NCBI RefSeq assembly: GCF_947494755.1
Contig: NZ_CANLVZ010000002.1
Location: 248,001 to 312,000, forward strand
From: an uncultured Tateyamaria sp.
Lineage (GTDB): Bacteria > Pseudomonadota > Alphaproteobacteria > Rhodobacterales > Rhodobacteraceae
Direction of reading: 5' to 3'
DNA length: 64,000 bases
Below are positions 1 to 64,000 of this stretch, piece after piece. How positions within the stretch are numbered: position 1 is the first letter of the stretch; each line of letters starts with the position of its first letter. A program made the translations under genes and the position numbers. The notes below the pieces were generated by a model. That model was given only the letters and a program-made list of their open reading frames with translations. It did no database searches and was not told where the DNA came from.

Positions 1-572
1 GCGCGAATTACATCGTCACGCTTGTTGCGCAGGGCCGGATGCCAGTCGTGCGGATTGGCGTGAGTGATCGCGATGGGCCGTTCGGAGATGTCTGCCGCTT
101 CAATGGTCGAACGATCCGCCGAGTGGCTCATGTCGACCACCAGACCCACGCGGTTCATCTCCTTGATCACCTGACGCCCCATGCGGGTGATCCCGGTGTC
201 TTCGGCCTCGTAACAGCCTGTCGCCAGCAAGGATTGGTTGTTGTAAGTCAGCTGCATGAAGCGCGCGCCAAGCGTGTGCACGATCTCAACCAGGCCGATA
301 TCGTCCTCGATCGGGCTGGGATTCTGAAAGCCGAAAAAAATCGCCGTCTTGCCCTCGGCCTTCGCGCGGTCAATGTCGCTGGCCCACAGCCCCTTGATGA
401 TCAGGTCGGGATACTGTTCGAACCATCGGTTCCACTGTTCGACATTCAGCACGGTCTCACGGAAATTTTCGTGGTATGCGATGGTGACATGCACCGCATC
501 AACGCTGCCTTCGCGCATCTGGCGAAAGACCTTTTCCGACCAGTTGGCGTATTGCAGGTTGTCGATGCGCAT
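1..572 (-). CDS. membrane dipeptidase-like (peptidase M19) protein, partial
   Basis: The gene runs off the left edge, so only about 190 N-terminal residues are visible. The fold signature of renal/membrane dipeptidase is clear in the second half (LVVDMSHSADRSTIEAA, then AITHANPHDWHPALRNKRDD), which holds two histidines expected at the metal site. The N-terminal HxD metal motif usual for M19 is absent: the protein starts MRIDNLQYANWSE. The position of the bridging Glu appears as Gln in FFGFQNPSPIED. The ATG overlaps the TGA of the upstream dehydrogenase by one base, so the two are probably translated in series. The substrate is unknown; the altered site makes a plain dipeptidase role uncertain. 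The family call is fairly safe, the function is not. Confidence 0.8.
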   Translation of the reverse strand, partial: MRIDNLQYANWSEKVFRQMREGSVDAVHVTIAYHENFRETVLNVEQWNRWFEQYPDLIIKGLWASDIDRAKAEGKTAIFFGFQNPSPIEDDIGLVEIVHTLGARFMQLTYNNQSLLATGCYEAEDTGITRMGRQVIKEMNRVGLVVDMSHSADRSTIEAADISERPIAITHANPHDWHPALRNKRDDVIR

Positions 573-1402
573 CAGGTTTCATCCTTGGCGAGGTTCAGGC
601 CCGCAAGTCCGCTGTCCCCCAGCTCCACCGTCGCAAAGGGGCCACCGATGCAGGCCTGCGCGGGGTCGGAGGGATCGGCCGGCGGGGCCTGCGCAAACAT
701 CTCCTCGGCGAATTGTTCGGCGTTGCCCTTGGGTCGATAGCCCAGATGCCGCGCGCCGGTGTTGTCAAAGGGCGAGCGGTCGTTGTCCGACACCCCGTAG
801 ACGATAGAGAATTCAGTGACACGCGTGTCGATGGCCCGGGTCACCATATGGATCAGGTCATCGTAGCTCAGCCATGTTCCAACCGCCCGTGCATTGGTCA
901 CCGTGGCGCAACTGGCAATGCGCATGCACACCGCTTCGATCCCGCGCTTGTCCCAATACATGCGCGCCAAATCCTCGGCAAAACACTTGGCTAACCCGTA
1001 ATAGGTGTCGGGGCGATGGGGCGCATTCACGCCGATCATGTCTGCGGATTTGTGCATGCCGACCGCATGGATAGACGAGGCATAGACCACCCGGCGCACG
1101 CCGTTGCGATGCGCGGCCTCCCAGATGTTATAGGCCCCGATAATGTTCGCATGCAGGATGTCGTCGAAGGGGGCTTCGTCCCCGATAGCTCCGAAATGCA
1201 CAACCATATCAGCGTCTTGAAGCAGATTCACGATCTCATCCAGACGGCTCAGATCGGCCTTTACATACGTCTCGTTGGCGGCGAGATCAGAGACGCCATC
1301 TGCGATATCTGTGCTGACAAAGGTCTCGCACATCTCGGCAAGCGGGCCGCGCAAATGTGATCCAAGCCGCCCTGCTGCGCCCGTCAAAACCAGCTTTTTC
1401 AT
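572..1402 (-). CDS. NAD-dependent epimerase/dehydratase, uronate dehydrogenase-like
   Basis: A short-chain, extended-SDR protein of 276 residues. The N-terminal GAAGRLG nucleotide-binding motif follows MKKLVLT, and the catalytic YxxxK lies in TYYGLAKC. The stretch HFGAIGDEAPFDDILHANI closely resembles uronate dehydrogenases, which oxidise galacturonate or glucuronate to the aldarolactone. I chose the ATG at 1402 because it has a GGAGAGGAC ribosome site just upstream and gives the family N-terminus; the longer reading frame adds 22 arginine-rich residues with no family resemblance. It lies 16 bases after the FAD oxidoreductase and overlaps the dipeptidase-like gene, so all three are probably one operon. 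The exact sugar-acid substrate is an inference. Confidence 0.85.
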   Translation of the reverse strand: MKKLVLTGAAGRLGSHLRGPLAEMCETFVSTDIADGVSDLAANETYVKADLSRLDEIVNLLQDADMVVHFGAIGDEAPFDDILHANIIGAYNIWEAAHRNGVRRVVYASSIHAVGMHKSADMIGVNAPHRPDTYYGLAKCFAEDLARMYWDKRGIEAVCMRIASCATVTNARAVGTWLSYDDLIHMVTRAIDTRVTEFSIVYGVSDNDRSPFDNTGARHLGYRPKGNAEQFAEEMFAQAPPADPSDPAQACIGGPFATVELGDSGLAGLNLAKDET

Positions 1403-1418
1403 AAGTCCTCTCCGCCGG

Positions 1419-2630
1419 TCAAATGACCGCTTTCTCAATAAACGGCGCGTTGTTCTCGATGCGCTCAAAATGGAAGGGGGTCAGATCGAGGGACCGGTAG
1501 GCACCATAGGTCAGCCATTCGGCCGTGCCGCGCCCCATGGCGGGGGACTGCTGCAACCCATGACCCGAAAACCCGTTCAGAAAGATAAAGTTTTCGACCT
1601 CAGTATGCGGCCCCATGATCGCGTTGTGATCAAAGGTGTTCATCGCATAATGCCCGCCCCATTCATGGGTGACCTTGATCGCCTCGAATTGCGGGATGCG
1701 GTTGGCAAGGATCGGCCAGACATGGTTTTCCCACATCGCGTGGTCCATGGTGAAATCGTCGTAGTCCACAGCCGGGTCAATGTCGGAATGCCCACCGCAC
1801 TGATAAGTGCCACCCCCGTTTTCGCGCACATGTACACCCGAGGGATCAATGGTCAGCGGCAGATCGACCTCCAGCGGTTTTTCCGCCGCAAAGATCCACG
1901 AAAAGCGTTTGCGTGGCTCAACCGGAACAGAGATGCCCGCCATCCGCGCCGTGCGATCCGCCCGCGGCCCCGAGGCGTTGACCACCTGCCCGCACCCGAT
2001 CACCTCACCACTGGCCAGTGTCACGCTTTCTACCCGCGCGCCGGACGCACTGCGGGTCATCGCGACAACCTCGTTCTGGATGTACTCAACACCCCGCTCG
2101 CGCGATTGCCGCCGCCACCAGTCAAAGACGGCAGCCCCGTCCCAAAACCCCTCGTCCGCCGTGTTGATCGAGCCAAGCACGATGTCGTCGACGTTGTAAA
2201 AGGGATAAACGGTCGTGATCTGCTCTGGCGTCATCAGTTGCGTGCCCGCCCCCGCCGCCTGCTGCACCGCGAGGTTGTCGCGCAGCACGTCCGCAAACGC
2301 CTCGGTATCGGCGAGGTACATGTAGCCGAAGTTGCGAATGCCCAATTCCGGCACTCGGTCATCACCGCCCATATAGCTGCGCATGTTCTTGACGAAGTCT
2401 GCCGCGAACTGGCTGATGCGCACGTTCAGCTCGGTCGAAAACTGTTGGCGCATGCAACTGTTCGTATGCGCTGTCGAGCATGCGGCATAGGTCAAATCAC
2501 GCTCGACAACGAGCACGGTGCCATCAAAATCAGGATTGTCGGTCAGGAACCACGCAGTCGAAGCCCCCATGATCGCACCCCCAATGATCACAACATCATA
2601 GTGCGGCAAAGTCGGAGTCGTATTGGGCAT
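1419..2630 (-). CDS. FAD-dependent oxidoreductase (DAO family)
   Basis: A 403-residue flavoprotein of the D-amino-acid/sarcosine oxidase type. The dinucleotide-binding motif is VVIIGGAIMGASTAWFL near residues 13-29, and the C-terminal flavin contact region is FIFLNGFSGHGLQQSPAMGR. The family oxidises the C-N bond of amino acids or N-methylated amines, passing electrons to oxygen or a carrier. The start MPNTTPTLPHYD is chosen because the family begins only a few residues before the Rossmann strand; the longer frame adds about 60 unrelated residues. Upstream lies a LysR regulator on the same strand, and downstream a uronate-dehydrogenase-like enzyme and a dipeptidase-like protein. This suggests a small catabolic operon for an amino or sugar-derived substrate that I cannot name. 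Confidence 0.88.
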   Translation of the reverse strand: MPNTTPTLPHYDVVIIGGAIMGASTAWFLTDNPDFDGTVLVVERDLTYAACSTAHTNSCMRQQFSTELNVRISQFAADFVKNMRSYMGGDDRVPELGIRNFGYMYLADTEAFADVLRDNLAVQQAAGAGTQLMTPEQITTVYPFYNVDDIVLGSINTADEGFWDGAAVFDWWRRQSRERGVEYIQNEVVAMTRSASGARVESVTLASGEVIGCGQVVNASGPRADRTARMAGISVPVEPRKRFSWIFAAEKPLEVDLPLTIDPSGVHVRENGGGTYQCGGHSDIDPAVDYDDFTMDHAMWENHVWPILANRIPQFEAIKVTHEWGGHYAMNTFDHNAIMGPHTEVENFIFLNGFSGHGLQQSPAMGRGTAEWLTYGAYRSLDLTPFHFERIENNAPFIEKAVI

Positions 2631-2736
2631 CTGTGGTCTCTTTGGTCGGTGGTGACACGGGCCAACCGCGTCGGGCAATGCGCGCACTGTGCGTGCAAAA
2701 CCCGGGCGACGCCAGCCCAATTGATGGGGCGAAGTC

Positions 2737-3654
2737 TCAGGTGGCCTGTGAAAAGTCCAGCCCATCCATGTCGCGCATATATGCCTCAAAGAAATCTGAA
2801 AACGTGGCCACAAGGGGCGGCAATTGCGTGTAGGGCGGATAATAAAGCGTCAGCCAGAGCGAGGTGACGGACCAGTCCGGTAGCACCGGGATGACCGCGC
2901 CACTCTCAAGGCCCGCATGTGTGATGAAATCCGGCAGCACCGCGATGCCCCCGCCCGCCCTTGCCAGTGCGTACAGGAAGTCACCATTGTTGGACACCAC
3001 CGCCGTTCCGGCCCGCAGCCTGTGGCGATGCGCCTCTTTTGTGAACACCCACGGCTCACCCGCACCGTCCGCGCTGTAAGACAGGCAGCTGTCCACGACC
3101 AGATCAGAGGGATGGTCGGGCACCGCCATCCGCTCAAACAGCGCAGGGGCCGCAATTGCGCGGCGCGGGACCTCGCAGACTTTGCGCCAGATTGTCGACA
3201 GATCTCCCGGCGGACCCGAGATGCGGATTGCCAGATCGCAGTCCTCGGCCATGATATCGACAAGGCGGTCGGTCATCGTCATGTCGACCTCGATATTGGG
3301 ATAGGCAAGGCGAAAGCTGTCGATCAGCCCCGGCAGCAGGCGCACCCCCATCGACACCGGCGCGTTGAGACGCAAGCGGCCTCGGTCCGGGCGGGCGGCC
3401 TGCGCCATCTCTTCGCTCGCGCGGTCAAAATCCTCGACAATCGGGCCATAACGCGTCGCAACCCGCGCCCCCGCCGCCGTCAACGACACATGACGGGTCG
3501 TCCGCAGCAACAATTGCTGGCCCAGAGTATCCTCAAGCTTGGCCACAATCCGCGTGACCGATGCAGGCGTCATGGTCAAATCACGCGCCGCCGCAGCAAA
3601 GCTGGCCAGCTCCGCCACCTTCAGAAAGACGCGGATGGGATGCAGTTCTTTCAT
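2737..3654 (-). CDS. LysR-family transcriptional regulator
   Basis: A 305-residue regulator. The N-terminal winged helix-turn-helix is seen in FLKVAELASFAAAARDL followed by TPASVTRIVAKLEDTLG, then a LysR substrate-binding domain with the usual SMGVRLLPGLIDSF region. It starts 110 bases from the divergently transcribed ring-cleavage dioxygenase gene, the classic arrangement for a LysR protein controlling its neighbour. An imperfect inverted repeat lies just upstream of its own start. It could also control the FAD oxidoreductase operon 106 bases downstream on the same strand. The inducer is unknown. The C-terminus ends in acidic and hydrophobic residues with no extra domain. Confidence 0.93.
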   Translation of the reverse strand: MKELHPIRVFLKVAELASFAAAARDLTMTPASVTRIVAKLEDTLGQQLLLRTTRHVSLTAAGARVATRYGPIVEDFDRASEEMAQAARPDRGRLRLNAPVSMGVRLLPGLIDSFRLAYPNIEVDMTMTDRLVDIMAEDCDLAIRISGPPGDLSTIWRKVCEVPRRAIAAPALFERMAVPDHPSDLVVDSCLSYSADGAGEPWVFTKEAHRHRLRAGTAVVSNNGDFLYALARAGGGIAVLPDFITHAGLESGAVIPVLPDWSVTSLWLTLYYPPYTQLPPLVATFSDFFEAYMRDMDGLDFSQAT

Positions 3655-3667
3655 TTTATTATTTCGC

Positions 3668-3690
3668 TTAAGGCAATAGTGAATGCCTAA
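3668..3690. promoter_or_regulatory. candidate LysR operator
   Basis: An inverted repeat with arms AGGCA and TGCCT, eight bases apart and flanked by TTA/TAA, sits 14 bases upstream of the LysR start codon in the divergent intergenic region. Position and symmetry fit an autoregulatory LysR site. The assignment is inference. Confidence 0.4.
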
Positions 3691-3764
3691 CTATTTCTAT
3701 TCTGGTCAATTATCAACGCCGCTATCTAGGGTCCAAGCAACACAACCACCCCAAGAGGCCCATC

Positions 3765-4697
3765 ATGATCAAAGATATCAAAGGATTGCACCACGTCACC
3801 TCAATGGCTGGCGATGCCAATGCCAACAACGCGTTCTTCACCAAAACGCTCGGCTTGCGCCGGGTGAAAAAGACGGTGAACTTCGACGCGCCCGAGGTCT
3901 ACCACCTCTATTACGGGGACGAGGTCGGCACACCGGGGTCGGTGATGACCACCTTTCCATTCGGCCAGATGCCCCGTGGCCGGCGTGGCGCGGGCGAAGT
4001 GGGCGTGACCGAATTTGCAGTGCCCAAGGGTGCCCTGCCCTATTGGAGCGACCGGTTTGCCGCGCAGGGCGTGACGGGGCTTGGCACGGACACGTTCCTT
4101 GGTGAAAACCGGCTGACCTTTGACGGGCCGGATGGCGACAGCTTTGCGCTGGTCGAAAGCGAGGCGCAGGGGCGCACGCCCTGGACCCAGGCCGGCGTCC
4201 CCGAAGATGCAGGCGTCTTGGGTTTTCGCGGTGCGCGGTTCCAGTTGCGGGACGCGGATGCGACCGGCGAATTGCTGACGTTCATGGGCTACCAGAAAGA
4301 CGCGCGTGAGGGGGACACAACCCGCTATGTGATCGAGGGCGGGAATGCGGCGGACACCATCGACCTGCAGGAAATGCCAAGCAGTGCAGCGGCCACCCAA
4401 GGGGCAGGATCGGTCCACCACATCGCCTTCGCGGTCGAGGACCGCGCCGCCCAGCTTGAGGTCCGGCGCGCCCTCATGGACACCGGATATCAGGTCACAC
4501 CTGTGATTGACCGCGACTATTTCTGGGCGATCTACTTCCGCACACCCGGCGGGATCCTGTTCGAAATCGCCACCAACGAGCCGGGCTTTGACCGGGACGA
4601 GGACACGGCCAACCTTGGCCAAAGTCTCAAGCTGCCCACCCGCTATGAGCCGCAGCGCGCCCAGATTGAGGGGCTGTTGCCAACCATCTCTGACTGA
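3765..4697 (+). CDS. VOC-family ring-cleaving dioxygenase
   Basis: A 310-residue protein with two tandem vicinal-oxygen-chelate halves. The likely metal ligands are His in GLHHVTSMAGD near the N-terminus, His in SVHHIAFAVED in the second half and Glu in GILFEIATNEPGF. It resembles the MhqO/LinE-like group that opens hydroquinone or catechol-type rings. The ATG at 3765 follows AAGAGGCCCATC. The next gene, 13 bases downstream, is a small esterase of the MhqD type; the same pairing is known from quinone-detoxification loci in Firmicutes. A divergent LysR gene replaces the MarR-type regulator used there. The substrate is not determined by the sequence. Confidence 0.88.
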   Translation: MIKDIKGLHHVTSMAGDANANNAFFTKTLGLRRVKKTVNFDAPEVYHLYYGDEVGTPGSVMTTFPFGQMPRGRRGAGEVGVTEFAVPKGALPYWSDRFAAQGVTGLGTDTFLGENRLTFDGPDGDSFALVESEAQGRTPWTQAGVPEDAGVLGFRGARFQLRDADATGELLTFMGYQKDAREGDTTRYVIEGGNAADTIDLQEMPSSAAATQGAGSVHHIAFAVEDRAAQLEVRRALMDTGYQVTPVIDRDYFWAIYFRTPGGILFEIATNEPGFDRDEDTANLGQSLKLPTRYEPQRAQIEGLLPTISD

Positions 4698-4710
4698 AGA
4701 GGATATCGAC

Positions 4711-5313
4711 ATGGCACGTGACACCTATATCAGTCTGACGACCCGGCCCGCCCCCGGCGCACCCCTTGTGTTTGCCTTTCACGGCACCGGCGGGGATGAA
4801 CATCAGTTCTTTGCTCTGGCCAGCCAGCTTGTCCCCGGCGCGGGTGTCATCTCGCCCCGGGGCGATGTCTCCGAGGGGGGTGCGGCGCGCTTTTTCCGCC
4901 GCACGGGCGAAGGCATCTATGACATGGAGGATTTGGCCAAACGCACCACGCAAATGGCTGCGTTCATTGCGGCCCACAAGGAGGATCACCCAGATGCGCC
5001 GGTCTATGGGTTCGGCTATTCCAACGGGGCCAATATTCTGGCCTCGGTCGCAATCACCCACCCGGAGCTGTTTGATCGGATCGGGTTGCTGCACCCGTTG
5101 GTCCCGTGGGTCCCTTCCCCCGCGCCACAGCTGTCAGGGCGTCCCGTTCTGATCACCGCAGGGCAGCAGGACCCCATCTGCCCCTGGCCGCAGACCGAGG
5201 CCCTGATCGACTGGTTCACCACTCAAGGCGCTGAGGTGCACACAGACATCCACCCCGGTGGACACGCACTGGTCCAAAGCGAACTTCAGGCGCTGGCGCA
5301 GCTCTTTAGTTGA
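4711..5313 (+). CDS. phospholipase/carboxylesterase-type alpha/beta hydrolase
   Basis: A 200-residue alpha/beta hydrolase. The oxyanion strand is LVFAFHGTGGDEHQF, the nucleophile elbow is GFGYSNGAN with Ser, the acid is Asp in TAGQQDPICP, and the catalytic His is in HPGGHALV. The size and motifs match the small carboxylesterases related to MhqD and YodD. The start at 4711 follows GAAGAGGATATCGAC; a longer in-frame extension overlaps the upstream gene and is rejected. It is transcribed with the ring-cleavage dioxygenase and probably hydrolyses a product or ester in the same detoxification route. No signal peptide is visible, so it should be cytoplasmic. Confidence 0.85.
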   Translation: MARDTYISLTTRPAPGAPLVFAFHGTGGDEHQFFALASQLVPGAGVISPRGDVSEGGAARFFRRTGEGIYDMEDLAKRTTQMAAFIAAHKEDHPDAPVYGFGYSNGANILASVAITHPELFDRIGLLHPLVPWVPSPAPQLSGRPVLITAGQQDPICPWPQTEALIDWFTTQGAEVHTDIHPGGHALVQSELQALAQLFS

Positions 5314-5336
5314 CGATCTGGCCCCCTGATCACAGG

Positions 5337-5362
5337 CGGATGAGGCATCCCTGCCCCATCCG
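5337..5362. terminator. candidate terminator between convergent genes
   Basis: Arms CGGATGAGGCA and TGCCCCATCCG form an 11-base-pair stem with one mismatch around a TCCC loop. A run of five T follows about ten bases later on the plus strand. It lies between the end of the esterase gene and the end of the ABC exporter gene, so it may serve both. Confidence 0.45.
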
Positions 5363-5380
5363 TCCCAACCCGTTTTTCGG

Positions 5381-7138
5381 TTACGCGACCAAAGTCTGCC
5401 GCTGGCGCAACGCCCGGTACAGACCGTTTTTGCGGGCCATCAACGCTGCGGGCGTACCGTCTTCGACGATGCGCCCCTGATCAAAGACCAGGATGCGGTC
5501 CATCCGCTCGACCGTCGCCAGCCGGTGCGCGATCACAAGGGTGGTGCGACCCTCCATCAGACGTTCGGCTGCTTCGGCGACCCGCTCTTCGGCCTCGGAA
5601 TCAAGCGAAGATGTCGCTTCGTCCATGACCAGAACCGGCGCGTCTGACAGGAACGCGCGCGCAATGGCAACGCGTTGCCGCTCCCCGCCCGACAGCTTCA
5701 CACCTCGCTCGCCCACCTCGGTGCCATAGCCTTTGGGCAGGCGAGTGATGAAGTCCGCCGCGCCCGCTTGCTGCGCGGCCTTGTGGATATCGGTCTGCGT
5801 GGCATCGGGGCGGGCATAGGCGATGTTGTCCGCAAGCGAGCGGTGAAACAAGATCGGCTCCTGAGGCACCAGCGCGATCTGGCGGCGCAACTGCGCCAGC
5901 GGCACGCGCGCAATGTCGACACCGTCCAGCGTGATCGCACCACCTGACACTTCGTGGATCCGCTGGATCAGCTTTACAAAGGTGGTCTTGCCCGACCCAG
6001 AACGGCCCACCAGCCCCACCTTCTGACCGGCGGGGATGCTGACATGCAGATCCGTGAACAGCGGCGAAGGCGCGCCGACATACCCATAGTTCACATGCTC
6101 AAAGGCAAGCGCCGCCGCACGGGCAGGCAGGGCCTGTGCGGGATGGCGGGCAATGTCCTGTTCAGGAACAGCCGCCATCAGCTCGACCAATTCCTCGGCA
6201 TCATTGACGGCCTTCTGGAGCGCGCGCACATGATTGCCGATCTGGCGCAGATAGCCATCCAGCATCCCAAGTGCCGACACGACAAAGGCGATCTCGCCTG
6301 CATCTGCCAAGCCGCGCGTATAGCTGAGCAATGCGCCCCCCAGCACCGCCGCGCGCAGACCCCAGATCGAGATGTCTTGCGCCAATCCCGACCACGTGCC
6401 GCGCCGCCACGTGCGCCGTGTGCGATGCGCCCACTTGTCCAGAACGCGCCCCAGCCGGATGTCCTCGCGGGCCTCGCCTGCATGGGCGCGCACGACCGCG
6501 TTCGACGTGATCGCATCGGCCAATGCACCCGACACCCGACTGTCTTGGGCATTGGCCAGCCGCGCCGCAGGTGCAACCCAGAACAGCGTCAACGCAAGGG
6601 ATAACCCGAGGAACAACGTGGCCCCGATGAATGCGACCAACCCGACCTCCCATCGGAAGGCCGTCAGCGTGCCGATCGTGCCCAACAGGATCAGCACCGA
6701 CGGCAGCAGCGCCAACAGCAGAACATCGCCCAGATCATCCAGCGCCCACGCCCCGCGCGTGATCTTGCGTACCGTTGACCCCGCAAACGCGTTGGCATGC
6801 CAGTCGGCAGGCAGCCGCTGGATATGCGCAAAGGCTTCGGCCTCGGCGGTGCGCATGGTCGGCACCGTCAGATCAATGATGCAGAAATAGCTGAGGATTT
6901 TGGCCCCAATCGACACGATCCCCAGCCCCAAAAGAGTGGCGAAGATCCCCCAAGGGGTGGCCCCGTCAGCGACGGCAGCAACCAACCGGCCGGTAATTAC
7001 CGGGATGGTAATGTCCGCAGCGGTCGAGGCCAGCACGAGGGCCAGAATGACGACGATGAGGCCACGCAAGCGCAACCAGAGCCGAACGGTAAAGGAAAGG
7101 ACGCGCGCGAGGGCGCCGTCGGCAGAAAAACGGGACAT
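5381..7138 (-). CDS. ABC exporter, fused membrane and ATPase domains
   Basis: A 585-residue half-transporter of the MsbA/multidrug type. The N-terminal half (about residues 15-310) contains the transmembrane helices, for example LIVVILALVLASTAADITI. The C-terminal half is the nucleotide-binding domain with Walker A GLVGRSGSGKTT, signature LSGGERQR, Walker B VLVMDEATSSLD and the switch His in VIAHRL. It should act as a homodimer in the inner membrane; the substrate (lipid, drug or peptide) cannot be read from sequence. It stands alone on the minus strand. About 100 bases upstream there is a very small ORF with a strong ribosome site that could belong to the same transcript. Confidence 0.93.
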   Translation of the reverse strand: MSRFSADGALARVLSFTVRLWLRLRGLIVVILALVLASTAADITIPVITGRLVAAVADGATPWGIFATLLGLGIVSIGAKILSYFCIIDLTVPTMRTAEAEAFAHIQRLPADWHANAFAGSTVRKITRGAWALDDLGDVLLLALLPSVLILLGTIGTLTAFRWEVGLVAFIGATLFLGLSLALTLFWVAPAARLANAQDSRVSGALADAITSNAVVRAHAGEAREDIRLGRVLDKWAHRTRRTWRRGTWSGLAQDISIWGLRAAVLGGALLSYTRGLADAGEIAFVVSALGMLDGYLRQIGNHVRALQKAVNDAEELVELMAAVPEQDIARHPAQALPARAAALAFEHVNYGYVGAPSPLFTDLHVSIPAGQKVGLVGRSGSGKTTFVKLIQRIHEVSGGAITLDGVDIARVPLAQLRRQIALVPQEPILFHRSLADNIAYARPDATQTDIHKAAQQAGAADFITRLPKGYGTEVGERGVKLSGGERQRVAIARAFLSDAPVLVMDEATSSLDSEAEERVAEAAERLMEGRTTLVIAHRLATVERMDRILVFDQGRIVEDGTPAALMARKNGLYRALRQRQTLVA

Positions 7139-7241
7139 GGAATTTTCGCGGTATCAAAAACCGCGCCCTGCAAAAGATGTGATGGTTCCGAAAGCGGAAA
7201 AAAGAGAAGGCTGACATAAGGGCCGAACCGGCCTCAAACTG

Positions 7242-7301
7242 TCAGGAGGCGGCAAATCCAAAAAAGATGCCAGCCGGGAGGAAGGTCTTGCCAACAGTCA
7301 T
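7242..7301 (-). CDS. possible 19-residue hydrophobic small ORF
   Basis: A 20-codon reading frame (ATG to TGA) preceded by a near-perfect Shine-Dalgarno sequence, AAGGAGGACGATC, five to seven bases from the ATG. The predicted peptide MTVGKTFLPAGIFFGFAAS is mostly hydrophobic. It is too short to recognise. It lies about 100 bases upstream of the ABC exporter on the same strand, so it could be a leader peptide, a small membrane protein or chance. The rest of the interval 7139-7572 shows no other gene that I can support, only a hairpin near its right end. Confidence 0.4.
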   Translation of the reverse strand: MTVGKTFLPAGIFFGFAAS

Positions 7302-7528
7302 GATCGTCCTCCTTGCAGGGGTTGCGTGTCGCTAGGTAAAGCGGGCGCTATGGCGGAGTCAAGCGTGCCCTCGGCGGGCCATGGCCGGTTGCGGGTTTCG
7401 GCTCATCAGGCTCGGCGGATGACGATGGAGGGGGGCAAACAGGATAGCAGCCATGTCTTGGCCTGTTCGGTTTCCAGCGCGCCCCACCGTTCCAAATCAA
7501 AACAGATGGGGGCCCTGAAAACGTGACA

Positions 7529-7554
7529 CAAGGCGCCTCTTTCGAAGCGCCTTG
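7529..7554 (-). terminator. terminator of the glycerol transporter operon
   Basis: A perfect eight-base-pair stem, CAAGGCGC with GCGCCTTG, around a ten-base loop, begins 19 bases after the glpV stop on the minus strand. The following T run is weak (ACGTTTTC), so termination may be partial. Confidence 0.55.
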
Positions 7555-7572
7555 CACCCAATTAACCTTGGC

Positions 7573-9294
7573 TTACTGCCAGGATTTGATCAACTCGTCA
7601 TAGGGAACTGTCTTTGGCTCTTCGTCCTCATTTTCCAACTTCGGAAAGGGCGCACCGGCTTGTGCAAACCAGTGCTCTGCACCCATCTCTTCGTTGAGGA
7701 CGGGACCCAGATCACCTTGCACCCCTGCACGCTCAAGACGTTCCAGAACGCGTTCCTGATCGGCGCAAAGCTGATCAAGGGCCTCCTGAGGTGTCTTGGC
7801 ACCGGACATTGCGTCCCCGATGTTCTGCCACCATAGCTGCGCGAGCTTTGGATAGTCAGGCACGTTGGTGCCGGTTGGCGACCACTGAACACGCGCGGGC
7901 GAGCGGTAGAATTCTACCAGACCACCCAGACGGGGTGCGCGTTCGGTGAAGTGCTCGGAGTCGATGGTGGACTCGCGGATGAAGGTCAGACCCACATCAG
8001 ACTTCTTGAGGTCGACGGTCTTGGACACCACGAACTGCGCATAAAGCCATGCGGCCTGCGCGCGATCCACCGGCGTGCTTTCCATCAGCGTCCAGGATCC
8101 TGCGTCCTGATAGCCGATCTTCTGACCCTCTTTCCAATAGACACCGTGAGGCGAAGGGGCCATGCGCCACTTAGGCGTTCCGTCCTCGTTCATCACAGGC
8201 AGATCGGGCAGTACGGTCGCGGCGGTAAAGGCGGTGTACCAGAACATTTGCTGGGCCACATTGCCTTGCGCCGGGATTGGACCCGCTTCGCTGAACGTCA
8301 TGCCTGCGGCGGCAGGGGGCGAGTACTTGTCGAGCCACTCAATCGCCTTGGTCACCGCATAGACAGCTGCGGGTGAGTTTGTGGCACCGCCCCGCGACAC
8401 GCAGGATCCGGTGGGCTGGGAGTTTTCGTTGACGCGAATACCCCATTCATCGACGGGCAGGCCGTTTGGCTCGCCTGCGTCGCCCATGCCAGCCATCGAC
8501 ATCCACGCATCAGTATAGCGCCAGCCAAGGGACGGGTCTTTCTTGCCATAGTCCATATTGCCAAAGACGTCGCCATCCACACCCATGCGCGACAGATCAC
8601 GGCCCGTGAAGAATTCGGCGATGTCCTCGTAAGCAGACCAGTTGACCGGCACACCCAGATCATAGCCAAACTGCTCTTTGAAGTCGGCCTTGTTCTGTTC
8701 GTCGTTGAACCAGTCATAGCGGAACCAGTAAAGGTTCGCGAACTGCTGCGTGGGCAACTGATAGAGCTTGCCATCGGGCCCGGTGGTGAAGGACGTGCCG
8801 ATAAAGTCGTCGATGTCCAACGTCGGCAGGGTCACTTCAGCGCCCTCACCCGCCATCCAGTCGGTCAGGTTGCGCACTTGCTTGTAACGCCAGTGGGTCC
8901 CGATCAGGTCGCTGTCGTTGATATAGGCGTCATAGATGTTTTCGCCCGACTGCATCTGGGTTTGCAGCTTTTCAACCACGTCGCCTTCGCCGATCAGATC
9001 ATGGGTGACCTCGATACCGGTGATGGCCGTGAAGGCCGGCGCAAGCACCTGGCTTTCGTATTCATGGGTCGCGATGGTTTCGGAGACGACCTTGATCTGC
9101 ATCCCCTGATATGGTGCCGCAGCATCCACAAAGAACTGCATCTCTGCCTCTTGGTCCGCACGCGACAGGACCGACACATCGCCGATTTCGCTGTCCAGGA
9201 ACGCCCGTGCGGCGTCCATATCAGCGAACACAGGTGTGCTCATCATGCCAAGTGACAGCACAATTGCCGTACTTGATTTAAGTGAGAATGTCAT
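7573..9294 (-). CDS. glpV: glycerol ABC transporter substrate-binding protein
   Basis: A 573-residue periplasmic binding protein. The signal peptide is MTFSLKSSTAIVLSLGMMSTPVFA, cut after the first 24 or so residues. The length, well above a typical sugar-binding protein, and its position last in an operon of two ATPases, two permeases and a DUF2160 protein match GlpV of the rhizobial GlpSTPQUV glycerol importer. It would capture glycerol in the periplasm and deliver it to GlpPQ. The ATG is supported by GGGAGGAAAG upstream. A hairpin terminator follows its stop. The family assignment is strong by context, while the ligand itself is inferred from characterised relatives. Confidence 0.88.
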   Translation of the reverse strand: MTFSLKSSTAIVLSLGMMSTPVFADMDAARAFLDSEIGDVSVLSRADQEAEMQFFVDAAAPYQGMQIKVVSETIATHEYESQVLAPAFTAITGIEVTHDLIGEGDVVEKLQTQMQSGENIYDAYINDSDLIGTHWRYKQVRNLTDWMAGEGAEVTLPTLDIDDFIGTSFTTGPDGKLYQLPTQQFANLYWFRYDWFNDEQNKADFKEQFGYDLGVPVNWSAYEDIAEFFTGRDLSRMGVDGDVFGNMDYGKKDPSLGWRYTDAWMSMAGMGDAGEPNGLPVDEWGIRVNENSQPTGSCVSRGGATNSPAAVYAVTKAIEWLDKYSPPAAAGMTFSEAGPIPAQGNVAQQMFWYTAFTAATVLPDLPVMNEDGTPKWRMAPSPHGVYWKEGQKIGYQDAGSWTLMESTPVDRAQAAWLYAQFVVSKTVDLKKSDVGLTFIRESTIDSEHFTERAPRLGGLVEFYRSPARVQWSPTGTNVPDYPKLAQLWWQNIGDAMSGAKTPQEALDQLCADQERVLERLERAGVQGDLGPVLNEEMGAEHWFAQAGAPFPKLENEDEEPKTVPYDELIKSWQ

Positions 9295-9372
9295 TCTTTC
9301 CTCCCTATAGGAAATACGTTTATGAAATGGCGCGCGCCAGCATGGTTCGCTGTGTCACGCGCCGGTCCTTGC

Positions 9373-9645
9373 CTAGACCCAACGGAAAACCGCAAAGGCG
9401 TAAACAAGGCAGACAATCAGCGCGAGCGGTTGGTTCGCGCCGACCACGCCCAGCCATGCCAGATTGATAAAGGCAGAGCCGAGCAGTGTGATAAAGAGAC
9501 GATCGCCGCGCGTCGTCTCAAGTCGTAAGACCCCTTTGCGGGGCGTTTCGGGAAATTTGATCGCCAGCACGGTGAACACCGTCAAAATGGCTGCGATGCA
9601 GATGAAAAACAGGGCCGTGGGCCACGTCCATGCCATCCAATCCAT
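9373..9645 (-). CDS. glpU: DUF2160 small membrane protein of the glycerol transporter
   Basis: A 90-residue integral membrane protein with about three hydrophobic segments (around residues 8-28, 50-68 and 70-88). Proteins of this family (DUF2160) are found almost only inside GlpSTPQ-V type ABC operons, where the gene has been called glpU. Its role is not established; a structural or assembly role in the permease is possible. It lies between the second permease gene and the binding-protein gene, with a GGGAGATC ribosome site before the ATG. The gene symbol is taken from operon position, so it is less certain than the family. Confidence 0.78.
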   Translation of the reverse strand: MDWMAWTWPTALFFICIAAILTVFTVLAIKFPETPRKGVLRLETTRGDRLFITLLGSAFINLAWLGVVGANQPLALIVCLVYAFAVFRWV

Positions 9646-9672
9646 GTTGATCTCCCTTTTAAAATTGCGCTG

Positions 9673-10539
9673 TTACACGCGACCCAGGGCAAAACCCTTG
9701 GCGATGTAGTTGCGCACGAAATAAATGACCAAAGCGCCGGGCACGATTGTCAGAACCCCCGCCGCTGCCAGCACGCCCCAGTCAATACCTGCCGCCCCTT
9801 GCGTCCGTGTCATGATCGCTGAGATCGGTTTCGCGTCCACGGTGGTCAGCGTGCGGCTCAGCAGCAGTTCGACCCAACTGAACATGAAACAGAAGAACGC
9901 AGCGACCCCGATCCCCGACGCAATAAGCGGCGTGAAAATCTTGATGAAGAAGCGGCCAAAGCTGTAGCCGTCAAGGTAAGCCGTCTCGTCAATTTCCTTT
10001 GGGACCCCGCGCATGAACCCCTCAAGGATCCAGACCGCCAGCGGCACATTGAACAGGCAATGCGCCAAGGCCACCGCGATGTGGGTGTCGAACAGGCCGA
10101 CGGACGAATACAGCTGAAAGAATGGCAGCGCAAACACCGCAGGCGGGGCCATCCGGTTGGTCAGCAGCCAGAAAAACAGGTGCTTGTCGCCCATGAAATG
10201 ATAGCGGCTGAACGCATAGGCCGCAGGCAATGCGACGGCCAATGAGATCACCGTGTTCATCACCACATAGATGATCGAGTTGATATAGCCGCTGTACCAT
10301 GCCGGGTCCGTCAGGATGGTCACGTAGTTGTCGAATGTCAGGTTGCGTGGCCACAGCGTGAACGTGTTCAGCACCTCGGTGTTGGTCTTGAGGCTCATGT
10401 TGATCAACCAGTAGATCGGCAACATCAGGAACACGAGATAAAGCGTCATGACCACGACCGACCCTTTGACGCGGAATGGTTTGCGCGCGCGCTCGGCGGC
10501 GGGCTTGGCGGCGGCTTGGGTGAGGGTTGCATCGCTCAT
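9673..10539 (-). CDS. glpQ: glycerol ABC transporter permease GlpQ
   Basis: A 288-residue inner-membrane permease of the MalG/CUT1 type. Hydrophobic helices include GSVVVMTLYLVFLMLPIYWL near the N-terminus. The cytoplasmic EAA loop that docks on the ATPases is seen in KEIDETAYLDGYSFGRFF. It pairs with GlpP, whose gene ends three bases upstream. It would form half of the channel that moves glycerol inward. Its N-terminal extension (about 20 residues rich in Ala, Lys and Arg) is cytoplasmic. The role comes from homology and operon structure. Confidence 0.88.
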   Translation of the reverse strand: MSDATLTQAAAKPAAERARKPFRVKGSVVVMTLYLVFLMLPIYWLINMSLKTNTEVLNTFTLWPRNLTFDNYVTILTDPAWYSGYINSIIYVVMNTVISLAVALPAAYAFSRYHFMGDKHLFFWLLTNRMAPPAVFALPFFQLYSSVGLFDTHIAVALAHCLFNVPLAVWILEGFMRGVPKEIDETAYLDGYSFGRFFIKIFTPLIASGIGVAAFFCFMFSWVELLLSRTLTTVDAKPISAIMTRTQGAAGIDWGVLAAAGVLTIVPGALVIYFVRNYIAKGFALGRV

Positions 10540-10542
10540 GGC

Positions 10543-11412
10543 CTAGCCCTCGTTCTTTTCCACGGTCGTCATGACCGTGTAGAACACATAGGAAATCAGC
10601 AGGATCACCAGATAATACATGATCGAAAACGCCGCTGCGGGGCCAAGGTCAAACTGCCCAAGCGCCATCTTGACAAGGTCAATGGACAGCAAGGTCGTGG
10701 CATTGCCCGGCCCCCCACCCGTGACCACAAACGGCTCGGTATAGATCATAAAGCTGTCCATGAATCGCAACAATATCGCGATCATCAGCACACCCATCAT
10801 CTTTGGCAACTCGATGTAGCGGAAGATCGCCCATCGGCTGGCCTGATCGATCTTGGCGGCCTGATAATAAGCGTCTGGAATGGATTTGAGACCAGCAAAG
10901 GCCAGCAAGGCCACAAGCGACGTCCAGTGCCAGACATCCATGATGATGATCGTGGCCCAGGCGGCAAATGTGTCCTGCGTGTAGTTGTAGGAAATACCAA
11001 GCGCATCGAGCGTATAGCCCAGCAATCCGATGTCCACGCGGCCAAAGATCTGCCAGATCGTGCCCACCACATTCCACGGGATCAGCAAGGGCAGCGACAT
11101 AACCACCAGACAAAAGCTGGACCAAAATCCTCTTTTGGGCATGTTGAGCGCGACAAAGACCCCAAGGGGAATTTGAATGGCGAGGATGATGGCCGAGAAC
11201 ATCAATTGCCGCCCCAACGCATCCCACATCCGGTCAGAATCGAGCATCTCGGCAAACCATTCAAGGCCCACCCAGAAAAACTCGTTCTGCCCGAACGTGT
11301 CCTGCACCGAGTAGTTCACCACCGTCATCAGCGGGATCACCGCCGAAAAGGCGACAAGGATCAGCACCGGAAGGATCAGGAACCATGCTTTTTGATTTAC
11401 GGTCTTTTCCAT
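10543..11412 (-). CDS. glpP: glycerol ABC transporter permease GlpP
   Basis: A 289-residue permease of the MalF/UgpA type. It has about six membrane segments, beginning with AWFLILPVLILVAFSAVIPL, and an EAA-like loop in SIPDAYYQAAKIDQASRW. The ATG overlaps the TGA of glpT by one base (TGATG), pointing to coupled translation. With GlpQ it forms the membrane channel of the glycerol importer. Nothing unusual is visible in length or codon use compared with its neighbours. Confidence 0.88.
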   Translation of the reverse strand: MEKTVNQKAWFLILPVLILVAFSAVIPLMTVVNYSVQDTFGQNEFFWVGLEWFAEMLDSDRMWDALGRQLMFSAIILAIQIPLGVFVALNMPKRGFWSSFCLVVMSLPLLIPWNVVGTIWQIFGRVDIGLLGYTLDALGISYNYTQDTFAAWATIIIMDVWHWTSLVALLAFAGLKSIPDAYYQAAKIDQASRWAIFRYIELPKMMGVLMIAILLRFMDSFMIYTEPFVVTGGGPGNATTLLSIDLVKMALGQFDLGPAAAFSIMYYLVILLISYVFYTVMTTVEKNEG

Positions 11413-12488
11413 CAGGCGGCCTTTCCGTGTTTCAGCCAGTCATTCACGTAGACGTTCACGCGGGCAGGATCGAAGGTGATGTTGGTCATGTCGGGCGTGA
11501 TCGGTTGATCCTCATCCGCCAGAATGTTGATGGGGCTACCGAACAACTCGGCGCGCACGATTTTGTGGCGGCCTACGTCCTCAACCCGCCGAACCTTGAC
11601 GGGCAGGCCGGGTCCATCGGTCAGCGTCACAAATTCAGGCCGCACCCCGAGTTCAATTTTGCCCTCCAACACGTCATGTCGATGGGTCAGTGCGATTTCC
11701 GTGCCATGCACCACGGCCGTCTTGCCGATCACAGCGGCCGGGATCACGTTCATCCCCGGTGAGCCGATGAAGTAGCCGACAAATGTGTGCTGGGGCGTAT
11801 CGAATAGCTCTTGCGGGGTGCCGATCTGCACCACTCGCCCGTCATACATGACCACCACCTTGTCCGCAAAAGTCAGCGCCTCCGTCTGGTCGTGCGTGAC
11901 GTAAATCATCGTGTGCCCAAAATCGTGGTGCAGCGATTTCAACTGCGTGCGCAATTCCCACTTCATGTGCGGGTCGATCACTGTCAGGGGCTCGTCGAAC
12001 AGCAAGGCGTTCACGTCCTCACGCACCATGCCCCGCCCGAGTGAGATTTTCTGTTTCGCATCCGCCGTCAGACCACGGGCGCGCTTGTCCAGTTCCGCCT
12101 CCATCCCGATCATGGCACCGATCTGCTGCACCCGTTCGGCGATATATTTGGGGTCAGCGCCCCGGTTCTTGAGGGGGAAAGCAAGGTTCGCGCGCACCGT
12201 CATCGTGTCATAGACCACCGGAAACTGGAACACCTGCGCGATGTTGCGATCCGCTGTGCTGGCTTCTGTCACGTCCTTGCCATCAAACAGAATGCGCCCC
12301 TGACTGGGGTGCAAAAGGCCAGAAATGATGTTGAGCAACGTCGATTTGCCGCAGCCCGATGCCCCAAGCAGCGCATAGGCTTCGCCATCGGACCAGACGT
12401 GGTTCAATTCCTTGAGCGCAAAGTCCTCTTCGCCCTTTGGGTTGGGACTGTAGGAATGCGCCAGATTGTCGAGGGTGATTTCTGCCAT
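11412..12488 (-). CDS. glpT: glycerol ABC transporter ATPase GlpT
   Basis: A 358-residue ATPase with Walker A LGASGCGKST (residues 41-50), Q-loop VFQFP, Walker B ALLFDEPLTVID and switch His in YVTHDQTEA, then a C-terminal regulatory OB-type domain of about 110 residues. The ABC signature is strongly divergent: the usual LSGGQ is LTADAKQ at residues 140-146. The partner GlpS has a normal signature, so the pair should have one canonical and one weak ATP site. The start at 12488 gives MAEITLDNL; a longer frame runs into glpS and is rejected. This GlpT is unrelated to the enteric glycerol-3-phosphate antiporter of the same name. Confidence 0.87.
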   Translation of the reverse strand: MAEITLDNLAHSYSPNPKGEEDFALKELNHVWSDGEAYALLGASGCGKSTLLNIISGLLHPSQGRILFDGKDVTEASTADRNIAQVFQFPVVYDTMTVRANLAFPLKNRGADPKYIAERVQQIGAMIGMEAELDKRARGLTADAKQKISLGRGMVREDVNALLFDEPLTVIDPHMKWELRTQLKSLHHDFGHTMIYVTHDQTEALTFADKVVVMYDGRVVQIGTPQELFDTPQHTFVGYFIGSPGMNVIPAAVIGKTAVVHGTEIALTHRHDVLEGKIELGVRPEFVTLTDGPGLPVKVRRVEDVGRHKIVRAELFGSPINILADEDQPITPDMTNITFDPARVNVYVNDWLKHGKAA

Positions 12489-12501
12489 TGCTATCGCTCC
12501 C

Positions 12502-13590
12502 TCACGCGGCCATGGCGTAGGCAGCCGGGGCCACCAGATCGCCCGTTTCACTAAAGATGTAGATGTGGCGCGGATCGATATGCACGTCCAAGGCAGCCCC
12601 CAGTTCGAGGTCATGGATGCCGTGCACCAGCCCGACCCAACTGTCGCCGTGGTGATCGAGGTGAATAAAGGTTTCCGACCCCGTCAACTCGGTCACGTTC
12701 AGCTTTGTGGCAAAGGTCAGGGCGGTGCCGACCTGGCCCTGCAACTCCACATGATTGGGACGAAACCCCGCCAGATATTGACCATCAGCCAGAGTGGCCA
12801 GCGGCCCTGTGGCCGCAGCGGACTGCGCGTCGCCAAAAGTGATCGTGCCACCCGCCTTGCTCACTTTCAGGAAATTCATCGGCGGGTCGCTGAACACGCG
12901 GGCCGTGGTCGCATCTGCGGGCTGGCGGTACACATCCGGGGTCAGACCGAACTGGCGCACCTCGCCTTGCCACAGGGCGGCAGTATTGCCACCCAGCAAC
13001 AACGCCTCTTCGGGTTCGGTCGTGGCATAGACAAAAATCGAGCCCGCCTCTTCAAAGATTTTGGGGATCTCGACGCGCAACTCTTCGCGCAGTTTGTAGT
13101 CGAGGTTTGCCAGCGGTTCATCCAGCAGCACCAGCCCCGCATCCTTGACCAAAGCCCGCGCGAGGGCACAGCGCTGTTGCTGACCGCCTGACAGTTCCAA
13201 CGGCTTGCGATCCAACATCGCCGAAAGCTGCATGAGGTCCGCCGATTTGCGAACGGCCGCGTCAATCTCGGCCTTGGATTTGCCCATCAGACGCAAGGGC
13301 GAGGCGATATTGTCGTAAACAGTCATCGAGGGGTAGTTGATGAATTGCTGATAGACCATGGCGACTTTTCGGTCCTGCACGCGCATGCCCGTCACATCTT
13401 CGCCTTGCCAGAACACCTGCCCGGTGGTGGGCATATCCAGTCCTGCCATCAGCCGCATCAGGGACGTCTTGCCCGAAAGCGTCGGCCCAAGCAGGACATT
13501 CATCGTCCCCTTGTTCAGCGTCAGGTTGGTGGGATGGATATGCGGGACCCCATCCACCACCTTTGAGACATTGCGCAATTCGAGTGTCAT
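12502..13590 (-). CDS. glpS: glycerol ABC transporter ATPase GlpS
   Basis: A 362-residue ATPase and first gene of the operon. Walker A is GPTLSGKTS, the signature LSGGQQQR is canonical, Walker B is VLLDEPLANLD, and a C-terminal substrate-regulatory domain follows. The switch histidine position reads YATTEPEEA, with no His where most relatives have TH, so this site may be altered in the opposite way from that of GlpT. A GGGGGAACGACA ribosome site precedes the ATG. The operon order is glpS-glpT-glpP-glpQ-glpU-glpV. No glpD, glpK or DeoR-type regulator lies next to it in this window. Confidence 0.87.
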   Translation of the reverse strand: MTLELRNVSKVVDGVPHIHPTNLTLNKGTMNVLLGPTLSGKTSLMRLMAGLDMPTTGQVFWQGEDVTGMRVQDRKVAMVYQQFINYPSMTVYDNIASPLRLMGKSKAEIDAAVRKSADLMQLSAMLDRKPLELSGGQQQRCALARALVKDAGLVLLDEPLANLDYKLREELRVEIPKIFEEAGSIFVYATTEPEEALLLGGNTAALWQGEVRQFGLTPDVYRQPADATTARVFSDPPMNFLKVSKAGGTITFGDAQSAAATGPLATLADGQYLAGFRPNHVELQGQVGTALTFATKLNVTELTGSETFIHLDHHGDSWVGLVHGIHDLELGAALDVHIDPRHIYIFSETGDLVAPAAYAMAA

Positions 13591-13772
13591 TGTCGTTCCC
13601 CCTTACGCCGCAGCCCCGGACATATCATACTGCCACAGATCGCACGTGATCCAAGTGTAGAGTTTAGCAATACGCGCGCGTTTGCAACGGGTCGTTGATG
13701 GCACTGCGTGTTGCGAAGATGTGGCAACCAGAGTTGGCCATGTCGCACGACATGCAATTGGCCACTCAGGCA

Positions 13773-13800
13773 GGCATGGCCGGACACACCCGGCCATGCC
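13773..13800. terminator. strong hairpin downstream of cpdB
   Basis: A perfect 11-base-pair stem, GGCATGGCCGG with CCGGCCATGCC, around ACACAC, starts eight bases past the cpdB stop codon. There is no T run, so it may terminate with Rho or protect the 3' end. The rest of 13591-13772 should hold the glp operon promoter, but I could not pick a convincing one. Confidence 0.5.
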
Positions 13801-13808
13801 ATCTGGGT

Positions 13809-15764
13809 CTAGAGCGAGATCCGGAAGCGCGCAAACCCGTCCGGGCCGTCTCCGGCAGGTTCAATGTTCACGTCGACCTGATCAAGATAGGCGGTCGCCG
13901 CAGGCCCTGTGTCGAACAGCACCGTGCTGCCTTCCATCGGGGCAAAAGACCAGTTGCTGTCGGCGCGCGGGCTGATCGTGCCCTTTTCGACGATGTAGCG
14001 CACGATGATGTCGCGGTTCGTATCGGGCCCCTCGAACACCGTCGTTTCCGAGGTCGCACCCGGGAAATTCCCGCCGCCGCCCGCGCGGTAGTTGTTCGTT
14101 GCGATAATGAACTCGGCCCCCAGATCAAGCGGCGCGCCACTATAAGTAAGGTTGACGATGCGGCTGGCGTTTTCGTCCAGCAATTCACCTTTGGGGTCGT
14201 ATTTCGACGGCTGTGACAGGTCCATCTGGTAAGACACCCCATCAATCACATCAAAGTTGTAGCTCGGGAATTCAGGGTTGAGCAGAACCACATCCTGCGC
14301 GCCCGGCTCCACCTGGTTGAACATGCCCGCCGAGCGTTCCAGCCAATCCTTGACCTGCTGGCCGGTAACACGCACCGCGCGGACGGTGTTAGGATAGAGG
14401 TAAAGGTCTGAGACGTTCTTGATCGCCACATCGCCCTTGGGAACATCGGTGAAATACTCCGGGCCTCCGCGCCCACCAGCCTTGAACGGCGCGGCGGCGG
14501 AGAGGATCGGCAGACCCTCATGCTCGGTCCCTTTCATCATCTCCTCAATGTACCAAAGCTGGGCGATGGACACGATCTGGACCGATGGATCATCGGCAAC
14601 CAGCGCGAAATAGCTGTGCAGCGGCGCGTCGGTCTTGCCAACGGCCCGGCGCACGTAGGCGAGGGTTTCGTCATGTTCGGTCTGCGCAGCGGCCAAGACC
14701 GCCGGATCGCTTTCGACAAGTGCCGTGACGGACCGGTCCTCGTTGCGTTTGGAGATCGGGCGGGCCTCAGACACGGCGGACACGACGCGCCACGCATTGC
14801 CGTCCTTTTCGAGCAACAGGTCGATCAGACCCATATGACTGCCCCAGAAGCCGCCCATGGTCGCGGGGGTGCCCATCAAGGTGCCTGCGTCCACATCCGC
14901 GCCTGCAAAATCCGCATAGTCGGGCGATGGAAATACCAGATGGCTGTGCCCCGTCAGAATGGCGTCGACGCCCTCAAGCCCGGCCAGGGGGACGGCCGCG
15001 TTCTCCATACCATCGGACGCATCCGCCGCGCCAATACCGGAATGGGACAACACGACTATGATGTCGGCCCCCTGCTCTTTCATCTGCGGGATATACGCCT
15101 TGGCGGTCTCAATGATGTCGCGGGCCTGCACGTTGCCTTCGAGATGGCGGCGATCCCAGTTCATGACCTGGGGCGGCGTAAACCCGATCAGGCCAACCTT
15201 GATGTCATGCGCCGCGCCAGCGCCGTCGGTCACGCTGTGATCCAGGATGACGTAAGGCGGGATCAGGGTCTTGTCCTTGGTCGGATCGCTGCCCAATTCC
15301 AGCGCAATGTTGGCGTTCACCACCGGGAAGTTGGCCCCCGCCAACGCCTTCATCAGGAAGTCTATGCCATAGTTGAATTCGTGGTTGCCAAGGGTCGAGG
15401 CATCAAAGCCAAGCGCATTCATCGCCTCGATGACAGGGTGGGTGTCACCCTCTTTCATGCCACGTTCATAAGCGATGTAGTCGCCCATCGGATTGCCCTG
15501 CAAAAAGTCACCATTGTCGATCAGCAGCGCATTGGACGCCTCGGCCCGGACAGCATTGATCAGCGAGGCGGTGCGGGCCAACCCGACCGTGTCGCGCGGC
15601 TTGTCCGCATAATAATCGTAAGGGAACACATGCACGTGCAGGTCAGTCGTTTCCATGATCCGCAGGTGGGCCTGATTTGTCGCCGCATTGGCCGAAAACG
15701 GATGCAACGCAATCAGACCAGCGGTGCTTGCGAGAAATCTGCGACGGTTGAGGGTGAGCGACAT
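13809..15764 (-). CDS. cpdB: periplasmic 2',3'-cyclic nucleotide phosphodiesterase/3'-nucleotidase
   Basis: A 651-residue bifunctional CpdB-type enzyme. The N-terminus NRRRFLASTAGLIALHPFSANA looks like a Tat signal, so export in folded form is likely. The calcineurin-like metallophosphoesterase domain follows, with METTDLHVHVFPYDYY, NGDFLQGNP, TLGNHEFNYG and TGHSHLVFP supplying the metal ligands. The C-terminal 5'-nucleotidase domain carries the substrate-stacking region. It scavenges nucleotides from degraded RNA outside the inner membrane. I chose the start at 15764, preceded by CAGGAGTCGTC; the longer frame adds 28 residues without family support. It is a single-gene unit. Confidence 0.9.
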   Translation of the reverse strand: MSLTLNRRRFLASTAGLIALHPFSANAATNQAHLRIMETTDLHVHVFPYDYYADKPRDTVGLARTASLINAVRAEASNALLIDNGDFLQGNPMGDYIAYERGMKEGDTHPVIEAMNALGFDASTLGNHEFNYGIDFLMKALAGANFPVVNANIALELGSDPTKDKTLIPPYVILDHSVTDGAGAAHDIKVGLIGFTPPQVMNWDRRHLEGNVQARDIIETAKAYIPQMKEQGADIIVVLSHSGIGAADASDGMENAAVPLAGLEGVDAILTGHSHLVFPSPDYADFAGADVDAGTLMGTPATMGGFWGSHMGLIDLLLEKDGNAWRVVSAVSEARPISKRNEDRSVTALVESDPAVLAAAQTEHDETLAYVRRAVGKTDAPLHSYFALVADDPSVQIVSIAQLWYIEEMMKGTEHEGLPILSAAAPFKAGGRGGPEYFTDVPKGDVAIKNVSDLYLYPNTVRAVRVTGQQVKDWLERSAGMFNQVEPGAQDVVLLNPEFPSYNFDVIDGVSYQMDLSQPSKYDPKGELLDENASRIVNLTYSGAPLDLGAEFIIATNNYRAGGGGNFPGATSETTVFEGPDTNRDIIVRYIVEKGTISPRADSNWSFAPMEGSTVLFDTGPAATAYLDQVDVNIEPAGDGPDGFARFRISL

Positions 15765-16103
15765 GACGACTCCTGAAGGTTGGCTGTGATGTAGGCTATC
15801 ACGCGAGTGTAAGCACTGGATGACAACCCGCAAAGCGCGAAATCGCAACCCTGAAAGTGGCTTTTCCGCCCCCGATCAGCGGGACCAAGCCGATGACCAA
15901 GACCGTTATTGTGGCAAGCACGACGATCCGTCATTCTAATTCATATTTTCTAAACCGACCGCATGTCGCTGATGTGCTGGCAGGCATTTTTCGCCACCCC
16001 TTGCCATCAGATAACGCCATGTTTGGGCCCGTTCGCGTGATCGGCATGGGCCAATTTATTGAACTGAACGCAAATTTTTGAAGCAATTGAATGAGGTTCC
16101 GCC
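15765..16103. other. intergenic region, no gene seen
   Basis: This 339-base divergent region separates cpdB from the LysM gene. It becomes AT-rich toward its right end. It must hold both promoters, but I see no clear sigma-70 pair, operator or RNA structure. Confidence 0.5.
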
Positions 16104-17036
16104 ATGTCTGGGCAAGGCACATATAAATTTAAGAAGAACGACACCCTCGAAAAAATCGCAAAATCATGGGGCGTCGCCAAGGCAAGCTACATCTGGGATG
16201 ACCCGATGAACAAATCGGTGAAATCCAAGCGCAAGAAACCGGACGCGCTGGTCCCGGGCGACATCTTGCATATCCCCTACACGCTGAAACAAAAGAAGGC
16301 GATCCTCGAGAAAAAGCTGCACTACCTCGACCTGATCGACGGCGAGGCCGCGCTGGCCGCTCACTTTGCCAAGCAGTCGGACCTGTTCGCAGCCGCCGCC
16401 AAACGGGCCGATGCCCGGATCAAGGAATTGCAGAAATCCCGAGACGATCTCGAGAAATATCTGCTCAGGATTGAAAAGGACGTCAAAGCCACATCCCAAG
16501 CCGTGGACATCGCGGCAGCTGTTCTGACCCTTTTGGTGGGCTTGTCCAAGACCGCGGCAAAGGCGGCCAAAGCGTCAGGTGACGAACTTGTCAAGTTGAA
16601 CAAGGAGGCGATGAAACAGATCACCGGCGTGCCCGCGGAAAAGGCCAAGGGGGCCGCTAAAGAAGCCGGTGTGAAGTACCTGCTGGACCCAAAGAATGAG
16701 ATTTCGATGGTCGGCCTGACCGTTGGCACGCTGTCTGAGTCCTTTGACAAGATGACCAGCCCCAGCTTTTGGGCCACAACGATTTCGCGCATGCGCACCA
16801 GCGGCAAGGGTCTGACCTGGGAATCGTGGGTGGATGCGTCCACGTTCGATCTGAAACAGGAGATCACCAATCAGTTGCACATGGCGGACCGCACCTTCAT
16901 CCCCGCCAAAAAGGCCGCCATCCGCGATGCACAATCCGCACTCAAGAGGGGGATGGAAAGCACCCGCCTGGCAAAATCCGCCATTGATCGGACGAAGATT
17001 TATATGAAAAAGAAGGCCGAGCTTCCCGACTTCTGA
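16104..17036 (+). CDS. cytoplasmic-type LysM-domain protein, function unknown
   Basis: A 310-residue protein with no signal peptide. Residues 5-60 form a LysM-like repeat whose second half (IWDDPMN, then RKKPDALVPGDILHIP) is the variant found in LysM proteins near PAAR and type VI secretion genes. A charged helical or coiled-coil stretch follows (about 65-130), then a hydrophobic segment near 133-150 (VDIAAAVLTLLVGLSKTAA) and a lysine-rich C-terminus. The start follows TGAGGTTCCGCC. No secretion, phage or toxin gene lies beside it; it sits alone between cpdB and tRNA-Ser. The surrounding DNA is more AT-rich than the genome, which hints at later arrival. I cannot assign a function. Confidence 0.8.
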   Translation: MSGQGTYKFKKNDTLEKIAKSWGVAKASYIWDDPMNKSVKSKRKKPDALVPGDILHIPYTLKQKKAILEKKLHYLDLIDGEAALAAHFAKQSDLFAAAAKRADARIKELQKSRDDLEKYLLRIEKDVKATSQAVDIAAAVLTLLVGLSKTAAKAAKASGDELVKLNKEAMKQITGVPAEKAKGAAKEAGVKYLLDPKNEISMVGLTVGTLSESFDKMTSPSFWATTISRMRTSGKGLTWESWVDASTFDLKQEITNQLHMADRTFIPAKKAAIRDAQSALKRGMESTRLAKSAIDRTKIYMKKKAELPDF

Positions 17037-17180
17037 TGGCGGGTTTGTCGTTGCGCGTCGCCCAACCACTTTTGGCGAAACGCACACAAAGAAAGAGATT
17101 GGGTAGCGGAGTGGTTCGGACAAAGTTCGAACCCGAGCCATGGCGCTCAAGCAGCCGGAGGCGGTAGCGCAATGAAAAGG

Positions 17181-17270
17181 TGGCGGAGACGAAGGGATTC
17201 GAACCCTCGAGACCCTTCCGGGCCTACTCCCTTAGCAGGGGAGCGCCTTCGACCACTCGGCCACGTCTCC
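17181..17270 (-). tRNA. tRNA-Ser (anticodon GCU)
   Basis: A 90-base class II tRNA with encoded CCA. Acceptor stem GGAGACG pairs with CGTCTCC, the D arm is GCCGAGTGGTCGAAGGC, the anticodon arm CTCCCCTGCTAAGGGAG carries GCT, a long variable arm follows, and the T arm contains GGTTCGAATCC. It reads AGC and AGU serine codons. No duplicated 3' end suggesting an integrated element is visible nearby. Confidence 0.97.
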
Positions 17271-17337
17271 GCCGGTGTGTCTATGCGGAACGCTCAGCAG
17301 GAACAATGCCTAATTTGTGGGTATTTCGCGGCGATGC

Positions 17338-17592
17338 TCACTTTGCAGCGACCTTGAGCTTGTCACCTGCAATTGTCGCCACCATAGACCGGTGCCCGGT
17401 GACCAATGGTGGCTTGAACGTCACATGGAAAGTCACCGTGCCTGTTGGCACGAGCGCCGAGGATTTCAGTTCCACTTTTGCACCTGATGTCACCGTGATC
17501 GACAGCCGGCGCGCCACCGGAGTGTTGTAGATGTCCGCCGCCGTCGGGATCAGGTTGCGCATATCTGTTCGCCAAACATGCTCGGCACCCAT
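17338..17592 (-). CDS. hypothetical small protein
   Basis: An 84-codon frame on the same strand as ychF, starting 36 bases after its stop. The product is basic and rich in Val and Thr, ending in GDKLKVAAK; parts read like beta strands (SITVTSGAKVELKSS and GTVTFHVTFK). No family is recognised. No good ribosome site precedes either candidate ATG (17592, or 17562 which gives MRNLIPTAAD), so the start is uncertain and the gene may be spurious. It ends 67 bases before the tRNA-Ser gene. Confidence 0.42.
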   Translation of the reverse strand: MGAEHVWRTDMRNLIPTAADIYNTPVARRLSITVTSGAKVELKSSALVPTGTVTFHVTFKPPLVTGHRSMVATIAGDKLKVAAK

Positions 17593-17628
17593 CAGGATTG
17601 CAAGTCGAACCAGCGCTCACCCGCTCCG

Positions 17629-18726
17629 TCACGTGTTGAACAGGAAGTGCAGCACGTCGCCATCCTTGACGACATAACCCTTGCCCTCGGCGCGCATCTT
17701 GCCCGCCTCTTTGGCCGGACCCTCGCCGCCAAGTGTCACGAAATCATCGTAGGCGATGGTTTCGGCACGGATGAAACCCTTTTCAAAGTCGCCGTGGATC
17801 ACGCCAGCGGCCCTGGGCGCAGAGGTGCCAGCCGCGATGGTCCACGCACGCGCCTCTTTGGGGCCGACGGTGAAATAGGTCTCGAGATGCAGCAATTCGT
17901 ATCCGGCGCGGATCAGGCGATCCAGTCCGGCCTCGGCCAGCCCCATTTCCTCCAGAAACATCACGGCCTCATCGGCTTCAAGTTGGCTGATCTCTTCTTC
18001 GATCTGGGCGGAGATGATGACGTGAGCATTGCCTTGGGCGGCGGCCATCTCAGCCACGGCAGCCGAATGGGCGTTGCCATCGGCGGCTTCGGCCTCGCCG
18101 ACATTGCAGACATAAAGCACAGGTTTTGTGGTCAACAGTTGCAGCATGTTCCAGCCACGTAGATCATCCGCGTCCACCTCGACCAGACGGGCGGGTTTGC
18201 CCTCTTCGAGTGCGGCCAACGCCTGACGCATCAGACGTTCCTGCTGCACCGCCTCTTTGTCGCCACCGCGCACCTTGCGCACGAGGTTCTGGAGACGCTT
18301 TTCGATGCTTTCGATATCGGCGAGCATCAATTCGGTTTCGATGGTTTCGGCGTCCGCCACCGGATCGACGCGGCCCTCAACATGGGTCACATCGCCGTCC
18401 TCGAAACAGCGCAACACATGGGCGATGGCGTCGACCTCACGAATGTTGGCGAGGAACTGGTTGCCAAGGCCCTCCCCCTTTGAGGCCCCTTTGACCAGAC
18501 CTGCAATATCGACAAAGGTCATACGGGTGGGAATGATGGATTTGGACGCGGCGATCGCAGCAAGCTTATCCAGACGATCATCGGGCACGGCCACTTCGCC
18601 TACGTTCGGCTCGATCGTGCAGAACGGAAAGTTGGCCGCTTGGGCCGCAGCCGTCTTGGTCAAAGCGTTGAACAGGGTCGATTTGCCCACATTGGGCAGC
18701 CCCACGATTCCCATCTTAAAGCCCAT
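17629..18726 (-). CDS. ychF: redox-regulated ribosome-binding ATPase YchF
   Basis: A 365-residue Obg-family P-loop protein. It opens [20 protein letters not shown] with Walker A, switch [12 protein letters not shown]3 [12 protein letters not shown] and the altered G4 (VLYVCNVGE) that gives ATP rather than GTP preference. The C-terminal TGS domain carries [13 protein letters not shown]. The length matches the family. YchF binds 70S ribosomes and is linked to oxidative-stress control. It is followed by a possible small ORF and tRNA-Ser. The long intergenic region upstream (18727-18909) is shared with the divergent pagL-like gene. Confidence 0.97.
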
Positions 18727-18909
18727 GGCGTCCTCACTGATCAGGTTGGCCTGCTTCTAGCAGGCGTGCCGATAGGTGCAAGACGGTGACAGGTCAGCAA
18801 GAATCTGGAAGAGATGTTTGGAACCAAAGGATAAAAACCGGTAACACTGCCGCGCAAGCGTATTCTTTCGCGCGATTCTTTTCATCTCATTACATGCAGG
18901 AGCAACCGC

Positions 18910-19398
18910 ATGACTCGTTTTTGTGTTGCCGTCGTTTCATCCCTTCTTGCACTTTCCGCTCCGGCCTCTGCGCAGGAACTGACCTTTGCGCTCGGCGCGA
19001 CGGATTTCGGAGAGGGCGGCGAAGACAGCGCGGTGTTCGACTTTGAATATCGGCACACGCCGTTCGTGCAGAAACGGATCCGTTCGCACGCGTTCGGGGC
19101 CAACGCCAGCGTATCGGGCGAAGGGGATGTCTTCATCGGCGCGGGTCTGTGGACTCGCTGGCAGTGGGACAGCGGCTGGTTCATTGACAGCTCGCTGATG
19201 CCGGGCCTGTTCGAGGAAGGCACAGACGGCAACGACCTTGGCTCCTCTTTCGAATTCCGCTCGCTTCTGGGTCTTGGCTATCAGTTCGACAACGGACGCG
19301 CGGTTTCGGCTGCGATCTCGCACAAGTCGAACGCGAGCCTTGCAGACGACAATCCCGGCATGAATTCCTACTCCATCCGCTATCACGTCAAATTCTGA
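18910..19398 (+). CDS. pagL: lipid A deacylase, PagL-like outer-membrane protein
   Basis: A 162-residue protein with a signal peptide cut after APASAQ (about residue 22). The mature part has alternating hydrophobic strands and ends in aromatic-rich YSIRYHVKF, as expected for an eight-stranded outer-membrane barrel. The catalytic HxS of PagL is present as His138-Lys-Ser140, followed by the [14 protein letters not shown] region containing family residues. It would remove the 3-O acyl chain of lipid A from the outer leaflet. AGGAGCAACCGC precedes the ATG. It is monocistronic or shares a transcript with trpA 59 bases downstream; I see no functional link between them. Confidence 0.75.
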
Positions 19399-19457
19399 GG
19401 GCGCTTGCCTTTTCCTGTCCCCTGGGGCAGGTCAGGGCGACCAACTCGGAGAGCATG

Positions 19458-20252
19458 ATGACAAGCCGGATCGACGCCAAATTCGCGGCCCTCAAAGCGG
19501 CGGGACGTAAAGCATTTGTATCCTACGTCATGGCAGGCGACCCTGACTATGACCGCTCGCTTGAGGTCGTAAAGGGCTTGCCCGGTGCCGGTGTGGATAT
19601 CATCGAACTTGGCCTGCCTTTCACCGATCCGATGGCGGATGGGCCGACCATTCAATTGGCCGGGCAACGTGCGCTTGGGGCTGGCATGACGCTGCAGCGC
19701 ACCCTTGATCTGGCGCGCGCCTTTCGCGAAACCGATGACACAACACCCATCGTCCTAATGGGGTACTACAATCCGATCTATTCGCGCGGCGTCGATACCT
19801 TTCTGAGCGACGCCAAAGAGGCAGGGATTGACGGGTTGATCGTCGTCGACCTGCCCCCCGAAGAAGACAGCGAATTGTGCATTCCAGCCCAAAAGGCGGG
19901 ACTGAACTTTATCCGGCTTGCAACGCCCACCACAGATGACAAGCGCCTGCCGCGCGTGCTGCAAAACACCTCCGGCTTTGTCTACTACGTCTCGATCACC
20001 GGAATCACCGGCGCGGCCGAGGCAGAGGCGACCAATGTCGGCCCCGAAGTGGCGCGCATCAAAGCTGCAACCGATCTGCCGGTGATCGTCGGTTTCGGCA
20101 TCAACACGCCAGAGAAGTCCCGCGCCATCGCCTCCGTGGCCGATGGGGCCGTTGTCGGCTCTGCCATCGTCAGCAAAATCGCGGCAGGTGCCAGCGTGGA
20201 TGAGGTCTTGGCCTTTGTGAAATCGCTGGCGGACGGCGCGCACGCGGCCTGA
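19458..20252 (+). CDS. trpA: tryptophan synthase alpha chain
   Basis: A 264-residue TIM barrel. Signature elements are [31 protein letters not shown] with the catalytic Glu and Asp, IVVDLPPEE and [10 protein letters not shown] near the phosphate site. It cleaves indole-glycerol phosphate and hands indole to TrpB. The second of two adjacent ATGs (19458) is preferred because it has a six-base gap from GGAG. In this genome it is not next to trpB, which lies about 15 kb away on the opposite strand. The alpha-beta complex must therefore be made from two transcripts. Confidence 0.97.
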
Positions 20253-20370
20253 GCGGCGCATCTGGCGCAAAAAACCGCTGAAATTCTACACGCATAACGA
20301 GAATTGACTAAACTCGTTGCATTTCGTGTCGGGCCTGACACAAAGTCGCCCAACCGATGCGGACAGACCC

Positions 20371-20835
20371 ATGCAAGACCCGACCCAAAGCGCACATGAG
20401 ATATCCGAGCATTTGCTCGAACGGACCGGCAATGCGATCATGTCCGACCGGTTCCCCGACTTCCTCGCCTGCTTCGTGCTGCCCTACCACATCGAGACGC
20501 TCGAAAGCTCACAGCTCATTTCAACGGCGCCCGATATGGAGGCGACGTTTCGGGCCGTGCGCGCGCACCTCACCACGCACAGCATCACGCTGATGGCGCG
20601 CCATTGCGTCAGCGCCAGCTTTCGCAGCGAGACCGAGGTGGCGGCAACTCATGAAACCCGGTTGATCAGTCGCGGGGTGCTGGTGCAGCAACCCTACCCC
20701 ACATTTTCGCTGATCCGGCGCGGGTGGGATAAGAAATGGCGCATTGCGCACTCATCCTATGTGATCGTGGATTCCGACCCGTTGAATGCGGCACTGGCAC
20801 CACATCCTCAGCCCGCGCGCAAAACGGCCACATAG
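20371..20835 (+). CDS. hypothetical protein, NTF2/SnoaL-like
   Basis: A 154-residue soluble protein. The pattern of an N-terminal helix pair ([20 protein letters not shown]), a strand with IETLESSQL and a C-terminal curved sheet ([35 protein letters not shown]) fits the NTF2-like cone fold, but no catalytic residues can be named. The start at 20371 is the first that gives a natural N-terminus; an upstream in-frame ATG at 20317 is possible. Its last 28 bases overlap the convergent cmk gene. It probably forms its own unit downstream of trpA. Confidence 0.65.
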
Positions 20836-21431
20836 TCAACTGCGGCCGCAACCGCCGCCTTGATCGTCAGCTCAGAGGTATCAAGCACCAAAGCCCCCTC
20901 TGCGGCACGCAAAGGTGCCGCCGCACGCGCACTGTCGCGCGCATCACGGGCTTCGACATCGGCCAGCACGTCCTCGTAAGGGCTGTCATCGCCGCGTGCC
21001 TGCAACTCTTTCCACCGACGTTCTGCACGCACGGGTGCACTGGCAGTGACAAACAGCTTGGCCTCGGCTTGGGGGCAAATCACCGTCCCGATGTCGCGCC
21101 CATCGAGCACCGCGCCCCCGGCCCGACGCGCAAAGGCGCGTTGGAAGTCGAACAAGGCATCCCGCACCTCCTGGATCACGGCGACCTTGCTGGCGGCTTG
21201 TGCCACCTCGGCGGTGCGCAAAAGTGGATTCTCCAGCGCGGTTTGGTCCAGTGCACGCGCAGCAGCGACCGGCTCGACCCCATCCAGCACCTGCGCCCCG
21301 ACCGCACGGTAGAGCAAGCCTGTGTCCAGATGCGCCAGCCCAAACTGCTCGGACACAGCCCGGCTGATCGTGCCCTTGCCCGCCGCCGCAGGGCCATCAA
21401 TCGCCACTGTAAAGGGTTGGGTCGCGTCCAT
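20808..21431 (-). CDS. cmk: cytidylate kinase
   Basis: A 207-residue nucleoside monophosphate kinase. The P-loop is [16 protein letters not shown], the CMP-binding region [12 protein letters not shown] follows, and [13 protein letters not shown] and [13 protein letters not shown] form the rest of the family signature. It makes CDP from CMP. The ATG at 21431 overlaps the aroA stop by one base; a GTG one codon earlier is also possible. In most alphaproteobacteria cmk precedes rpsA and ihfB, but here those genes are 16 kb away. Confidence 0.96.
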
Positions 21432-22777
21432 CACAAACGGCTCAGCTTCGCGCCAAGGCCCGCCATCAGCGGCTCGAAGATCGGGAAAGAGGTCGCAATC
21501 GGGCCACCATCATCCACAGACATCGGGTTCTGGGTCGCCATGCCCATCACCAGAAACGACATCGCGATGCGGTGATCAAGATGGCTGGCGCAGGTCACAC
21601 CGCCGCGTACATTGCCATGGCCCTGCCCGATCACCGTCCACCAGTCCGGGCCGTCCTCGACCCCGACACCAGCCGCGCGCAGCCCATCGGCCATGGCGGC
21701 GATGCGGTCACTTTCCTTGACGCGCAGTTCCTTTACGCCGGGCATATTCGTGTCGCCCTTCGCAAAAGCCGCGACCACAGACAGGACGGGATATTCATCA
21801 ATCATGCTGGCCGCACGCTCGGCAGGCACTTCGATCCCCTTGAGGTCGGGCGAAAAACGTGCGCGCAGGTCGGCCACAGGTTCGCCCCCCTCTTCGCGCT
21901 CATTCTCATAGGTCAGGTCGGCACCCATCTCGCGCAGGGTGGTAAACAGCCCCGCCCGCGTCGGGTTGAGCCCGATCGTGGGCACCAGCACATCCGATCC
22001 GGGCACGATCAGCGCCGCACAGACTGGAAACGCCGCCGAGGAGGGATCGCGCGGCACGTCGATATGCTGCGGCTTCAACTCAGGTCGCCCCTTGAGGGTG
22101 ATCACCCGCCCCTCATCCGTAACCTCTGTGTTGATCTCCGCGCCAAAGCCCGCCAGCATCCGCTCGGTATGATCGCGGGTCGCCTCGGCCTCTGTCACGA
22201 CAGTCTCACCGGGCGCGTTCAACCCTGCGAGCAAGACCGCCGATTTCACCTGTGCTGAGGGGACCGGTACGACGTAACGCGCAGGCACAGGATCAGCAGC
22301 GCCAACGAGCGTCATCGGCAAACGCCCCCCCGCGCGGCCCACAGCCTGACAGCCAAACAGGGCCAGCGGATCGGTCACCCGCGCCATTGGCCGCTTGTTC
22401 AGGCTCGCATCGCCCGTAAATGTCGCCGAAATGGGCGAGGTCGCCATCGCGCCCATGATCAAGCGCACGCCGGTGCCCGAGTTGCCGCAATCAATGACCT
22501 GATCCGGCTCCGCAAAGCCACCGACACCCACGCCGTGAACCGACCACTTGCCGCCACCATGATCAATGACCTCAGCGCCAAAGGCTCGCATCGCCCGGCC
22601 GGTGTCCAGAACATCCTGCCCTTCCAGCAAGCCGGTGATGGTGGTCTCGCCCACAGAGAGCGCACCAAGGATCAAGGCGCGATGCGAAATCGACTTGTCA
22701 CCCGGCACATCGGCAACCCCCGAAAGCGGTGCGCTGGCACCAGATTGCATGGGGATCGGATCACCGTGGCTGGACAT
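21431..22777 (-). CDS. aroA: 3-phosphoshikimate 1-carboxyvinyltransferase (EPSP synthase)
   Basis: A 448-residue enzyme of the shikimate pathway that joins phosphoenolpyruvate to shikimate-3-phosphate. The substrate motif [17 protein letters not shown] is near the N-terminus, with [14 protein letters not shown] at about residue 105, and LRVKESDRI and [12 protein letters not shown] near the C-terminus. In the PEP site the sequence reads GNSGTG, with Ala at the residue four positions after the last Gly, which is a feature of class II, glyphosate-tolerant enzymes; this is suggestive only. The start at 22777 gives the normal length. It is coupled to cmk by TGATG. Confidence 0.97.
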
Positions 22778-22850
22778 TGCAAACTCTCGCGTCTGGAAAC
22801 TTCGGGCCGACACCTAACGAACGCAAAGGATGGCGTCCAGACCAGCTTCT

Positions 22851-22904
22851 TTTGACCCAAAATACCGCGGGGGAAGCGCCGCGCGCCGGGGGCAGCGCCC
22901 CCTC
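22851..22904 (-). repeat. GC-rich intergenic repeat, copy A
   Basis: Read on the minus strand it has a hairpin (GGGGGC-loop-GCCCCC), a C-rich run and the conserved tail CCCCCGCGGTATTT. It lies between trmB and aroA. Similar elements occur at 26657, 39476 and 45856. Confidence 0.7.
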
Positions 22905-22910
22905 ATCGGG

Positions 22911-23606
22911 CTAGAGCCTGCGGAAGGTTAGATAATGCGGCACACGGCCCTCGCGCAGCGCCTTTTGCTCATAGCGGGTGCTGATCCAATCCTCCCACGG
23001 TACCCGCCAATCCCCAGGGCCCTCGGCCAACCACTCAAAGCCCGCCTGTGGTACTTCCTCTAGGGTCTGGCGCACATAATCAGGAATATCGGTCGCAACC
23101 CGCAAAATGGCACCGGGCTGCATCGTGCGGGCCAAAGGGACCAGATGCTCTTGAGTCACAAACCGGCGGCGATGATGGCGCGCCTTGGGCCAGGGATCGG
23201 GATATAGCAGAAAGGCGCGCGCAATACTGGCAGCAGGCAGCACATCCATCAAATCGCGCGCATCACCGGGATGCACGGCAAGGTTTGACACACCCGCCCG
23301 TCGGATCTTGCCCAGCAACATCGCCACACCATTGATATAGGGTTCGGCCCCGATGATGCCGACATCAGGGTTGCTTACGGCCTGATGCACCAGATGTTCG
23401 CCCCCGCCAAAGCCGACCTCAAGCCAGACCGGTTTGCCACCAAACAGTGCCTCAAGATCAAGCGGGACGCGGTCGGGATTGTCTTTCCAGCTGACGGCCC
23501 CCGGCGACAACGCCTCCAGATCCTCGGCGATATAGGCGCGCTGGCTCTTCTTGAGGGTTTTGCCCTTCAGGCGGCCATAGAAATTACGATGGGGGCGTTT
23601 GGTCAT
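22911..23606 (-). CDS. trmB: tRNA (guanine-N7)-methyltransferase
   Basis: A 231-residue SAM-dependent enzyme that makes m7G46 in tRNA. The SAM site is LEVGFGGGEHLVH, with FLLYPDPWPKARHHRRR as the tRNA-binding signature and RVATDIPDY after it. The C-terminal STRYEQKALREGR matches the family. The start at 23606 is chosen for length; an extension of 12 residues has no support. Many relatives carry trmB directly after metK, but in this window metK is 18 kb away. The gap to the marR gene contains a strong terminator hairpin. Confidence 0.95.
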   Translation of the reverse strand: MTKRPHRNFYGRLKGKTLKKSQRAYIAEDLEALSPGAVSWKDNPDRVPLDLEALFGGKPVWLEVGFGGGEHLVHQAVSNPDVGIIGAEPYINGVAMLLGKIRRAGVSNLAVHPGDARDLMDVLPAASIARAFLLYPDPWPKARHHRRRFVTQEHLVPLARTMQPGAILRVATDIPDYVRQTLEEVPQAGFEWLAEGPGDWRVPWEDWISTRYEQKALREGRVPHYLTFRRL

Positions 23607-23653
23607 GGGCGGGCGTTTAGCGTGCGGACCGAACGGGGGCAATGGGGTGGTAA

Positions 23654-23672
23654 GGCGCAGGTGTCCTGCGCC
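23654..23672 (-). terminator. terminator of the marR operon, repeated hairpin
   Basis: A perfect eight-base-pair stem, GGCGCAGG with CCTGCGCC, around a three-base loop, starts ten bases after the marR stop. The same hairpin with identical flanks occurs after metK at 41633. Confidence 0.7.
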
Positions 23673-23681
23673 CCGGCAGGC

Positions 23682-24140
23682 TCAGTCGCGCGCGGCATCC
23701 AAGAAGATGCGCAAATCCGTCAGCACAGGCTGAATCTCGGACAGACGACTGGTGTCGAATCCTCGTGCCAGTTCGGCGAAATCAGGCCCCAGATCGACGA
23801 TCACACGGGCAAACAGCGCCCTGCCCGCCTCCGTCAACCAAACGCGTTTTGAGCGGCCATCCTCTGGGTTCGGGCGCATCTCGATTAACCCCAGACCATC
23901 CAGCCCCTTCAGGGTGTGGGTCATCGAGGTCTTGGGCACTTGAAAGGCGCGGGCCATATCAATCGGGGTCTGACCGTCCCCGCGGTGGCTCAGATGGCTC
24001 AGCACCGAAAAATGCGGCGCGATCAGACCACCCGGCAACCGCGCCTCGAGAATGGCGCGGCTGAGCTGCTCGATGATCCCGATTTCCTTGAACACCTCAA
24101 AGATCACGCCAACATCATGGCCGCCTTGCCCGTCATCCAT
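23682..24140 (-). CDS. MarR-family transcriptional regulator
   Basis: A 152-residue winged-helix regulator. The recognition helix region is TPIDMARAFQVPKTSMTHTL, followed by the wing with EDGRSKRVWLTEAG. Helices at both ends would form the dimer. It is transcribed 18 bases after the Tat-exported nitroreductase gene, so the pair is very likely an operon. The shared promoter region carries two identical palindromes 21 bases apart, the best candidate site for this repressor. The likely signal is an oxidant, quinone or nitroaromatic, judged only from the partner gene. Confidence 0.9.
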   Translation of the reverse strand: MDDGQGGHDVGVIFEVFKEIGIIEQLSRAILEARLPGGLIAPHFSVLSHLSHRGDGQTPIDMARAFQVPKTSMTHTLKGLDGLGLIEMRPNPEDGRSKRVWLTEAGRALFARVIVDLGPDFAELARGFDTSRLSEIQPVLTDLRIFLDAARD

Positions 24141-24158
24141 ACGCCGTTTCCATCGCGA

Positions 24159-25304
24159 CTACCCTTCCAAGATCTTACGCTCCAGCGGCCAGCGCGGGCT
24201 TTGACCCACCTCGGGGCCATAGCCAATGCGGGCAAACATCTGCACGGTGCCACCGTCCGGCGCGAACCGGGCATGCAGGTCTTTATATATGTCCGACATT
24301 TCCGGGTACTCCTGCAAGCCCTGGCTGAGCGGCTGCATCCCCAGACCCGCACGCGTAGTCGCAAGGTTCAGCCGCAACCAGTCGCGCCCGGCATTGATCT
24401 GATCGGTGCGGGTGTTGGCCGGCGTGACCTGCCAGATGTGGCCCATCGCGGTGTCGGCATTCTCGAACACCGCCTTCAACCCGCCGCGATAGGCCATAGA
24501 CGACTGATCAAGGGCCGCTTCCCGCGAAAAAGCCCCGGTCAGGGCCATCGCCTCGAAGGCGGGGCCGGAAAAGTCGATGCCGTCTGGATTGGCCTCGACC
24601 TCGCGGCTGCCAATGCGGAACAGATCCACGCTTTCCTTATAGGTATGCGGGGTTTCGATTTCGATGCGCAGGGCCACGTGACTGATCTCGCGCAATGCGG
24701 CAATGTCGCCGGGGGCAACTGTGCCGTTGACTTGGGTCCGCTCGGCAGCGGCGATCACGTCCGCAAGGACGCCCGGATCAACAGGGCGCGCAGTGTCATA
24801 GGGTTCCTTGAGCGAGCGGCGCTGCATGACATGGGCAAAGAGATCATGCGCAGGTACCTCAACCCCTTGCACAAACCGCGCCACGGCCACCCGGCGCGTA
24901 TCGAGCCCGCTCGGGTCCTCCCCGTCGGGGAACAGATCAAGCTCGACCCCATACCCCTGCTGAGCGGCCGCGAGCGTCATCAACTCCAGAAAACAACCCA
25001 AGCCCACAACGATTTGGCGGTTGAACGGGTCGGTGTGCGGCAACAGCCGGTCCGTATCGACATGCAGCGTGACTTCATCATCGCGGCGCAGGTCAACCAG
25101 CCATGGTTGGCGATTGTGTGGGTTGGGCGCGAGGATCGCATAGGACAGCGCGTTCATGCGGGGATCAGAATAGCCACCGGCGGCTGTCCACGGGGCCAGC
25201 GCGCTGTTCGGTGTTCGGGTGACGGCCAGCGCAGCCGCGCCGCCCGCGGCCACGATGAACCCACCACCCATAAGGGCGAGTGTCTTGCGACGTGAAAGGG
25301 TCAT
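24159..25304 (-). CDS. Acg-family FMN-binding nitroreductase, Tat-exported
   Basis: A 381-residue oxidoreductase. The N-terminus SRRKTLALMGGGFIVAAGGAAA has the twin-arginine and hydrophobic stretch of a Tat signal. Nitroreductase-like FMN-binding residues are spread over two half-domains (APNPHNRQPW, MQRRSLKEPYD and LATTRAGLGMQPLSQGLQEY), as in the Acg group. Such proteins bind FMN and are linked to nitro compounds or redox stress. The Tat signal suggests the protein acts in the periplasm with its flavin inserted before export. It is the first gene of an operon with a MarR regulator. Confidence 0.85.
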   Translation of the reverse strand: MTLSRRKTLALMGGGFIVAAGGAAALAVTRTPNSALAPWTAAGGYSDPRMNALSYAILAPNPHNRQPWLVDLRRDDEVTLHVDTDRLLPHTDPFNRQIVVGLGCFLELMTLAAAQQGYGVELDLFPDGEDPSGLDTRRVAVARFVQGVEVPAHDLFAHVMQRRSLKEPYDTARPVDPGVLADVIAAAERTQVNGTVAPGDIAALREISHVALRIEIETPHTYKESVDLFRIGSREVEANPDGIDFSGPAFEAMALTGAFSREAALDQSSMAYRGGLKAVFENADTAMGHIWQVTPANTRTDQINAGRDWLRLNLATTRAGLGMQPLSQGLQEYPEMSDIYKDLHARFAPDGGTVQMFARIGYGPEVGQSPRWPLERKILEG

Positions 25305-25323
25305 GGGTCTCTCCTTAGGTTAA

Positions 25324-25354
25324 TGCGATATCGCACCACTATAGTCCGATATCG
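25324..25354. promoter_or_regulatory. paired palindromic operator, probable MarR site
   Basis: The perfect palindrome TGCGATATCGCA (25324-25335) and a second CGATATCG (25347-25354) have centres 21 bases apart, two helical turns. They lie 20 bases upstream of the nitroreductase start and in the region shared with lldD. This fits two dimers of the co-transcribed MarR protein on one face of the DNA. Confidence 0.65.
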
Positions 25355-25458
25355 CCCCAAATAAAGTCCTACATTGCACTAAATAGAGGGTCGTAAGTTT
25401 CATATTGCTAAGAAATCGCAGTATTGGTAAGTAAATATGACCAATCCAGAGGGTTATC

Positions 25459-26625
25459 ATGACCGCCATCACCAACATCGAAGATCTCAAGCGCATCTAT
25501 GAACGCCGGGTGCCCCGCATGTTCTTCGACTACTGCGAATCGGGCAGTTGGACCGAGCAGACCTTCCGCGACAACTCCTCGGACTTCGATGACATCCGCC
25601 TGCGCCAGCGCGTCGCTGTGGACATGTCCGGGCGCAGCACCGCGTCCCAGATGATCGGACAGGATGTGGCGATGCCCGTTGCGCTGGCCCCGGTGGGCCT
25701 CACCGGCATGCAGCACGCGGATGGAGAGATGAAAGCCGCCCGCGCGGCCGAAAAGTTCGGGGTGCCGTTCACCCTGTCGACCATGTCGATCAACTCGATC
25801 GAGGATGTGGCGGGCTTTACCGATGCCCCTTTCTGGTTCCAGCTTTATACCATGCGCGATCAGGATTACGTGTCGCGCCTGATCCAGCGGGCCAAGGATG
25901 CGAACTGCTCGGCGCTTGTGATCACCCTTGATCTGCAAATCCTCGGTCAACGGCACAAGGACATCAAAAACGGGCTGTCGGCCCCGCCCAAACTGACGGC
26001 CAAGACCATCGCAAACCTCGCCACGAAGTGGGGTTGGGGGATCGAGATGCTGTCGGCCAAGCGCCGCGATTTCGGCAATATCGTGGGCCATGTCGAGGGC
26101 ATCTCGGACACCTCCCAACTGGGCGCATGGACGGCAGAGCAGTTCGACCCGTCGCTCGACTGGAACAAGGTCGCCAAGCTTAAAGAGCAATGGGGCGGCA
26201 AAGTCATCCTCAAGGGCATTCTGGATGCCGAGGATGCCAAGATGGCCCTCAAGGTCGGGGCGGATGCGATTATCGTGTCGAACCATGGCGGGCGGCAGCT
26301 TGACGGGGCGCTGAGTTCGATCCGCGCTTTGCCTTCTATTCTGGATGCGGTCGGCGATCAGATCGAGGTGCATCTTGATAGCGGCATCCGGTCGGGTCAG
26401 GACGTCCTGAAGGCCCTCGCGATGGGGGCCAAGGGCACCTATATCGGCCGCGCTTTCATCTACGGCCTTGGCGCGATGGGTCAGCAAGGCGTGACCGAAG
26501 CGCTCAACATCATCCACCGCGAGTTGGACACGACCATGGCGCTGTGTGGCGAAACGAACGTCAACAACCTAGGGCGTCACAATTTGCTGGTGCCCGAGGG
26601 ATTCGAGGGGCGCTGGCAGGATTAG
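25459..26625 (+). CDS. lldD: FMN-dependent L-lactate dehydrogenase (alpha-hydroxy-acid oxidase family)
   Basis: A 388-residue FMN barrel. The N-terminal RVPRMFFDYCESGSWTEQT, the catalytic region VSNHGGRQLDGALS with His and Arg, and DSGIRSGQDVLKALAMGA at the phosphate site are typical of LldD and glycolate oxidase relatives. It would oxidise L-lactate to pyruvate and pass electrons to the respiratory chain. AGAGGGTTATC precedes the ATG. It is divergent from the nitroreductase-marR operon, so the paired palindromes could affect it too. A double hairpin follows its stop. Other 2-hydroxy acids are possible substrates. Confidence 0.88.
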   Translation: MTAITNIEDLKRIYERRVPRMFFDYCESGSWTEQTFRDNSSDFDDIRLRQRVAVDMSGRSTASQMIGQDVAMPVALAPVGLTGMQHADGEMKAARAAEKFGVPFTLSTMSINSIEDVAGFTDAPFWFQLYTMRDQDYVSRLIQRAKDANCSALVITLDLQILGQRHKDIKNGLSAPPKLTAKTIANLATKWGWGIEMLSAKRRDFGNIVGHVEGISDTSQLGAWTAEQFDPSLDWNKVAKLKEQWGGKVILKGILDAEDAKMALKVGADAIIVSNHGGRQLDGALSSIRALPSILDAVGDQIEVHLDSGIRSGQDVLKALAMGAKGTYIGRAFIYGLGAMGQQGVTEALNIIHRELDTTMALCGETNVNNLGRHNLLVPEGFEGRWQD

Positions 26626-26630
26626 CGATT

Positions 26631-26653
26631 TCGCTGCGTGTGCCACGCAGCGA
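26631..26653 (+). terminator. terminator of lldD
   Basis: A perfect ten-base-pair stem, TCGCTGCGTG with CACGCAGCGA, around a TGC loop, begins five bases after the lldD stop and is followed at once by repeat B. Confidence 0.65.
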
Positions 26654-26656
26654 CCG

Positions 26657-26710
26657 TCTGGGGGGCGAGCCCCCCAGACCCCCCGCGGTATTTCGGGTCC
26701 AAAGAAATCA
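26657..26710 (+). repeat. GC-rich intergenic repeat, copy B
   Basis: A perfect nine-base-pair hairpin (TCTGGGGGG, loop CGAG, CCCCCCAGA), a C run and the tail GCGGTATTTCGGGTC. The tail reaches the stop codon of the convergent MFS gene. Confidence 0.7.
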
Positions 26711-27865
26711 GGCGGGACGCACCGCCAACAGTCGCGCCCACCACGGCACGAGCACGGCGGCGACGACACACATGATGGCGGCAATGACGTAGAACGACGC
26801 GCGCAGGCCGAACCCTTCGGCCACATAGCCCATGACCACGGGCCCGAGGAAAAAGGCCGCGTAGCCCAAGGCCGCCGCCTGACTGATTGCGGCCAGCCGG
26901 TATTTGCGCGGCACGGCCTGCCCCACAAGACCCAACGCGAGTGGGCCGACCACCGACACGCCCAGTCCCCCGAGCAGGAAGCCCGCGTAAGCGACTGGCA
27001 GGCTCGGCGCGGCCCCGGCGAGTGCGAGGCCCACGCCTGCGATCAGCGATGCGATAACCATCACCCGGATCGGCGGCCAGCCGGCCCCAAACAGATGCGC
27101 GCCAAGGCGGCCAACGGCCATGCCGCCTGCCAAGAGCGCGGGGCCAAGTGCGCCTTGTGCAGGACCGCCCCCCAACGTGCGTTCGATATGGAGGGCGGAC
27201 CAGCCTTCGGACGCGGCCTCTCCGAGAAAGGCGGACAGGACCACGAGGCCGCCGACCCACACTAGCGCACGGGGCATGCCTGCGACGGGCGCACCCGGTT
27301 CATCAACCGGGATGGGGCGGTCGGGCAAACGCATCCAGATCATCAGCACGCCAACAGCCACCGCCATGCCCGCAAAGATCGCGACCGGCCCGAAGCCTGC
27401 ACCACGGGCCGCACCGACGGAAACCGCTGCCAACGCATAGGCCACCGAGAACAGGCCGTGGTTGAGGTTCATCAGGCTGCGGCCCGTGTCGGACTCCGCT
27501 TCGCTGACCTCGGCATTGGCGAGCACATCAGCGACGCCGGACCCGCCCGCTGCCAGAAACAACGCAAAACCGATCATCACCGGGCCTTGGGCAATCCCGC
27601 TGAGCAGGAAGCCGACGATCATGCCCACAACGCCTGCCATCAACGCCCATGTGCCCATCAGGCGAAACACCAGCGGTGCCAGCCACATGGCCATCAGCGC
27701 ACCCGTGCTGCCCATCAAGATCAGCGTACCCCAAAGCCCGTCGCCGACTCCCACCTGTGCCTTGATCACAGGCATTTGCGCCGAAAAACTGGCCCAGCCA
27801 AAGCCGATGACGATAAAGCCTGCGAGGGCCCGGCGCGATGCGTGAAGATCGTGGAGAAGTTGCAT
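26708..27865 (-). CDS. MFS transporter
   Basis: A 385-residue membrane protein with about twelve hydrophobic segments. The first is ALAGFIVIGFGWASFSAQMPV, and VGPLALGLVGQAVPRKYRLAA forms one of the later cytoplasmic loops. It resembles the YbjJ/fucose-permease-like branch of the superfamily, but no substrate can be named. The ATG at 27865 gives a natural N-terminus; a longer frame would add 31 polar residues. It is convergent with lldD and divergent from rplY, so it is probably a single-gene unit. Confidence 0.85.
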   Translation of the reverse strand: MQLLHDLHASRRALAGFIVIGFGWASFSAQMPVIKAQVGVGDGLWGTLILMGSTGALMAMWLAPLVFRLMGTWALMAGVVGMIVGFLLSGIAQGPVMIGFALFLAAGGSGVADVLANAEVSEAESDTGRSLMNLNHGLFSVAYALAAVSVGAARGAGFGPVAIFAGMAVAVGVLMIWMRLPDRPIPVDEPGAPVAGMPRALVWVGGLVVLSAFLGEAASEGWSALHIERTLGGGPAQGALGPALLAGGMAVGRLGAHLFGAGWPPIRVMVIASLIAGVGLALAGAAPSLPVAYAGFLLGGLGVSVVGPLALGLVGQAVPRKYRLAAISQAAALGYAAFFLGPVVMGYVAEGFGLRASFYVIAAIMCVVAAVLVPWWARLLAVRPA

Positions 27866-27923
27866 GGGCCAAGCGGTCGCATGACATCCCCCGACCGTCC
27901 AGCACAAAGCGCGGTTTTTGCAC

Positions 27924-27952
27924 TTTTCATGGGGGCCAAACCGGTCTATAGC
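27924..27952 (+). promoter_or_regulatory. candidate sigma-70 promoter of rplY
   Basis: TTTTCA and TATAGC are separated by 17 bases and lie 61 bases upstream of the rplY start. The -10 matches four of six consensus bases. Prediction by eye only. Confidence 0.45.
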
Positions 27953-28013
27953 GCGCACTTCACGCGGGGTGACAGCCTTGGAGGCACCCCGCCCTTACAT
28001 TTGGAGAAATACT

Positions 28014-28664
28014 ATGGCTGGAGAGATTCCTGATCTCGAAGCCCTGGAACGCACGGGGACAGGCAAGGGCGCCGCTCGTCAGGCCCGCCGCGACGGCATG
28101 GTTCCAGGGATTGTTTTTGGTGGCGACGCAGATCCGCTGCCCATCAATCTGCCCTTTAACAAGCTGCTGAAAATGCTGAAAGCCGGTCGGTTCAAATCGA
28201 CCCTGTTCAACATGAAAGTCGAAGGCCACGATGACGTCCGCGTCATTTGCCGCGACGTGCAGCGCCATGTGGTCAAGGACCTGCCCACACATGTTGACTT
28301 CATGCGCCTCAAGCGCACCACCAAGATCAACCTGTTCATCGGTGTGGACGTGGCTGGCGAAGACGTGTCGCCCGGCCTGAAAAAAGGCGGCGTGCTGTCC
28401 TTGGTGCGCCCCGAGGTCGAACTGATAGTGACCGCAGCCGACATCCCCGAGAGCATCACCATTGATGTGTCCGAAGCGGAAATCGGCGACAGCATCACGA
28501 TCTCGTCCGTGAACCTGCCCGCCGGGTCCAAGCCAACCATCGACCGCGACTTTGTGATTGCGACGATCTCTGCCCCATCGGGCCTGCGCTCGGCTGACGA
28601 TGCCGAAGCGGAAGAGACCGAAGCGGACGAAGTGCCAGCAACCGAGCAAACTGACGACGCATAA
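28014..28664 (+). CDS. rplY: 50S ribosomal protein L25 (general stress protein Ctc type)
   Basis: A 216-residue long-form L25/TL5. The N-terminal 5S rRNA-binding domain includes [21 protein letters not shown], and the C-terminal Ctc beta domain includes [16 protein letters not shown]. The tail is acidic ([19 protein letters not shown]), as is common in this group. GGAGAAATACT precedes the ATG. It binds 5S rRNA in the large subunit. It usually sits next to pth; here the potassium uptake pair lies between them, and a strong terminator follows rplY. Confidence 0.96.
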
Positions 28665-28691
28665 AGCGCACCGACAGACCTGCAAGACATC

Positions 28692-28720
28692 AAGGCCGCC
28701 CTATCCGGGGCGGCCTTTTT
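28692..28720 (+). terminator. intrinsic terminator of rplY
   Basis: A ten-base-pair stem, AAGGCCGCCC with GGGCGGCCTT, around TATCCG, followed by a run of T. This is a textbook Rho-independent terminator 27 bases past the stop codon. Confidence 0.9.
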
Positions 28721-28832
28721 CGTACCCGCAGCACAGGATTGGGTCGTCCCGGTGCGGACGCTATGCAACTTATGCCTGCCAAATCGCTGCCGCGCCCTAT
28801 GTGATGGAGGCGCAACAACAGGACACCGCCCC

Positions 28833-29519
28833 ATGCCAAAGAAAGCCCCCCCAAAGCGCACCAAAGGCAGTCGCACCTTCGGCGTTGTCGGGCTTGGCAA
28901 TTTCGGTGGCACCGTCGCCAAGGAGTTGCAGCGGTTCGGCAATCACGTGATGGGGGTCGATATTTCGGATGCGAAGGTCACAGCCCATGCCGATGATCTG
29001 TCCCAGGCGATGATCGTGGATGCGCGCGATGACGTGGCCCTACGCGAAGCGGGCTTGGGCGAATGTGACGTGGGCATGGTCGCCATGGGGGACGATCTTG
29101 AGGCGAGCATTCTGGCCTCCATCAACCTGAAACTCATTGGAGTGCCCATTGTCTGGGCCAAAGCCACCAGCAAGACGCACCATCGCATCCTGTCCAAGAT
29201 CGGCGTCGACCGGGTGATCCACCCGGAGGTCGAGGTGGGTCAGCACATCGCCCAGGTCCTGCATAATCCACTGGTGCGCGACTATGTGAGCCTTGGGAAC
29301 GGCTATCACGTGGTCAACTTCCGCATTCCCGAAAGCCTTGAGGGCAAAAACCTTGGTGAATTGCCCCATGCCGACGATTTCAACCTGCGCTGCATCGGTG
29401 TGATGCGCGGCACGGACTTTGTCGGGCAGGACGGGGTGACCTGCGAATTGCAACGCGACGACCTGCTGTTGCTGTTGGGCCAGCGCAAGGACCTGCGCAA
29501 CTTCACGGCCAGCCTGTGA
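28833..29519 (+). CDS. potassium uptake regulatory subunit, KtrA/TrkA type
   Basis: A 228-residue RCK protein. The Rossmann motif is FGVVGLGNFGGTVAKEL (about 17-33), the acidic end of strand two is GVDISD, and a C-terminal RCK_C domain starts near residue 145. It would form a cytoplasmic ring that gates the KtrB channel in response to ATP/ADP. A GTGA overlap links it to the channel gene that follows. The start MPKKAPPKRTK at 28833 gives a basic leader; the upstream extension is cysteine-rich and rejected. The single RCK unit points to Ktr rather than the double-RCK TrkA. Confidence 0.9.
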   Translation: MPKKAPPKRTKGSRTFGVVGLGNFGGTVAKELQRFGNHVMGVDISDAKVTAHADDLSQAMIVDARDDVALREAGLGECDVGMVAMGDDLEASILASINLKLIGVPIVWAKATSKTHHRILSKIGVDRVIHPEVEVGQHIAQVLHNPLVRDYVSLGNGYHVVNFRIPESLEGKNLGELPHADDFNLRCIGVMRGTDFVGQDGVTCELQRDDLLLLLGQRKDLRNFTASL

Positions 29520-30856
29520 GCCTGCGCGCGCGCCTGACACCCCTGCTCGGCGGGCTGAGCCTGCCGCCACCTGCCCTGTTGGTGATGTTTTACATGGTGG
29601 TGATCGTACTGGGCGCCATTCTGTTATGGCTGCCAATTTCGCACACCGGTGACATCGGGCTGAACGAGGCCATTTTTACCTCAACCTCCGCCGTTACCGT
29701 CACTGGGCTCATTTTGGCCGATACCGGATCGGCCTTTACCGGCTTTGGGCAGGGCGTCATTGCAGTGCTGATCCAGCTTGGCGGCCTGGGCCTTATGACA
29801 TTTGCCGTGCTGCTCCTCAGCGCCCTTGGCATCCCGGTGGGCATGCCGCAGCGGTTGATCCTGCGCGAAGATCTAAACCAGACCTCCATTTCCAACCTCA
29901 CCTATCTCGCCCGGATCATCCTCGTGATTGCGCTGATCTGCGAAGCGGTGGGGGCGCTGATCCTCGCCTTTGTCTTCGTGCCCGAATTTGGCTGGAACGG
30001 GGTGTGGCAGGCGATCTTTCATTCGATCTCGGCGTTCAACAATGCAGGCTTTGCGCTGCATTCCGACAGCCTGTCCGCCTGGGTCGGCAATCCGATTGTG
30101 AACTTGGTCATCCCGCTGTTATTCATCCTCGGCGGTCTCGGGTTCATCGTTGTGGGCGACATGTACCAGAAACGGAGCTGGCGGCGACTGACGCTGCATT
30201 CCAAGCTGATGCTGGCAGGCACCGTGTTTCTGATCCTGTGGGGCACCATCATGTTCGGGCTGCTCGAATGGAACAACCCCGACACGCTCGGCGGGCTCAG
30301 CACGAGCGAGAAGCTGTGGGCGAGCTGGTTTCAGGGCGTCACACCGCGCACTGCCGGGTTCAACACGATCAACACCGGCGGGATGGATGACAGCACGACA
30401 ATGCTGACCATGACGCTGATGCTGGTGGGCGGTGGCAGCACGTCGACCGCAGGCGGGATCAAGGTGACCACGCTGTGCGTGCTGATCCTGGCCACGATTG
30501 CATTCTTTGGCCGTCAAACCACACTCAACGCCTTCGGGCGCTCACTCGGGATCGAAGAGGTGATGAAGGTCATGGCGCTGACCACGGTTTCGACGTTGCT
30601 GGTGATGACGGGCATCTTCGTGATCTCGATCAGCTTTACCGGCACCTTTCTGGACCTCGCCTTTGAGGTCACTTCCGCCTTTGGCACGGTTGGCCTGTCA
30701 CGCGGCGCAACGGGTCTGCTGGATGGGTTTGGACAGGCCGTCATCATCGTCACGATGTTTCTGGGTCGGGTCGGGCCGCTCGCCATCGGGTTCCTTCTGG
30801 CCACGCGCAGTGTACCACGCGTCAAGTACCCGGCAGGTCAGATTTATCTCGGCTAA
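29516..30856 (+). CDS. potassium channel-like transporter, KtrB/TrkH type
   Basis: A 446-residue membrane protein with four M1-P-M2 units. Selectivity-type loops are seen in TSTSAVTVTGLILADTG, SISAFNNAGFALH, GVTPRTAGFNTINTG and TSAFGTVGLSRGATG, each centred on a conserved Gly. It imports potassium, possibly with sodium. The GTG start overlaps the TGA of the upstream RCK gene by four bases, so the two subunits are translationally coupled. The pair forms a complete Ktr system. Confidence 0.92.
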   Translation: MSLRARLTPLLGGLSLPPPALLVMFYMVVIVLGAILLWLPISHTGDIGLNEAIFTSTSAVTVTGLILADTGSAFTGFGQGVIAVLIQLGGLGLMTFAVLLLSALGIPVGMPQRLILREDLNQTSISNLTYLARIILVIALICEAVGALILAFVFVPEFGWNGVWQAIFHSISAFNNAGFALHSDSLSAWVGNPIVNLVIPLLFILGGLGFIVVGDMYQKRSWRRLTLHSKLMLAGTVFLILWGTIMFGLLEWNNPDTLGGLSTSEKLWASWFQGVTPRTAGFNTINTGGMDDSTTMLTMTLMLVGGGSTSTAGGIKVTTLCVLILATIAFFGRQTTLNAFGRSLGIEEVMKVMALTTVSTLLVMTGIFVISISFTGTFLDLAFEVTSAFGTVGLSRGATGLLDGFGQAVIIVTMFLGRVGPLAIGFLLATRSVPRVKYPAGQIYLG

Positions 30857-30924
30857 GCGCGCGGTCCTTGTTGTGCCCCATCCGCCGCTTTATGCTGCAC
30901 GGCAGCAAAGTGGCGGAGCATCTT

Positions 30925-31608
30925 ATGAAACTCATTGTCGGTCTCGGAAATCCGGGCGCGAAATACGCACACAATCGGCACAATATCGGGTTCATGGCGC
31001 TGGACCGGATCGCTGCGGACCACGGCTTTCCCGCGTGGAAATCCAAGCATCAGGGCGTCGTGTCCGAAGGGCGCTTTGGATCGGACCGCGCGGTGTTGCT
31101 GAAACCCGAGACCTATATGAACAAATCCGGCGACAGTGTGGGCGCGGCCATGCGGTTTCATAAACTGGAGCCTGCGGACGTGGTCGTTCTGCATGACGAG
31201 ATCGACCTCGCCCCGGCCAAGGTCAAATGGAAGGTCGGCGGCGGTCATGCGGGTCACAACGGGTTGCGCTCGATCCATGCTCATATCGGCCCCGATTATG
31301 CACGTGTGCGCCTTGGTGTGGGGCATCCGGGGCACAAGGATGCGGTGCCCGGCTATGTGCTGCGCGACTTTCCCAAGGCCGATGCGGACTGGCTCGATGA
31401 CGTGATGCGCGGCTGTTCTGATGGCGCGCCTTATCTGGCCGTCGGCGACGGTGCAAAGTTCATGAATGCAGTCGGGCTGCGGGTTACGCCACCCCGCTCG
31501 GGCACGGGACAGAAGGGCGCGACCAAGCCTCCCGCCCCGACACCGGAGCCTGTGCAGAAACCTGACGACCGCTCGGCCCTGCAAAAGCTGATGGATCGGT
31601 TCACATGA
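30925..31608 (+). CDS. pth: peptidyl-tRNA hydrolase
   Basis: A 227-residue enzyme that frees tRNA from dropped-off peptidyl-tRNA. Family motifs are MKLIVGLGNPGAKYA with the substrate Asn, NRHNIGFMALD with the catalytic His, KPETYMNKSG, VLHDEIDL with the catalytic Asp and GGGHAGHNGLRSI. A proline-rich C-terminal extension (about residues 190-220) is typical of this order. The start at 30925 matches the family N-terminus exactly. Its last bases overlap the DUF2332 gene (ATGA). Confidence 0.97.
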   Translation: MKLIVGLGNPGAKYAHNRHNIGFMALDRIAADHGFPAWKSKHQGVVSEGRFGSDRAVLLKPETYMNKSGDSVGAAMRFHKLEPADVVVLHDEIDLAPAKVKWKVGGGHAGHNGLRSIHAHIGPDYARVRLGVGHPGHKDAVPGYVLRDFPKADADWLDDVMRGCSDGAPYLAVGDGAKFMNAVGLRVTPPRSGTGQKGATKPPAPTPEPVQKPDDRSALQKLMDRFT

Positions 31609-32639
31609 GCCTGACCGAGGCCTTTCGCGATCAGGCTGACACATGCAAAAGGATGGGGTCGCCCTTGATGGGGCGGGTCCTGTCGATCCTTGCAAAGCAT
31701 TGGGACGCAACGAGCCCGCTTGGCCAGGCGATGGCCGCCTATTCCGGCGACATCGGCCCGGCGGGTCACTCCCTGCCGTTGCGCATCACCGGAGGGCTGC
31801 ATGCACTGGTGTTGCAAGGGATGGATGACGGGTTAATTGCGGCCTACCCGCCCAATGCGGCGGATAATGCAACGCTTGAAGCGGCGGTTCTATCAGCCTT
31901 GAAAACGCATCAGGATTTCCTGCTGGATTGGACCCGACTGCCCCCCCAAACCAATGAGGTACGACGCAGCGCGGCCCTGATCGCGATGGCGCGCGTGGCG
32001 TGTGCACATTTCAATCGGCCTATTGTCCTGTCCGAATTGGGTGCCAGCGGCGGGCTGAACCTGATGTGGGATCATTTCGGGGTGGCGACCTCGCAGGGGG
32101 CTTTCGGGGCCGATGACCTCGTGTTGACTCTGACACCGGAATGGGAGGGTGCGCTGCCCCCCGCGACGTCCCCTGTGGTTGTGGACAGGTTAGGTGTGGA
32201 CCTTAATCCCTTGACTCCAGGCCACTCTGACGACCTGCTAAGGCTCAGCGCCTATCTCTGGGCGGATCAGCCCCACCGTCTTGAATTGACGCGTGCGGCG
32301 GCGTCGGTCCTGACCGCGCATGTCGAAAAAGGCGACGCGATCCAGTGGTTGACGGCGCGGCTTGAGGCCGTGCCTGAAGGGCACATGCACATGATCCAGC
32401 ACACGGTCGCATGGCAGTATTTCCCAACCGAAGCACAGGCACGCGGCACCGCCATGATCGAGGCCGCAGGCGCGCGCGCGACGCCCGAAACGCCGCTGGC
32501 GTGGATGCAAATGGAAACGGATGGCGACCGAACAGGCGCTGTGGGTGCGGCGCTGACCTTGCGGCTGTGGCCCGGCGATCTGACGCTCAATCTGGGGCGC
32601 GCGGATTTCCATGGCCGTTGGATCAGGTGGGCGGGCTGA
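31605..32639 (+). CDS. DUF2332 family protein
   Basis: A 344-residue protein. The motif VLSELGASGGLNLMWDHF, with a Gly-rich loop after an acidic residue, identifies DUF2332 and resembles a SAM-binding motif I, so a methyltransferase-like fold is plausible. VDRLGVDLNPLTPGHSDD and the C-terminal TLNLGRADFHGRWIRW fit the same family. There is no signal peptide. It overlaps pth by four bases, so the two share a transcript. I know of no tested function for the family. Confidence 0.82.
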   Translation: MSLTEAFRDQADTCKRMGSPLMGRVLSILAKHWDATSPLGQAMAAYSGDIGPAGHSLPLRITGGLHALVLQGMDDGLIAAYPPNAADNATLEAAVLSALKTHQDFLLDWTRLPPQTNEVRRSAALIAMARVACAHFNRPIVLSELGASGGLNLMWDHFGVATSQGAFGADDLVLTLTPEWEGALPPATSPVVVDRLGVDLNPLTPGHSDDLLRLSAYLWADQPHRLELTRAAASVLTAHVEKGDAIQWLTARLEAVPEGHMHMIQHTVAWQYFPTEAQARGTAMIEAAGARATPETPLAWMQMETDGDRTGAVGAALTLRLWPGDLTLNLGRADFHGRWIRWAG

Positions 32640-32703
32640 CCCAAGGGATGGATTGCACCCACACGCGCTCTGTGGATTAGTTCGCCGCAGCGGAGGATGA
32701 AAT

Positions 32704-33873
32704 ATGCGAAACGTCGGGAAATGGATGCTGTGGATCGGTGCGGCGTTGATAGTCGCGGCCCTTGTGGTCGGATTCTGGAAGCGCGAGGAAGTCACGCGCC
32801 TGCTCGCCGTCAATTCGCTATTCGACGCCGATCGCATTGTGTCCAATTTCTCCAACATGCAGAGCGCATTCCTCCACCAGATTATCCCCAAGGGCGACAG
32901 GCCCGTCAGCCCCCTGCCTGTCGGATCGCCACTGGATATGCCCGCGAGCTATCCCGGTTGGGTTACTGACCGAACCGTTACCTCCGCTCTCGTGCTGCGA
33001 AACGGTGCTATCGTTCACGAAGCCTACTACCAGGGCACCGAGGCGGACGATCTGCGCATCAGCTGGTCGGTCGCCAAAAGCTATTTGTCCGCCTTGTTCG
33101 GCATTCTGGTCGATGAGGGCGCGATTACCTCGCTGGATGCGCCTGTGACGGATTACGCGCCGACGTTGACGGGTGGTGCCTATGACGGGGCCACCATCCG
33201 CAACGTCTTGCAGATGTCGAGCGGGGTAACCTTTGACGAGGATTACCTTGATAAAAACAGCGATATCAACCGGATGGGCCGGGTTCTTGCGCTCGGCGGC
33301 AAGATGGACGACTTCGCCGCCGGGCTCACCGAGACGTACATCTCACCCGGTGAGGAATGGAAATACACCTCGATCGACACGCATGTGCTTGGCATGGTGA
33401 TCCGGGGCGCAACGGGGCGCAGCGTGCCCGATCTGATGGGCGAGAAGTTGATCGAACCGCTCGGGCTCGAACACTCGCCGCTCTACCTGACGGACGGGGT
33501 CGGCGTGGCCTTCGTGCTTGGGGGCCTCAACATCACGACGCGCGACTACGCCCGGTTCGGCCAGATGATCCTGCAAGACGGCGCGTGGCAGGGCGAGCGG
33601 ATCGTGCCCGCAGACTGGATCGCGACCTCGACCCGCCCAAGCGCACCGACGGCCCCGGGCGAGATCGGCTATGGCTATCAGTGGTGGATCCCCCTGGGCT
33701 CCGCGCCGGGTCAGTTCATGGGCCGTGGCATCTATGGGCAGTATATCTATATTGATCAGCAGGCGGGCGTTGTCATCGTTACCACCGGCGCGGATCGCAA
33801 GTTCCGCGAGCCCGGCGTGAGCGAGGCCAATATCGAGATGTTCCGCGAGATCGTCGCAGCCGCAAAGGGGTAA
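32704..33873 (+). CDS. membrane-anchored serine hydrolase, class C beta-lactamase fold
   Basis: A 389-residue protein. An N-terminal hydrophobic helix (residues 7-24) probably anchors it to the inner membrane facing the periplasm. The catalytic SxxK is Ser122-Val-Ala-Lys125 in ISWSVAKSYLSALFG, and the tyrosine motif is Tyr221-Thr-Ser. This resembles 6-aminohexanoate-dimer hydrolase (NylB) and related esterases more than penicillin-binding proteins. GCGGAGGATGAAAT precedes the ATG. Possible substrates are esters, amides or cell-wall peptides; sequence cannot decide. Confidence 0.85.
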   Translation: MRNVGKWMLWIGAALIVAALVVGFWKREEVTRLLAVNSLFDADRIVSNFSNMQSAFLHQIIPKGDRPVSPLPVGSPLDMPASYPGWVTDRTVTSALVLRNGAIVHEAYYQGTEADDLRISWSVAKSYLSALFGILVDEGAITSLDAPVTDYAPTLTGGAYDGATIRNVLQMSSGVTFDEDYLDKNSDINRMGRVLALGGKMDDFAAGLTETYISPGEEWKYTSIDTHVLGMVIRGATGRSVPDLMGEKLIEPLGLEHSPLYLTDGVGVAFVLGGLNITTRDYARFGQMILQDGAWQGERIVPADWIATSTRPSAPTAPGEIGYGYQWWIPLGSAPGQFMGRGIYGQYIYIDQQAGVVIVTTGADRKFREPGVSEANIEMFREIVAAAKG

Positions 33874-33878
33874 AGCGC

Positions 33879-34247
33879 ATGGAGCCTGAGGACAGCGTCA
33901 ACGTGCTTGGCACCGAATTGACCGTCTGCGGCATGGACCCGGTCACGGGCTTCTTTCGCGACGGGCACTGCAACACCTGCGCCGCCGATCAAGGCAGCCA
34001 CACGGTCTGCGCGATCATGACGGCGGAGTTTCTGGCGTTCTCGAAATATGTGGGCAATGACCTCAGCACACCGCGCCCCGAGTTCCGGTTTCAGGGCCTG
34101 AACCCCGGCGATCACTGGTGTCTGTGCGCGGCGCGATTCCTGCAGGCCCATGACGAAGGATGTGCGCCCAAAGTGTCGCTCGAGGCGACGCACAAACGCG
34201 CGCTTGATATCGTCAGCCTTGAGGTGTTGCGCCAATACGCTGGCTAG
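33879..34247 (+). CDS. DUF2237 family protein
   Basis: A 122-residue soluble protein. It shows the family landmarks NVLGTELTVCGMDPVTGFFR, CAIMTAEFLAFSKYVGNDL and GDHWCLCAARFLQA. Five cysteines are clustered around residues 18-80, so metal or disulfide binding is conceivable. It starts five bases after the serine hydrolase stop and is probably co-transcribed. It is convergent with trpB, three bases apart. The function of the family is not known. Confidence 0.82.
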   Translation: MEPEDSVNVLGTELTVCGMDPVTGFFRDGHCNTCAADQGSHTVCAIMTAEFLAFSKYVGNDLSTPRPEFRFQGLNPGDHWCLCAARFLQAHDEGCAPKVSLEATHKRALDIVSLEVLRQYAG

Positions 34248-34250
34248 GCG

Positions 34251-35498
<1,248 letters not shown>

Positions 35499-35512
35499 CT
35501 TGGCCTCCGCGG

Positions 35513-35962
35513 TCAGGTCAGATCGCGTTTATACCCGATGTGAGAGGGGGTAAAGCCGAGCCGCTGATAGAAACGCGCCGTGTCCGTGCGGCTCGCGTTC
35601 ATGGTCAGTTGCAACAGAGTGCATCCCGCAGCGCGGGCGCGGTCTTCGGCATCTGCGATCATGGCCGCCCCCAGCCCCTGCCCGCGCAAATCCGAGCGCA
35701 CGCGCACCCCTTCGATCTGGGCCCGCGTGGTGGCCCGCAGCGTCAGGCCGGGAATTAGCGTGAGTTGATAGGTCGCAATCACCGCGCCCTCGCGTTCGCC
35801 CACAATCAGCGTGTTGTCGGGGTCGACTTGGATCGCGTCAAAGGCGGCAAGGTAACGCTCCATCTTTGCCCCCTCGCGCGCGGCACCAAGCGTGTCATCC
35901 TGATAAAGCGCAAGGATCTTGGGCACGTCGACCCTTGTTGCAACGCGAAAGCGAATGCTCAT
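35513..35962 (-). CDS. GNAT-family N-acetyltransferase
   Basis: A 149-residue acetyltransferase. The acetyl-CoA motif A is [22 protein letters not shown] (about 89-110, the QGLGA loop binding the pyrophosphate), and FYQRLGF near the C-terminus is motif B. The substrate is unknown. Its ATG overlaps the trpF stop by four bases and trpB follows within 14 bases, so it is part of the trp transcript. It has no obvious role in tryptophan synthesis. This insertion between trpF and trpB is seen in some relatives. Confidence 0.87.
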
Positions 35963-36594
35963 GTGGCGGCGATAAAGGCGCGGATCAGGTCACTGTCCTT
36001 GACGCCGGGCGCGCTTTCAACACCAGAGGAGATGTCGAGTTGGTTGGCACCTGTGAGCCGCACCGCTTCGGCAGCGTTTTCGGCTGTCAGTCCACCGGCC
36101 AACATCCATGGCACAGGCCAGCGGCGGCCCGCGATCAGGGTCCAGTCAAAGGCCAACCCGTTCCCGCCGGGCAGGTCAGCGCCTTTTGGCGGTTTGGCAT
36201 CCACAAGGATCTGATCCGCTACGCGGGCATAGGCGTCGAGCTTGGGCAGGTCAGAGGCGTCCGCCACGCCCACCGCTTTCATCACCGGCAAGCCATAGCG
36301 CGCCTTGACATCGGCCACACGCTCGAGCGTTTCGGAGCCGTGAAGCTGCAGCATGTCGAGGGGGACCGTTTCGGTCAGCGCGTCCAGAAACGCATCATCG
36401 GCATTGACCACAAGCGCGACCTTGGCCACGCCCACGGGCACGTCAAGCGCAAGAGCCCGGGCATCCTCAAGCGACACATTGCGCGGGGATTTTTCGAAAA
36501 AGACAAAGCCGACATATTTCGCACCTGCCTGCGCAGCCGCAGTCACGTGTTCAGGACGGCTGAGGCCGCAAATCTTGACCGATACGGAGGGCAC
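35959..36594 (-). CDS. trpF: phosphoribosylanthranilate isomerase
   Basis: A 211-residue TIM barrel of tryptophan synthesis. Family signatures are [11 protein letters not shown] with the catalytic Cys near the N-terminus, [46 protein letters not shown] and [14 protein letters not shown] with the C-terminal phosphate site. It is five bases downstream of the lapA-type gene. The start [10 protein letters not shown] gives the normal N-terminus. Confidence 0.96.
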
Positions 36595-36599
36595 TTGGA

Positions 36600-36950
36600 T
36601 CAGCTGGCTTCGTCGAGCAGAGCAAGAACGTCGTCCTGCCCTTCGTGCTTTTCAGCCTTGAGGCGTTTAACCTCACGCTCAAGACGGCGCACTTCGCGGG
36701 CATTGCGGGCGTTTTCGGCGCGTAACGTGTATTCGCGCATCCATTCCCAAATGAACCCGACCAGCAGGCCCGTCAGGATACCGCCAAAGATCACCACGAA
36801 CAGGGGCAGTTCCATGGTGGGTGTAACGGCAAAGAGGCCTGCGATCTCGTTGGGTAGCAGCTTGAGCGTCACCGGGCCGCGATTGGCCAAGGCAACAGCA
36901 ATAAGGGCCACCGCAAATACAGCGATGCAGACGTAGCGAATGTAGCGCAT
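36600..36950 (-). CDS. lapA: LapA-domain (DUF1049) membrane protein
   Basis: A 116-residue protein with two N-terminal membrane helices (about 4-22 and 46-66) and a cytoplasmic coiled-coil tail rich in Arg, Glu and Lys. This is the architecture of LapA/YciS, which helps control lipopolysaccharide synthesis with LapB in enteric bacteria. Whether it does the same here is unknown. Its ATG overlaps the ihfB stop by one base, a pairing conserved widely across proteobacteria. Confidence 0.82.
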
Positions 36951-37234
36951 CAGGCTTTCCCGTTCAGACGATCCCGCAACAGTTTGCCGGTCTTGAAGAA
37001 TGGCACATGCTTTTCTTCTACGGAAACTGTTTCACCCGTCCTTGGGTTCCGTCCAACCCGCGCATCACGCTTTTTCACCGAGAACGCGCCAAAGCCGCGC
37101 AGCTCGACGCGGTCACCGCGTGCCATGGCATCGGTCACTTCGTCAAAGATGGTGTTCACAATCCGCTCCACATCCCGTTGATACAAATGTGGATTTTCGT
37201 CAGCGATCTTTTGGATCAGCTCGGAACGGATCAT
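36950..37234 (-). CDS. ihfB: integration host factor beta subunit
   Basis: A 94-residue HU/IHF-family DNA-bending protein. The family signature is seen in [22 protein letters not shown], with the DNA-intercalating Pro in the RNPRTGE arm. It pairs with the alpha subunit encoded elsewhere. It is the first gene of the ihfB-lapA-trpF-GNAT-trpB transcript, with its own promoter candidate about 60 bases upstream. The rpsA gene lies upstream on the same strand beyond a terminator, so the two are separately controlled at least in part. Confidence 0.97.
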
Positions 37235-37295
37235 GGCAATACCCCCATAGGACGCCCCGCGTGGGCAGGTCTAAATTCTCGTATCTGTAGAGCGG

Positions 37296-37324
37296 ACTAT
37301 AGGAAGAATAATGCGCCTCGTGAA
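37296..37324 (-). promoter_or_regulatory. candidate sigma-70 promoter of ihfB
   Basis: On the minus strand TTCACG and TATAGT are separated by 17 bases; the -10 matches five of six consensus bases. It lies 62 bases before the ihfB ATG and downstream of the rpsA terminator. The rest of the interval up to 37493 shows no gene. Confidence 0.6.
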
Positions 37325-37493
37325 TAGGAAGCCGTTGGTCTAAGCGGGTTTTTACCCCCTCAATGCCGTGCAGATTGCGATGAAAGCCACCTTTTCAGCG
37401 TCAAAGGCCCGTCAGGCGGCAACGGCCAAGACCGCGCCCGGCGCATCACGGTGGCGTGATTCGGGGCGCTGGATGGCCTGCACACAGATGCAA

Positions 37494-37519
37494 AAAGGGG
37501 CCCGCATCGGGGCCCCTTT
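37494..37519 (-). terminator. intrinsic terminator of rpsA
   Basis: A ten-base-pair perfect stem, AAAGGGGCCC with GGGCCCCTTT, six-base loop, followed on the minus strand by a run of five T. It begins 28 bases after the rpsA stop. Confidence 0.9.
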
Positions 37520-37547
37520 CCTAAATCAGTTATGTGATGACTGACCC

Positions 37548-39224
37548 TTAGTCTTCGGTTTTCAGAGCCGCACCAAGGATGTCGCCAAGCGATGCACCGG
37601 AGTCCGAGGAGCCATACTGTTCCACGGCTTCTTTTTCTTCGGCGATCTCGCGCGCTTTGATTGACACACCCAGACGACGGGTCTTGCCGTCGATATTGGT
37701 GATGCGCACGTCAACCTTGTCACCAACCGAGAAACGCTCGGGGCGCTGTTCGGCGCGGTCACGGCTGAGGTCCGAGCGGCGGATGAAGGATTTCATGCCC
37801 TCATATTCCACTTCGATCCCACCATCCTCGATGGCTGTCACTTCGACCGTCACGATCGAGCCGCGCTTCACGCCGCCCACCGCTTCGGCGAACTTGTCAC
37901 CACCGATGGCTTTGATCGAGAGCGAGATACGCTCTTTCTCGACGTCCACTTCGGACACAACCGCCTGCACCATGTCGCCCTTGCGGTAGTCCTGAATGGC
38001 CTCTTCGCCGCGCTGGTCCCAGCTGAGGTCGGAGAGGTGAACCATGCCGTCGATGTCGCCCTCAAGCCCAACAAACAGACCGAATTCGGTGATGTTCTTG
38101 ACTTCGCCTTCGACTTCGGTGCCCTCGGGGTGCGTTTCTGCAAACACTTCCCATGGGTTGCGCATGGTCTGTTTCAGGCCCAAGGACACGCGGCGCTTGG
38201 CACCATCGATTTCCAAAACCATGACTTCGACTTCCTGGCTGGTCGATACGATCTTGCCGGGATGCACGTTCTTCTTGGTCCAAGACATTTCGGAGACGTG
38301 GACGAGGCCCTCGACACCGGGCTCAAGCTCAACAAAGGCACCGTAATCGGTGATGTTGGTCACGCGGCCTGTGTGGCTGGATTCCAGCGGGTACTTGGCG
38401 GCCACCAGATCCCATGGATCTTCCTGCAGCTGCTTCATGCCCAAGGAGATCCGGTGCGTTTCTTTGTTGATCTTGATGACCTGCACCTTGATCGTCTCGC
38501 CAATCGTCAGGATTTCCGACGGGTGGTTCACACGGCGCCATGCCATGTCGGTGACGTGCAGCAGACCGTCCACACCGCCGAGGTCCACAAAGGCCCCGTA
38601 TTCGGTGATGTTCTTGACCACACCATCGACCGTCTGGCCTTCGGTCAGGTTGCCGATGACTTCGGCGCGCTGTTCGGCGCGGGATTCTTCGAGGATCGCA
38701 CGACGCGACACCACGATGTTGCCCCGGCGGCGGTCCATCTTGAGGATCTGGAAGGGCTGTTTCAGACCCATCAGCGGGCCTGCGTCACGCACGGGGCGCA
38801 CATCAACCTGCGAGCCGGGCAGGAACGCCACGGCACCGCCCAGATCGACGGTAAAGCCGCCTTTGACACGGCCAAAGATCGCGCCTTCGACGCGGGCTTC
38901 GCCGGCATAGGCGGTTTCGAGACGATCCCAGGCTTCTTCTCGGCGTGCCATCTCGCGCGAGATAACCGCCTCGCCCTTGGCGTTTTCAGCCGAGCGCAGG
39001 AAGACTTCCACTTCATCGCCGACGGCGATTTCAGGGGCTTCACCGGGATTTGCGAATTCTTTAAGTTCGACACGGCCTTCCATCTTGTAGCCGACGTCGA
39101 TGATGGCCTGACCCGCTTCGATCGCGAGCACTTTGCCTTTGACAACAGACCCCTCTTCGGGCGTGTCCATTTCGAAGCTTTCTTGCAGGAGGGCTTCGAA
39201 TTCCTCCATCATTTTATCAGCCAT
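37548..39224 (-). CDS. rpsA: 30S ribosomal protein S1
   Basis: A 558-residue protein of six S1/OB repeats; repeats three to six are evident from recurring GAFVDLGGVDGLLHVTD, GAFVELEPGVEGLVHVSE and GLFVGLEGDIDGMVHLSD motifs. It binds mRNA and the 30S subunit to promote initiation. A TAGGAAAACGACGCC stretch lies before the ATG. The length is normal for alphaproteobacteria. In many relatives cmk lies just upstream; here a KAP-type NTPase does. Confidence 0.98.
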   Translation of the reverse strand: MADKMMEEFEALLQESFEMDTPEEGSVVKGKVLAIEAGQAIIDVGYKMEGRVELKEFANPGEAPEIAVGDEVEVFLRSAENAKGEAVISREMARREEAWDRLETAYAGEARVEGAIFGRVKGGFTVDLGGAVAFLPGSQVDVRPVRDAGPLMGLKQPFQILKMDRRRGNIVVSRRAILEESRAEQRAEVIGNLTEGQTVDGVVKNITEYGAFVDLGGVDGLLHVTDMAWRRVNHPSEILTIGETIKVQVIKINKETHRISLGMKQLQEDPWDLVAAKYPLESSHTGRVTNITDYGAFVELEPGVEGLVHVSEMSWTKKNVHPGKIVSTSQEVEVMVLEIDGAKRRVSLGLKQTMRNPWEVFAETHPEGTEVEGEVKNITEFGLFVGLEGDIDGMVHLSDLSWDQRGEEAIQDYRKGDMVQAVVSEVDVEKERISLSIKAIGGDKFAEAVGGVKRGSIVTVEVTAIEDGGIEVEYEGMKSFIRRSDLSRDRAEQRPERFSVGDKVDVRITNIDGKTRRLGVSIKAREIAEEKEAVEQYGSSDSGASLGDILGAALKTED

Positions 39225-39338
39225 GTGGCGTCGTTTTCCTAACTATATCTGTTTTTATCGGGCCGTGCGGTTGTCTCCGCCGGTCTTAGTTGATGCCCAT
39301 TGGGGCGAGGGTGTCGGTCGGGTCCAAACAAAACAAAG

Positions 39339-39361
39339 AGGGCCGGATGAAGTCCGACCCT
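39339..39361 (-). terminator. terminator-like hairpin upstream of rpsA
   Basis: A nine-base-pair stem (AGGGTCGGA with TCCGGCCCT, one G-T pair) and five-base loop, followed on the minus strand by CTTTGTTTTGTTT. It stands between the NTPase gene and rpsA, 115 bases before the rpsA start. It may end the upstream transcript or act inside an rpsA leader. The rest of 39225-39475 shows no gene. Confidence 0.6.
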
Positions 39362-39475
39362 GCCTGTATCATTGTCAGTTCTGGTGTTTACACCTTGGCG
39401 ACGTGCGGGCGTATAGCGGGTTGCGCGTGGCAGGGCAAGGGTTTGGGTGGTTCTATGCGTAAGTCGGCAGATTAA

Positions 39476-39538
39476 GGGGCTCCGCCCCCGGCCTTGCGGC
39501 CTCCCCCGCGGTTTATTTGCCGAAATGAAGAAGGATCA
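39476..39538 (+). repeat. GC-rich intergenic repeat, copy C
   Basis: Two small hairpins (GGGGC/GCCCC and GGCC/GGCC), a CCCCCGCGG core and the tail TTTATTTGCCGAAATGAAG ending in GGATCAG. The stop codon of the convergent-facing NTPase gene falls inside the tail. Confidence 0.7.
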
Positions 39539-40918
39539 GACGTCTTTTTCGGTTCCCGCTTGCATCTTATAGACAGCGTCGAGTTTGGCTTCGTGGTCGG
39601 GGATGTAGTGGGGGGCGAGATATTTAGGGACCCGGTGGGATCTGCTTTCATACCGGTTTTCCTGCGGCGCTATCATACTTGCGTGCAAATGGCACATCTC
39701 AGTTAGCTCATTCTGTAAGAGTTGTTGAATTTCATTCATATCAAAGACTTGCTGCCACTCAGATGGTCGGGGAACGGCTCTTTCCAGAAGCTTGCTACAT
39801 CTGGTTGGCGTCAAAGACACTCGCGGCAATTTGGAAGCGAATGCCTTCAGGGTCACCTTATTTTCGGTTGGCGATGCGCTTACAAATGCCATAGCCACCA
39901 GAAGCGGCAGGTCCAACGGCTCATTGCCGTAGCACCGACACGCCAATTCAGCTTTTAGCAGCACCGCCTTTATCTGGCGCATTGAAAGTCCACTTGTCGG
40001 AGCGATTTCACCAGCCAGATTTGCCGCTCTCTCGACCGAGAATTCCTGATGATCACCAAACGGAATCGCCAGCGGCAACTCAAGCGCCAACTGCTCAACC
40101 GCCGCACTCAACTGCTCATCACTCACCGGCAACCCCAGTCGAATATCCACAAACTTATCGAGGTATTTCTCCCCTTCCCTGAACCCGCCAAATCGGTGTG
40201 CGGCGAGGTTTTCCAGATAGTCCGCATTCACAAACAGCACGAAAATGAAGCCGGGATGATCGAACACCAGCTTCATCGCCTCAAGCAGCGCGATGGCGTA
40301 GTCAGGATGGCAGCGGTCCAACTCATCGATGAAGATGATCACGCGGTCACTGTCGCACCCGTCGGTCAAAGCCGCGTGCAGCGCATTGAGTTGATCGGGC
40401 AATTCCTTTTCACGCACCTGCTCGGCAGCGAGTTGTGTCCCGATCAAAGCCGCCGCCTGTTTGGACATGCCGTCACCCAAATCGTTGACGGCAGACTGGA
40501 GCGCGTCAAATCCCTCAATCTGACCATTCAATCCTTCTTCGGCCATCTCGATCAACTCTTCCGCCCCGCTTTTCAGAACGGCGCGCGCGGTTGAACGAAG
40601 CGCGGTCGCGCCCACTCGCTTCGCCGCCTTGAAAACTGTCGCGGCCTGCGCTTCTTGCGATTTGGGCAAACCTCCAACCAACGCGCCCAGAAACGTCACC
40701 ACGGGATCGCCCGAATGATCCGAGCGTTGCGCGTCGATCTCGAACACCAACTCGCCCTGCCCGCGCAGCAAGTCCGCCCATTGCTTGCGAAAATGTGTCC
40801 TGCCGCGCCCGAACCCCGCCTCGATCGAAATGGTGCGGCTGTCGTCAAGCGAGGTGATCAGGTTCGTGTAGGTCTGGGCGAGTTCATCAAACCCGAGCAG
40901 GTCAGCGCTATCAGTCAT
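39536..40918 (-). CDS. KAP-type P-loop NTPase with altered Walker A
   Basis: A 460-residue soluble protein. Walker B is intact (VIIFIDELDRCHPD, residues 193-206), followed by FVLFVNADYLENLAAHRFGG and EKYLDKFVDIRLGLP, which are typical of the KAP family. The P-loop reads GFGRGRT at residues 35-41, so Arg40 (codon AGG) stands where the catalytic Lys is expected. No membrane helices are evident, unlike many KAP members. The C-terminal third (about 39640-39960) is visibly more AT-rich than neighbouring genes. KAP proteins include phage-exclusion factors, but no partner gene is present and the function here is unknown. It sits alone between a secreted protein gene and rpsA. Confidence 0.8.
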   Translation of the reverse strand: MTDSADLLGFDELAQTYTNLITSLDDSRTISIEAGFGRGRTHFRKQWADLLRGQGELVFEIDAQRSDHSGDPVVTFLGALVGGLPKSQEAQAATVFKAAKRVGATALRSTARAVLKSGAEELIEMAEEGLNGQIEGFDALQSAVNDLGDGMSKQAAALIGTQLAAEQVREKELPDQLNALHAALTDGCDSDRVIIFIDELDRCHPDYAIALLEAMKLVFDHPGFIFVLFVNADYLENLAAHRFGGFREGEKYLDKFVDIRLGLPVSDEQLSAAVEQLALELPLAIPFGDHQEFSVERAANLAGEIAPTSGLSMRQIKAVLLKAELACRCYGNEPLDLPLLVAMAFVSASPTENKVTLKAFASKLPRVSLTPTRCSKLLERAVPRPSEWQQVFDMNEIQQLLQNELTEMCHLHASMIAPQENRYESRSHRVPKYLAPHYIPDHEAKLDAVYKMQAGTEKDV

Positions 40919-40974
40919 GGGCGGCCTTGGTTATTTGGCCGACTTAACCATGGGTTGAGGATGGGTGCGAGGGG

Positions 40975-41550
40975 TTAAATCTCTTCGCCCAGTTCTTGGA
41001 GTTCTTTCAACAACTCCTGATAGATCCCGTTGCTGTCGCCGCCCCCGAACACGGTCGCGCCACCTGAATAGGTTTGCCCGTAGGTGCGTGCCACATTGAT
41101 CGTCTGGATGAAGGCCGACAGAAGTTGGTCTTTTTCCAGCGATGACAGCGGGTGGATGAACACACCCCACAGCCGCCCTTGCGCCACTGCGTAGCGCGCG
41201 TCGAGCGCGCTGTCGAAATTGGCCTGCATGAGCCGCATCAGCTCGTCCGCCGCCAGCCCCTCGGCCGAGCGGATCGGCACCATGGCCCGCATTCGATTGG
41301 CGCGCGGGTCAGCGATCACAATGACCGGAATGTCGTCGAGGGTGAACTGGATCGCATTGCCCGCCGCGGATGCCTCGGGATCGATGGCCTGAATGATCTC
41401 GGCCATGCGTGCCATGGTCATGGGCGGTTCCAGCACGACCTCGGGCTCGGGGGGCGGTGCCTCGGGCGTTTCGGTTTGGGACAGGCCGTGGCTGCCCGCC
41501 CCGATCAGCGCGGCGATCAGCAGGACACGGACAGAAAAGAGGCGGGGCAT
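40975..41550 (-). CDS. secreted YbjN-like protein
   Basis: A 191-residue exported protein. The signal peptide is about residues 1-25 (MPRLFSVRVLLIAALIGAG and so on), followed by a short Pro/Glu-rich linker. A compact alpha/beta domain of the YbjN/type III chaperone-like kind spans about 35-140 (MARMAEIIQAI, IQFTLDDIPVIVI, ALDARYAVAQGRLWGVFIHP). The C-terminus is Gly-rich then acidic. The start at 41550 has AAAGG seven bases upstream and is preferred over 41565. The role is unknown; it is probably periplasmic. Confidence 0.7.
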   Translation of the reverse strand: MPRLFSVRVLLIAALIGAGSHGLSQTETPEAPPPEPEVVLEPPMTMARMAEIIQAIDPEASAAGNAIQFTLDDIPVIVIADPRANRMRAMVPIRSAEGLAADELMRLMQANFDSALDARYAVAQGRLWGVFIHPLSSLEKDQLLSAFIQTINVARTYGQTYSGGATVFGGGDSNGIYQELLKELQELGEEI

Positions 41551-41632
41551 GGCAGAACCTTTCATCGGGATGATGAAAAGCTATGCCAGCCCCGCCTCAA
41601 TTTCCAAGCACCGTTTGGTGATCAGTGCGTAA

Positions 41633-41651
41633 GGCGCAGGTGTCCTGCGCC
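41633..41651 (-). terminator. terminator of metK, repeated hairpin
   Basis: The same eight-base-pair hairpin and flanks as after marR (23654), starting two bases past the metK stop. It has no T run beyond TTAC. Confidence 0.7.
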
Positions 41652-41653
41652 CG

Positions 41654-42835
41654 TCAAAGGCCGGATTTGAGCACGTCGCCCAAGTCGGTGCGTTCCCAGC
41701 TGAACCCACCATCTGGGTCAGGCGCGCGGCCAAAGTGGCCATAGGCCGCCGTGCGCTCATAGATCGGCTTGTTCATCGACAAATGCTCGCGGATGCCACG
41801 TGGCGTAAGGTCCATCGCCTTGGCGACTGCCTTTTCGATCTCTGCATCGGGGGCCTGCCCTGTGCCAAACGTGTCGCAGTAGATTGACAGGGGCTTGGAC
41901 ACCCCAATCGCATAGCTGAGCTGGATCGTGCAGCGTTCCGCCAACCCCGCCGCCACGACGTTCTTGGCCAGATAGCGCGCCGCATATGCGGCTGAGCGGT
42001 CGACCTTGGTCGGGTCTTTGCCCGAGAACGCGCCGCCACCATGCGGAGCTGCCCCGCCATAGGTGTCCACGATAATCTTGCGCCCCGTCAGGCCCGCATC
42101 GCCATCCGGGCCGCCAATCACGAACTTGCCCGTGGGGTTCACGTGCCACTCGGTGTCGGCGCTCAGCCAGCCATCGGGCAGGACGTCGGTGATATAGGGC
42201 TCAACAATGGCGCGAATATCGGCGCTGGTGAGGTCTTCGTCCAAGTGCTGTGTGGACAAGACAAGGGAACTCACACCCACAGGCTTGCCATCCTCATAAC
42301 GCACCGAAAGCTGGGATTTCGCGTCCGGCCCAAGCACCGGTTCGGTGCCGTCCTTGCGCACTTCGGCCAGTCGGCGCAGCATGGCGTGGGCGTAATGGAT
42401 CGGGGCGGGCATCAACTCGGGCGTTTCATTGGTGGCATAGCCAAACATGATGCCTTGATCGCCTGCGCCTTCTTCCTTGTCCGCACGCGCATCCACGCCC
42501 TGAGCAATATGTGCGGATTGTTCGTGCAGCAGGTTGGTAACTTCGCAGGTGTTCCAGTGGAACTTGTCCTGCTCATAGCCGATATCTTTGATACAGGCGC
42601 GCGCGATCTCGTCGATCTTGCCCATATAGGTGTGCAGCTTGTCCTGATCGCTCAGACCCACCTCGCCCCCGATCACCACACGGTTGGTGGTGGCGAAGGT
42701 TTCACAGGCGACTCTCGCCTCGGGTTCCAGCGACAGAAATGCGTCGAGAACGGCATCCGAAATTCGGTCACAGACCTTGTCCGGGTGACCTTCGGAAACG
42801 GATTCCGAGGTGAAAGTGTAATTTTTGCGGGACAT
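41654..42835 (-). CDS. metK: S-adenosylmethionine synthetase
   Basis: A 393-residue enzyme that makes SAM from methionine and ATP. Signatures are [33 protein letters not shown], the P-loop-like [22 protein letters not shown] and [11 protein letters not shown]. The start at 42835 gives [10 protein letters not shown], the normal N-terminus; the longer frame runs through the riboswitch and is rejected. Translation should be controlled by the SAM/SAH riboswitch that contains its ribosome site. It follows lnt with a 61-base gap. An HTH gene and trmB often flank metK in relatives; neither is adjacent here. Confidence 0.98.
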
Positions 42836-42838
42836 ATA

Positions 42839-42886
42839 TGCTCCATTAATGTGACCCCGTCGCGTCAGGAAGCCGTTGCGACGAGC
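42839..42886 (-). promoter_or_regulatory. SAM/SAH riboswitch in the metK leader
   Basis: On the minus strand a six-base-pair stem (CGTCGC with GCGACG) encloses the loop AACGGCTTCCTGAC. The 3' strand ATTAATGGAGCA follows, and its GGAGC can pair with GCTTC of the loop to form a pseudoknot (one G-U pair). GGAG is also the metK ribosome site, six bases or so before the ATG. This matches the SAM/SAH class known from Rhodobacterales metK leaders: ligand binding would hide the ribosome site and shut off translation. The element fits exactly into the gap between lnt and metK. Confidence 0.9.
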
Positions 42887-42896
42887 GTGGACCCGG

Positions 42897-44414
42897 TTAC
42901 GCGGAAGGTGGGATGCCGTCAATGCGCTGCGTGCGCCGAGTTCGGGCGCGATGCAACACAGCCACGATCAGGCCTGCAAGCACCAGCACGACCCAAGGCA
43001 GATCGCCCGTCCGCGCATAAAGCGTCGGCGCGCGCGGGCCGGGCAATGGCGCATCGATAAAGCCCGCCGTGTTCAAGGGCAGTGCCTTGGTGATCCGCCC
43101 GCGTGTGTCGATCATTGCAGAGATGCCGGTATTGGCGGCGCGCATCATCGGCAGCCCCTGCTCAATGGCGCGCATCCGGGCTTGCGCCAAATGCTGTTGT
43201 GGACCGGATCGCGCCCCAAACCACGCATCATTCGTGAGCTGCATCAAAAACGCAGGCCGACTTGGCGCGCTGCCCACATCATGCGCAAAGACCGCCTCGT
43301 AACAGATCAAGGGCAGTCCGGCCCCGAGCGCCCCGAAATCCAGCAACCCTGGTCCCGATCCCGCGATATACCCCGCGTCCGAACGTTCGGCCAACGCACG
43401 GATGCCGATATTGCGGAACAGCCACTTGAAGGGCATGTACTCTCCGAACGGCACGAGGTGATGCTTGTCATAGGTCTGGGCGACCTGCCCTACCGCGTCC
43501 AGCACCACAAGACTGTTGTAATAGCCCCCATCCTCGTCGCGCCGTTGGATCCCCAGCACCACAGGAGCACCGCGCGCCGCTTGGGCTGCGGCCTCGAGCA
43601 CAGGGGTGGCGTTTTCCAAAAGGTAAGGCAGCGCGGTTTCGGGCCACACCACAAGATCCGGCACCTCCCCCGCTGCTGTGGCCTCGATCTGTCGGTTTAC
43701 AAAGACGGGAATGCGCGCCGGGTCCCACTTTTCGGTTTGAGGCGCGTTGGGTTGGACCAGCCGAACGGTGTGGTCGGTGAGGGTATCAGGGGGTTGGATC
43801 ACCGGAACCAGCACCGCAATCGTGGCCGCAATGGCCCCTGCCGCACTCAAAAACAGGCGTTGTGTCGACATGACAAGCCCCGCGGCCCCCAATAGCGCAG
43901 CGGTCATCCCGTGCGGCCCGGCCCATGCCAGGGCTTGCCCGATCTGCACATCAATCAGTGTTTGCGCCAGCATGGCCCAGGGAAAACCCGTGAACAGATA
44001 GGCGCGCAACATCTCGGCCCCGGTCCACGCCACCACCAACATCCAAGCGCGCCCGCCCGCCCATTTGGCAAAAGCCAGCGCGAGCGCCCAGAACGCGCCA
44101 AGCAAGAGCGCCAGCAACATCAGCGCAAAAGGGGCCATCCAACCGGTTGTGGCCGCATCGACCTGAAAGGGTTCTGTGATCCAGTTGAGCGTCAGCGCAA
44201 AATACGCCCAGCCCAAGGCCCACCCGAACATCAGCGCGCGCGGGCTCGACTGAGCCGCGCGCAGCAGTGCAAATCCGGCCAGCATCGGCAACAGGATGAA
44301 CGGTGTCAGATCATTTGGAGCATGGGCGAGCGCCCCCACTGCCCCGCCGCACAGGGCGAGACAAAGCTGCGCCCACAACGGCCAGACCCCGAGCCGCGCA
44401 ACGGGGGATGTCAC
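42897..44414 (-). CDS. lnt: apolipoprotein N-acyltransferase
   Basis: A 505-residue inner-membrane enzyme that adds the third acyl chain to lipoproteins. About six hydrophobic helices occupy residues 15-210. The carbon-nitrogen hydrolase domain follows, with the catalytic Glu in [13 protein letters not shown], Lys in [14 protein letters not shown] and Cys in [12 protein letters not shown] final helix lies near the C-terminus. The GTG start overlaps the TGA of the CorC-type gene by four bases. It is the fourth gene of phoH-ybeY-corC-lnt. Confidence 0.95.
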
Positions 44415-45298
44415 GCAGCGGGCTCCGACCCGTTGAGACGGACGCGCAACCGTTTGATGCGCCGCGGGTCGGCATCGATCACTTCGAATTCCGCGCCGTC
44501 AGGGTGCGGCACGACCTCACCGCGTGCGGGCACGCGGCCCGCCAGCATGAAGACCAGACCGCCAAGGGTGTCGATCTCTTCTTCGTCCACATCATCATGG
44601 GTGGTCAGGGAGGTGCCCGTTTCGGACTCGAAATCATCCAGCGGCGTTTTGGCCAGCGCCAGATAGCAGCCGGGCTTTTCGCGGCTGAACAACACACCTT
44701 CGTTGACGTCATGTTCATCTTCGATCTCGCCGATGACCTGCTCGATCAGGTCTTCGATAGTGACCAGACCATCGACCCCCCCATATTCGTCGATCACGAG
44801 AGCCATGTGGCGCCGTTCGGTCTGCATCTTGGTCAGCAAGACCCCGATGGTCATCGATGGCGGTACAAAGAGCAGCGGACGCAATTGGGCGCGTAAATCG
44901 AAATCCCGCGCGTCGCCGTTGAACCCGTGATTGAGGGCGATGTCCTTGAGGTGCGCAAACCCAAGGGGGGTGTCCAGCGTGCCTTCAAAAACGGGCAGGC
45001 GCGTCATGCCGCTTTCCTTGAAGACCCCGACCAGTTCATCAAGGGTGATCGTGTCAGGCACTGCCGTGATATCGGCAGATGGCACGGCCACATCTTCGAC
45101 CCGCATGCGGCGCAGGTTGATCATCCCGTGGCTTTGAGGTCGAGGGGGGGCGATTTCGGGCGAGGTTTCCGAGGTATCAGCCGGGCTGAGTGCGCCAATC
45201 ACGCGTGCCAGAAATCCGCCCGATGCGGCAGTTTTGGTAGTGTCATTGTCTGACTGCGCGCGCTGCGCCGCGTCAGACGATCCGTCATTTTCGCCCAT
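44411..45298 (-). CDS. corC: CBS-domain protein, CorC/YbeX type
   Basis: A 295-residue cytoplasmic protein. An N-terminal linker of about 55 polar residues leads to two CBS domains (about 60-185, with the MRVEDVAVPSADI opening and VIDEYGGVDGLVTIEDLIEQVIG at the end) and a C-terminal CorC_HlyC transporter-associated domain. Homologues are linked to magnesium efflux and ribosome maturation. ACAGGAGCC lies before the ATG at 45298. It is coupled to lnt by a GTGA overlap. The name corC is by homology and position. Confidence 0.9.
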   Translation of the reverse strand: MGENDGSSDAAQRAQSDNDTTKTAASGGFLARVIGALSPADTSETSPEIAPPRPQSHGMINLRRMRVEDVAVPSADITAVPDTITLDELVGVFKESGMTRLPVFEGTLDTPLGFAHLKDIALNHGFNGDARDFDLRAQLRPLLFVPPSMTIGVLLTKMQTERRHMALVIDEYGGVDGLVTIEDLIEQVIGEIEDEHDVNEGVLFSREKPGCYLALAKTPLDDFESETGTSLTTHDDVDEEEIDTLGGLVFMLAGRVPARGEVVPHPDGAEFEVIDADPRRIKRLRVRLNGSEPAA

Positions 45299-45352
45299 TG
45301 GCTCCTGTCCAATTGTGGCAGCCCCGAACATCAGGGAGTGCCTTGATCCATC

Positions 45353-45847
45353 TCAATATGGGTCAGCTACGCCCAGAATGCCAAGTATTTCGACTTCGAG
45401 CGCTTCCATCCGTGACGCGTCCGCATCACGGATGTGGTCATACCCCAATAAGTGCAGCGTGCCATGCACGATCAGATGCGTCACATGGTCCGACAAGCGT
45501 TTGCCCTGCGCCTCTGCTTCGCGCGCGCAGGTGTCATAGGCGATTGCGATATCCCCAAGGCTGACCGATCCGCTTGGGTCGGTCTGCGGCGGGTGCGGCG
45601 CATCCCCGTCCGCATCCGGGCCAAGCGCTGTCTCCGGCCAGCTGAGCACGTTTGTCGGCGTTGGTTTTTCACGGAATGTGTCATTCAGCGCAGCGATATG
45701 TGCATCATCGCAACCCAGCACAGAGAGTTCGGCCCCCGGTATGTCGAGATGATCCAGGGTGGTATTGATGGCACGCGTCGCCGCTGCGGCAAGGTCCGCA
45801 TCTTGCCAGCGGTCGTCTTCGATCAGGATGTCGATGCCATGTGTCAT
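45353..45847 (-). CDS. ybeY: endoribonuclease YbeY
   Basis: A 164-residue single-strand RNase involved in 16S rRNA 3'-end maturation and ribosome quality control. The zinc motif is [15 protein letters not shown] (three His), with TNVLSWP and [10 protein letters not shown] preceding it. I prefer the ATG at 45847, which gives [11 protein letters not shown]; a GTG seven codons earlier is possible. It sits between phoH and corC, in the conserved order. Repeat D occupies the gap to phoH. Confidence 0.95.
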
Positions 45848-45855
45848 ATGTCGGA

Positions 45856-45913
45856 CCGGGGGTTTCACACCCCCGGAGCCCCCGTGCGGTTTATTTCGCG
45901 AAATGAAGGATCA
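45856..45913 (+). repeat. GC-rich intergenic repeat, copy D
   Basis: An eight-base-pair hairpin (CCGGGGGT with ACCCCCGG), then CCCCCGTGCGG and the tail TTTATTTCGCGAAATGAAGG ending TCAG. As in copy C, the tail contains the stop codon of the minus-strand gene, here phoH. Confidence 0.7.
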
Positions 45914-46903
45914 GCTTGCCTCTGTATCGGCCTCATAGGCTTCGATGATCGCGGCCACAAGCGGGTGGCGCACAACGTCCTTTGAGGTGAAGTAATTGAA
46001 GCTGATCTTGGGCACGGATTTCAGTAGCCGTTCGGCATCCGACAGGCCCGAGGGCACGCCGCGCGGCAAGTCGATCTGTGTACGATCCCCGGTGATCACC
46101 ATGCGCGAGCCTTCGCCGAGACGCGTCAGGAACATCTTCATCTGCATGGTGGTCGCGTTCTGCGCTTCGTCCAAGACGACAAAGGCGCGCGACAGCGTGC
46201 GCCCGCGCATGAAGGCCAGCGGCGCAATCTCGATCGTTTTTTCTTCCTTCAGCTTGGCCAGTTGCTTGCCCGGCAGAAAGTCGTTCAGCGCATCATAAAG
46301 CGGCTGCATGTAAGGATCGACTTTTTCCTCCTGCGTGCCGGGCAGGAAGCCGAGCCGCTCCCCCGCCTCGACGGCCGGGCGGCACAGGATGATCTTGTCC
46401 ACATGGCCCGAGATGAACATCGACACCCCCACCGCGACGGCGAGATAGGTCTTGCCTGTGCCCGCAGGCCCGATCCCGAAAGCCAGTTCATTGTCGAATA
46501 GCGATTGCACGTAGGCTTTTTGCGCATCGGTGCGCGGCTCGACCAGTTTCTTGCGGGTCTTGATCTCGATCCGGTTGCCCACGGGCATTTCAAGCTGATC
46601 GCCCTGCCGCGTGCCGGTGTCGACTTCTGAGTTGCCCATGCGCAATTCGCGGTCGACATCCGCCGGTGCCACTTCTTTGCCCGCTTCAAGGCGCAGATAG
46701 AGCGCGTTCAGGACCGCCGCCGCACGGTTCTGCGCGCCCTCTTCACCCATGACGCCAATCACATTGCCGCGGCGCACGATCTGCACCTCAAGCGCGGTTT
46801 CGATGGCCGTCAGATGACTGTCATAGGGGCCGCACAGATCAATCAGCAGCCGATTGTCGGGAAATTCCAGAACCACTTCTTTGGAGGGTTGATCCAGGGT
46901 CAA
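45911..46903 (-). CDS. PhoH-like ATPase (YbeZ)
   Basis: A 330-residue ATPase. Walker A is FGIGPAGTGKTYLAVA, Walker B VVLDEAQNATTMQMKMFLTR and sensor MVITGDRTQIDLP. An N-terminal KH-like region precedes it. It acts with YbeY in RNA and ribosome metabolism. I place the start at a TTG (46903), because AAGGAG lies six bases before it and the protein then opens (M)TLDQPSKEVVLEF; the ATG at 46975 would add 24 residues with no ribosome site or family likeness. The palindrome TGACCGGTCA (46981-46990) lies in the leader. Confidence 0.93.
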   Translation of the reverse strand: MTLDQPSKEVVLEFPDNRLLIDLCGPYDSHLTAIETALEVQIVRRGNVIGVMGEEGAQNRAAAVLNALYLRLEAGKEVAPADVDRELRMGNSEVDTGTRQGDQLEMPVGNRIEIKTRKKLVEPRTDAQKAYVQSLFDNELAFGIGPAGTGKTYLAVAVGVSMFISGHVDKIILCRPAVEAGERLGFLPGTQEEKVDPYMQPLYDALNDFLPGKQLAKLKEEKTIEIAPLAFMRGRTLSRAFVVLDEAQNATTMQMKMFLTRLGEGSRMVITGDRTQIDLPRGVPSGLSDAERLLKSVPKISFNYFTSKDVVRHPLVAAIIEAYEADTEAS

Positions 46904-47011
46904 GGCCTGCTCCTTGTTTGCGAGATTTGCGAGTCTGATTGGGTCAAGCGTGACAAGTTCCCGCCGTGGGTGCAACGCCGTGACCGGTCATTTCATGGAT
47001 TTGAAACAAAA

Positions 47012-47042
47012 AAGGCCGGGGCGTCTGCAACGCTCCGGCCTT
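47012..47042 (-). terminator. intrinsic terminator after the lipoprotein gene
   Basis: A 12-base-pair stem with one G-T pair and a seven-base loop, arms starting AAGGCCGG and ending CCGGCCTT, followed on the minus strand by a run of seven T. It separates the envelope gene pair from phoH. Confidence 0.9.
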
Positions 47043-47062
47043 GATGTGGAATGTGGCGCGGA

Positions 47063-47365
47063 TCAGTTGGGGTCCCGAATGCGCGAGCCACCTTTGAAGT
47101 CGCCTGCGGTGCGGGTGGGTTCGGCCACGCCGGAACAGACCGGTTTGCCGTATTTGTCGAGGCGTGCTGACAGATATCCTTCGACACCGTCGTCGATGAT
47201 CCAGTGATCGCAGCCGTTGGGATCGACCCAGATACCGGCCTGAAGCTGGCTGAGGTCCTTGCGGTCGGTGCCCCGGTCAACCGTCTTGTCCGGTGGCAGG
47301 CCATCGCCGCAAGCCGCAAGAGCCAGGGCCGCAATCAGGGCGGGGACGAGTTTATATTTTGTCAT
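47063..47365 (-). CDS. small lipoprotein with WVDP...DDGVEGY module
   Basis: A 100-residue lipoprotein. The signal peptide ends in a lipobox, LAAC (residues 16-19). The mature part carries IWVDPNGCDHWIIDDGVEGY and then KPVC, closely matching a segment of the OmpA-like protein encoded 12 bases upstream. The two cysteines of the module could form a disulfide. The function is unknown. The gene is co-transcribed with the OmpA-like gene and ends at a strong terminator. Confidence 0.8.
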   Translation of the reverse strand: MTKYKLVPALIAALALAACGDGLPPDKTVDRGTDRKDLSQLQAGIWVDPNGCDHWIIDDGVEGYLSARLDKYGKPVCSGVAEPTRTAGDFKGGSRIRDPN

Positions 47366-47377
47366 TATACGCGTCCC

Positions 47378-47977
47378 TCACTGAATGCAGATGATTTCGA
47401 CACGGCGGTTCTTGGCCATGCCTTGTGCGGTGTTGTTGGCCGCTGCGGGCTGCCGTTCGCCGTAGCCGCGCACATCCGCGATCCGTGCGCCCGAGGCTTG
47501 CGCCACAGCGGCAACCGCGTTGGCCCGGTTCAGGGACAGCCGCAGATTGTAGGCGTCGCTCGCCCGGCTGTCGGTGTGCCCGGTGATGATGAAGCTGGTG
47601 GCGGTCGAGCTTTGGAAGAACTGCGCCAGTCGCTGTTTGCCCGCCGCATGGATACGGAAACTGTCGGTCTTGAAGAACTGGTCGGACTGCATCACACCGC
47701 AGACGTTACCACGGCGACAAACCGGGATCCCTTTGCGGTTGGTGTGAGGCGTCATGTAGCCTTCGGCCCCGTCATCCATAACCCAGTGCTCGCACCCGTC
47801 CGGGTCCACCCAGATGGTTGGAATGTACTGGCCTTTGTCCCGCCCATTCTGCGAGCGCGTGTCCGTGCTAAAGTTTTGCGCCGATACCGGCACCGCCATT
47901 GCCGACGTCAGAACCACAGCGGTGGCAACCGCCATGGTCAAAAGCTTTTTCACTGTTTGGGAATACGAATTCGCCAC
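47378..47977 (-). CDS. OmpA-family outer-membrane/peptidoglycan-binding protein
   Basis: A 199-residue exported protein. A signal peptide ends near VPVSAQ. A module IWVDPDGCEHWVMDDGAEGY and then IPVCR follows, then a C-terminal OmpA domain (about 95-199) with TSFIITGHTDSRASDAYNLRLS and the terminal MAKNRRVEIIC. The OmpA domain would bind diaminopimelate of peptidoglycan. I chose the GTG at 47977 because AAAGGGACAG precedes it and the reading frame upstream is not signal-like; a GTG nine codons later is also possible. With the next lipoprotein gene it forms a unit between miaB and phoH. Confidence 0.85.
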   Translation of the reverse strand: MANSYSQTVKKLLTMAVATAVVLTSAMAVPVSAQNFSTDTRSQNGRDKGQYIPTIWVDPDGCEHWVMDDGAEGYMTPHTNRKGIPVCRRGNVCGVMQSDQFFKTDSFRIHAAGKQRLAQFFQSSTATSFIITGHTDSRASDAYNLRLSLNRANAVAAVAQASGARIADVRGYGERQPAAANNTAQGMAKNRRVEIICIQ

Positions 47978-48176
47978 AGCCCTGTCCCTTTTTTTTGGTC
48001 CCCCGCAAAGATCATCAACACGCCTGAACGTCAGACCGACCTCTGCCATACTGCGCAAAACCGTATGCAATTATTAACGTTCTGTGAACCCGGTATTACC
48101 AGATATTGTGCCTTAAATTGGCACACTTACCATAAGACCGCGCAATTTCGCGGCCGAATTCATCTCATACGGGCGT

Positions 48177-49499
48177 TCAAACCAGTACGCCTGCCAGCGA
48201 ATTGGTCGATGCGCTGGTGATTCTCACCGGCGCGATTTGCCCGATTTCAACGTTGGCATTGTCGACGTGGACAGCGTGCAAATACTCGCTTTTGCCGCCC
48301 ATCTGTCCGGCAAGCCGCCCGGGTTTTTCGAACAGAACATGGACGGTGCGCCCTACCATATCGTTCTGGATGGCATGCTGTTGCTGTGTGATCAACGCTT
48401 GCAACCGCTGCAGCCGGTCGTCGGCTTCGGCCACATCCACTTGCGCCCGCTCAGCCGCAGGAGTGCCGGGCCGGGTCGAGTATTTGAACGAATAGGCGTA
48501 GCCGTAGTTCACTTCCTCAACCAGATCGAGGGTGGCCTGAAAGTCCGCCTCCGTTTCTTCGGGAAAGCCGACGATGAAATCGCCCGACATCACGATATCA
48601 GGCCGCGCGGCGCGGATCCGTTCGATCAGCCGCAGATAGCTGTCGGCGGTGTGGCTGCGGTTCATCCGTTTGAGGATCCTGTCACTGCCCGACTGCACCG
48701 GCAAGTGTAGATAGGGCATCAGCTTGGCGCAGGTGCCATGCGCTTCGATCAGATCGTCGGTCATGTCGTTGGGATGGCTGGTGGTAAAACGGATGCGTTC
48801 GAGCCCATCGACGCGGTCCAGATCCCAGATCAGTTTGGCCAGCGTGTAGTCCGACCCGTCCGGCCCCGCCCCGTGATAGGCATTCACATTCTGCCCCAGC
48901 AAGGTGATTTCGCGCACGCCGCGTTCGACCAGATCGCGCGCTTCGTCCAAGATGCGCGATACAGGGCGCGACACCTCGGCCCCGCGCGTGTAGGGCACCA
49001 CGCAAAACGCACAGAACTTGTCGCAACCTTCCTGCACGGTCAGAAATGCGCTTGGCCCACGCTTGGCCTTGGGGCGCGATGCCAGCTTTTCGAACTTGTC
49101 TTCCTCGGGGAAATCGGTGTCCAGGGCGGTAGCACCAGTGCGGGTCTTGGCCTCCATCTCGGGCAAGCGGTGATAGCTCTGCGGGCCGACGACCAGATCG
49201 ACGGCAGGCTGGCGGCGCATGATCTCGGCCCCTTCGGCCTGGGCCACACAGCCAGCGACACCGATCTTGAGGTCCGGTTTGTCCTTTTTAAGCGCCTTCA
49301 AGCGCCCCAGCTCGGAATAGGTCTTTTCAGCCGCCTTTTCGCGGATATGGCAGGTGTTGAGCAGGATCATATCCGCCTCATCCGCCGACGTGGTTTCCAC
49401 GTACCCCTGCCCGCCCAGTGCTTCGGCCATACGCTCGCTGTCATAGACGTTCATCTGACAGCCATAGGTCTTGATAAAGAGCTTTTTGGGCGTCGACAT
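48177..49499 (-). CDS. miaB: tRNA-2-methylthio-N6-isopentenyladenosine synthase
   Basis: A 440-residue radical SAM methylthiotransferase. The N-terminal UPF0004 domain holds three cluster cysteines ([27 protein letters not shown]), the radical SAM cysteines are in [16 protein letters not shown], and a TRAM domain closes the protein. It converts i6A37 to ms2i6A37 in tRNA. I used the ATG at 49499 ([13 protein letters not shown]). In relatives miaB leads the phoH-ybeY-corC-lnt cluster; here two envelope genes lie between. Confidence 0.96.
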
Positions 49500-49618
49500 G
49501 GGGCGCATCCGGGGTTGAGGCAAATCAGGCTGGCGATGTAACAGTGCCTCGCCCATCTTGCAATGGAGCGCGGTTTAACCGAATGAAAGGGTTGAGCGGT
49601 GCATATACCGGAGCACAT

Positions 49619-50485
49619 ATGCGTTTTGACAGTCTGAACCAGTTCGTGACAACCCCCGAGGCGGTGCCTGCCAAGGGTCCGATTGCCGTGGTGCTGGTCG
49701 AGGACAATATAGAGGTGGCCACCACCCTGCGTCACCATTTGCAGGCCGGTTTTGCCCATGTCATTGCCTGTATGCCACCCCAGTTCGACATGCCTCGCGA
49801 TCTGATCGAGGATGTAGTCCGCATCGACTACGACATGTCCGCCGAGGGCGCGCTCGAGAACGCGATCAACCCGATCATCGCCGCCGTCCCTGCGGGCACG
49901 TGGCTTTATTACTGCTACAACGCCGAGTTCCTGTTTCACCCGTTTTGCGAAACGCGGTCAGTGGGCGAAATGCTCGCCTTCCATACCGAAGAGCGGCGGG
50001 ACGGGATGTTGACCTATGTGGTGGACCTTTATGCCGACGATCTGTGGGAGCATCCGGACGCAGTATCCCTCGACCGGGCGCATCTGGATCGATCCGGTTA
50101 CTATGCGTTGGCGCGGCCTGATGCGAAGGGGCATCCCAAGGAACGTCAGTTGGACTTTTTCGGGGGCCTGCGCTGGCGCTATGAGGAACACGTGCCCGAA
50201 GCGCGCCGCAAGATCGACCGCATTTCGCTATTCAAGACCAAGCCGGGACTGAAGCTGCGCCCCGACCACACGCTGAATGACGAAGAATACAACACCTATG
50301 CCTGCAAATGGCATCACAACCTCACCGCCGCCATCTGTTCATTCCGCACGGCCAAAGCCCTGAAACAGAACCCCGGCAGCACCTACGACATCCACACCTT
50401 CAAATGGCACAACTCCGCCCCGTTCGAGTGGCATTCGCGTCAGTTGCTGGACTTGGGGCTGATGGAGCCGGGGCAGTGGTTCTGA
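49619..50485 (+). CDS. glycosyltransferase-like protein, function unknown
   Basis: A 288-residue soluble protein. The opening strand IAVVLVEDNIEVATTLRHHLQAG and the middle WLYYCYNAEFLFHPF resemble the GT-A fold of family 2 glycosyltransferases that use a DxDEFL motif, but here the acidic motif reads YNAEFLF, so metal binding is doubtful. The C-terminal third is rich in His and Trp (ACKWHHNLTAAICSF, FKWHNSAPFEWHSRQLLDLG). The start at 49619 gives MRFDSLNQF. It is divergent from miaB. A surface-polysaccharide role is possible but unproven. Confidence 0.6.
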   Translation: MRFDSLNQFVTTPEAVPAKGPIAVVLVEDNIEVATTLRHHLQAGFAHVIACMPPQFDMPRDLIEDVVRIDYDMSAEGALENAINPIIAAVPAGTWLYYCYNAEFLFHPFCETRSVGEMLAFHTEERRDGMLTYVVDLYADDLWEHPDAVSLDRAHLDRSGYYALARPDAKGHPKERQLDFFGGLRWRYEEHVPEARRKIDRISLFKTKPGLKLRPDHTLNDEEYNTYACKWHHNLTAAICSFRTAKALKQNPGSTYDIHTFKWHNSAPFEWHSRQLLDLGLMEPGQWF

Positions 50486-50568
50486 GGCACTGAACCCGCC
50501 CCATTTGGGGGGGGGCGTGGTTTGAGGTAGGCTTGGCCCCATCACCAATCGCAGATGGGAGTGCTGAG

Positions 50569-50940
50569 ATGAGTTATGTCGATGGTTTTGTGGCCGCCGT
50601 GCCCACGGACAAAAAGGCGGCGTTCATCGCCCATGCCAAACAGTCCTGGTCTGTCTTTCAGGACATGGGCGCGCTGGCGCAGTGGGAATGCTGGGGCGAT
50701 GAGGTGCCAGATGGCGAAACGACCTCGTTCCCCATGGCCGTAATGGCGCAGGAGGGGGAAACTGTCGTCTTTTCATGGGTGATGTGGCCTGATCGCGTCA
50801 CCCGCAATGCCAGTTGGGAGCGGATGATGAGCGACCCTGAGATGGAAGAGAAAATGGGCGAGATGCCGTTTGACGGCAAGCGCATGATCTATGGCGGGTT
50901 CGAATCTGTGTTCATGCAAGGCGACATGCCCGCGTCCTAG
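50569..50940 (+). CDS. DUF1428 family protein
   Basis: A 123-residue dimeric alpha/beta-barrel type protein. The DUF1428 features are MSYVDGFVAAVPTDKKAAFI, ECWGDEVPDGETTSFPMAVM and VVFSWVMWPDRVTRNASWERM. A GGGAGTGCTGAG ribosome site precedes the ATG. The family is common and small, with no established reaction. Its last four bases overlap the convergent oxygenase gene. Confidence 0.88.
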   Translation: MSYVDGFVAAVPTDKKAAFIAHAKQSWSVFQDMGALAQWECWGDEVPDGETTSFPMAVMAQEGETVVFSWVMWPDRVTRNASWERMMSDPEMEEKMGEMPFDGKRMIYGGFESVFMQGDMPAS

Positions 50941-51716
50941 CGCAGTATGGGAAACCAGTCCTCGCGCAGGCGTTGTCCTTCGATCATGTCGTGCCCCGGA
51001 AATGGGGGCGATGTGGGGCCGGGCCGCGTGACATAGCGCGCATCATCCCCCACCAGCCGCAGCGAGAACGCCCGCCGCCGGGTCCTGGCGGTGTTGCCGC
51101 GCGCGCCGTGCAGCGTGCGGTAGTGAAAGGCGACCGCGTCGCCCGGTTCCATCTTGAACTCGACAATCCGCATACCTTCGGCGTCCGGATCCGGCACGGG
51201 GATGTAATCGCCCTCAAAGAATGCCGTCTCTGACACCCATCGCGTTGGCACCACGTCCTTGGGCCACAGGTGCGAGCCTGCCACGCAGCGCAGCGTCGCC
51301 TTCCGCACGGGATCAAGCGGGGACCAAAAGCTGATCGTCTGCTGGCCTTGTACAAAGTAATAGGGTGCATCCTGATGCCATGGGGTCGCCATGGACGTGC
51401 CCGGTTCCTTGACCAGGACGTGATCGTGAAACAGTTGGACAGATTTCGACCCCATCAGCGTAGCTGCCGCATCGATTACCGCAGCGTCCCGCACCACCTC
51501 CTGAAATTCAGGAATACGCTGCCAATTGCAGTAGTCATCGAAAAACAGCCCCGTCTCCCCCGCCCGATCATTGGTCGAGGCGTAAGGGCCGGGATCAGCC
51601 ATGTTGCGCTCAACACCGGCGCGCAGGGTTTCAACGTGAGGGGCGAACAGCCCACGGATCAGGACAACCCCATCCGCACGGTAGGTTTGCGCTTCCTGCG
51701 CTGCGACAACCGTCAT
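50937..51716 (-). CDS. phytanoyl-CoA dioxygenase-family oxygenase
   Basis: A 259-residue Fe(II)/2-oxoglutarate oxygenase. The iron ligands are His114 and Asp116 in ATPWHQDAPYY, with the distal His in AFHYRTLHGARGN and an Arg near the C-terminal part of the sheet for 2-oxoglutarate. It starts directly after the irr stop codon without any gap, so the two are co-transcribed. Iron dependence gives a loose link with an iron regulator. The substrate is unknown. Confidence 0.85.
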   Translation of the reverse strand: MTVVAAQEAQTYRADGVVLIRGLFAPHVETLRAGVERNMADPGPYASTNDRAGETGLFFDDYCNWQRIPEFQEVVRDAAVIDAAATLMGSKSVQLFHDHVLVKEPGTSMATPWHQDAPYYFVQGQQTISFWSPLDPVRKATLRCVAGSHLWPKDVVPTRWVSETAFFEGDYIPVPDPDAEGMRIVEFKMEPGDAVAFHYRTLHGARGNTARTRRRAFSLRLVGDDARYVTRPGPTSPPFPGHDMIEGQRLREDWFPILR

Positions 51717-52136
51717 TCAGGATTTACGGCGCAGCCGGATCACCACATCCACCGATGCAATCTCGGCCCCCGCAGGGGCGTCTGGCAATTGCGCGATCAC
51801 CAATTGATCAGACGGGGCGTCCGTCAGCTTGGCATCGTCCTCCCAGAAAAAATGGGGGTGGTCGTGGGTGTTGGTGTCGAAATAGCTTTTGGAGCCATCG
51901 ACCGTGACCTCTTGCATGAGGCCCGCATCACAGAAGGCGCGCAAGGTGTTGTAGACCGTGGCCAGCGATACGGCCTCGCCCTGATCCTTGGCCGCCTCGA
52001 ACAGGCTTTCGGCCGTCACATGCCGGTGCTGTCCGTCGCCAATCAGCAAAGCCGCCAGCGTCACGCGCTGCCGGGTGGGGCGCAAACCTGCGCCCGCCAA
52101 CCATGTGGTGCCAACCTGATGCTGATCCTGTGTCAT
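51717..52136 (-). CDS. irr: iron response regulator Irr (Fur family)
   Basis: A 139-residue Fur-family regulator. The winged helix includes GLRPTRQRVTLAALLI and SLATVYNTLRAFCDAGLMQEV. The metal/heme region reads HDHPHFFWED (residues 91-100), with Pro where many rhizobial Irr proteins have a His in the HHH motif. Irr senses heme or iron status and controls iron-using genes in alphaproteobacteria. It lies close to fabA, a conserved association in this order, but here an oxygenase gene stands between them. Confidence 0.9.
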   Translation of the reverse strand: MTQDQHQVGTTWLAGAGLRPTRQRVTLAALLIGDGQHRHVTAESLFEAAKDQGEAVSLATVYNTLRAFCDAGLMQEVTVDGSKSYFDTNTHDHPHFFWEDDAKLTDAPSDQLVIAQLPDAPAGAEIASVDVVIRLRRKS

Positions 52137-52212
52137 CGCGTCCTCTGATCGCCCTTGCCTACATATAAAGGGTCAAACTTTTGCAAATCAATCGCAATCG
52201 CCCCGAAGTGCA

Positions 52213-52998
52213 TTATGCCACACGCCCGAAAAAGCCCATCTGTTCGTCCTTGGTGAAGGCGCGACCGGGTGTGTCGTAATGGGACAGCACCGCAACGATG
52301 CGCGATTTCGGCCCCTGCACGGTGCTGACCCGGTGCGCGGTATTCACCCCGAGAAAGACATTCAGCGTGCCCGCAGTCTGCGGCAGTTGGGTCGGTGCGA
52401 TCTGACCATTCAGCAAGGCGGCAATGCCTGCGTGATTGGGATCATCGGCGCTGCGCAAGTCCTGTGCGTATTCGAATACCCCGCCCGCGTCCGGTTCCTG
52501 TAACAACAGCGTCGTGGTAAAGATAGACCGGTCGAAATGCCAGTTCAGCGCCTCACCATCGCGGTATTCCAGCACATTGATCCCCGCGAGCGCATCATCC
52601 ATCACATAAAGCTGCGGCCGATCCATCACCGCCGCCAGAAAGGTCGCGAATTCGGGCCAGTTGTACAGCCGATCCAGCGGCGTGCCCCGCAACTGGTCGT
52701 GGCACAGCGTGTGGTTCGAGGTCTCGACTTTCTTGAGGGCCGGGTCGTCCGGGTCCACCCCGTCGATGGTGTCTTTGAAATAGATGTTGTGCCAACGGCT
52801 GTGATGAAAGGACTCGTGCGCCATACGCGGGTGCACGTGGTCCAGCACCTGCGCCAATGCGGCAGGCCGCATGAACCCATCAAAGTTGAACAACCCATCC
52901 CGCGCCAGACCGGCCTTGGCGCTGTCGACAAGGGCGTGCCACGCCGGGGTATGGGGGCGATCCAGCGGGAACCGCTCAAGGTCAAGAATATCATCCAT
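52213..52998 (-). CDS. HalD/BesD-like Fe(II)/2-oxoglutarate oxygenase
   Basis: A 261-residue oxygenase. The core WHFDRSIFTTTLLLQEPDAGGVFEY (split by position: residues 153-177) is typical of the HalD/BesD/ArpA group, which contains amino-acid halogenases and hydroxylases. In halogenases the iron ligand Asp is replaced by Gly or Ala; here His154 and Asp156 are both present, so hydroxylation is expected. The distal His is in VNTAHRVSTV and the 2-oxoglutarate Arg in GPKSRIVAVLSHY. The start at 52998 excludes 12 extra residues. It lies between irr and the divergent fabA. Confidence 0.82.
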   Translation of the reverse strand: MDDILDLERFPLDRPHTPAWHALVDSAKAGLARDGLFNFDGFMRPAALAQVLDHVHPRMAHESFHHSRWHNIYFKDTIDGVDPDDPALKKVETSNHTLCHDQLRGTPLDRLYNWPEFATFLAAVMDRPQLYVMDDALAGINVLEYRDGEALNWHFDRSIFTTTLLLQEPDAGGVFEYAQDLRSADDPNHAGIAALLNGQIAPTQLPQTAGTLNVFLGVNTAHRVSTVQGPKSRIVAVLSHYDTPGRAFTKDEQMGFFGRVA

Positions 52999-53134
52999 GC
53001 CCCGACTGTGCCCGAAGCATGTGCGGGATGGCAAGTGGACCGCACGGCCCCCGCTCTTGCGCTTTTTGCGTTCTCAGTGCTAGACGGGCCTGACCCCGCG
53101 ACGCGGGACATGTGCGCAAATAAACGAGGCCAGA

Positions 53135-53644
53135 ATGGCAGAATATCCAACGAGTTTCGACAAAGACGCCTTGCTCAAGTGCGCCCGTGGCGAGCTGTTT
53201 GGCCCCGGCAATGCGCAACTGCCCGAACCGCCCATGCTGATGATGGACCGGATCACGGATGTGTCCGGTGATGGCGGCGAACATGGCAAGGGTCACATCG
53301 TGGCCGAGTTCGATATCACGCCTGATCTGTGGTTCTTTGACTGCCATTTTCCGGGCAATCCGATCATGCCGGGCTGTCTGGGTCTGGACGGGCTGTGGCA
53401 ACTGACAGGCTTCAACCTTGGCTGGCGCGGCTGGCAGGGGCGCGGTTATGCGCTTGGGGTGGGCGAAGTGAAGCTGACAGGCATGGTCCGCCCGGATCGC
53501 AAGATGCTTACGTATTACGTCGATTTCACCAAAGCCGTGCAAACCCGCCGCCTGACGATGGGTGTCGCAGACGGGCGGGTGGAAGCGGACGGCGAAGTGA
53601 TCTATCAGGTCAGGGACATGAAGGTCGCGCTGAGCGAAAGCTGA
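53135..53644 (+). CDS. fabA: 3-hydroxydecanoyl-ACP dehydratase/isomerase
   Basis: A 169-residue hot-dog enzyme that both dehydrates 3-hydroxydecanoyl-ACP and isomerises the product, opening the route to unsaturated fatty acids. The active site lies in [24 protein letters not shown] (split: His in CHFPGNP, Asp in LGLDGLW). It is the first of fabA-fabB-fabI. GAGGCCAGA precedes the ATG. The length matches the family. Confidence 0.97.
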
Positions 53645-53684
53645 GTCCGTCCGAGCGCCCGAAAGCAGCAAAAGGACCATAAAC

Positions 53685-54914
53685 ATGCGTCGCGTCGTCG
53701 TCACCGGATTGGGGATTGTGTCGTCTATCGGCACGAACGTGGACGAGGTTTTGGCCTCACTTAAGGCCGGCACCAGCGGGATTGAAGCCAGCGAAGAGAT
53801 GGCCGAGCACGGCTTTCGCAGCCAGATCGCAGGCACGCTCAAGCTGGACGTCGCCGATCACGTGGAAAAGCGCGCGTTGCGCTTCATGGGGCCGGGCGCG
53901 GCTTATGCGCATATCGCGATGACGCAAGCCATCGCCGATGCGGGCCTTGAGGAAAGCGACATCGTGAACCCGCGCACGGGGTTGGTAGCAGGCTCGGGCG
54001 GCCCGTCGACCTCTGCCATGCTTGCAGCCCATCAAACGGTCCTGAACACGGGTGCCACCAAGCGCATCGGCCCTTTCGCGGTGCCCAAATGCATGTCCTC
54101 GACCATCAGCGCGAACCTCGCGACAGGCTTCAAGATCAAGGGCATCAACTATTCGATCACGTCGGCCTGCTCGACCTCGCTGCACTGCATCGGCAATGCG
54201 GCGGAACAGATCATGCTTGGCAAACAGGACGTGATGTTCGCAGGCGGTGCCGAGGAACTGGACTGGACGCTGTCCTGCCTGTTCGACGCGATGGGTGCGA
54301 TGTCCTCGAAATACAACGACACCCCCGCCAAGGCGAGCCGCGCCTTTGACGCGGATCGCGACGGGTTCGTGATCTCAGGCGGCGGCGGCATCGTCGTGCT
54401 GGAAGATCTGGAACACGCCCGCGCGCGCGGGGCCAAGATTTACGCCGAAGTCACAGGCTATGCTGCCACATCGGACGGGCACGACATGGTGGCCCCGTCC
54501 GGTGAAGGCGGCGAGCGGGCGATGCGTGTCGCGCTGTCGACCCTCCCCGAAGACCGCACCGTCAGCTATATAAACGCACACGGCACCTCGACCCCAGTCG
54601 GCGATGTGGGTGAGATCGAGGCGGTGCGCCGCGTCTTTGGCCAAGGCACCACTCCGCCTGTCAGTTCGACCAAGTCCATGACCGGCCATGCCCAAGGGGC
54701 GGCAGGCGCGCTTGAAGCGATCTTTAGCCTCTTGATGCTGGACAACGACTTTATCACGCCTTCGATCAACGTCGAAACGCTGGACCCCGCCTTGGACCCG
54801 GCCGAAATCGCGACCGAGATGAAGGCAGCGGCGGGCCTTGATTCCGTCATGACCAATTCATTCGGGTTTGGCGGCACCAACGGGTCGATGATCCTTTCGA
54901 AATTTCACGGGTAA
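53685..54914 (+). CDS. fabB: 3-oxoacyl-ACP synthase I
   Basis: A 409-residue condensing enzyme. The nucleophile Cys is in TSACSTSLHCIGNA, the catalytic His residues in NAHGTSTPVGD and the region after TKSMTGHAQGAAG, and the Gly-rich C-terminal NSFGFGGTNGSMI closes the thiolase fold. It elongates the cis-unsaturated intermediate made by FabA. It starts 40 bases after fabA and is followed within ten bases by fabI. Confidence 0.97.
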   Translation: MRRVVVTGLGIVSSIGTNVDEVLASLKAGTSGIEASEEMAEHGFRSQIAGTLKLDVADHVEKRALRFMGPGAAYAHIAMTQAIADAGLEESDIVNPRTGLVAGSGGPSTSAMLAAHQTVLNTGATKRIGPFAVPKCMSSTISANLATGFKIKGINYSITSACSTSLHCIGNAAEQIMLGKQDVMFAGGAEELDWTLSCLFDAMGAMSSKYNDTPAKASRAFDADRDGFVISGGGGIVVLEDLEHARARGAKIYAEVTGYAATSDGHDMVAPSGEGGERAMRVALSTLPEDRTVSYINAHGTSTPVGDVGEIEAVRRVFGQGTTPPVSSTKSMTGHAQGAAGALEAIFSLLMLDNDFITPSINVETLDPALDPAEIATEMKAAAGLDSVMTNSFGFGGTNGSMILSKFHG

Positions 54915-54923
54915 GTATTGAAT

Positions 54924-55715
54924 ATGTCGGGAATGCTCTCAGGAAAACGCGGCCTTGTGATGGGCGTCGCCAATGACCGTTCCATCGCGTGGGGTATTGC
55001 CAAGGCCATGGCCGAGGCCGGGGCCGAATTGGCGTTCACCTATCAGGGCGAGGCTTTTGGCAAGCGGCTTGAACCCCTCGCGGCGAGCGTCGGGTCGGAC
55101 TTCATGGTGGACGTGGATGTGACGGATGATGCCTCGCTTGATGCGGCATTTGATGCGCTTGAGGCACGTTGGCCCACGATCGACTTCGTGATCCATGCCA
55201 TTGCGTTTTCGGACAAATCCGAGCTCACAGGCCGGTTCCTGAACACCAGCCGCGCCAATTTCAAACACTCCATGGACATCTCGGCCTATTCCTTCATCGA
55301 AGTGGCCCGGCGCGCCCATCCGCTGATGATCGAAAACGGCGGCACCTTGCTGACACTGACCTATCAGGGGTCCAACCGGGTTGTGCCCAATTACAACGTG
55401 ATGGGCGTGGCCAAGGCCGCACTTGAATCCGCCACACGCTATCTGGCCAATGACCTTGGCCCTGAAGGGATCCGGGTCAATGCCATCTCGCCGGGACCGA
55501 TGAAGACACTGGCAGGTGCCGCCATTGGCGGGGCGCGCAAAACCTACAAACATACCGATCTCAACGCGCCCTTGCGCTCAAACGCAACGCTCGAGGCGGT
55601 GGGCGGCACAGCCGTTTACCTCTGTTCAGAGGCCGGAGCCTGCACAACCGGAGAGATCATCCGGGTCGATGGTGGCTTTCACGTGCTTGGGATGCCACAG
55701 CCCGATCACCTCTAA
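54924..55715 (+). CDS. fabI: enoyl-ACP reductase I (NADH)
   Basis: A 263-residue SDR-like reductase that completes each elongation cycle. Cofactor motif GLVMGVANDRSIAWGIAKA, active Tyr and Lys in YNVMGVAKAAL (Y-x6-K, as in FabI) and NAISPGPMKTLAG are typical. I prefer the ATG at 54924; an in-frame TTG six bases earlier is possible. The triclosan-contact region resembles sensitive enzymes, but this is not a test of sensitivity. Confidence 0.97.
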   Translation: MSGMLSGKRGLVMGVANDRSIAWGIAKAMAEAGAELAFTYQGEAFGKRLEPLAASVGSDFMVDVDVTDDASLDAAFDALEARWPTIDFVIHAIAFSDKSELTGRFLNTSRANFKHSMDISAYSFIEVARRAHPLMIENGGTLLTLTYQGSNRVVPNYNVMGVAKAALESATRYLANDLGPEGIRVNAISPGPMKTLAGAAIGGARKTYKHTDLNAPLRSNATLEAVGGTAVYLCSEAGACTTGEIIRVDGGFHVLGMPQPDHL

Positions 55716-55768
55716 TTTTCCAAGATTAGTTCATAGTTTGGTCACGCCTTGGGGCTAGGCTTGGCCGC

Positions 55769-56149
55769 ATGACAGTGGCAGAGACACATCAATCAGACAA
55801 ACACGCGCGCGTGCTCAAGCGGCGCGCGCGGCGGACACGCCTCTCCAAGTGGTTGGGACGGTTAATCTTTTCACTGATCGGTGTGGGTCTGATGCTGGGA
55901 CTGCGTGCGTATCCGAATGTCGTCCAGGATGTGATCGCATGGGCGCATGACACACCTCAGGCTGGGGCGACGAACCGGGCCTTCGCCAAACCCAGTGAGG
56001 TTCGGACACGGATCATGCTAACCGACAAAGTGCCGGTGCGACGGGGCAACGCCTTGCCCGGTCATGGTGCAACACCGCCCGCCAATGACACGCAGGCGCA
56101 AGCCGATGCCATCGGACACACCCTGCGCACATTTGATCCGGGCGGCTGA
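55769..56149 (+). CDS. hypothetical single-pass membrane protein
   Basis: A 126-residue protein. A very basic N-terminal stretch (about residues 12-30, HARVLKRRARRTRLSKW) precedes one membrane helix (about 30-47, GRLIFSLIGVGLMLGLRAY). The remaining 80 residues would face the periplasm and are low in complexity. No family is recognised. It starts 53 bases after fabI and is convergent with the FKBP gene. Confidence 0.65.
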   Translation: MTVAETHQSDKHARVLKRRARRTRLSKWLGRLIFSLIGVGLMLGLRAYPNVVQDVIAWAHDTPQAGATNRAFAKPSEVRTRIMLTDKVPVRRGNALPGHGATPPANDTQAQADAIGHTLRTFDPGG

Positions 56150-56221
56150 TTTCAGCAGATTGCCGCAAGGGACGGTGGGCGGGGCGTCTTTGCCCATCGG
56201 GCAAACAGCGTCCGCACAGCG

Positions 56222-56656
56222 TCACTTGGGATCAACAGACACCACTTCAAAGTCAAAGGTCAGGTCCTTGCCTGCCAGCGGGTGGTTGGCGTCCAGCATG
56301 ACCTCTTCGTCACCGATATCCACAACCGTGACCGGCATGGGCTGACCCTGCGGCGTCTGCATCTGCAATTGCAACCCCAGTTCCAGCGGTATCTCTTCGG
56401 GGATCGCATCCCGCGGCACCCCCTGACGCAAGGCGGGGTTCAGCGGACCATAGGCCTGATCGCAAGCGATGTTGACAACCTTCTTCTCGCCCGGCTCCAT
56501 GCCAATTAGCGCCACATCAAGCCCCGAAATGATCTGACCAGACCCAGCCACAAACTCGAGCGGGTCGCGCCCCTCCGAGCTGTCAAACACAGTGCCGTCC
56601 ACCAATGTTCCGGTATAGTGAATGCGCACCGTATCGCCGTCTTTGATCTCGGCCAT
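56222..56656 (-). CDS. FKBP-type peptidyl-prolyl isomerase, SlyD-like
   Basis: A 144-residue PPIase of the SlyD/FkpB architecture. The FKBP half is interrupted by an IF (insert-in-flap) domain: DTVRIHYTGTLVDGTVFDSS opens it, GMEPGEKKVVNIACDQAYG leads into the insert (about 75-125), and HPLAGKDLTFDFEVVSV closes it. It lacks the His-rich metal tail of enteric SlyD. It folds or holds proteins in the cytoplasm. The start is preceded by GGGAGACAAAGCC. Confidence 0.93.
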   Translation of the reverse strand: MAEIKDGDTVRIHYTGTLVDGTVFDSSEGRDPLEFVAGSGQIISGLDVALIGMEPGEKKVVNIACDQAYGPLNPALRQGVPRDAIPEEIPLELGLQLQMQTPQGQPMPVTVVDIGDEEVMLDANHPLAGKDLTFDFEVVSVDPK

Positions 56657-56794
56657 GGCTTTGTCTCCCAACATATTCCGTCCGACCGACAGCGTGACAC
56701 ACCCAAGCCGCGCATGCCAGTCGGGTAAACCCCACCTGCCCCCTTTTCGCGCGCGCCGCCCCGTGTCACTCTGCCCCAAAGAGGAACAGCGCCC

Positions 56795-57481
56795 ATGCCC
56801 ATCACCACATGCATATTTGACGCCTATGGCACCCTGTTTGATGTGGCTGCTGCCGCCCGGCAGGCCGCCGCCGAACCCGCCTTTGCCTCGATCAGGGACA
56901 CATGGCCGACCTTGGCCGAACACTGGCGGCTCAAGCAGTTGCAATACACCTGGCTGCGGGCCGTCACCGGTGCGCACACCGATTTCTGGCAAGTCACCCA
57001 GGAGGGGCTGGACTGGGCCCTCGAAAAGGCCGGTCATGGCAACGCGCCCGCCCTGCGGGAACGACTGCTGGCGCTTTACTGGGAATTGCAGGCCTATCCC
57101 GAAGTGCCCGAGATGTTGAGCGCCCTCAAATCAGCGGGGTTGAACACCGCGATCCTGTCCAACGGGTCCCCCGACATGCTTGACGGTGCCGTCCAATCCG
57201 CAGGGATCGCCGACGTGCTGGATGACAGCCTGTCGGTACAATCGGTTGGCATCTTCAAACCGGACGCGCGGGTCTATGATCTCGTCGGAGAGCGTTTTGG
57301 ATGTGCCAAGGACGAGGTTCTGTTCGTGTCCTCCAACGGGTGGGACGCGGCGGCGGCCACCGGGTACGGGTTTGAAACCGCGTGGGTCAACCGCGCGGGC
57401 GAGCCTGTCGACCGCCTGCCATGGAGGCCCAAACATCGCCTCGATGACCTCACTGGCATTCCCGCCTTGGCAGGTGTGTGA
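56795..57481 (+). CDS. (S)-2-haloacid dehalogenase (HAD superfamily)
   Basis: A 228-residue type II haloacid dehalogenase. The nucleophile Asp9 is in FDAYGTLFDV, the halide-site region in HWRLKQLQYTWLR, motif II in ILSNGSPDML, motif III Lys in GIFKPDARVYD and motif IV in LFVSSNGWDAAAA. All elements used by L-DEX-type enzymes are present, so hydrolysis of 2-haloacids such as chloroacetate is likely. It is the first of seven closely packed plus-strand genes. Its TGA overlaps the next ATG by one base. Confidence 0.88.
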   Translation: MPITTCIFDAYGTLFDVAAAARQAAAEPAFASIRDTWPTLAEHWRLKQLQYTWLRAVTGAHTDFWQVTQEGLDWALEKAGHGNAPALRERLLALYWELQAYPEVPEMLSALKSAGLNTAILSNGSPDMLDGAVQSAGIADVLDDSLSVQSVGIFKPDARVYDLVGERFGCAKDEVLFVSSNGWDAAAATGYGFETAWVNRAGEPVDRLPWRPKHRLDDLTGIPALAGV

Positions 57482-58299
57482 TGGCGACTTTTACCACCTC
57501 GGATGGGGTATCGCTGTATTACACAGATGAGGGCGCAGGCCTGCCACTGCTATGCCTGCCGGGCCTGACGCGCACCACCGAGGACTTCCAATACGTCACC
57601 CCGCATCTGCCCCCCTGCCGCCTGATCAAGATGGACTATCGCGGGCGCGGCCAGTCGCAATGGGACGACACATGGGCCAATTACGTGTTGCCCGTGGAAA
57701 TCCGTGACGTGATGGAGCTGATGGACCATCTGTCGCTGGCCTCCTGTGCGATCCTTGGCACCTCACGCGGCGGGCTGAACGCGATGGGCCTTGCCGCGGC
57801 CGCGCCAGACCGGCTGCTCGGTGCCGCGCTCAATGATGTCGGCCCTGAACTCGACCCTGCGGGCCTTGCGGGCATCATGACCTATCTGGGCCGCCGTCCT
57901 GCCGCGCGCACCCATGCCGAAGTGGCCGCCGCGTTGCCATATGTCCTCGAAGGGTTCAAAGGGGTCCCCCAAACCCGCTGGATGCAAGAGGCGCACACCC
58001 ATTTTGTCGAAACCGACCAAGGCCTCGATATCACCTATGACCCGAAACTGCGCGACGCGGTTGAGGCGGCGGGCGATGTGCCGGACCTGTGGCCGTTTTT
58101 CGACGCGCTAGAAGGCAAGCCGATCTGCGTTATCCGCGGGGCCGGGTCCGATCTGCTGAGCGCCGAAACTGTCGCCAAGATGCAGGATCGCCGCCCTGAC
58201 CTGATGACCGCCGAAGTACCCGGGCGCGGCCATGTTCCGTTTCTGGACGAACCCGAAGCCCTCGACGCCCTGCACAGATGGATGATGACGCTCACATGA
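57481..58299 (+). CDS. alpha/beta hydrolase
   Basis: A 272-residue hydrolase. The oxyanion region is LLCLPGLTRTTEDF, the nucleophile Ser in LGTSRGGLNAMG, the acid Asp near GAGSDLLSAE and the His in PGRGHVPFLDEPEAL. The core resembles 3-oxoadipate enol-lactonase and lipases. No substrate is evident. It is coupled to the dehalogenase before it and overlaps the PLP enzyme after it by four bases. Confidence 0.87.
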   Translation: MATFTTSDGVSLYYTDEGAGLPLLCLPGLTRTTEDFQYVTPHLPPCRLIKMDYRGRGQSQWDDTWANYVLPVEIRDVMELMDHLSLASCAILGTSRGGLNAMGLAAAAPDRLLGAALNDVGPELDPAGLAGIMTYLGRRPAARTHAEVAAALPYVLEGFKGVPQTRWMQEAHTHFVETDQGLDITYDPKLRDAVEAAGDVPDLWPFFDALEGKPICVIRGAGSDLLSAETVAKMQDRRPDLMTAEVPGRGHVPFLDEPEALDALHRWMMTLT

Positions 58300-59267
58300 A
58301 TATCGAGATGATCCGCGCGTCGGCCACCCGCCTGAACGGGCATGCGCGCCACACGCCCCTGCTAAACTCGCCCTTTATCGACAAGATCGCGGGGCGGCGC
58401 GTTTGGGTCAAACCCGAGTGCCTGCAACACACCGGCAGCTTCAAATTTCGCGGCGCATGGTCGGCCCTGTCCGCGCTCGATCCATCCATCCGGGCGGCAG
58501 GCGTGATCGCCTTTTCCAGCGGCAACCACGCTCAGGGCGTCGCCTTGGCGGCGAACATGCACGACGTGCCAGCCGTGATCGTGATGCCCCGCGACGCTCC
58601 CGCGCTCAAGATCGAGAACACGCAAGCTATGGGCGCGGAGGTGGTGTTGTACGAACGTGGCAGCGAGGATCGCGATGTCATCGGCGCACAACTCGCAGCC
58701 GAACGTGGCCTGACGCTGATCAAACCCTTTGACGAACCGCAAGTCATCGCAGGCCAAGGCACGACGGGACTGGAGATCGCAGCACAGGCCGAGGCCCTCG
58801 GCATCACAGTGGCGGATGTGCTGGTCTGTTGCGGCGGCGGGGGGCTGACCAGCGGCATCGCGCTTGCGCTCGAGGCCGAAGCCCCTGGCCTGTGCGTGCG
58901 CCCGGTCGAGCCTGAAGGGTTTGATGATGTGGCCCGCTCCCTGCGTTCGGGCGGGATCGAACGCAACAATGCCGTGTCGGGCAATATCTGTGACGCGATC
59001 ATCACTCCGCAACCCGGCGACATCACATTCCCGATCCTGCGGCGTCTGTGTGGCCCCGGTCTGGTGGTAAGCGAAGATGAGGCACTGATCGCCATGGCCC
59101 ACGCATTCCTGCGCCTCAAGCTGGTGGCCGAACCGGGCGGAGCCGTCGCCCTTGCTGCCGCTTTGTGTCGCGCAGACCAGATAGACGGCGAGGACGTGAT
59201 CGTCACAATCTCGGGCGGCAATGTCGATCCAGATCTGTTCGCCCGCGCACTTCGGAGCCTTGAATGA
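58296..59267 (+). CDS. threonine/serine dehydratase-like PLP enzyme
   Basis: A 323-residue fold-type II PLP enzyme. The PLP lysine is in TGSFKFRGAWSAL, the Asn-containing loop in AFSSGNHAQGVALAA and the phosphate loop in CCGGGGLTSGIA. There is no C-terminal ACT domain, so it is of the catabolic or serine-racemase/hydroxyaspartate-dehydratase type. Threonine, serine or 3-hydroxyaspartate are possible substrates. The ATG overlaps the upstream TGA. Confidence 0.87.
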   Translation: MNIEMIRASATRLNGHARHTPLLNSPFIDKIAGRRVWVKPECLQHTGSFKFRGAWSALSALDPSIRAAGVIAFSSGNHAQGVALAANMHDVPAVIVMPRDAPALKIENTQAMGAEVVLYERGSEDRDVIGAQLAAERGLTLIKPFDEPQVIAGQGTTGLEIAAQAEALGITVADVLVCCGGGGLTSGIALALEAEAPGLCVRPVEPEGFDDVARSLRSGGIERNNAVSGNICDAIITPQPGDITFPILRRLCGPGLVVSEDEALIAMAHAFLRLKLVAEPGGAVALAAALCRADQIDGEDVIVTISGGNVDPDLFARALRSLE

Positions 59268-60457
59268 CCCATTTCACCATCGCCAGTTTCAACGTCAAAA
59301 ACCTGATTGGAGCGGATCAGGAATATTACAAGTTTCAAAGCTACACGCCCGAAGAATACGCGTGGAAGGCCGACTGGCTCGCCGAACAGCTTCAGACCAT
59401 GGACGCCGATATTGTCGGCTTTCAGGAAATCTTTGAGGAAAGCGCGCTGCGCGACGTGATCGACATGGCGGATGCCGACGGAATTGCCGGAAACGACGCC
59501 CACATCCCCGGCCCCAACAAACGCTATCGGCGCAAGGCCATCTTTCGCAAACTGGCCTATCGCCCCTACACCAACGCCGCTTTGGCCGTTGCCCCCAACG
59601 TCAATGATGGCGGCCCCGGCCAGCGCCGCCCCGGCGTTGCGATCCTGTCCCGCTTTGGCTTTGTGGGGGCACCCGAGGTGATCCAGGACCTGCCAGAACC
59701 GGTCGACATCGACTTTGGCCCCATGGGTGAGGCGGGCGGCGGCGGACAATTCCGCCTTACACGGCTCAGCCGCCCGATCCTCAAGGTGCGCGTGCCCATC
59801 GCGGGCCATGTGATCACGGTGTTCAACTGCCATCTCAAGTCCAAACTCGGCGAATTCATCCGTCCCGAAGGCGCGCCTTTCCCGCCCGAAGTCGACCTGA
59901 CGCAATATGATCCCGTAGGCCGTACCCTTGGTGGTGCCCGCGCCGCACTGCGCCGTATGGCCGAGGCCTGGGTGCTGCGCCGCGCCATCGTGGCCGAGTT
60001 GGATCAGGACCATCCGGTCATGGTCATGGGCGATTTCAACGACGGCGAACATGCGGTCAGCTCCGAGATTATCAGTGGCGAACACCCGTTCAAAAACTAT
60101 GCCTGGATGCTGCGCCACGATGCCCAAACCCCGCGCGACCGCTATTCCGAGGACGAAAATGCCTATATCCGCGAGGCCATCGAAAAGGTTCGCCTGCATT
60201 CGGCCGAAAAGCAATTCGTGCGCAGCTCCGCCCGCGATATGGTCTATACGGCAGCGTTTGGCGGAGTGTATGAGAGCATTGACCAGATCTATATGTCCCG
60301 CCACTTTCTCGCCGATAGTCCGGACAGCATCGGGCATATGGAATATTTCAGCGTGCTGAACGATCATCTGACCGATGGCAGCCATGCCGAGGCCCCCTAT
60401 AACAAACTGGCCTCTGATCATGGTCAGATTATTGCCCACATCAAGCTAAAGGACTGA
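59264..60457 (+). CDS. endonuclease/exonuclease/phosphatase family protein
   Basis: A 397-residue EEP-fold hydrolase. Metal and catalytic residues are seen in IASFNVKNLIG (Asn), DIVGFQEIFEES (Glu), VFNCHLKSK (His), VMGDFNDGEH (Asp, Asn) and LASDHGQI (Asp-His pair). No signal peptide is seen. The substrate could be a nucleic acid, a phospholipid head group or a phosphomonoester. It overlaps the dehydratase by four bases and precedes pcaD by six. Confidence 0.85.
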   Translation: MTHFTIASFNVKNLIGADQEYYKFQSYTPEEYAWKADWLAEQLQTMDADIVGFQEIFEESALRDVIDMADADGIAGNDAHIPGPNKRYRRKAIFRKLAYRPYTNAALAVAPNVNDGGPGQRRPGVAILSRFGFVGAPEVIQDLPEPVDIDFGPMGEAGGGGQFRLTRLSRPILKVRVPIAGHVITVFNCHLKSKLGEFIRPEGAPFPPEVDLTQYDPVGRTLGGARAALRRMAEAWVLRRAIVAELDQDHPVMVMGDFNDGEHAVSSEIISGEHPFKNYAWMLRHDAQTPRDRYSEDENAYIREAIEKVRLHSAEKQFVRSSARDMVYTAAFGGVYESIDQIYMSRHFLADSPDSIGHMEYFSVLNDHLTDGSHAEAPYNKLASDHGQIIAHIKLKD

Positions 60458-60463
60458 AATCAC

Positions 60464-61252
60464 ATGCATATGGCCGATCTTGGCGACGTTCGCCTGCACT
60501 ACCGCATTGACGGCCCCGACGATGGCGCGCCGGTGGTTTTCGCCAATTCGCTTGGCACCGATATGCGCCTGTGGGACCCGATCCTGCCGTTGCTGCCGCC
60601 CGGTCTGCGCGTCCTGCGCTATGACAAACGCGGGCATGGCCTGTCGACCTGCCCGGACGCGCCTTACGCGATGGGCGGCCTCGTGGGCGATGTGGAGCGG
60701 TTGATGGACCACCTCGGCTTTCGTGATGCCCTGTTTGTCGGCCTGTCCATCGGCGGGCTGATTGCGCAAGGGCTCACGGTCAAGCGGCTCGATCTCGTGC
60801 GCGCCATGGTCCTGTCCAATACGGGTGCCAAGATCGGCACCAAGGAGATGTGGGGCGACCGGATTGCAGCGGTCGAAGCGGGCGGTATCGAAGCACTTGC
60901 GGATGCCACGATGGAGCGGTGGTTTTCCCGCGCTTTCCTCGCCACGCCAGAGTTGGAGCTGTGGCGCAACCTCCTCGTGCGCCAACCAGATGCAGGCTAT
61001 GCAGGCTGTTCGGCGGCGATTTCCGGCACGGATTTCTATGCCACGACCGCAACGCTGCGCCTGCCCACCCTCGGCATTGCGGGCAGCGAGGATGGCGCGA
61101 CGCCGCCCGATCTGGTGCGCGAAACTGTCGATCTGGTGCCGGGCAGTCAGTTCCATCTGATCCGCCGCGCGGGCCATTTGCCCTGCGTCGAGCAACCCGA
61201 AGAATATGCACAGGTCCTGACCGACTTCATGCGCGCTACGGGTCATATCTGA
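60464..61252 (+). CDS. pcaD: 3-oxoadipate enol-lactonase
   Basis: A 262-residue alpha/beta hydrolase of the protocatechuate branch. It has VVFANSLGTDMRLWD, RYDKRGHGLS and the nucleophile in VGLSIGGLIAQGL, all characteristic of PcaD, with the C-terminal His in RRAGHLPCVEQPEEY. It opens 3-oxoadipate enol-lactone. pcaB follows three bases later. pcaC and pcaHG are not in the window. Confidence 0.9.
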   Translation: MHMADLGDVRLHYRIDGPDDGAPVVFANSLGTDMRLWDPILPLLPPGLRVLRYDKRGHGLSTCPDAPYAMGGLVGDVERLMDHLGFRDALFVGLSIGGLIAQGLTVKRLDLVRAMVLSNTGAKIGTKEMWGDRIAAVEAGGIEALADATMERWFSRAFLATPELELWRNLLVRQPDAGYAGCSAAISGTDFYATTATLRLPTLGIAGSEDGATPPDLVRETVDLVPGSQFHLIRRAGHLPCVEQPEEYAQVLTDFMRATGHI

Positions 61253-61255
61253 GCC

Positions 61256-62578
61256 ATGGCGGCGAGCGTGTTTTCCTCCCCGCTCTACAGCGGTCTCTTT
61301 CCAACCGGAGAGGTGGGCCGCTTGTGGTCAGACAGCGCCGAAGTGCGCGCGATGCTGGTGGTCGAAGGTGCCTTGGCCAAGGTGCAGGGGGCGCAAGGCA
61401 TCATCCCGGAAATCAGCGCGGCCTTCGTCCATCGCTCAAGCCTTGAGGTGCAGATTGACCCCGCCGGTTTGGCCGAGGCCACGGGCACGAACGGCGTCAG
61501 CGTGCCCGCCCTCGTCGCCGCCTTTCGCACCGCGATGGAGGCCCCGGAACACGCGCAATACGCCCATTGGGGGGCGACAAGTCAGGACATTATCGACACC
61601 GCGCTGATGCTGCGCCTGCGTCAAACCCTGGCGGTGATGGAGGATCGGTTGCGCGCGTTGCTGGCCCGCTTGGGGTCCGAGGCGCGCACCCATGCCGACC
61701 TGCCCATAGCCGCACGCACCTATGGGCAACATGCAACCGTCACCTCTTGGGGGGCTGTGCTGGCGCAATGGGGCAATCCGCTGCTAGATGCGGTCGAGCG
61801 GTTGGAGGCGGTCCGTGCAGGTGCGTTGTGGGTGTCTCTCAGTGGCGCGGCGGGCACTGCATCCGCTCTTGGCCCCGATGCGCCCGCCACCCGCGCAGCC
61901 CTTGCCGAAGCGTTGCGCCTGAGCGATCCGGGGCGCAGTTGGCACACGGATCGGGGGCCAATCCTGCGCATCACAGACTGGATGGCGGATGTGGTCGCAA
62001 CACTTGGCGGCATGGGGCACAGCCTGATCGGGCTGGCCGGATCAGACACCGCCGAGGTAACCCTTGGCGGTGCTGGCGGCTCCTCGACCATGCCGCAGAA
62101 ACAGAACCCGGTTGGCCCGACGGTACTGGTCGCCTGCCAAAACCAAACCGCTGGCCTGCGCACCAACTTACAGATGGCCGCCGCGCATCACTACCAACGG
62201 GACGGGGCCGCTTGGTTCACGGAATGGATGGTGCTGCCCCAGATCGCTTTGACAACGGCATCGGCCATTGAAACCGCCGTGCAGGTCATGGACAGCGCCG
62301 CACCTGTACCTGGTCAAATGGCGGCCCATGCCGCCGGTCAAGGGTTTGTGCATGCCGAAGCGCTCAGCTTTGCACTGACGGCGCATATGACCCGCCCCGA
62401 GGCCCAAAGCGAGACCAAGCGACTGGTCGCAACCGCCGTCGAAACAGGCGACACGCTCGAAGCGGTGGCGCGCACCGCCTATCCTGATCTGCCCTCTGAT
62501 GTGTTTGAGCCGAGCGCCCAGATGGGGCATGCCCCCGATGATGCACGCTGTTTCGCGGACCGGGTGGCGCAGCTTTGA
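61256..62578 (+). CDS. pcaB: 3-carboxy-cis,cis-muconate cycloisomerase
   Basis: A 440-residue fumarase/aspartase-superfamily enzyme. The signature GGSSTMPQKQNPVGP and the earlier HWGATSQDIIDTALML and RTYGQHATVTSWG are typical of PcaB. It lactonises carboxymuconate, one step before the substrate of PcaD is formed. It overlaps the following MFS gene through a TTGA. The order pcaD-pcaB without pcaC or pcaHG differs from the usual pcaDCHGB. Confidence 0.92.
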   Translation: MAASVFSSPLYSGLFPTGEVGRLWSDSAEVRAMLVVEGALAKVQGAQGIIPEISAAFVHRSSLEVQIDPAGLAEATGTNGVSVPALVAAFRTAMEAPEHAQYAHWGATSQDIIDTALMLRLRQTLAVMEDRLRALLARLGSEARTHADLPIAARTYGQHATVTSWGAVLAQWGNPLLDAVERLEAVRAGALWVSLSGAAGTASALGPDAPATRAALAEALRLSDPGRSWHTDRGPILRITDWMADVVATLGGMGHSLIGLAGSDTAEVTLGGAGGSSTMPQKQNPVGPTVLVACQNQTAGLRTNLQMAAAHHYQRDGAAWFTEWMVLPQIALTTASAIETAVQVMDSAAPVPGQMAAHAAGQGFVHAEALSFALTAHMTRPEAQSETKRLVATAVETGDTLEAVARTAYPDLPSDVFEPSAQMGHAPDDARCFADRVAQL

Positions 62579-63807
62579 AGCCACCGGTCCTCTTTATCCT
62601 GTTCACCGTCATGCTGGACGCGATGGGCATTGGGCTGATCGTGCCGGTCATGCCCGACCTCGTCCAGGAAGTGCGCGGTGCGGGCATCGGATCAGCCGCC
62701 GTGTGGGGCGGGATCCTGTCGGCCACGTTCGCCGCTATGCAGTTCCTGTTCGGCCCGGTGATCGGGGCCCTGTCGGACCGGTTCGGGCGGCGGCCGATCC
62801 TGCTGGTATCGCTGCTGGTCATGGCAGCCGACTATCTGGTCATGGCTGTGGCCGGGTCAATCTGGTTACTGCTGGCAGGCCGGGTCGTGGGCGGGATCAC
62901 CGCTGCGACACAGTCCACCGCCAACGCCTATATGGCCGACATCTCGAAACCCGGTCAAAAGGCCGCGAATTTCGGGCTGATCGGGGCCGCGTTCGGAATG
63001 GGCTTTGTTTTTGGCCCGATGATCGGCGGCGCACTGGCCGAATATGGCACTCGCGCGCCGTTTTATGCCGCCGCCGGACTGGCAGCGGCCAACGCGGTAT
63101 TTGGGTATTTCGTGCTCAAGGAAACCGTGGATGACCGCATTCGCCGACCCTTTGAGTGGCGGCGCGCGAACCCGTTCGGGCTGTTCAAATATCTCGCCCG
63201 ACTGCCGGGCCTTGGTCCGCTGCTGATCGTGTTCTTCTTCTATCAGGTGGCGTTCGGCGTCTACCCTGCGATCTGGAGCTACTACACGCTTGAGCGTTTC
63301 GACTGGTCGCCCGGCATGCGCGGGCTGTCCTTGGGGCTGTTCGGTGTATCCATGGCCATCGTTCAGGGCGGCTTGATCCGGCCCATCCTGCGCGCCCTTG
63401 GCGAGCGGGGCGCGGTGATCTATGGGCACGGCGCGGATGTGATCGTGTTCCTGCTGATCGGGATCGTCAGTTCAGGCACCTGGCTGCTGATCCTCACACC
63501 GCTCGCCGCCCTGCCGGCCGTGATCACACCTGCCTTGCAGGGGATCATGTCCAAGGCCGTCGATGACAATCAACAGGGCGAATTGCAGGGTGCGCTGACC
63601 TCGGTGTCGGCCTTGGCGATGATCCTCTCGCCGATGGTGATGACATACGTGTTTTTCGCCTTCACCAAACCGGGCGCACCTGTTTACGCGCCGGGATCGT
63701 CGTTCTTTTTATCCGGCGTTCTGATCGCCATCGGGCTGTTCATCTTTCTGCGTGCCGGGAAAATCGCGCACAAGGCCCCCATTCCCGAACCGCCTGCGTC
63801 ACATTAA
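62575..63807 (+). CDS. MFS drug efflux protein, TCR/Tet type
   Basis: A 410-residue twelve-helix transporter. The first helix VLFILFTVMLDAMGIGLIVPV and the loop GALSDRFGRRPILLVSL (motif A) with GRVVGGITAATQSTANAY (motif C-like) match the tetracycline-efflux branch. The TTG at 62575 overlaps pcaB and gives the family N-terminus; the first ATG (62611) would remove half of helix one. It may export an aromatic or halogenated compound handled by the operon. Confidence 0.87.
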   Translation: MKPPVLFILFTVMLDAMGIGLIVPVMPDLVQEVRGAGIGSAAVWGGILSATFAAMQFLFGPVIGALSDRFGRRPILLVSLLVMAADYLVMAVAGSIWLLLAGRVVGGITAATQSTANAYMADISKPGQKAANFGLIGAAFGMGFVFGPMIGGALAEYGTRAPFYAAAGLAAANAVFGYFVLKETVDDRIRRPFEWRRANPFGLFKYLARLPGLGPLLIVFFFYQVAFGVYPAIWSYYTLERFDWSPGMRGLSLGLFGVSMAIVQGGLIRPILRALGERGAVIYGHGADVIVFLLIGIVSSGTWLLILTPLAALPAVITPALQGIMSKAVDDNQQGELQGALTSVSALAMILSPMVMTYVFFAFTKPGAPVYAPGSSFFLSGVLIAIGLFIFLRAGKIAHKAPIPEPPASH

Positions 63808-63890
63808 GTCGCATTCGGTCTTGCGAGGGCGCACAGGCTGCGCCACCGTCCCCTGAAACACCACACTGACAGCGCCAGCAAGGATCGCCC

Positions 63891-64000
63891 ATGCAGACCA
63901 TCAAAGCCGCCGTATGCCACGCCTTTGGCGACCCCCTCGTGATCGAAGACATTCTGCTGCGCGCGCCCGAAACGGGCGAGGTCGAGGTCAGTCTTGATGC
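63891..64000 (+). CDS. zinc-type alcohol dehydrogenase, 5' part only
   Basis: Only 36 residues are inside the window (MQTIKAAVCHAFGDPLVIED, then LLRAPETGEVEVSLDA). They match the N-terminus of GroES-like domain medium-chain dehydrogenases, close to glutathione-dependent formaldehyde dehydrogenase relatives. CAAGGATCGCCC precedes the ATG. It starts 83 bases after the MFS gene, so co-transcription is possible. Confidence 0.75.
   Translation, partial: MQTIKAAVCHAFGDPLVIEDILLRAPETGEVEVSLD

Follow-up and report, generated by a model that had tools for sequence, protein, structure and literature searches.

Judged from sequence comparisons, the three palindromes O1, O2 and O3, located upstream of an oxidoreductase-marR operon in the 64,000-nucleotide stretch of uncultured Tateyamaria DNA analyzed here (the window), are predicted with high confidence to be sites for MarR dimers that would repress their own operon, with the divergent lldD gene controlled independently. 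A local, autoregulated MarR repressor is very probably the best reading of this region, and its candidate operator is conserved in many related bacteria. The regulation is of an ordinary kind, repression by blocking polymerase and autoregulation being established behaviors of MarR regulators; the operator-recognition signature is unusually clean. The core idea of a preliminary description of this DNA, a MarR operator upstream of the operon, is right, and its extensions to lldD and to a redox signal are unsupported. For an operon that is uncharacterized, the analysis predicts the operator, its binder and the layout of the promoter, and it yields a residue-base pairing that can be tested. The operator and its repressor also offer a route to the inducer of Acg-like flavoproteins.

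Tandem candidate operator dyads and their conservation

The preliminary description placed two palindromes, TGCGATATCGCA and CGATATCG, in the intergenic region, and their coordinates were confirmed (25324-25335, centre 25329.5, and 25347-25354, centre 25350.5; 21 bp apart). The repeated unit is longer than the 8- and 12-mers first described, extending over 18 nt (25321-25338 and 25342-25359, 83% identical). Operator O1 (AATGCGATATCGCACC, 25322-25337) includes TGCGATATCGCA, and operator O2 (AGTCCGATATCGCCCC, 25343-25358) includes CGATATCG; each has one mismatch to the dyad consensus RGTNCGANNTCGNACY. An aligned copy of O1 was present in most orthologous operons, and the geometry of O2 was conserved. 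A degenerate third copy, O3 (AGTCCTACATTGCACT, 25365-25380), was found 22 bp beyond O2 with 2 mismatches among 12 defined bases; at the window's own rate, the probability of such a copy at such a spacing is about 0.001. Neither O3 nor a separate palindrome before lldD (25423-25445) was noted in the preliminary description.

Queried with the oxidoreductase, 66 of the 248 family genomes sampled gave a match, a count that takes in distant paralogues. Collection yielded 121 loci, of which 116 were distinct after five duplicates were dropped and 107 were suitable besides the window; the window itself was left out of this set, as were L029, L067, L089, L121, L126, L127, L128 and L141, where marR was missing or distant, the upstream sequence was short, or the start lay on a fragment. 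The consensus RGTNCGANNTCGNACY was derived from the same loci, the 8-mer CGATATCG was fixed beforehand from the window, and both were scored within 110 bp of the start codon. With up to three mismatches, RGTNCGANNTCGNACY occurred in at least one copy at 105 of the 107 other loci, in at least two copies at 97 and in at least three at 21, compared with means of 9.6 loci with one copy and 0.47 with two (maximum 4) in shuffled sequences. The preliminary description had proposed looking for the same paired site before orthologous operons, and it is there at these 97 loci; the other 10 fall short of two dyads under this rule. The 8-mer CGATATCG, with up to one mismatch, gave one copy at 93 and two copies at 62 of the 107 loci (shuffle means, 8.7 and 0.4). 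Among the omitted loci, two dyads with up to three mismatches were found in L029, L089, L121 and L128, and L067 had one in its 47 bases; L126, L127 and L141 had none at this threshold.

L127 and L141 encode Acg homologues that have no marR gene next to them. Likewise, among the more distant Acg paralogues examined (17 loci, L202-L218; 24-45% identity), none has dyads paired at 19-33 bp close to the gene; L208 has a single loose pair, with a 33-bp separation, some 1.8 kb from it. Of the closer group, the partial loci L219 and L220 both carry pairs. Only two loci with marR beside lldD and without the oxidoreductase were informative: L225 has a clean dyad upstream (GGTGCGACCTCGCACC), and L221 has degenerate copies only. 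No dyad was detected in the 300 bp upstream of the more distant MarR relatives L222-L224. The upstream pair was also absent from the marR contig of genome G207 (L226), where the oxidoreductase lies on another contig (L029), and this locus was hence left uninterpreted. The computation shows that the operator dyads are largely specific to the oxidoreductase-marR operon. A weak, convergent MarR-like frame was noted near the distant paralogue L218. The marR gene of L225 (G104:C1:1913500-1920000) is a second copy, directly divergent from lldD, in a genome that carries the full operon elsewhere (L028).

We also considered that the palindromes might reflect chance or codon usage. Single copies of CGATATCG are common, with four in the window against 0.9 expected, and GCGATATCGC has 27 copies in the genome against three for its control, an abundance for which GAT-ATC codon usage is suspected. 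A genome-wide search for single dyads with up to one mismatch gave 40 hits, close to the 35 obtained with the reversed pattern as control, and a wider regulon is therefore not claimed. Against such an origin, the pair is intergenic, is conserved far above shuffled sequences, and is the sole occurrence of CGATATCG-N8..26-CGATATCG in the 4.1-Mb genome, which leaves chance with a negligible probability.

The operon products and the candidate binder

The first gene of the operon (24159-25304, minus strand) encodes an FMN-binding oxidoreductase whose signal peptide is of the twin-arginine type (SRRKTL). The protein scored 238.7 bits against NCBIfam NF047509, above the curated cut-off of 199, and thus belongs to the Acg family. 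Its twin-arginine signal predicts Tat export; of 108 oxidoreductase sequences, counting the window's, 107 have RR in their N-terminal segment and L115 has KR. The closest named relative is that of uncultured Tateyamaria L113 (91% on the oxidoreductase), and the sole solved relative found by sequence is 2ymv, Acg. A Pfam search with this protein (P0002) at E 0.001 returned no family, Nitroreductase included, which does not by itself exclude that fold. The protein resembles the mycobacterial Acg/Rv3131 flavoproteins in its family (by the NF047509 cut-off) and in the structure 2ymv. The available part of a study of Mycobacterium tuberculosis reports that an acg mutant was more sensitive to nitrofurans and that its authors doubted nitroreductase activity (PMC3110807), which makes the enzyme label uncertain here. 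The name nitroreductase given in the preliminary description needs a caveat: the product belongs to the Acg-family flavoproteins and its activity is uncertain, and M. tuberculosis Acg itself is possibly not a nitroreductase. Mycobacterial acg is described in the same source as being under DosR control (PMC3110807); here, in contrast, a MarR gene lies in the operon and the protein carries a Tat signal.

The second gene (23682-24140, minus strand), separated by an 18-nt gap, encodes the proposed binder of O1-O3. The protein (P0001) matched PF12802 with 42.3 bits (cut-off 27), and its structural model (mean pLDDT 93.5) matched MarR structures with Z up to 16.1 and an rmsd of 3.2 over 142 residues. 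By its winged-helix domain and its fold, it is a MarR-family member. Regulators of this family bind palindromes of some 16-20 bp at their own operons as dimers, and the dyads conserved here measure 16 bp. Residues D94 and R96 were invariant in 30 sequences. DSSP analysis of the model placed the recognition helix at residues 70-82 (23895-23933, minus strand).

Covariation between this protein and the operators was analyzed by phylogenetic regression, with operator bases as response and MarR residues as predictors, using the half-sites of the two best dyads per locus and, because related species are not independent, the oxidoreductase tree. L132, which has no half-sites, was excluded from the regression, and L081 and L034, which have broken frames, were also excluded from the simulations. 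Residue 71, the second of the recognition helix, was the top of 508 predictors for T at operator base 4 (t -9.43; t -9.39 without the two broken loci), and none of 1000 simulated traits was as strong. The oxidoreductase tree implies at least 11 changes at this position. With T71, operator base 4 is seldom T (mean 0.22 of half-sites), and N, A, P, G or S at position 71 go with T. More modest covariation was seen for base 5, where residue 69 was the top predictor (21 of 1000 simulations), and for base 6, where it was residue 71 (31 of 1000 simulations). This covariation suggests that the co-transcribed MarR itself is likely the binder of O1 and O2.

GATATC-type palindromes could fit several regulator families, and another regulator might act on the conserved dyads with MarR as a mere passenger in the operon. 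Two observations argue against this view: the dyads covary with the recognition helix of the operon's own MarR, and no pair lies upstream of L127 or L141, the Acg homologues that lack a neighboring marR. We consider it very improbable. The candidate MarR operator upstream of the oxidoreductase-marR operon, as put forward in the preliminary description, is thus upheld by its presence at most of the orthologous loci, by its absence at L127, L141 and the 17 distant paralogues, and by the covariation with the recognition helix. SlyA probably contacts bases through Pro61 and Arg65. In Streptomyces coelicolor SCO3205, the recognition helix is described as contacting bases via Arg72, Ser73 and His77 (PMC3737563, in part), and these residues resemble K70, T71 and H75 here, as a pattern match only. 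On balance, we lean toward a readable MarR-DNA recognition code, in which residue 71 and base 4 show parallel changes, over tandem operators in near-helical phase. Operators of this type would then form a new class within the MarR family, one that controls exported Acg-like flavoproteins across Alphaproteobacteria.

The window's MarR contains no cysteine, and the same holds for 69 of the 108 MarR sequences aligned, a few N-terminal residues being absent from some of them; the commonest cysteine site was column 99, with Cys in 29 of the 108. The absence of cysteine from the window's protein excludes a thiol redox switch and makes a ligand more likely, so the redox signal proposed previously finds no support. 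A thiol-based redox MarR of the OhrR or YodB type, which relies on a reactive cysteine, was rejected for P0001 on the same ground. The genome also encodes a MarR paralogue with 32% identity (G000:C3:149328-149726, L227), in whose 5.2-kb locus no dyad with up to two mismatches was detected. Matches of similar strength to this paralogue occur in most family genomes, 219 of 248 having a hit at E 1e-10, and in related loci it seems, from our own reading of the sequences, to come after a carbon-nitrogen-hydrolase-like frame.

Dyad spacing and promoter geometry

The spacing between adjacent dyads (n=119) was 20-22 bp in 91 cases, 29-32 bp in 13, 23-26 bp in 8, and other values in 7. The two-turn spacing noted in the preliminary description is thus a real preference, and the helical phasing makes cooperative or same-face binding plausible. 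Nine near relatives were examined (L017, same genus; L051-L056, L113 and L124, Tateyamaria), and each of them has a third copy at a distance of 21 or 22 bp from O2. The distance from O2 to O1 was 21 bp in the window and in L113, and 29 or 30 bp in the other eight (L017, L051-L056 and L124); a spacing of 21 bp is therefore not required. The longer distance corresponds to about one extra helical turn, O3-O2 staying at 21 or 22 bp. Promoter geometry, instead of cooperativity, may be the cause of the spacing. Upstream of the oxidoreductase in L045 and L077, the operators are each asymmetric and mutual mirror images (CGATATGG ... CCATATCG), which makes the pair as a whole a palindrome.

Promoter-like elements were positioned relative to the distal dyad at the 90 loci (the window among them) where the pair is spaced by 20-22 bp. 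TTG lay at -8 in 38 loci, -2 in 17, -7 in 16 and -6 in 14, and TAnA lay at +15 from the dyad start in 54 and at +17 in 32. These offsets suggest that the distal dyad usually occupies the stretch between -35 and -10, and the proximal dyad the start region. In the window, the commonest offset, +15, predicts a -10 element TATAGT at 25338-25343 (minus strand), with a weak predicted -35 element TTTATT at 25360-25365 (minus strand); O2 would then occupy the spacer, and O1 would cover the region where transcription from the oxidoreductase promoter is expected to start. A scan of 25250-25500 for sigma-70 consensus promoters and terminators returned nothing.

In the proposed mechanism, MarR dimers on O2 and O1 would exclude RNA polymerase, so that both the Acg-like exported flavoprotein and MarR itself would be repressed; release of MarR would be caused by a small ligand and not by a cysteine switch. 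We also weighed an activating or dual role for MarR, exerted through the distal copy. O3 lies at and upstream of the predicted -35 element and at least three copies were counted at 21 of 107 loci, as such a role would suggest; the two best copies, however, lie between the predicted -35 and -10 elements and at the start region, where they would block polymerase. Activation from the distal copy is accordingly rated as improbable, and simple repression remains the preferred reading.

The NprR/NprA system of Rhodobacter capsulatus is possibly related, and among the literature matches listed nothing concerned NprR/NprA. The PecS/UrtR subgroup is marked by PecS-type spacing of its sites and by urate-binding residues. 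The Dickeya PecS operator is CGANWTCGTATATTACGANNNCG, with a block spacing of about 15 bp; like it, the operators described here have two CGANNTCG-like blocks flanking an AT-rich center, but the blocks are 20-22 bp apart and each is extended to a full 16-bp palindrome. As far as the available parts of the reports describe them, Vibrio vulnificus PecS (PMC6391409) and S. coelicolor SCO3205 (PMC3737563) are similar to the present system in having a winged helix-turn-helix regulator encoded at the locus and two intergenic pseudo-palindromic sites, and the V. vulnificus PecS sites were predicted to face opposite sides of the DNA helix. Unlike in the arrangements described there, the copies here are 20-22 bp apart on one promoter, marR is downstream in the operon and not divergent, and the consensus and the regulated gene differ. 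None of the open-literature matches listed was recognized as dealing with this operator; PMC5343134 and PMC10458429, in the parts available, are general background only.

The divergent lldD gene and its own palindrome

The divergent neighbor (25459-26625, plus strand) encodes an lldD-like FMN-dependent alpha-hydroxy-acid dehydrogenase (PF01070, 438 bits). The protein scored 419 bits against the L-lactate dehydrogenase model NF008398 (cut-off 376) and fell under the cut-off of the LldD model NF033901. Its predicted promoter consists of TTGCTA (25405-25410) and TAAGTA (25428-25433), separated by 17 bp (25405-25433, plus strand). The promoter does not overlap O1-O3 but a separate palindrome, ATTGGTAAGTAAATATGACCAAT (25423-25445), which is conserved at lldD loci and probably serves a GntR/FCD regulator; a similar layout was seen by eye at several lldD-only loci.

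The preliminary description suggested that lldD shares the region and perhaps its MarR control, and that lactate oxidation could be tied to the same signal. Such a bidirectional operator would be compatible with the position of lldD, which is divergent and no more than 260 bp away at 45 of the 107 other operons, with the location of O3 only 24 bp from the predicted lldD -35 element, and with the two marR genes beside lldD without the oxidoreductase (L221 and L225). Matches to lldD were found in 98 of 100 genomes, and the best 30 loci were read, of which four, window included, have the oxidoreductase beside lldD; the remaining 26 do not have the operon alongside, some of these genomes (for example G081, G087, G089 and G095) carrying it elsewhere. 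Among these 26 loci, the lldD-type palindrome (ATTGGTNA-N7-TNACCAAT, up to three mismatches, within 120 bp) was retained in 20, and two GATATC dyads within 250 bp were found in only one, a distribution that speaks against control of lldD by O1 and O2. The MarR pair is moreover retained in most operons without lldD, and O1-O3 lie outside the predicted lldD promoter. Coupling of lldD to the MarR sites is thus unlikely; the gene, read in the opposite direction, would instead be controlled through its own promoter and palindrome, independently of MarR.

The lldD palindrome itself was present at 38 of 45 operons with a divergent lldD, compared with 2 of 62 operons without. Its core pattern matched five times in the genome, and the reversed control gave none; the matches lie before lldD, malate synthase G (glcB), a GlcD-like gene and a GntR/FCD regulator, with one inside a short ORF. 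The GntR regulator (G000:C13:113559-114329 in this genome) was found in 45 genomes, and among the best 30 orthologues, which were read with this genome's own copy included, 20 had an lldD-type palindrome upstream. According to the parts of the reports available, the E. coli LldR box is AAnTGGTCnGACCAnTT (PMC10272880) and Paracoccus GlcR represses glycolate oxidase (PMC11323563). The palindrome resembles these systems in its TGGT/ACCA arms, its lactate or glycolate oxidation targets and its GntR-type regulators, and differs from the E. coli box as described in having arms 8 bp further apart (PMC10272880, PMC11323563). The shared palindrome, its target genes and the likeness to LldR and GlcR make it most likely that lldD belongs to a GntR-controlled glycolate/lactate regulon, the regulator being the putative binder. 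The link to lldD is corrected accordingly, neighboring lactate oxidation appearing to be part of a separate regulon. ATTGGT-N11-ACCAAT sites were located at 25423-25445, G000:C1:50303, C8:112559 and C13:114344, and probably mark this glycolate/lactate regulon.

What the first reader, a model, noticed from the sequence alone, without database searches (positions are those of the whole stretch)
39536..40918. KAP-type NTPase with Arg in place of the Walker A lysine
The P-loop reads GFGRGRT, with an AGG codon where the invariant Lys is expected, while Walker B (FIDELDRC) is intact. A single base change from AAG would explain it. This could mean an ATP-binding but slow or inactive switch, or drift in a lineage-specific gene. 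The C-terminal third is also AT-richer than the flanks, and the gene sits alone where cmk would normally precede rpsA. KAP proteins include phage-exclusion factors, so a solitary accessory or defence role is possible.
Basis: partly seen in the sequence, partly recalled or inferred. Interest (0 to 1): 0.6.

Follow-up and report, generated by a model that had tools for sequence, protein, structure and literature searches.

The report
Lysine-less KAP ATPase beside rpsA
A marine bacterium carries a probable anti-phage ATPase whose key ATP-gripping lysine has become an arginine; the gene belongs to a patchy family that mostly sits just upstream of the ribosomal-protein S1 gene and has a rapidly changing tail, so this copy is probably a crippled member of a real but little-studied defence-like family.

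Summary
ORF 39536-40918 (-) encodes a 460-aa KAP-family NTPase with P-loop GFGRGRT (Lys40 to Arg, AGG); Walker B is intact. Of 47 KAP proteins of this bacterial family whose P-loop could be read, 45 have Lys; the only other exception (Gemmobacter, Thr) is a truncated gene. The query also has a private Phe42-to-His change. Otherwise it is not degenerate: full length, no long branch, 4 departures at 61 otherwise invariant columns (0-7 in relatives).

The gene is not a random singleton. Twenty-three species carry this orthologue at one locus, the variable interval between cmk (or a ybjN-like gene) and rpsA. It is absent from all 19 other species of its genus, and the nearest sister has an almost empty site. 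The protein is soluble and matches PADLOC candidate PDC-S20; its closest solved fold is RdrA of RADAR. Its C-terminal third is hypervariable: two Tritonibacter mobilis strains share 94% of the N-module but have strongly diverged C-termini between near-identical flanks.

Best reading: a phage-defence-like NTPase with a swappable tail, here carrying a missense allele that probably abolishes hydrolysis. Function is inferred, not shown.

The parts
39536..40918 (-). KAP-family P-loop NTPase, 460 aa (PDC-S20-like)
40796..40816 (-). P-loop G35-F-G-R-G-R40-T41; Arg codon AGG at 40799-40801; F42H codon at 40793-40795
40310..40333 (-). Walker B FIDELDRC (residues 196-203), intact
40364..40663 (-). long helical insert between Walker A and B (residues 86-185), low-confidence model, no transmembrane segment
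39635..39883 (-). hypervariable C-terminal stretch (residues 346-428)
39566..39634 (-). moderately conserved tail motif LAPHYIPDHEAKLDAV (within residues 429-451)
39476..39508 (.). GC-rich motif at the 3' junction of the inserted gene, also present at the near-empty site of sister genome G404
37548..39224 (-). rpsA (30S ribosomal protein S1), downstream anchor of the locus
40975..41565 (-). ybjN-like gene, upstream anchor of the locus in this genus
20808..21434 (-). cmk (with aroA at 21437-22777), the usual upstream anchor elsewhere in the family, relocated in this genome

Best explanation
A soluble KAP-family NTPase (single-gene, PDC-S20 type) that occupies the variable interval upstream of rpsA in scattered Rhodobacterales. 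By analogy with RdrA, QatA and STAND ATPases it most likely oligomerises with bound ATP, uses its fast-changing C-terminal third to sense or contact an invader, and acts against phage. In this species Lys40, which grips the phosphates, is Arg and Phe42 is His. The copy should bind ATP weakly and not hydrolyse it, so it is most likely a functionally crippled missense allele that is otherwise still intact. Shown: sequence, conservation, locus, presence/absence, hypervariable C-terminus, fold similarity by model. Inferred: ATP behaviour, ring assembly, defence role, loss of function.
For: Lys in 45 of 47 readable KAP P-loops; the other non-Lys case (L013, GHGTT) is in a truncated gene. Orthologues break repeatedly: L012 internal stop, L013 frameshifted end, L015 frameshift, G378 remnant. 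PDC-S20 match in 17/17 orthologues. Closest solved fold is RdrA, Z 16.9, with the next group at 12.6. Patchy presence: 0 of 19 congeners, about 10 of 394 genera, near-empty site in sister G404. Conspecific C-terminal swap. Literature: K-to-R in RecA loses ATPase and lowers ATP binding about 3-fold (PMC9769622); Lys to Ala in the Walker A of Avs5 abolishes immunity (PMC12931631).
Against: The rest of the protein is as conserved as in relatives (4 departures at 61 invariant columns, end branch 0.88 against a median of 0.85), so if inactive it became so recently, or it still has a function. All other catalytic residues are kept. No phage or ATP assay exists for this family. The interval itself is not a defence island.
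Confidence: 0.5

Rival explanations
1. Functional variant: Arg40 with His42 gives a KAP protein that binds ATP but hydrolyses it very slowly, a nucleotide-locked or slow switch kept by selection.
For: Conservative Lys-to-Arg change with everything else kept; two changes clustered in the P-loop (P about 0.08 for 2 of 4 departures falling there); full-length ORF with a normal codon-position pattern.
Against: No other intact orthologue has Arg; the clustering is not significant; no close orthologue to show conservation of Arg.
Confidence: 0.25
2. Housekeeping or translation-linked role: the gene stays by rpsA because it acts with ribosomal protein S1, not as defence.
For: At least 23 species keep it at the same locus, same strand, usually directly upstream of rpsA.
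Against: Absent from most genera and from all 19 congeners; four to five relatives carry it elsewhere; frequent pseudogenes; hypervariable C-terminus; the interval takes many unrelated cargo genes.
Confidence: 0.12
3. The change is a sequencing or assembly error, or a rare polymorphism of the one sequenced isolate.
For: Only one genome of the species is held; AAG to AGG is one base.
Against: F42H beside it needs two further base changes; 351-kb contig in a 99.85% complete assembly.
Confidence: 0.08

Closest known systems
PDC-S20 (PADLOC phage-defence candidate, single gene, KAP NTPase)
   Same: Same length class and match over most of the protein, E 3e-43 over residues 6-390; all 17 orthologues match.
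   Different: Walker A lysine replaced here; PDC-S20 is itself only a candidate; no paper with the name is held.
RdrA of RADAR
   Same: Best solved fold, Z 16.9 over 270 residues, rmsd 4.0; AAA+-like P-loop core with insertions; RdrA is a heptameric ring (PMC9994260).
   Different: No RdrB deaminase gene beside it; much shorter; sequence identity about 14%; RdrA keeps Walker A Lys82.
QatA of qatABCD
   Same: KAP NTPase; weak profile match; QatA appears to form 7- or 8-mers and binds DNA (PMC13279940).
   Different: No qatB, qatC or qatD neighbours; 39 bits against a cut-off of 600.
Tmn and PifA (KAP phage-exclusion proteins)
   Same: KAP NTPase core; weak PifA match.
   Different: Tmn is characterised by two transmembrane domains (PMC11846954); none here.

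Membership tests
KAP NTPase (Pfam PF07693) | profile match above the curated cut-off | tested here: met
   99.1 bits against 20
KAP NTPase (Pfam PF07693) | Walker A GxxxxGK[ST] | tested here: not met
   GFGRGRT; Lys to Arg; 'KAP homologue' stands, 'active KAP NTPase' does not
KAP NTPase (Pfam PF07693) | Walker B hhhDExD | tested here: met
   IFIDELDRC
PDC-S20 | PADLOC model match over most of the protein | tested here: met
   3e-43, residues 6-390, profile 19-382 of 464; PADLOC's own score threshold was not available
PDC-S20 | anti-phage activity | not testable with these tools
   candidate system; needs a phage assay
qatABCD (QatA) | NCBIfam equivalog cut-off and qatBCD neighbours | tested here: not met
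   39.2 bits against 600; neighbours are rpsA and a ybjN-like gene
Tmn | two transmembrane segments within the NTPase | tested here: not met
   highest 19-residue hydropathy 1.44
RADAR (RdrA) | RdrA fold | tested here: inconclusive
   Z 16.9 on a model of mean pLDDT 75; a shared fold only
RADAR (RdrA) | adjacent RdrB deaminase | tested here: not met
   flanking genes are rpsA and ybjN/metK

The most novel reading that the evidence does not exclude
A KAP defence NTPase that works with an Arg P-loop as an ATP-locked, non-hydrolysing sensor, within a previously undescribed family that is anchored to the rpsA locus and swaps its C-terminal recognition module by allelic recombination.
Probability: 0.17. 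Interest if true: 0.65.

Novelty: new variant of a known kind. Interest (0 to 1): 0.42.

Why it matters
The Arg P-loop alone is most likely a crippled allele. The wider finding matters more. It is a candidate single-gene defence family with a fixed chromosomal address (upstream of rpsA), patchy presence, frequent inactivation and a hypervariable, strain-swapped C-terminus. That gives natural allele pairs (two Tritonibacter mobilis strains) in which the role of the C-terminal module can be tested, and a natural K-to-R variant to ask whether hydrolysis is needed.

Tried and rejected
(1) P-loop elsewhere in the protein: rejected, alignment and model place it at 35-41. (2) General pseudogene decay of the query: not seen. 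(3) KAP gene replacing cmk: rejected, cmk is in the window at 20808-21434 and was not found next to rpsA in any congener. (4) The rpsA interval as a defence island: not supported; 94 cargo proteins from other genera and from congeners gave only one-off defence-model hits among metabolic and regulatory genes. (5) Phage origin: no relative in IMG/VR by pattern scan, only distant hits (22-28%) in five records of the phage collection. (6) Strict vertical descent with losses: partly rejected; the rpsA-tree pair L004+L145 is rejected for KAP (p-AU 1.6e-11), while the Sulfitobacter and Roseovarius groups agree. (7) Positive selection in the hypervariable stretch: dN/dS 0.19-0.47 there against 0.09-0.12 in the N-module for two close pairs, raised but under 1; in the T. 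mobilis pair dN and dS are both near saturation, pointing to replacement of a tract by recombination. (8) No solved structure found by sequence. (10) Aravind et al. 2004, the paper that defined the KAP family, is not held.

Full report
Observation. The ORF at 39536-40918 (-) is 460 codons long and begins ATG. Its P-loop is GFGRGRT; codon 40 is AGG (window 40799-40801). Pfam PF07693 matches residues 12-269 with 99 bits against a cut-off of 20. It is the only KAP match in its genome.

Is Arg conserved? No. Searches of 394 genomes of the family, of one genome per species in GTDB and of 390 genomes of the order gave about 28 close orthologues (most 42-53% identical to the query) and about 19 more distant KAP proteins. 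Of the 47 with a readable P-loop, 45 have Lys. Gemmobacter lutimaris (L013) has Thr in a gene whose end is frameshifted. The query also has F42H, private to it. There is no close orthologue, so the age of the change cannot be bounded. The query keeps Walker B, Asn231 (probably sensor 1) and Arg314 (probably sensor 2); those two names are inferred from position. It departs at 4 of 61 columns that are invariant in 19 others, within the range of its relatives (0-7), and its branch is not long. This is a lesion in one motif, not a decayed gene.

Where the gene lives. In all 14 orthologues with long flanks the gene lies between cmk and rpsA. Adding L016, G374, G295, G056, a remnant in G378, G525, G444, Tritonibacter mobilis (there on a 1.2-Mb replicon) and the window makes 23 species at the rpsA locus. 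In some, cmk is not next to it, is inverted or lies outside the stretch read, but rpsA is always downstream on the same strand, usually directly. Exceptions are G161 (beside a gene that reads as pnp and one that reads as rpsO), G481, G482 and G541 (beside a gene that reads as a serine recombinase), and G001, whose cmk-rpsA gap is only 190 bp. These belong to one subclade of the tree.

The interval is variable in general. In 80 sampled genera, 70 have cmk within about 11 kb upstream of rpsA. The gap from the nearest core gene (cmk or ybjN-like) to rpsA runs from 145 bp to 7.1 kb (median 1.3 kb), and none of the 80 has this KAP gene there. Cargo is mostly ordinary (aldo/keto reductase, nitroreductase-like, regulators; some of these names are my reading of the sequence), with only stray matches to defence models. 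So it is a permissive site, not a defence island. Within the window's genus (20 species) only this species has the gene. Sister G404 (rpsA region 96% identical) has about 37 bp in place of the 1.47-kb insert, between a GC-rich motif at 39476-39508 and the end of the ybjN-like gene. Other congeners hold unrelated genes there. KAP and rpsA trees agree in recent groups but conflict significantly in one place (p-AU 1.6e-11 for L004+L145), so the gene is partly inherited and at least once exchanged while keeping its address. Recombination through the flanking core genes is my inference.

Architecture. The AlphaFold model (mean pLDDT 75) shows a P-loop NTPase core, a long helical insert of low confidence and a helical C-terminal part. 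The best solved match is RdrA of RADAR, Z 16.9, then archaeal Orc/Cdc6 at about 12.6. There is no transmembrane segment. PADLOC's PDC-S20 matches 17 of 17 orthologues.

Hypervariable C-terminus. Mean pairwise identity is 60-65% in the N-terminal and Walker B blocks, 33% in the helical insert, 21% in residues 346-428 and 42% in the tail. Strains A3R06 and F1926 of T. mobilis share 94% of the N-module but 21% of the C-terminal stretch, while the DNA just upstream of the gene and from the rpsA side on is 96-100% identical. The C-terminal parts remain homologous across the family (weak but significant BLASTP matches), so this is allelic divergence and not fusion to unrelated domains. The pairs L002/L003 and L116/L117 show 93-94% against 61-63%. 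In the T. mobilis pair dN and dS are both near saturation in the C-terminal stretch, as expected of a replaced tract.

Mechanism. Relatives with known biology are ring-forming ATPases in phage defence: RdrA (PMC9994260) and QatA (heptamer or octamer, DNA binding; PMC13279940). In the STAND defence protein Avs5, changing the Walker A Lys to Ala abolishes immunity (PMC12931631); in RecA, K70R loses ATPase and lowers ATP binding about threefold (PMC9769622). The likeliest mechanism for the family is ATP-dependent assembly with recognition through the variable C-terminus (inferred). In this species the Arg most likely leaves a protein that binds ATP poorly and does not turn it over. Frequent broken copies in the family (L012, L013, L015, G378) fit a gene of conditional value, as defence genes often are (general knowledge).

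Verdict. The gene is a new member, with a variant P-loop, of a candidate defence family whose fixed locus and swappable C-terminus I did not find described in the papers I could search.

Noticed in passing
L234 5959-7452 and L235 5959-7419 (Tritonibacter mobilis A3R06 and F1926): Conspecific KAP alleles with near-identical N-modules and flanks but strongly diverged C-terminal parts: a natural domain swap.
   Followed up: partly
window 42839-42887 (-): SAM-SAH riboswitch (RF01727, 57 bits) directly upstream of metK; a known arrangement in Rhodobacterales (general knowledge).
   Followed up: no
window 41628-41653: A stretch of about 25 bp between metK and the ybjN-like gene recurs exactly or nearly so at several places in this genome and in most congeners; a dispersed short repeat.
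   Followed up: no
window 20808-22777 (-): aroA-cmk lies 16 kb from rpsA, unlike most of the family, where it is close upstream of rpsA; a rearrangement that the other species of the genus seem to share (no cmk found in the short upstream stretches read).
   Followed up: partly
L103-L109 (seven congeners), interval upstream of rpsA: A conserved three-gene cassette (a hydrophobic protein of about 197 aa, a 106-132-aa possible regulator, a 205-220-aa protein) fills the same interval in seven species of the genus.
   Followed up: no
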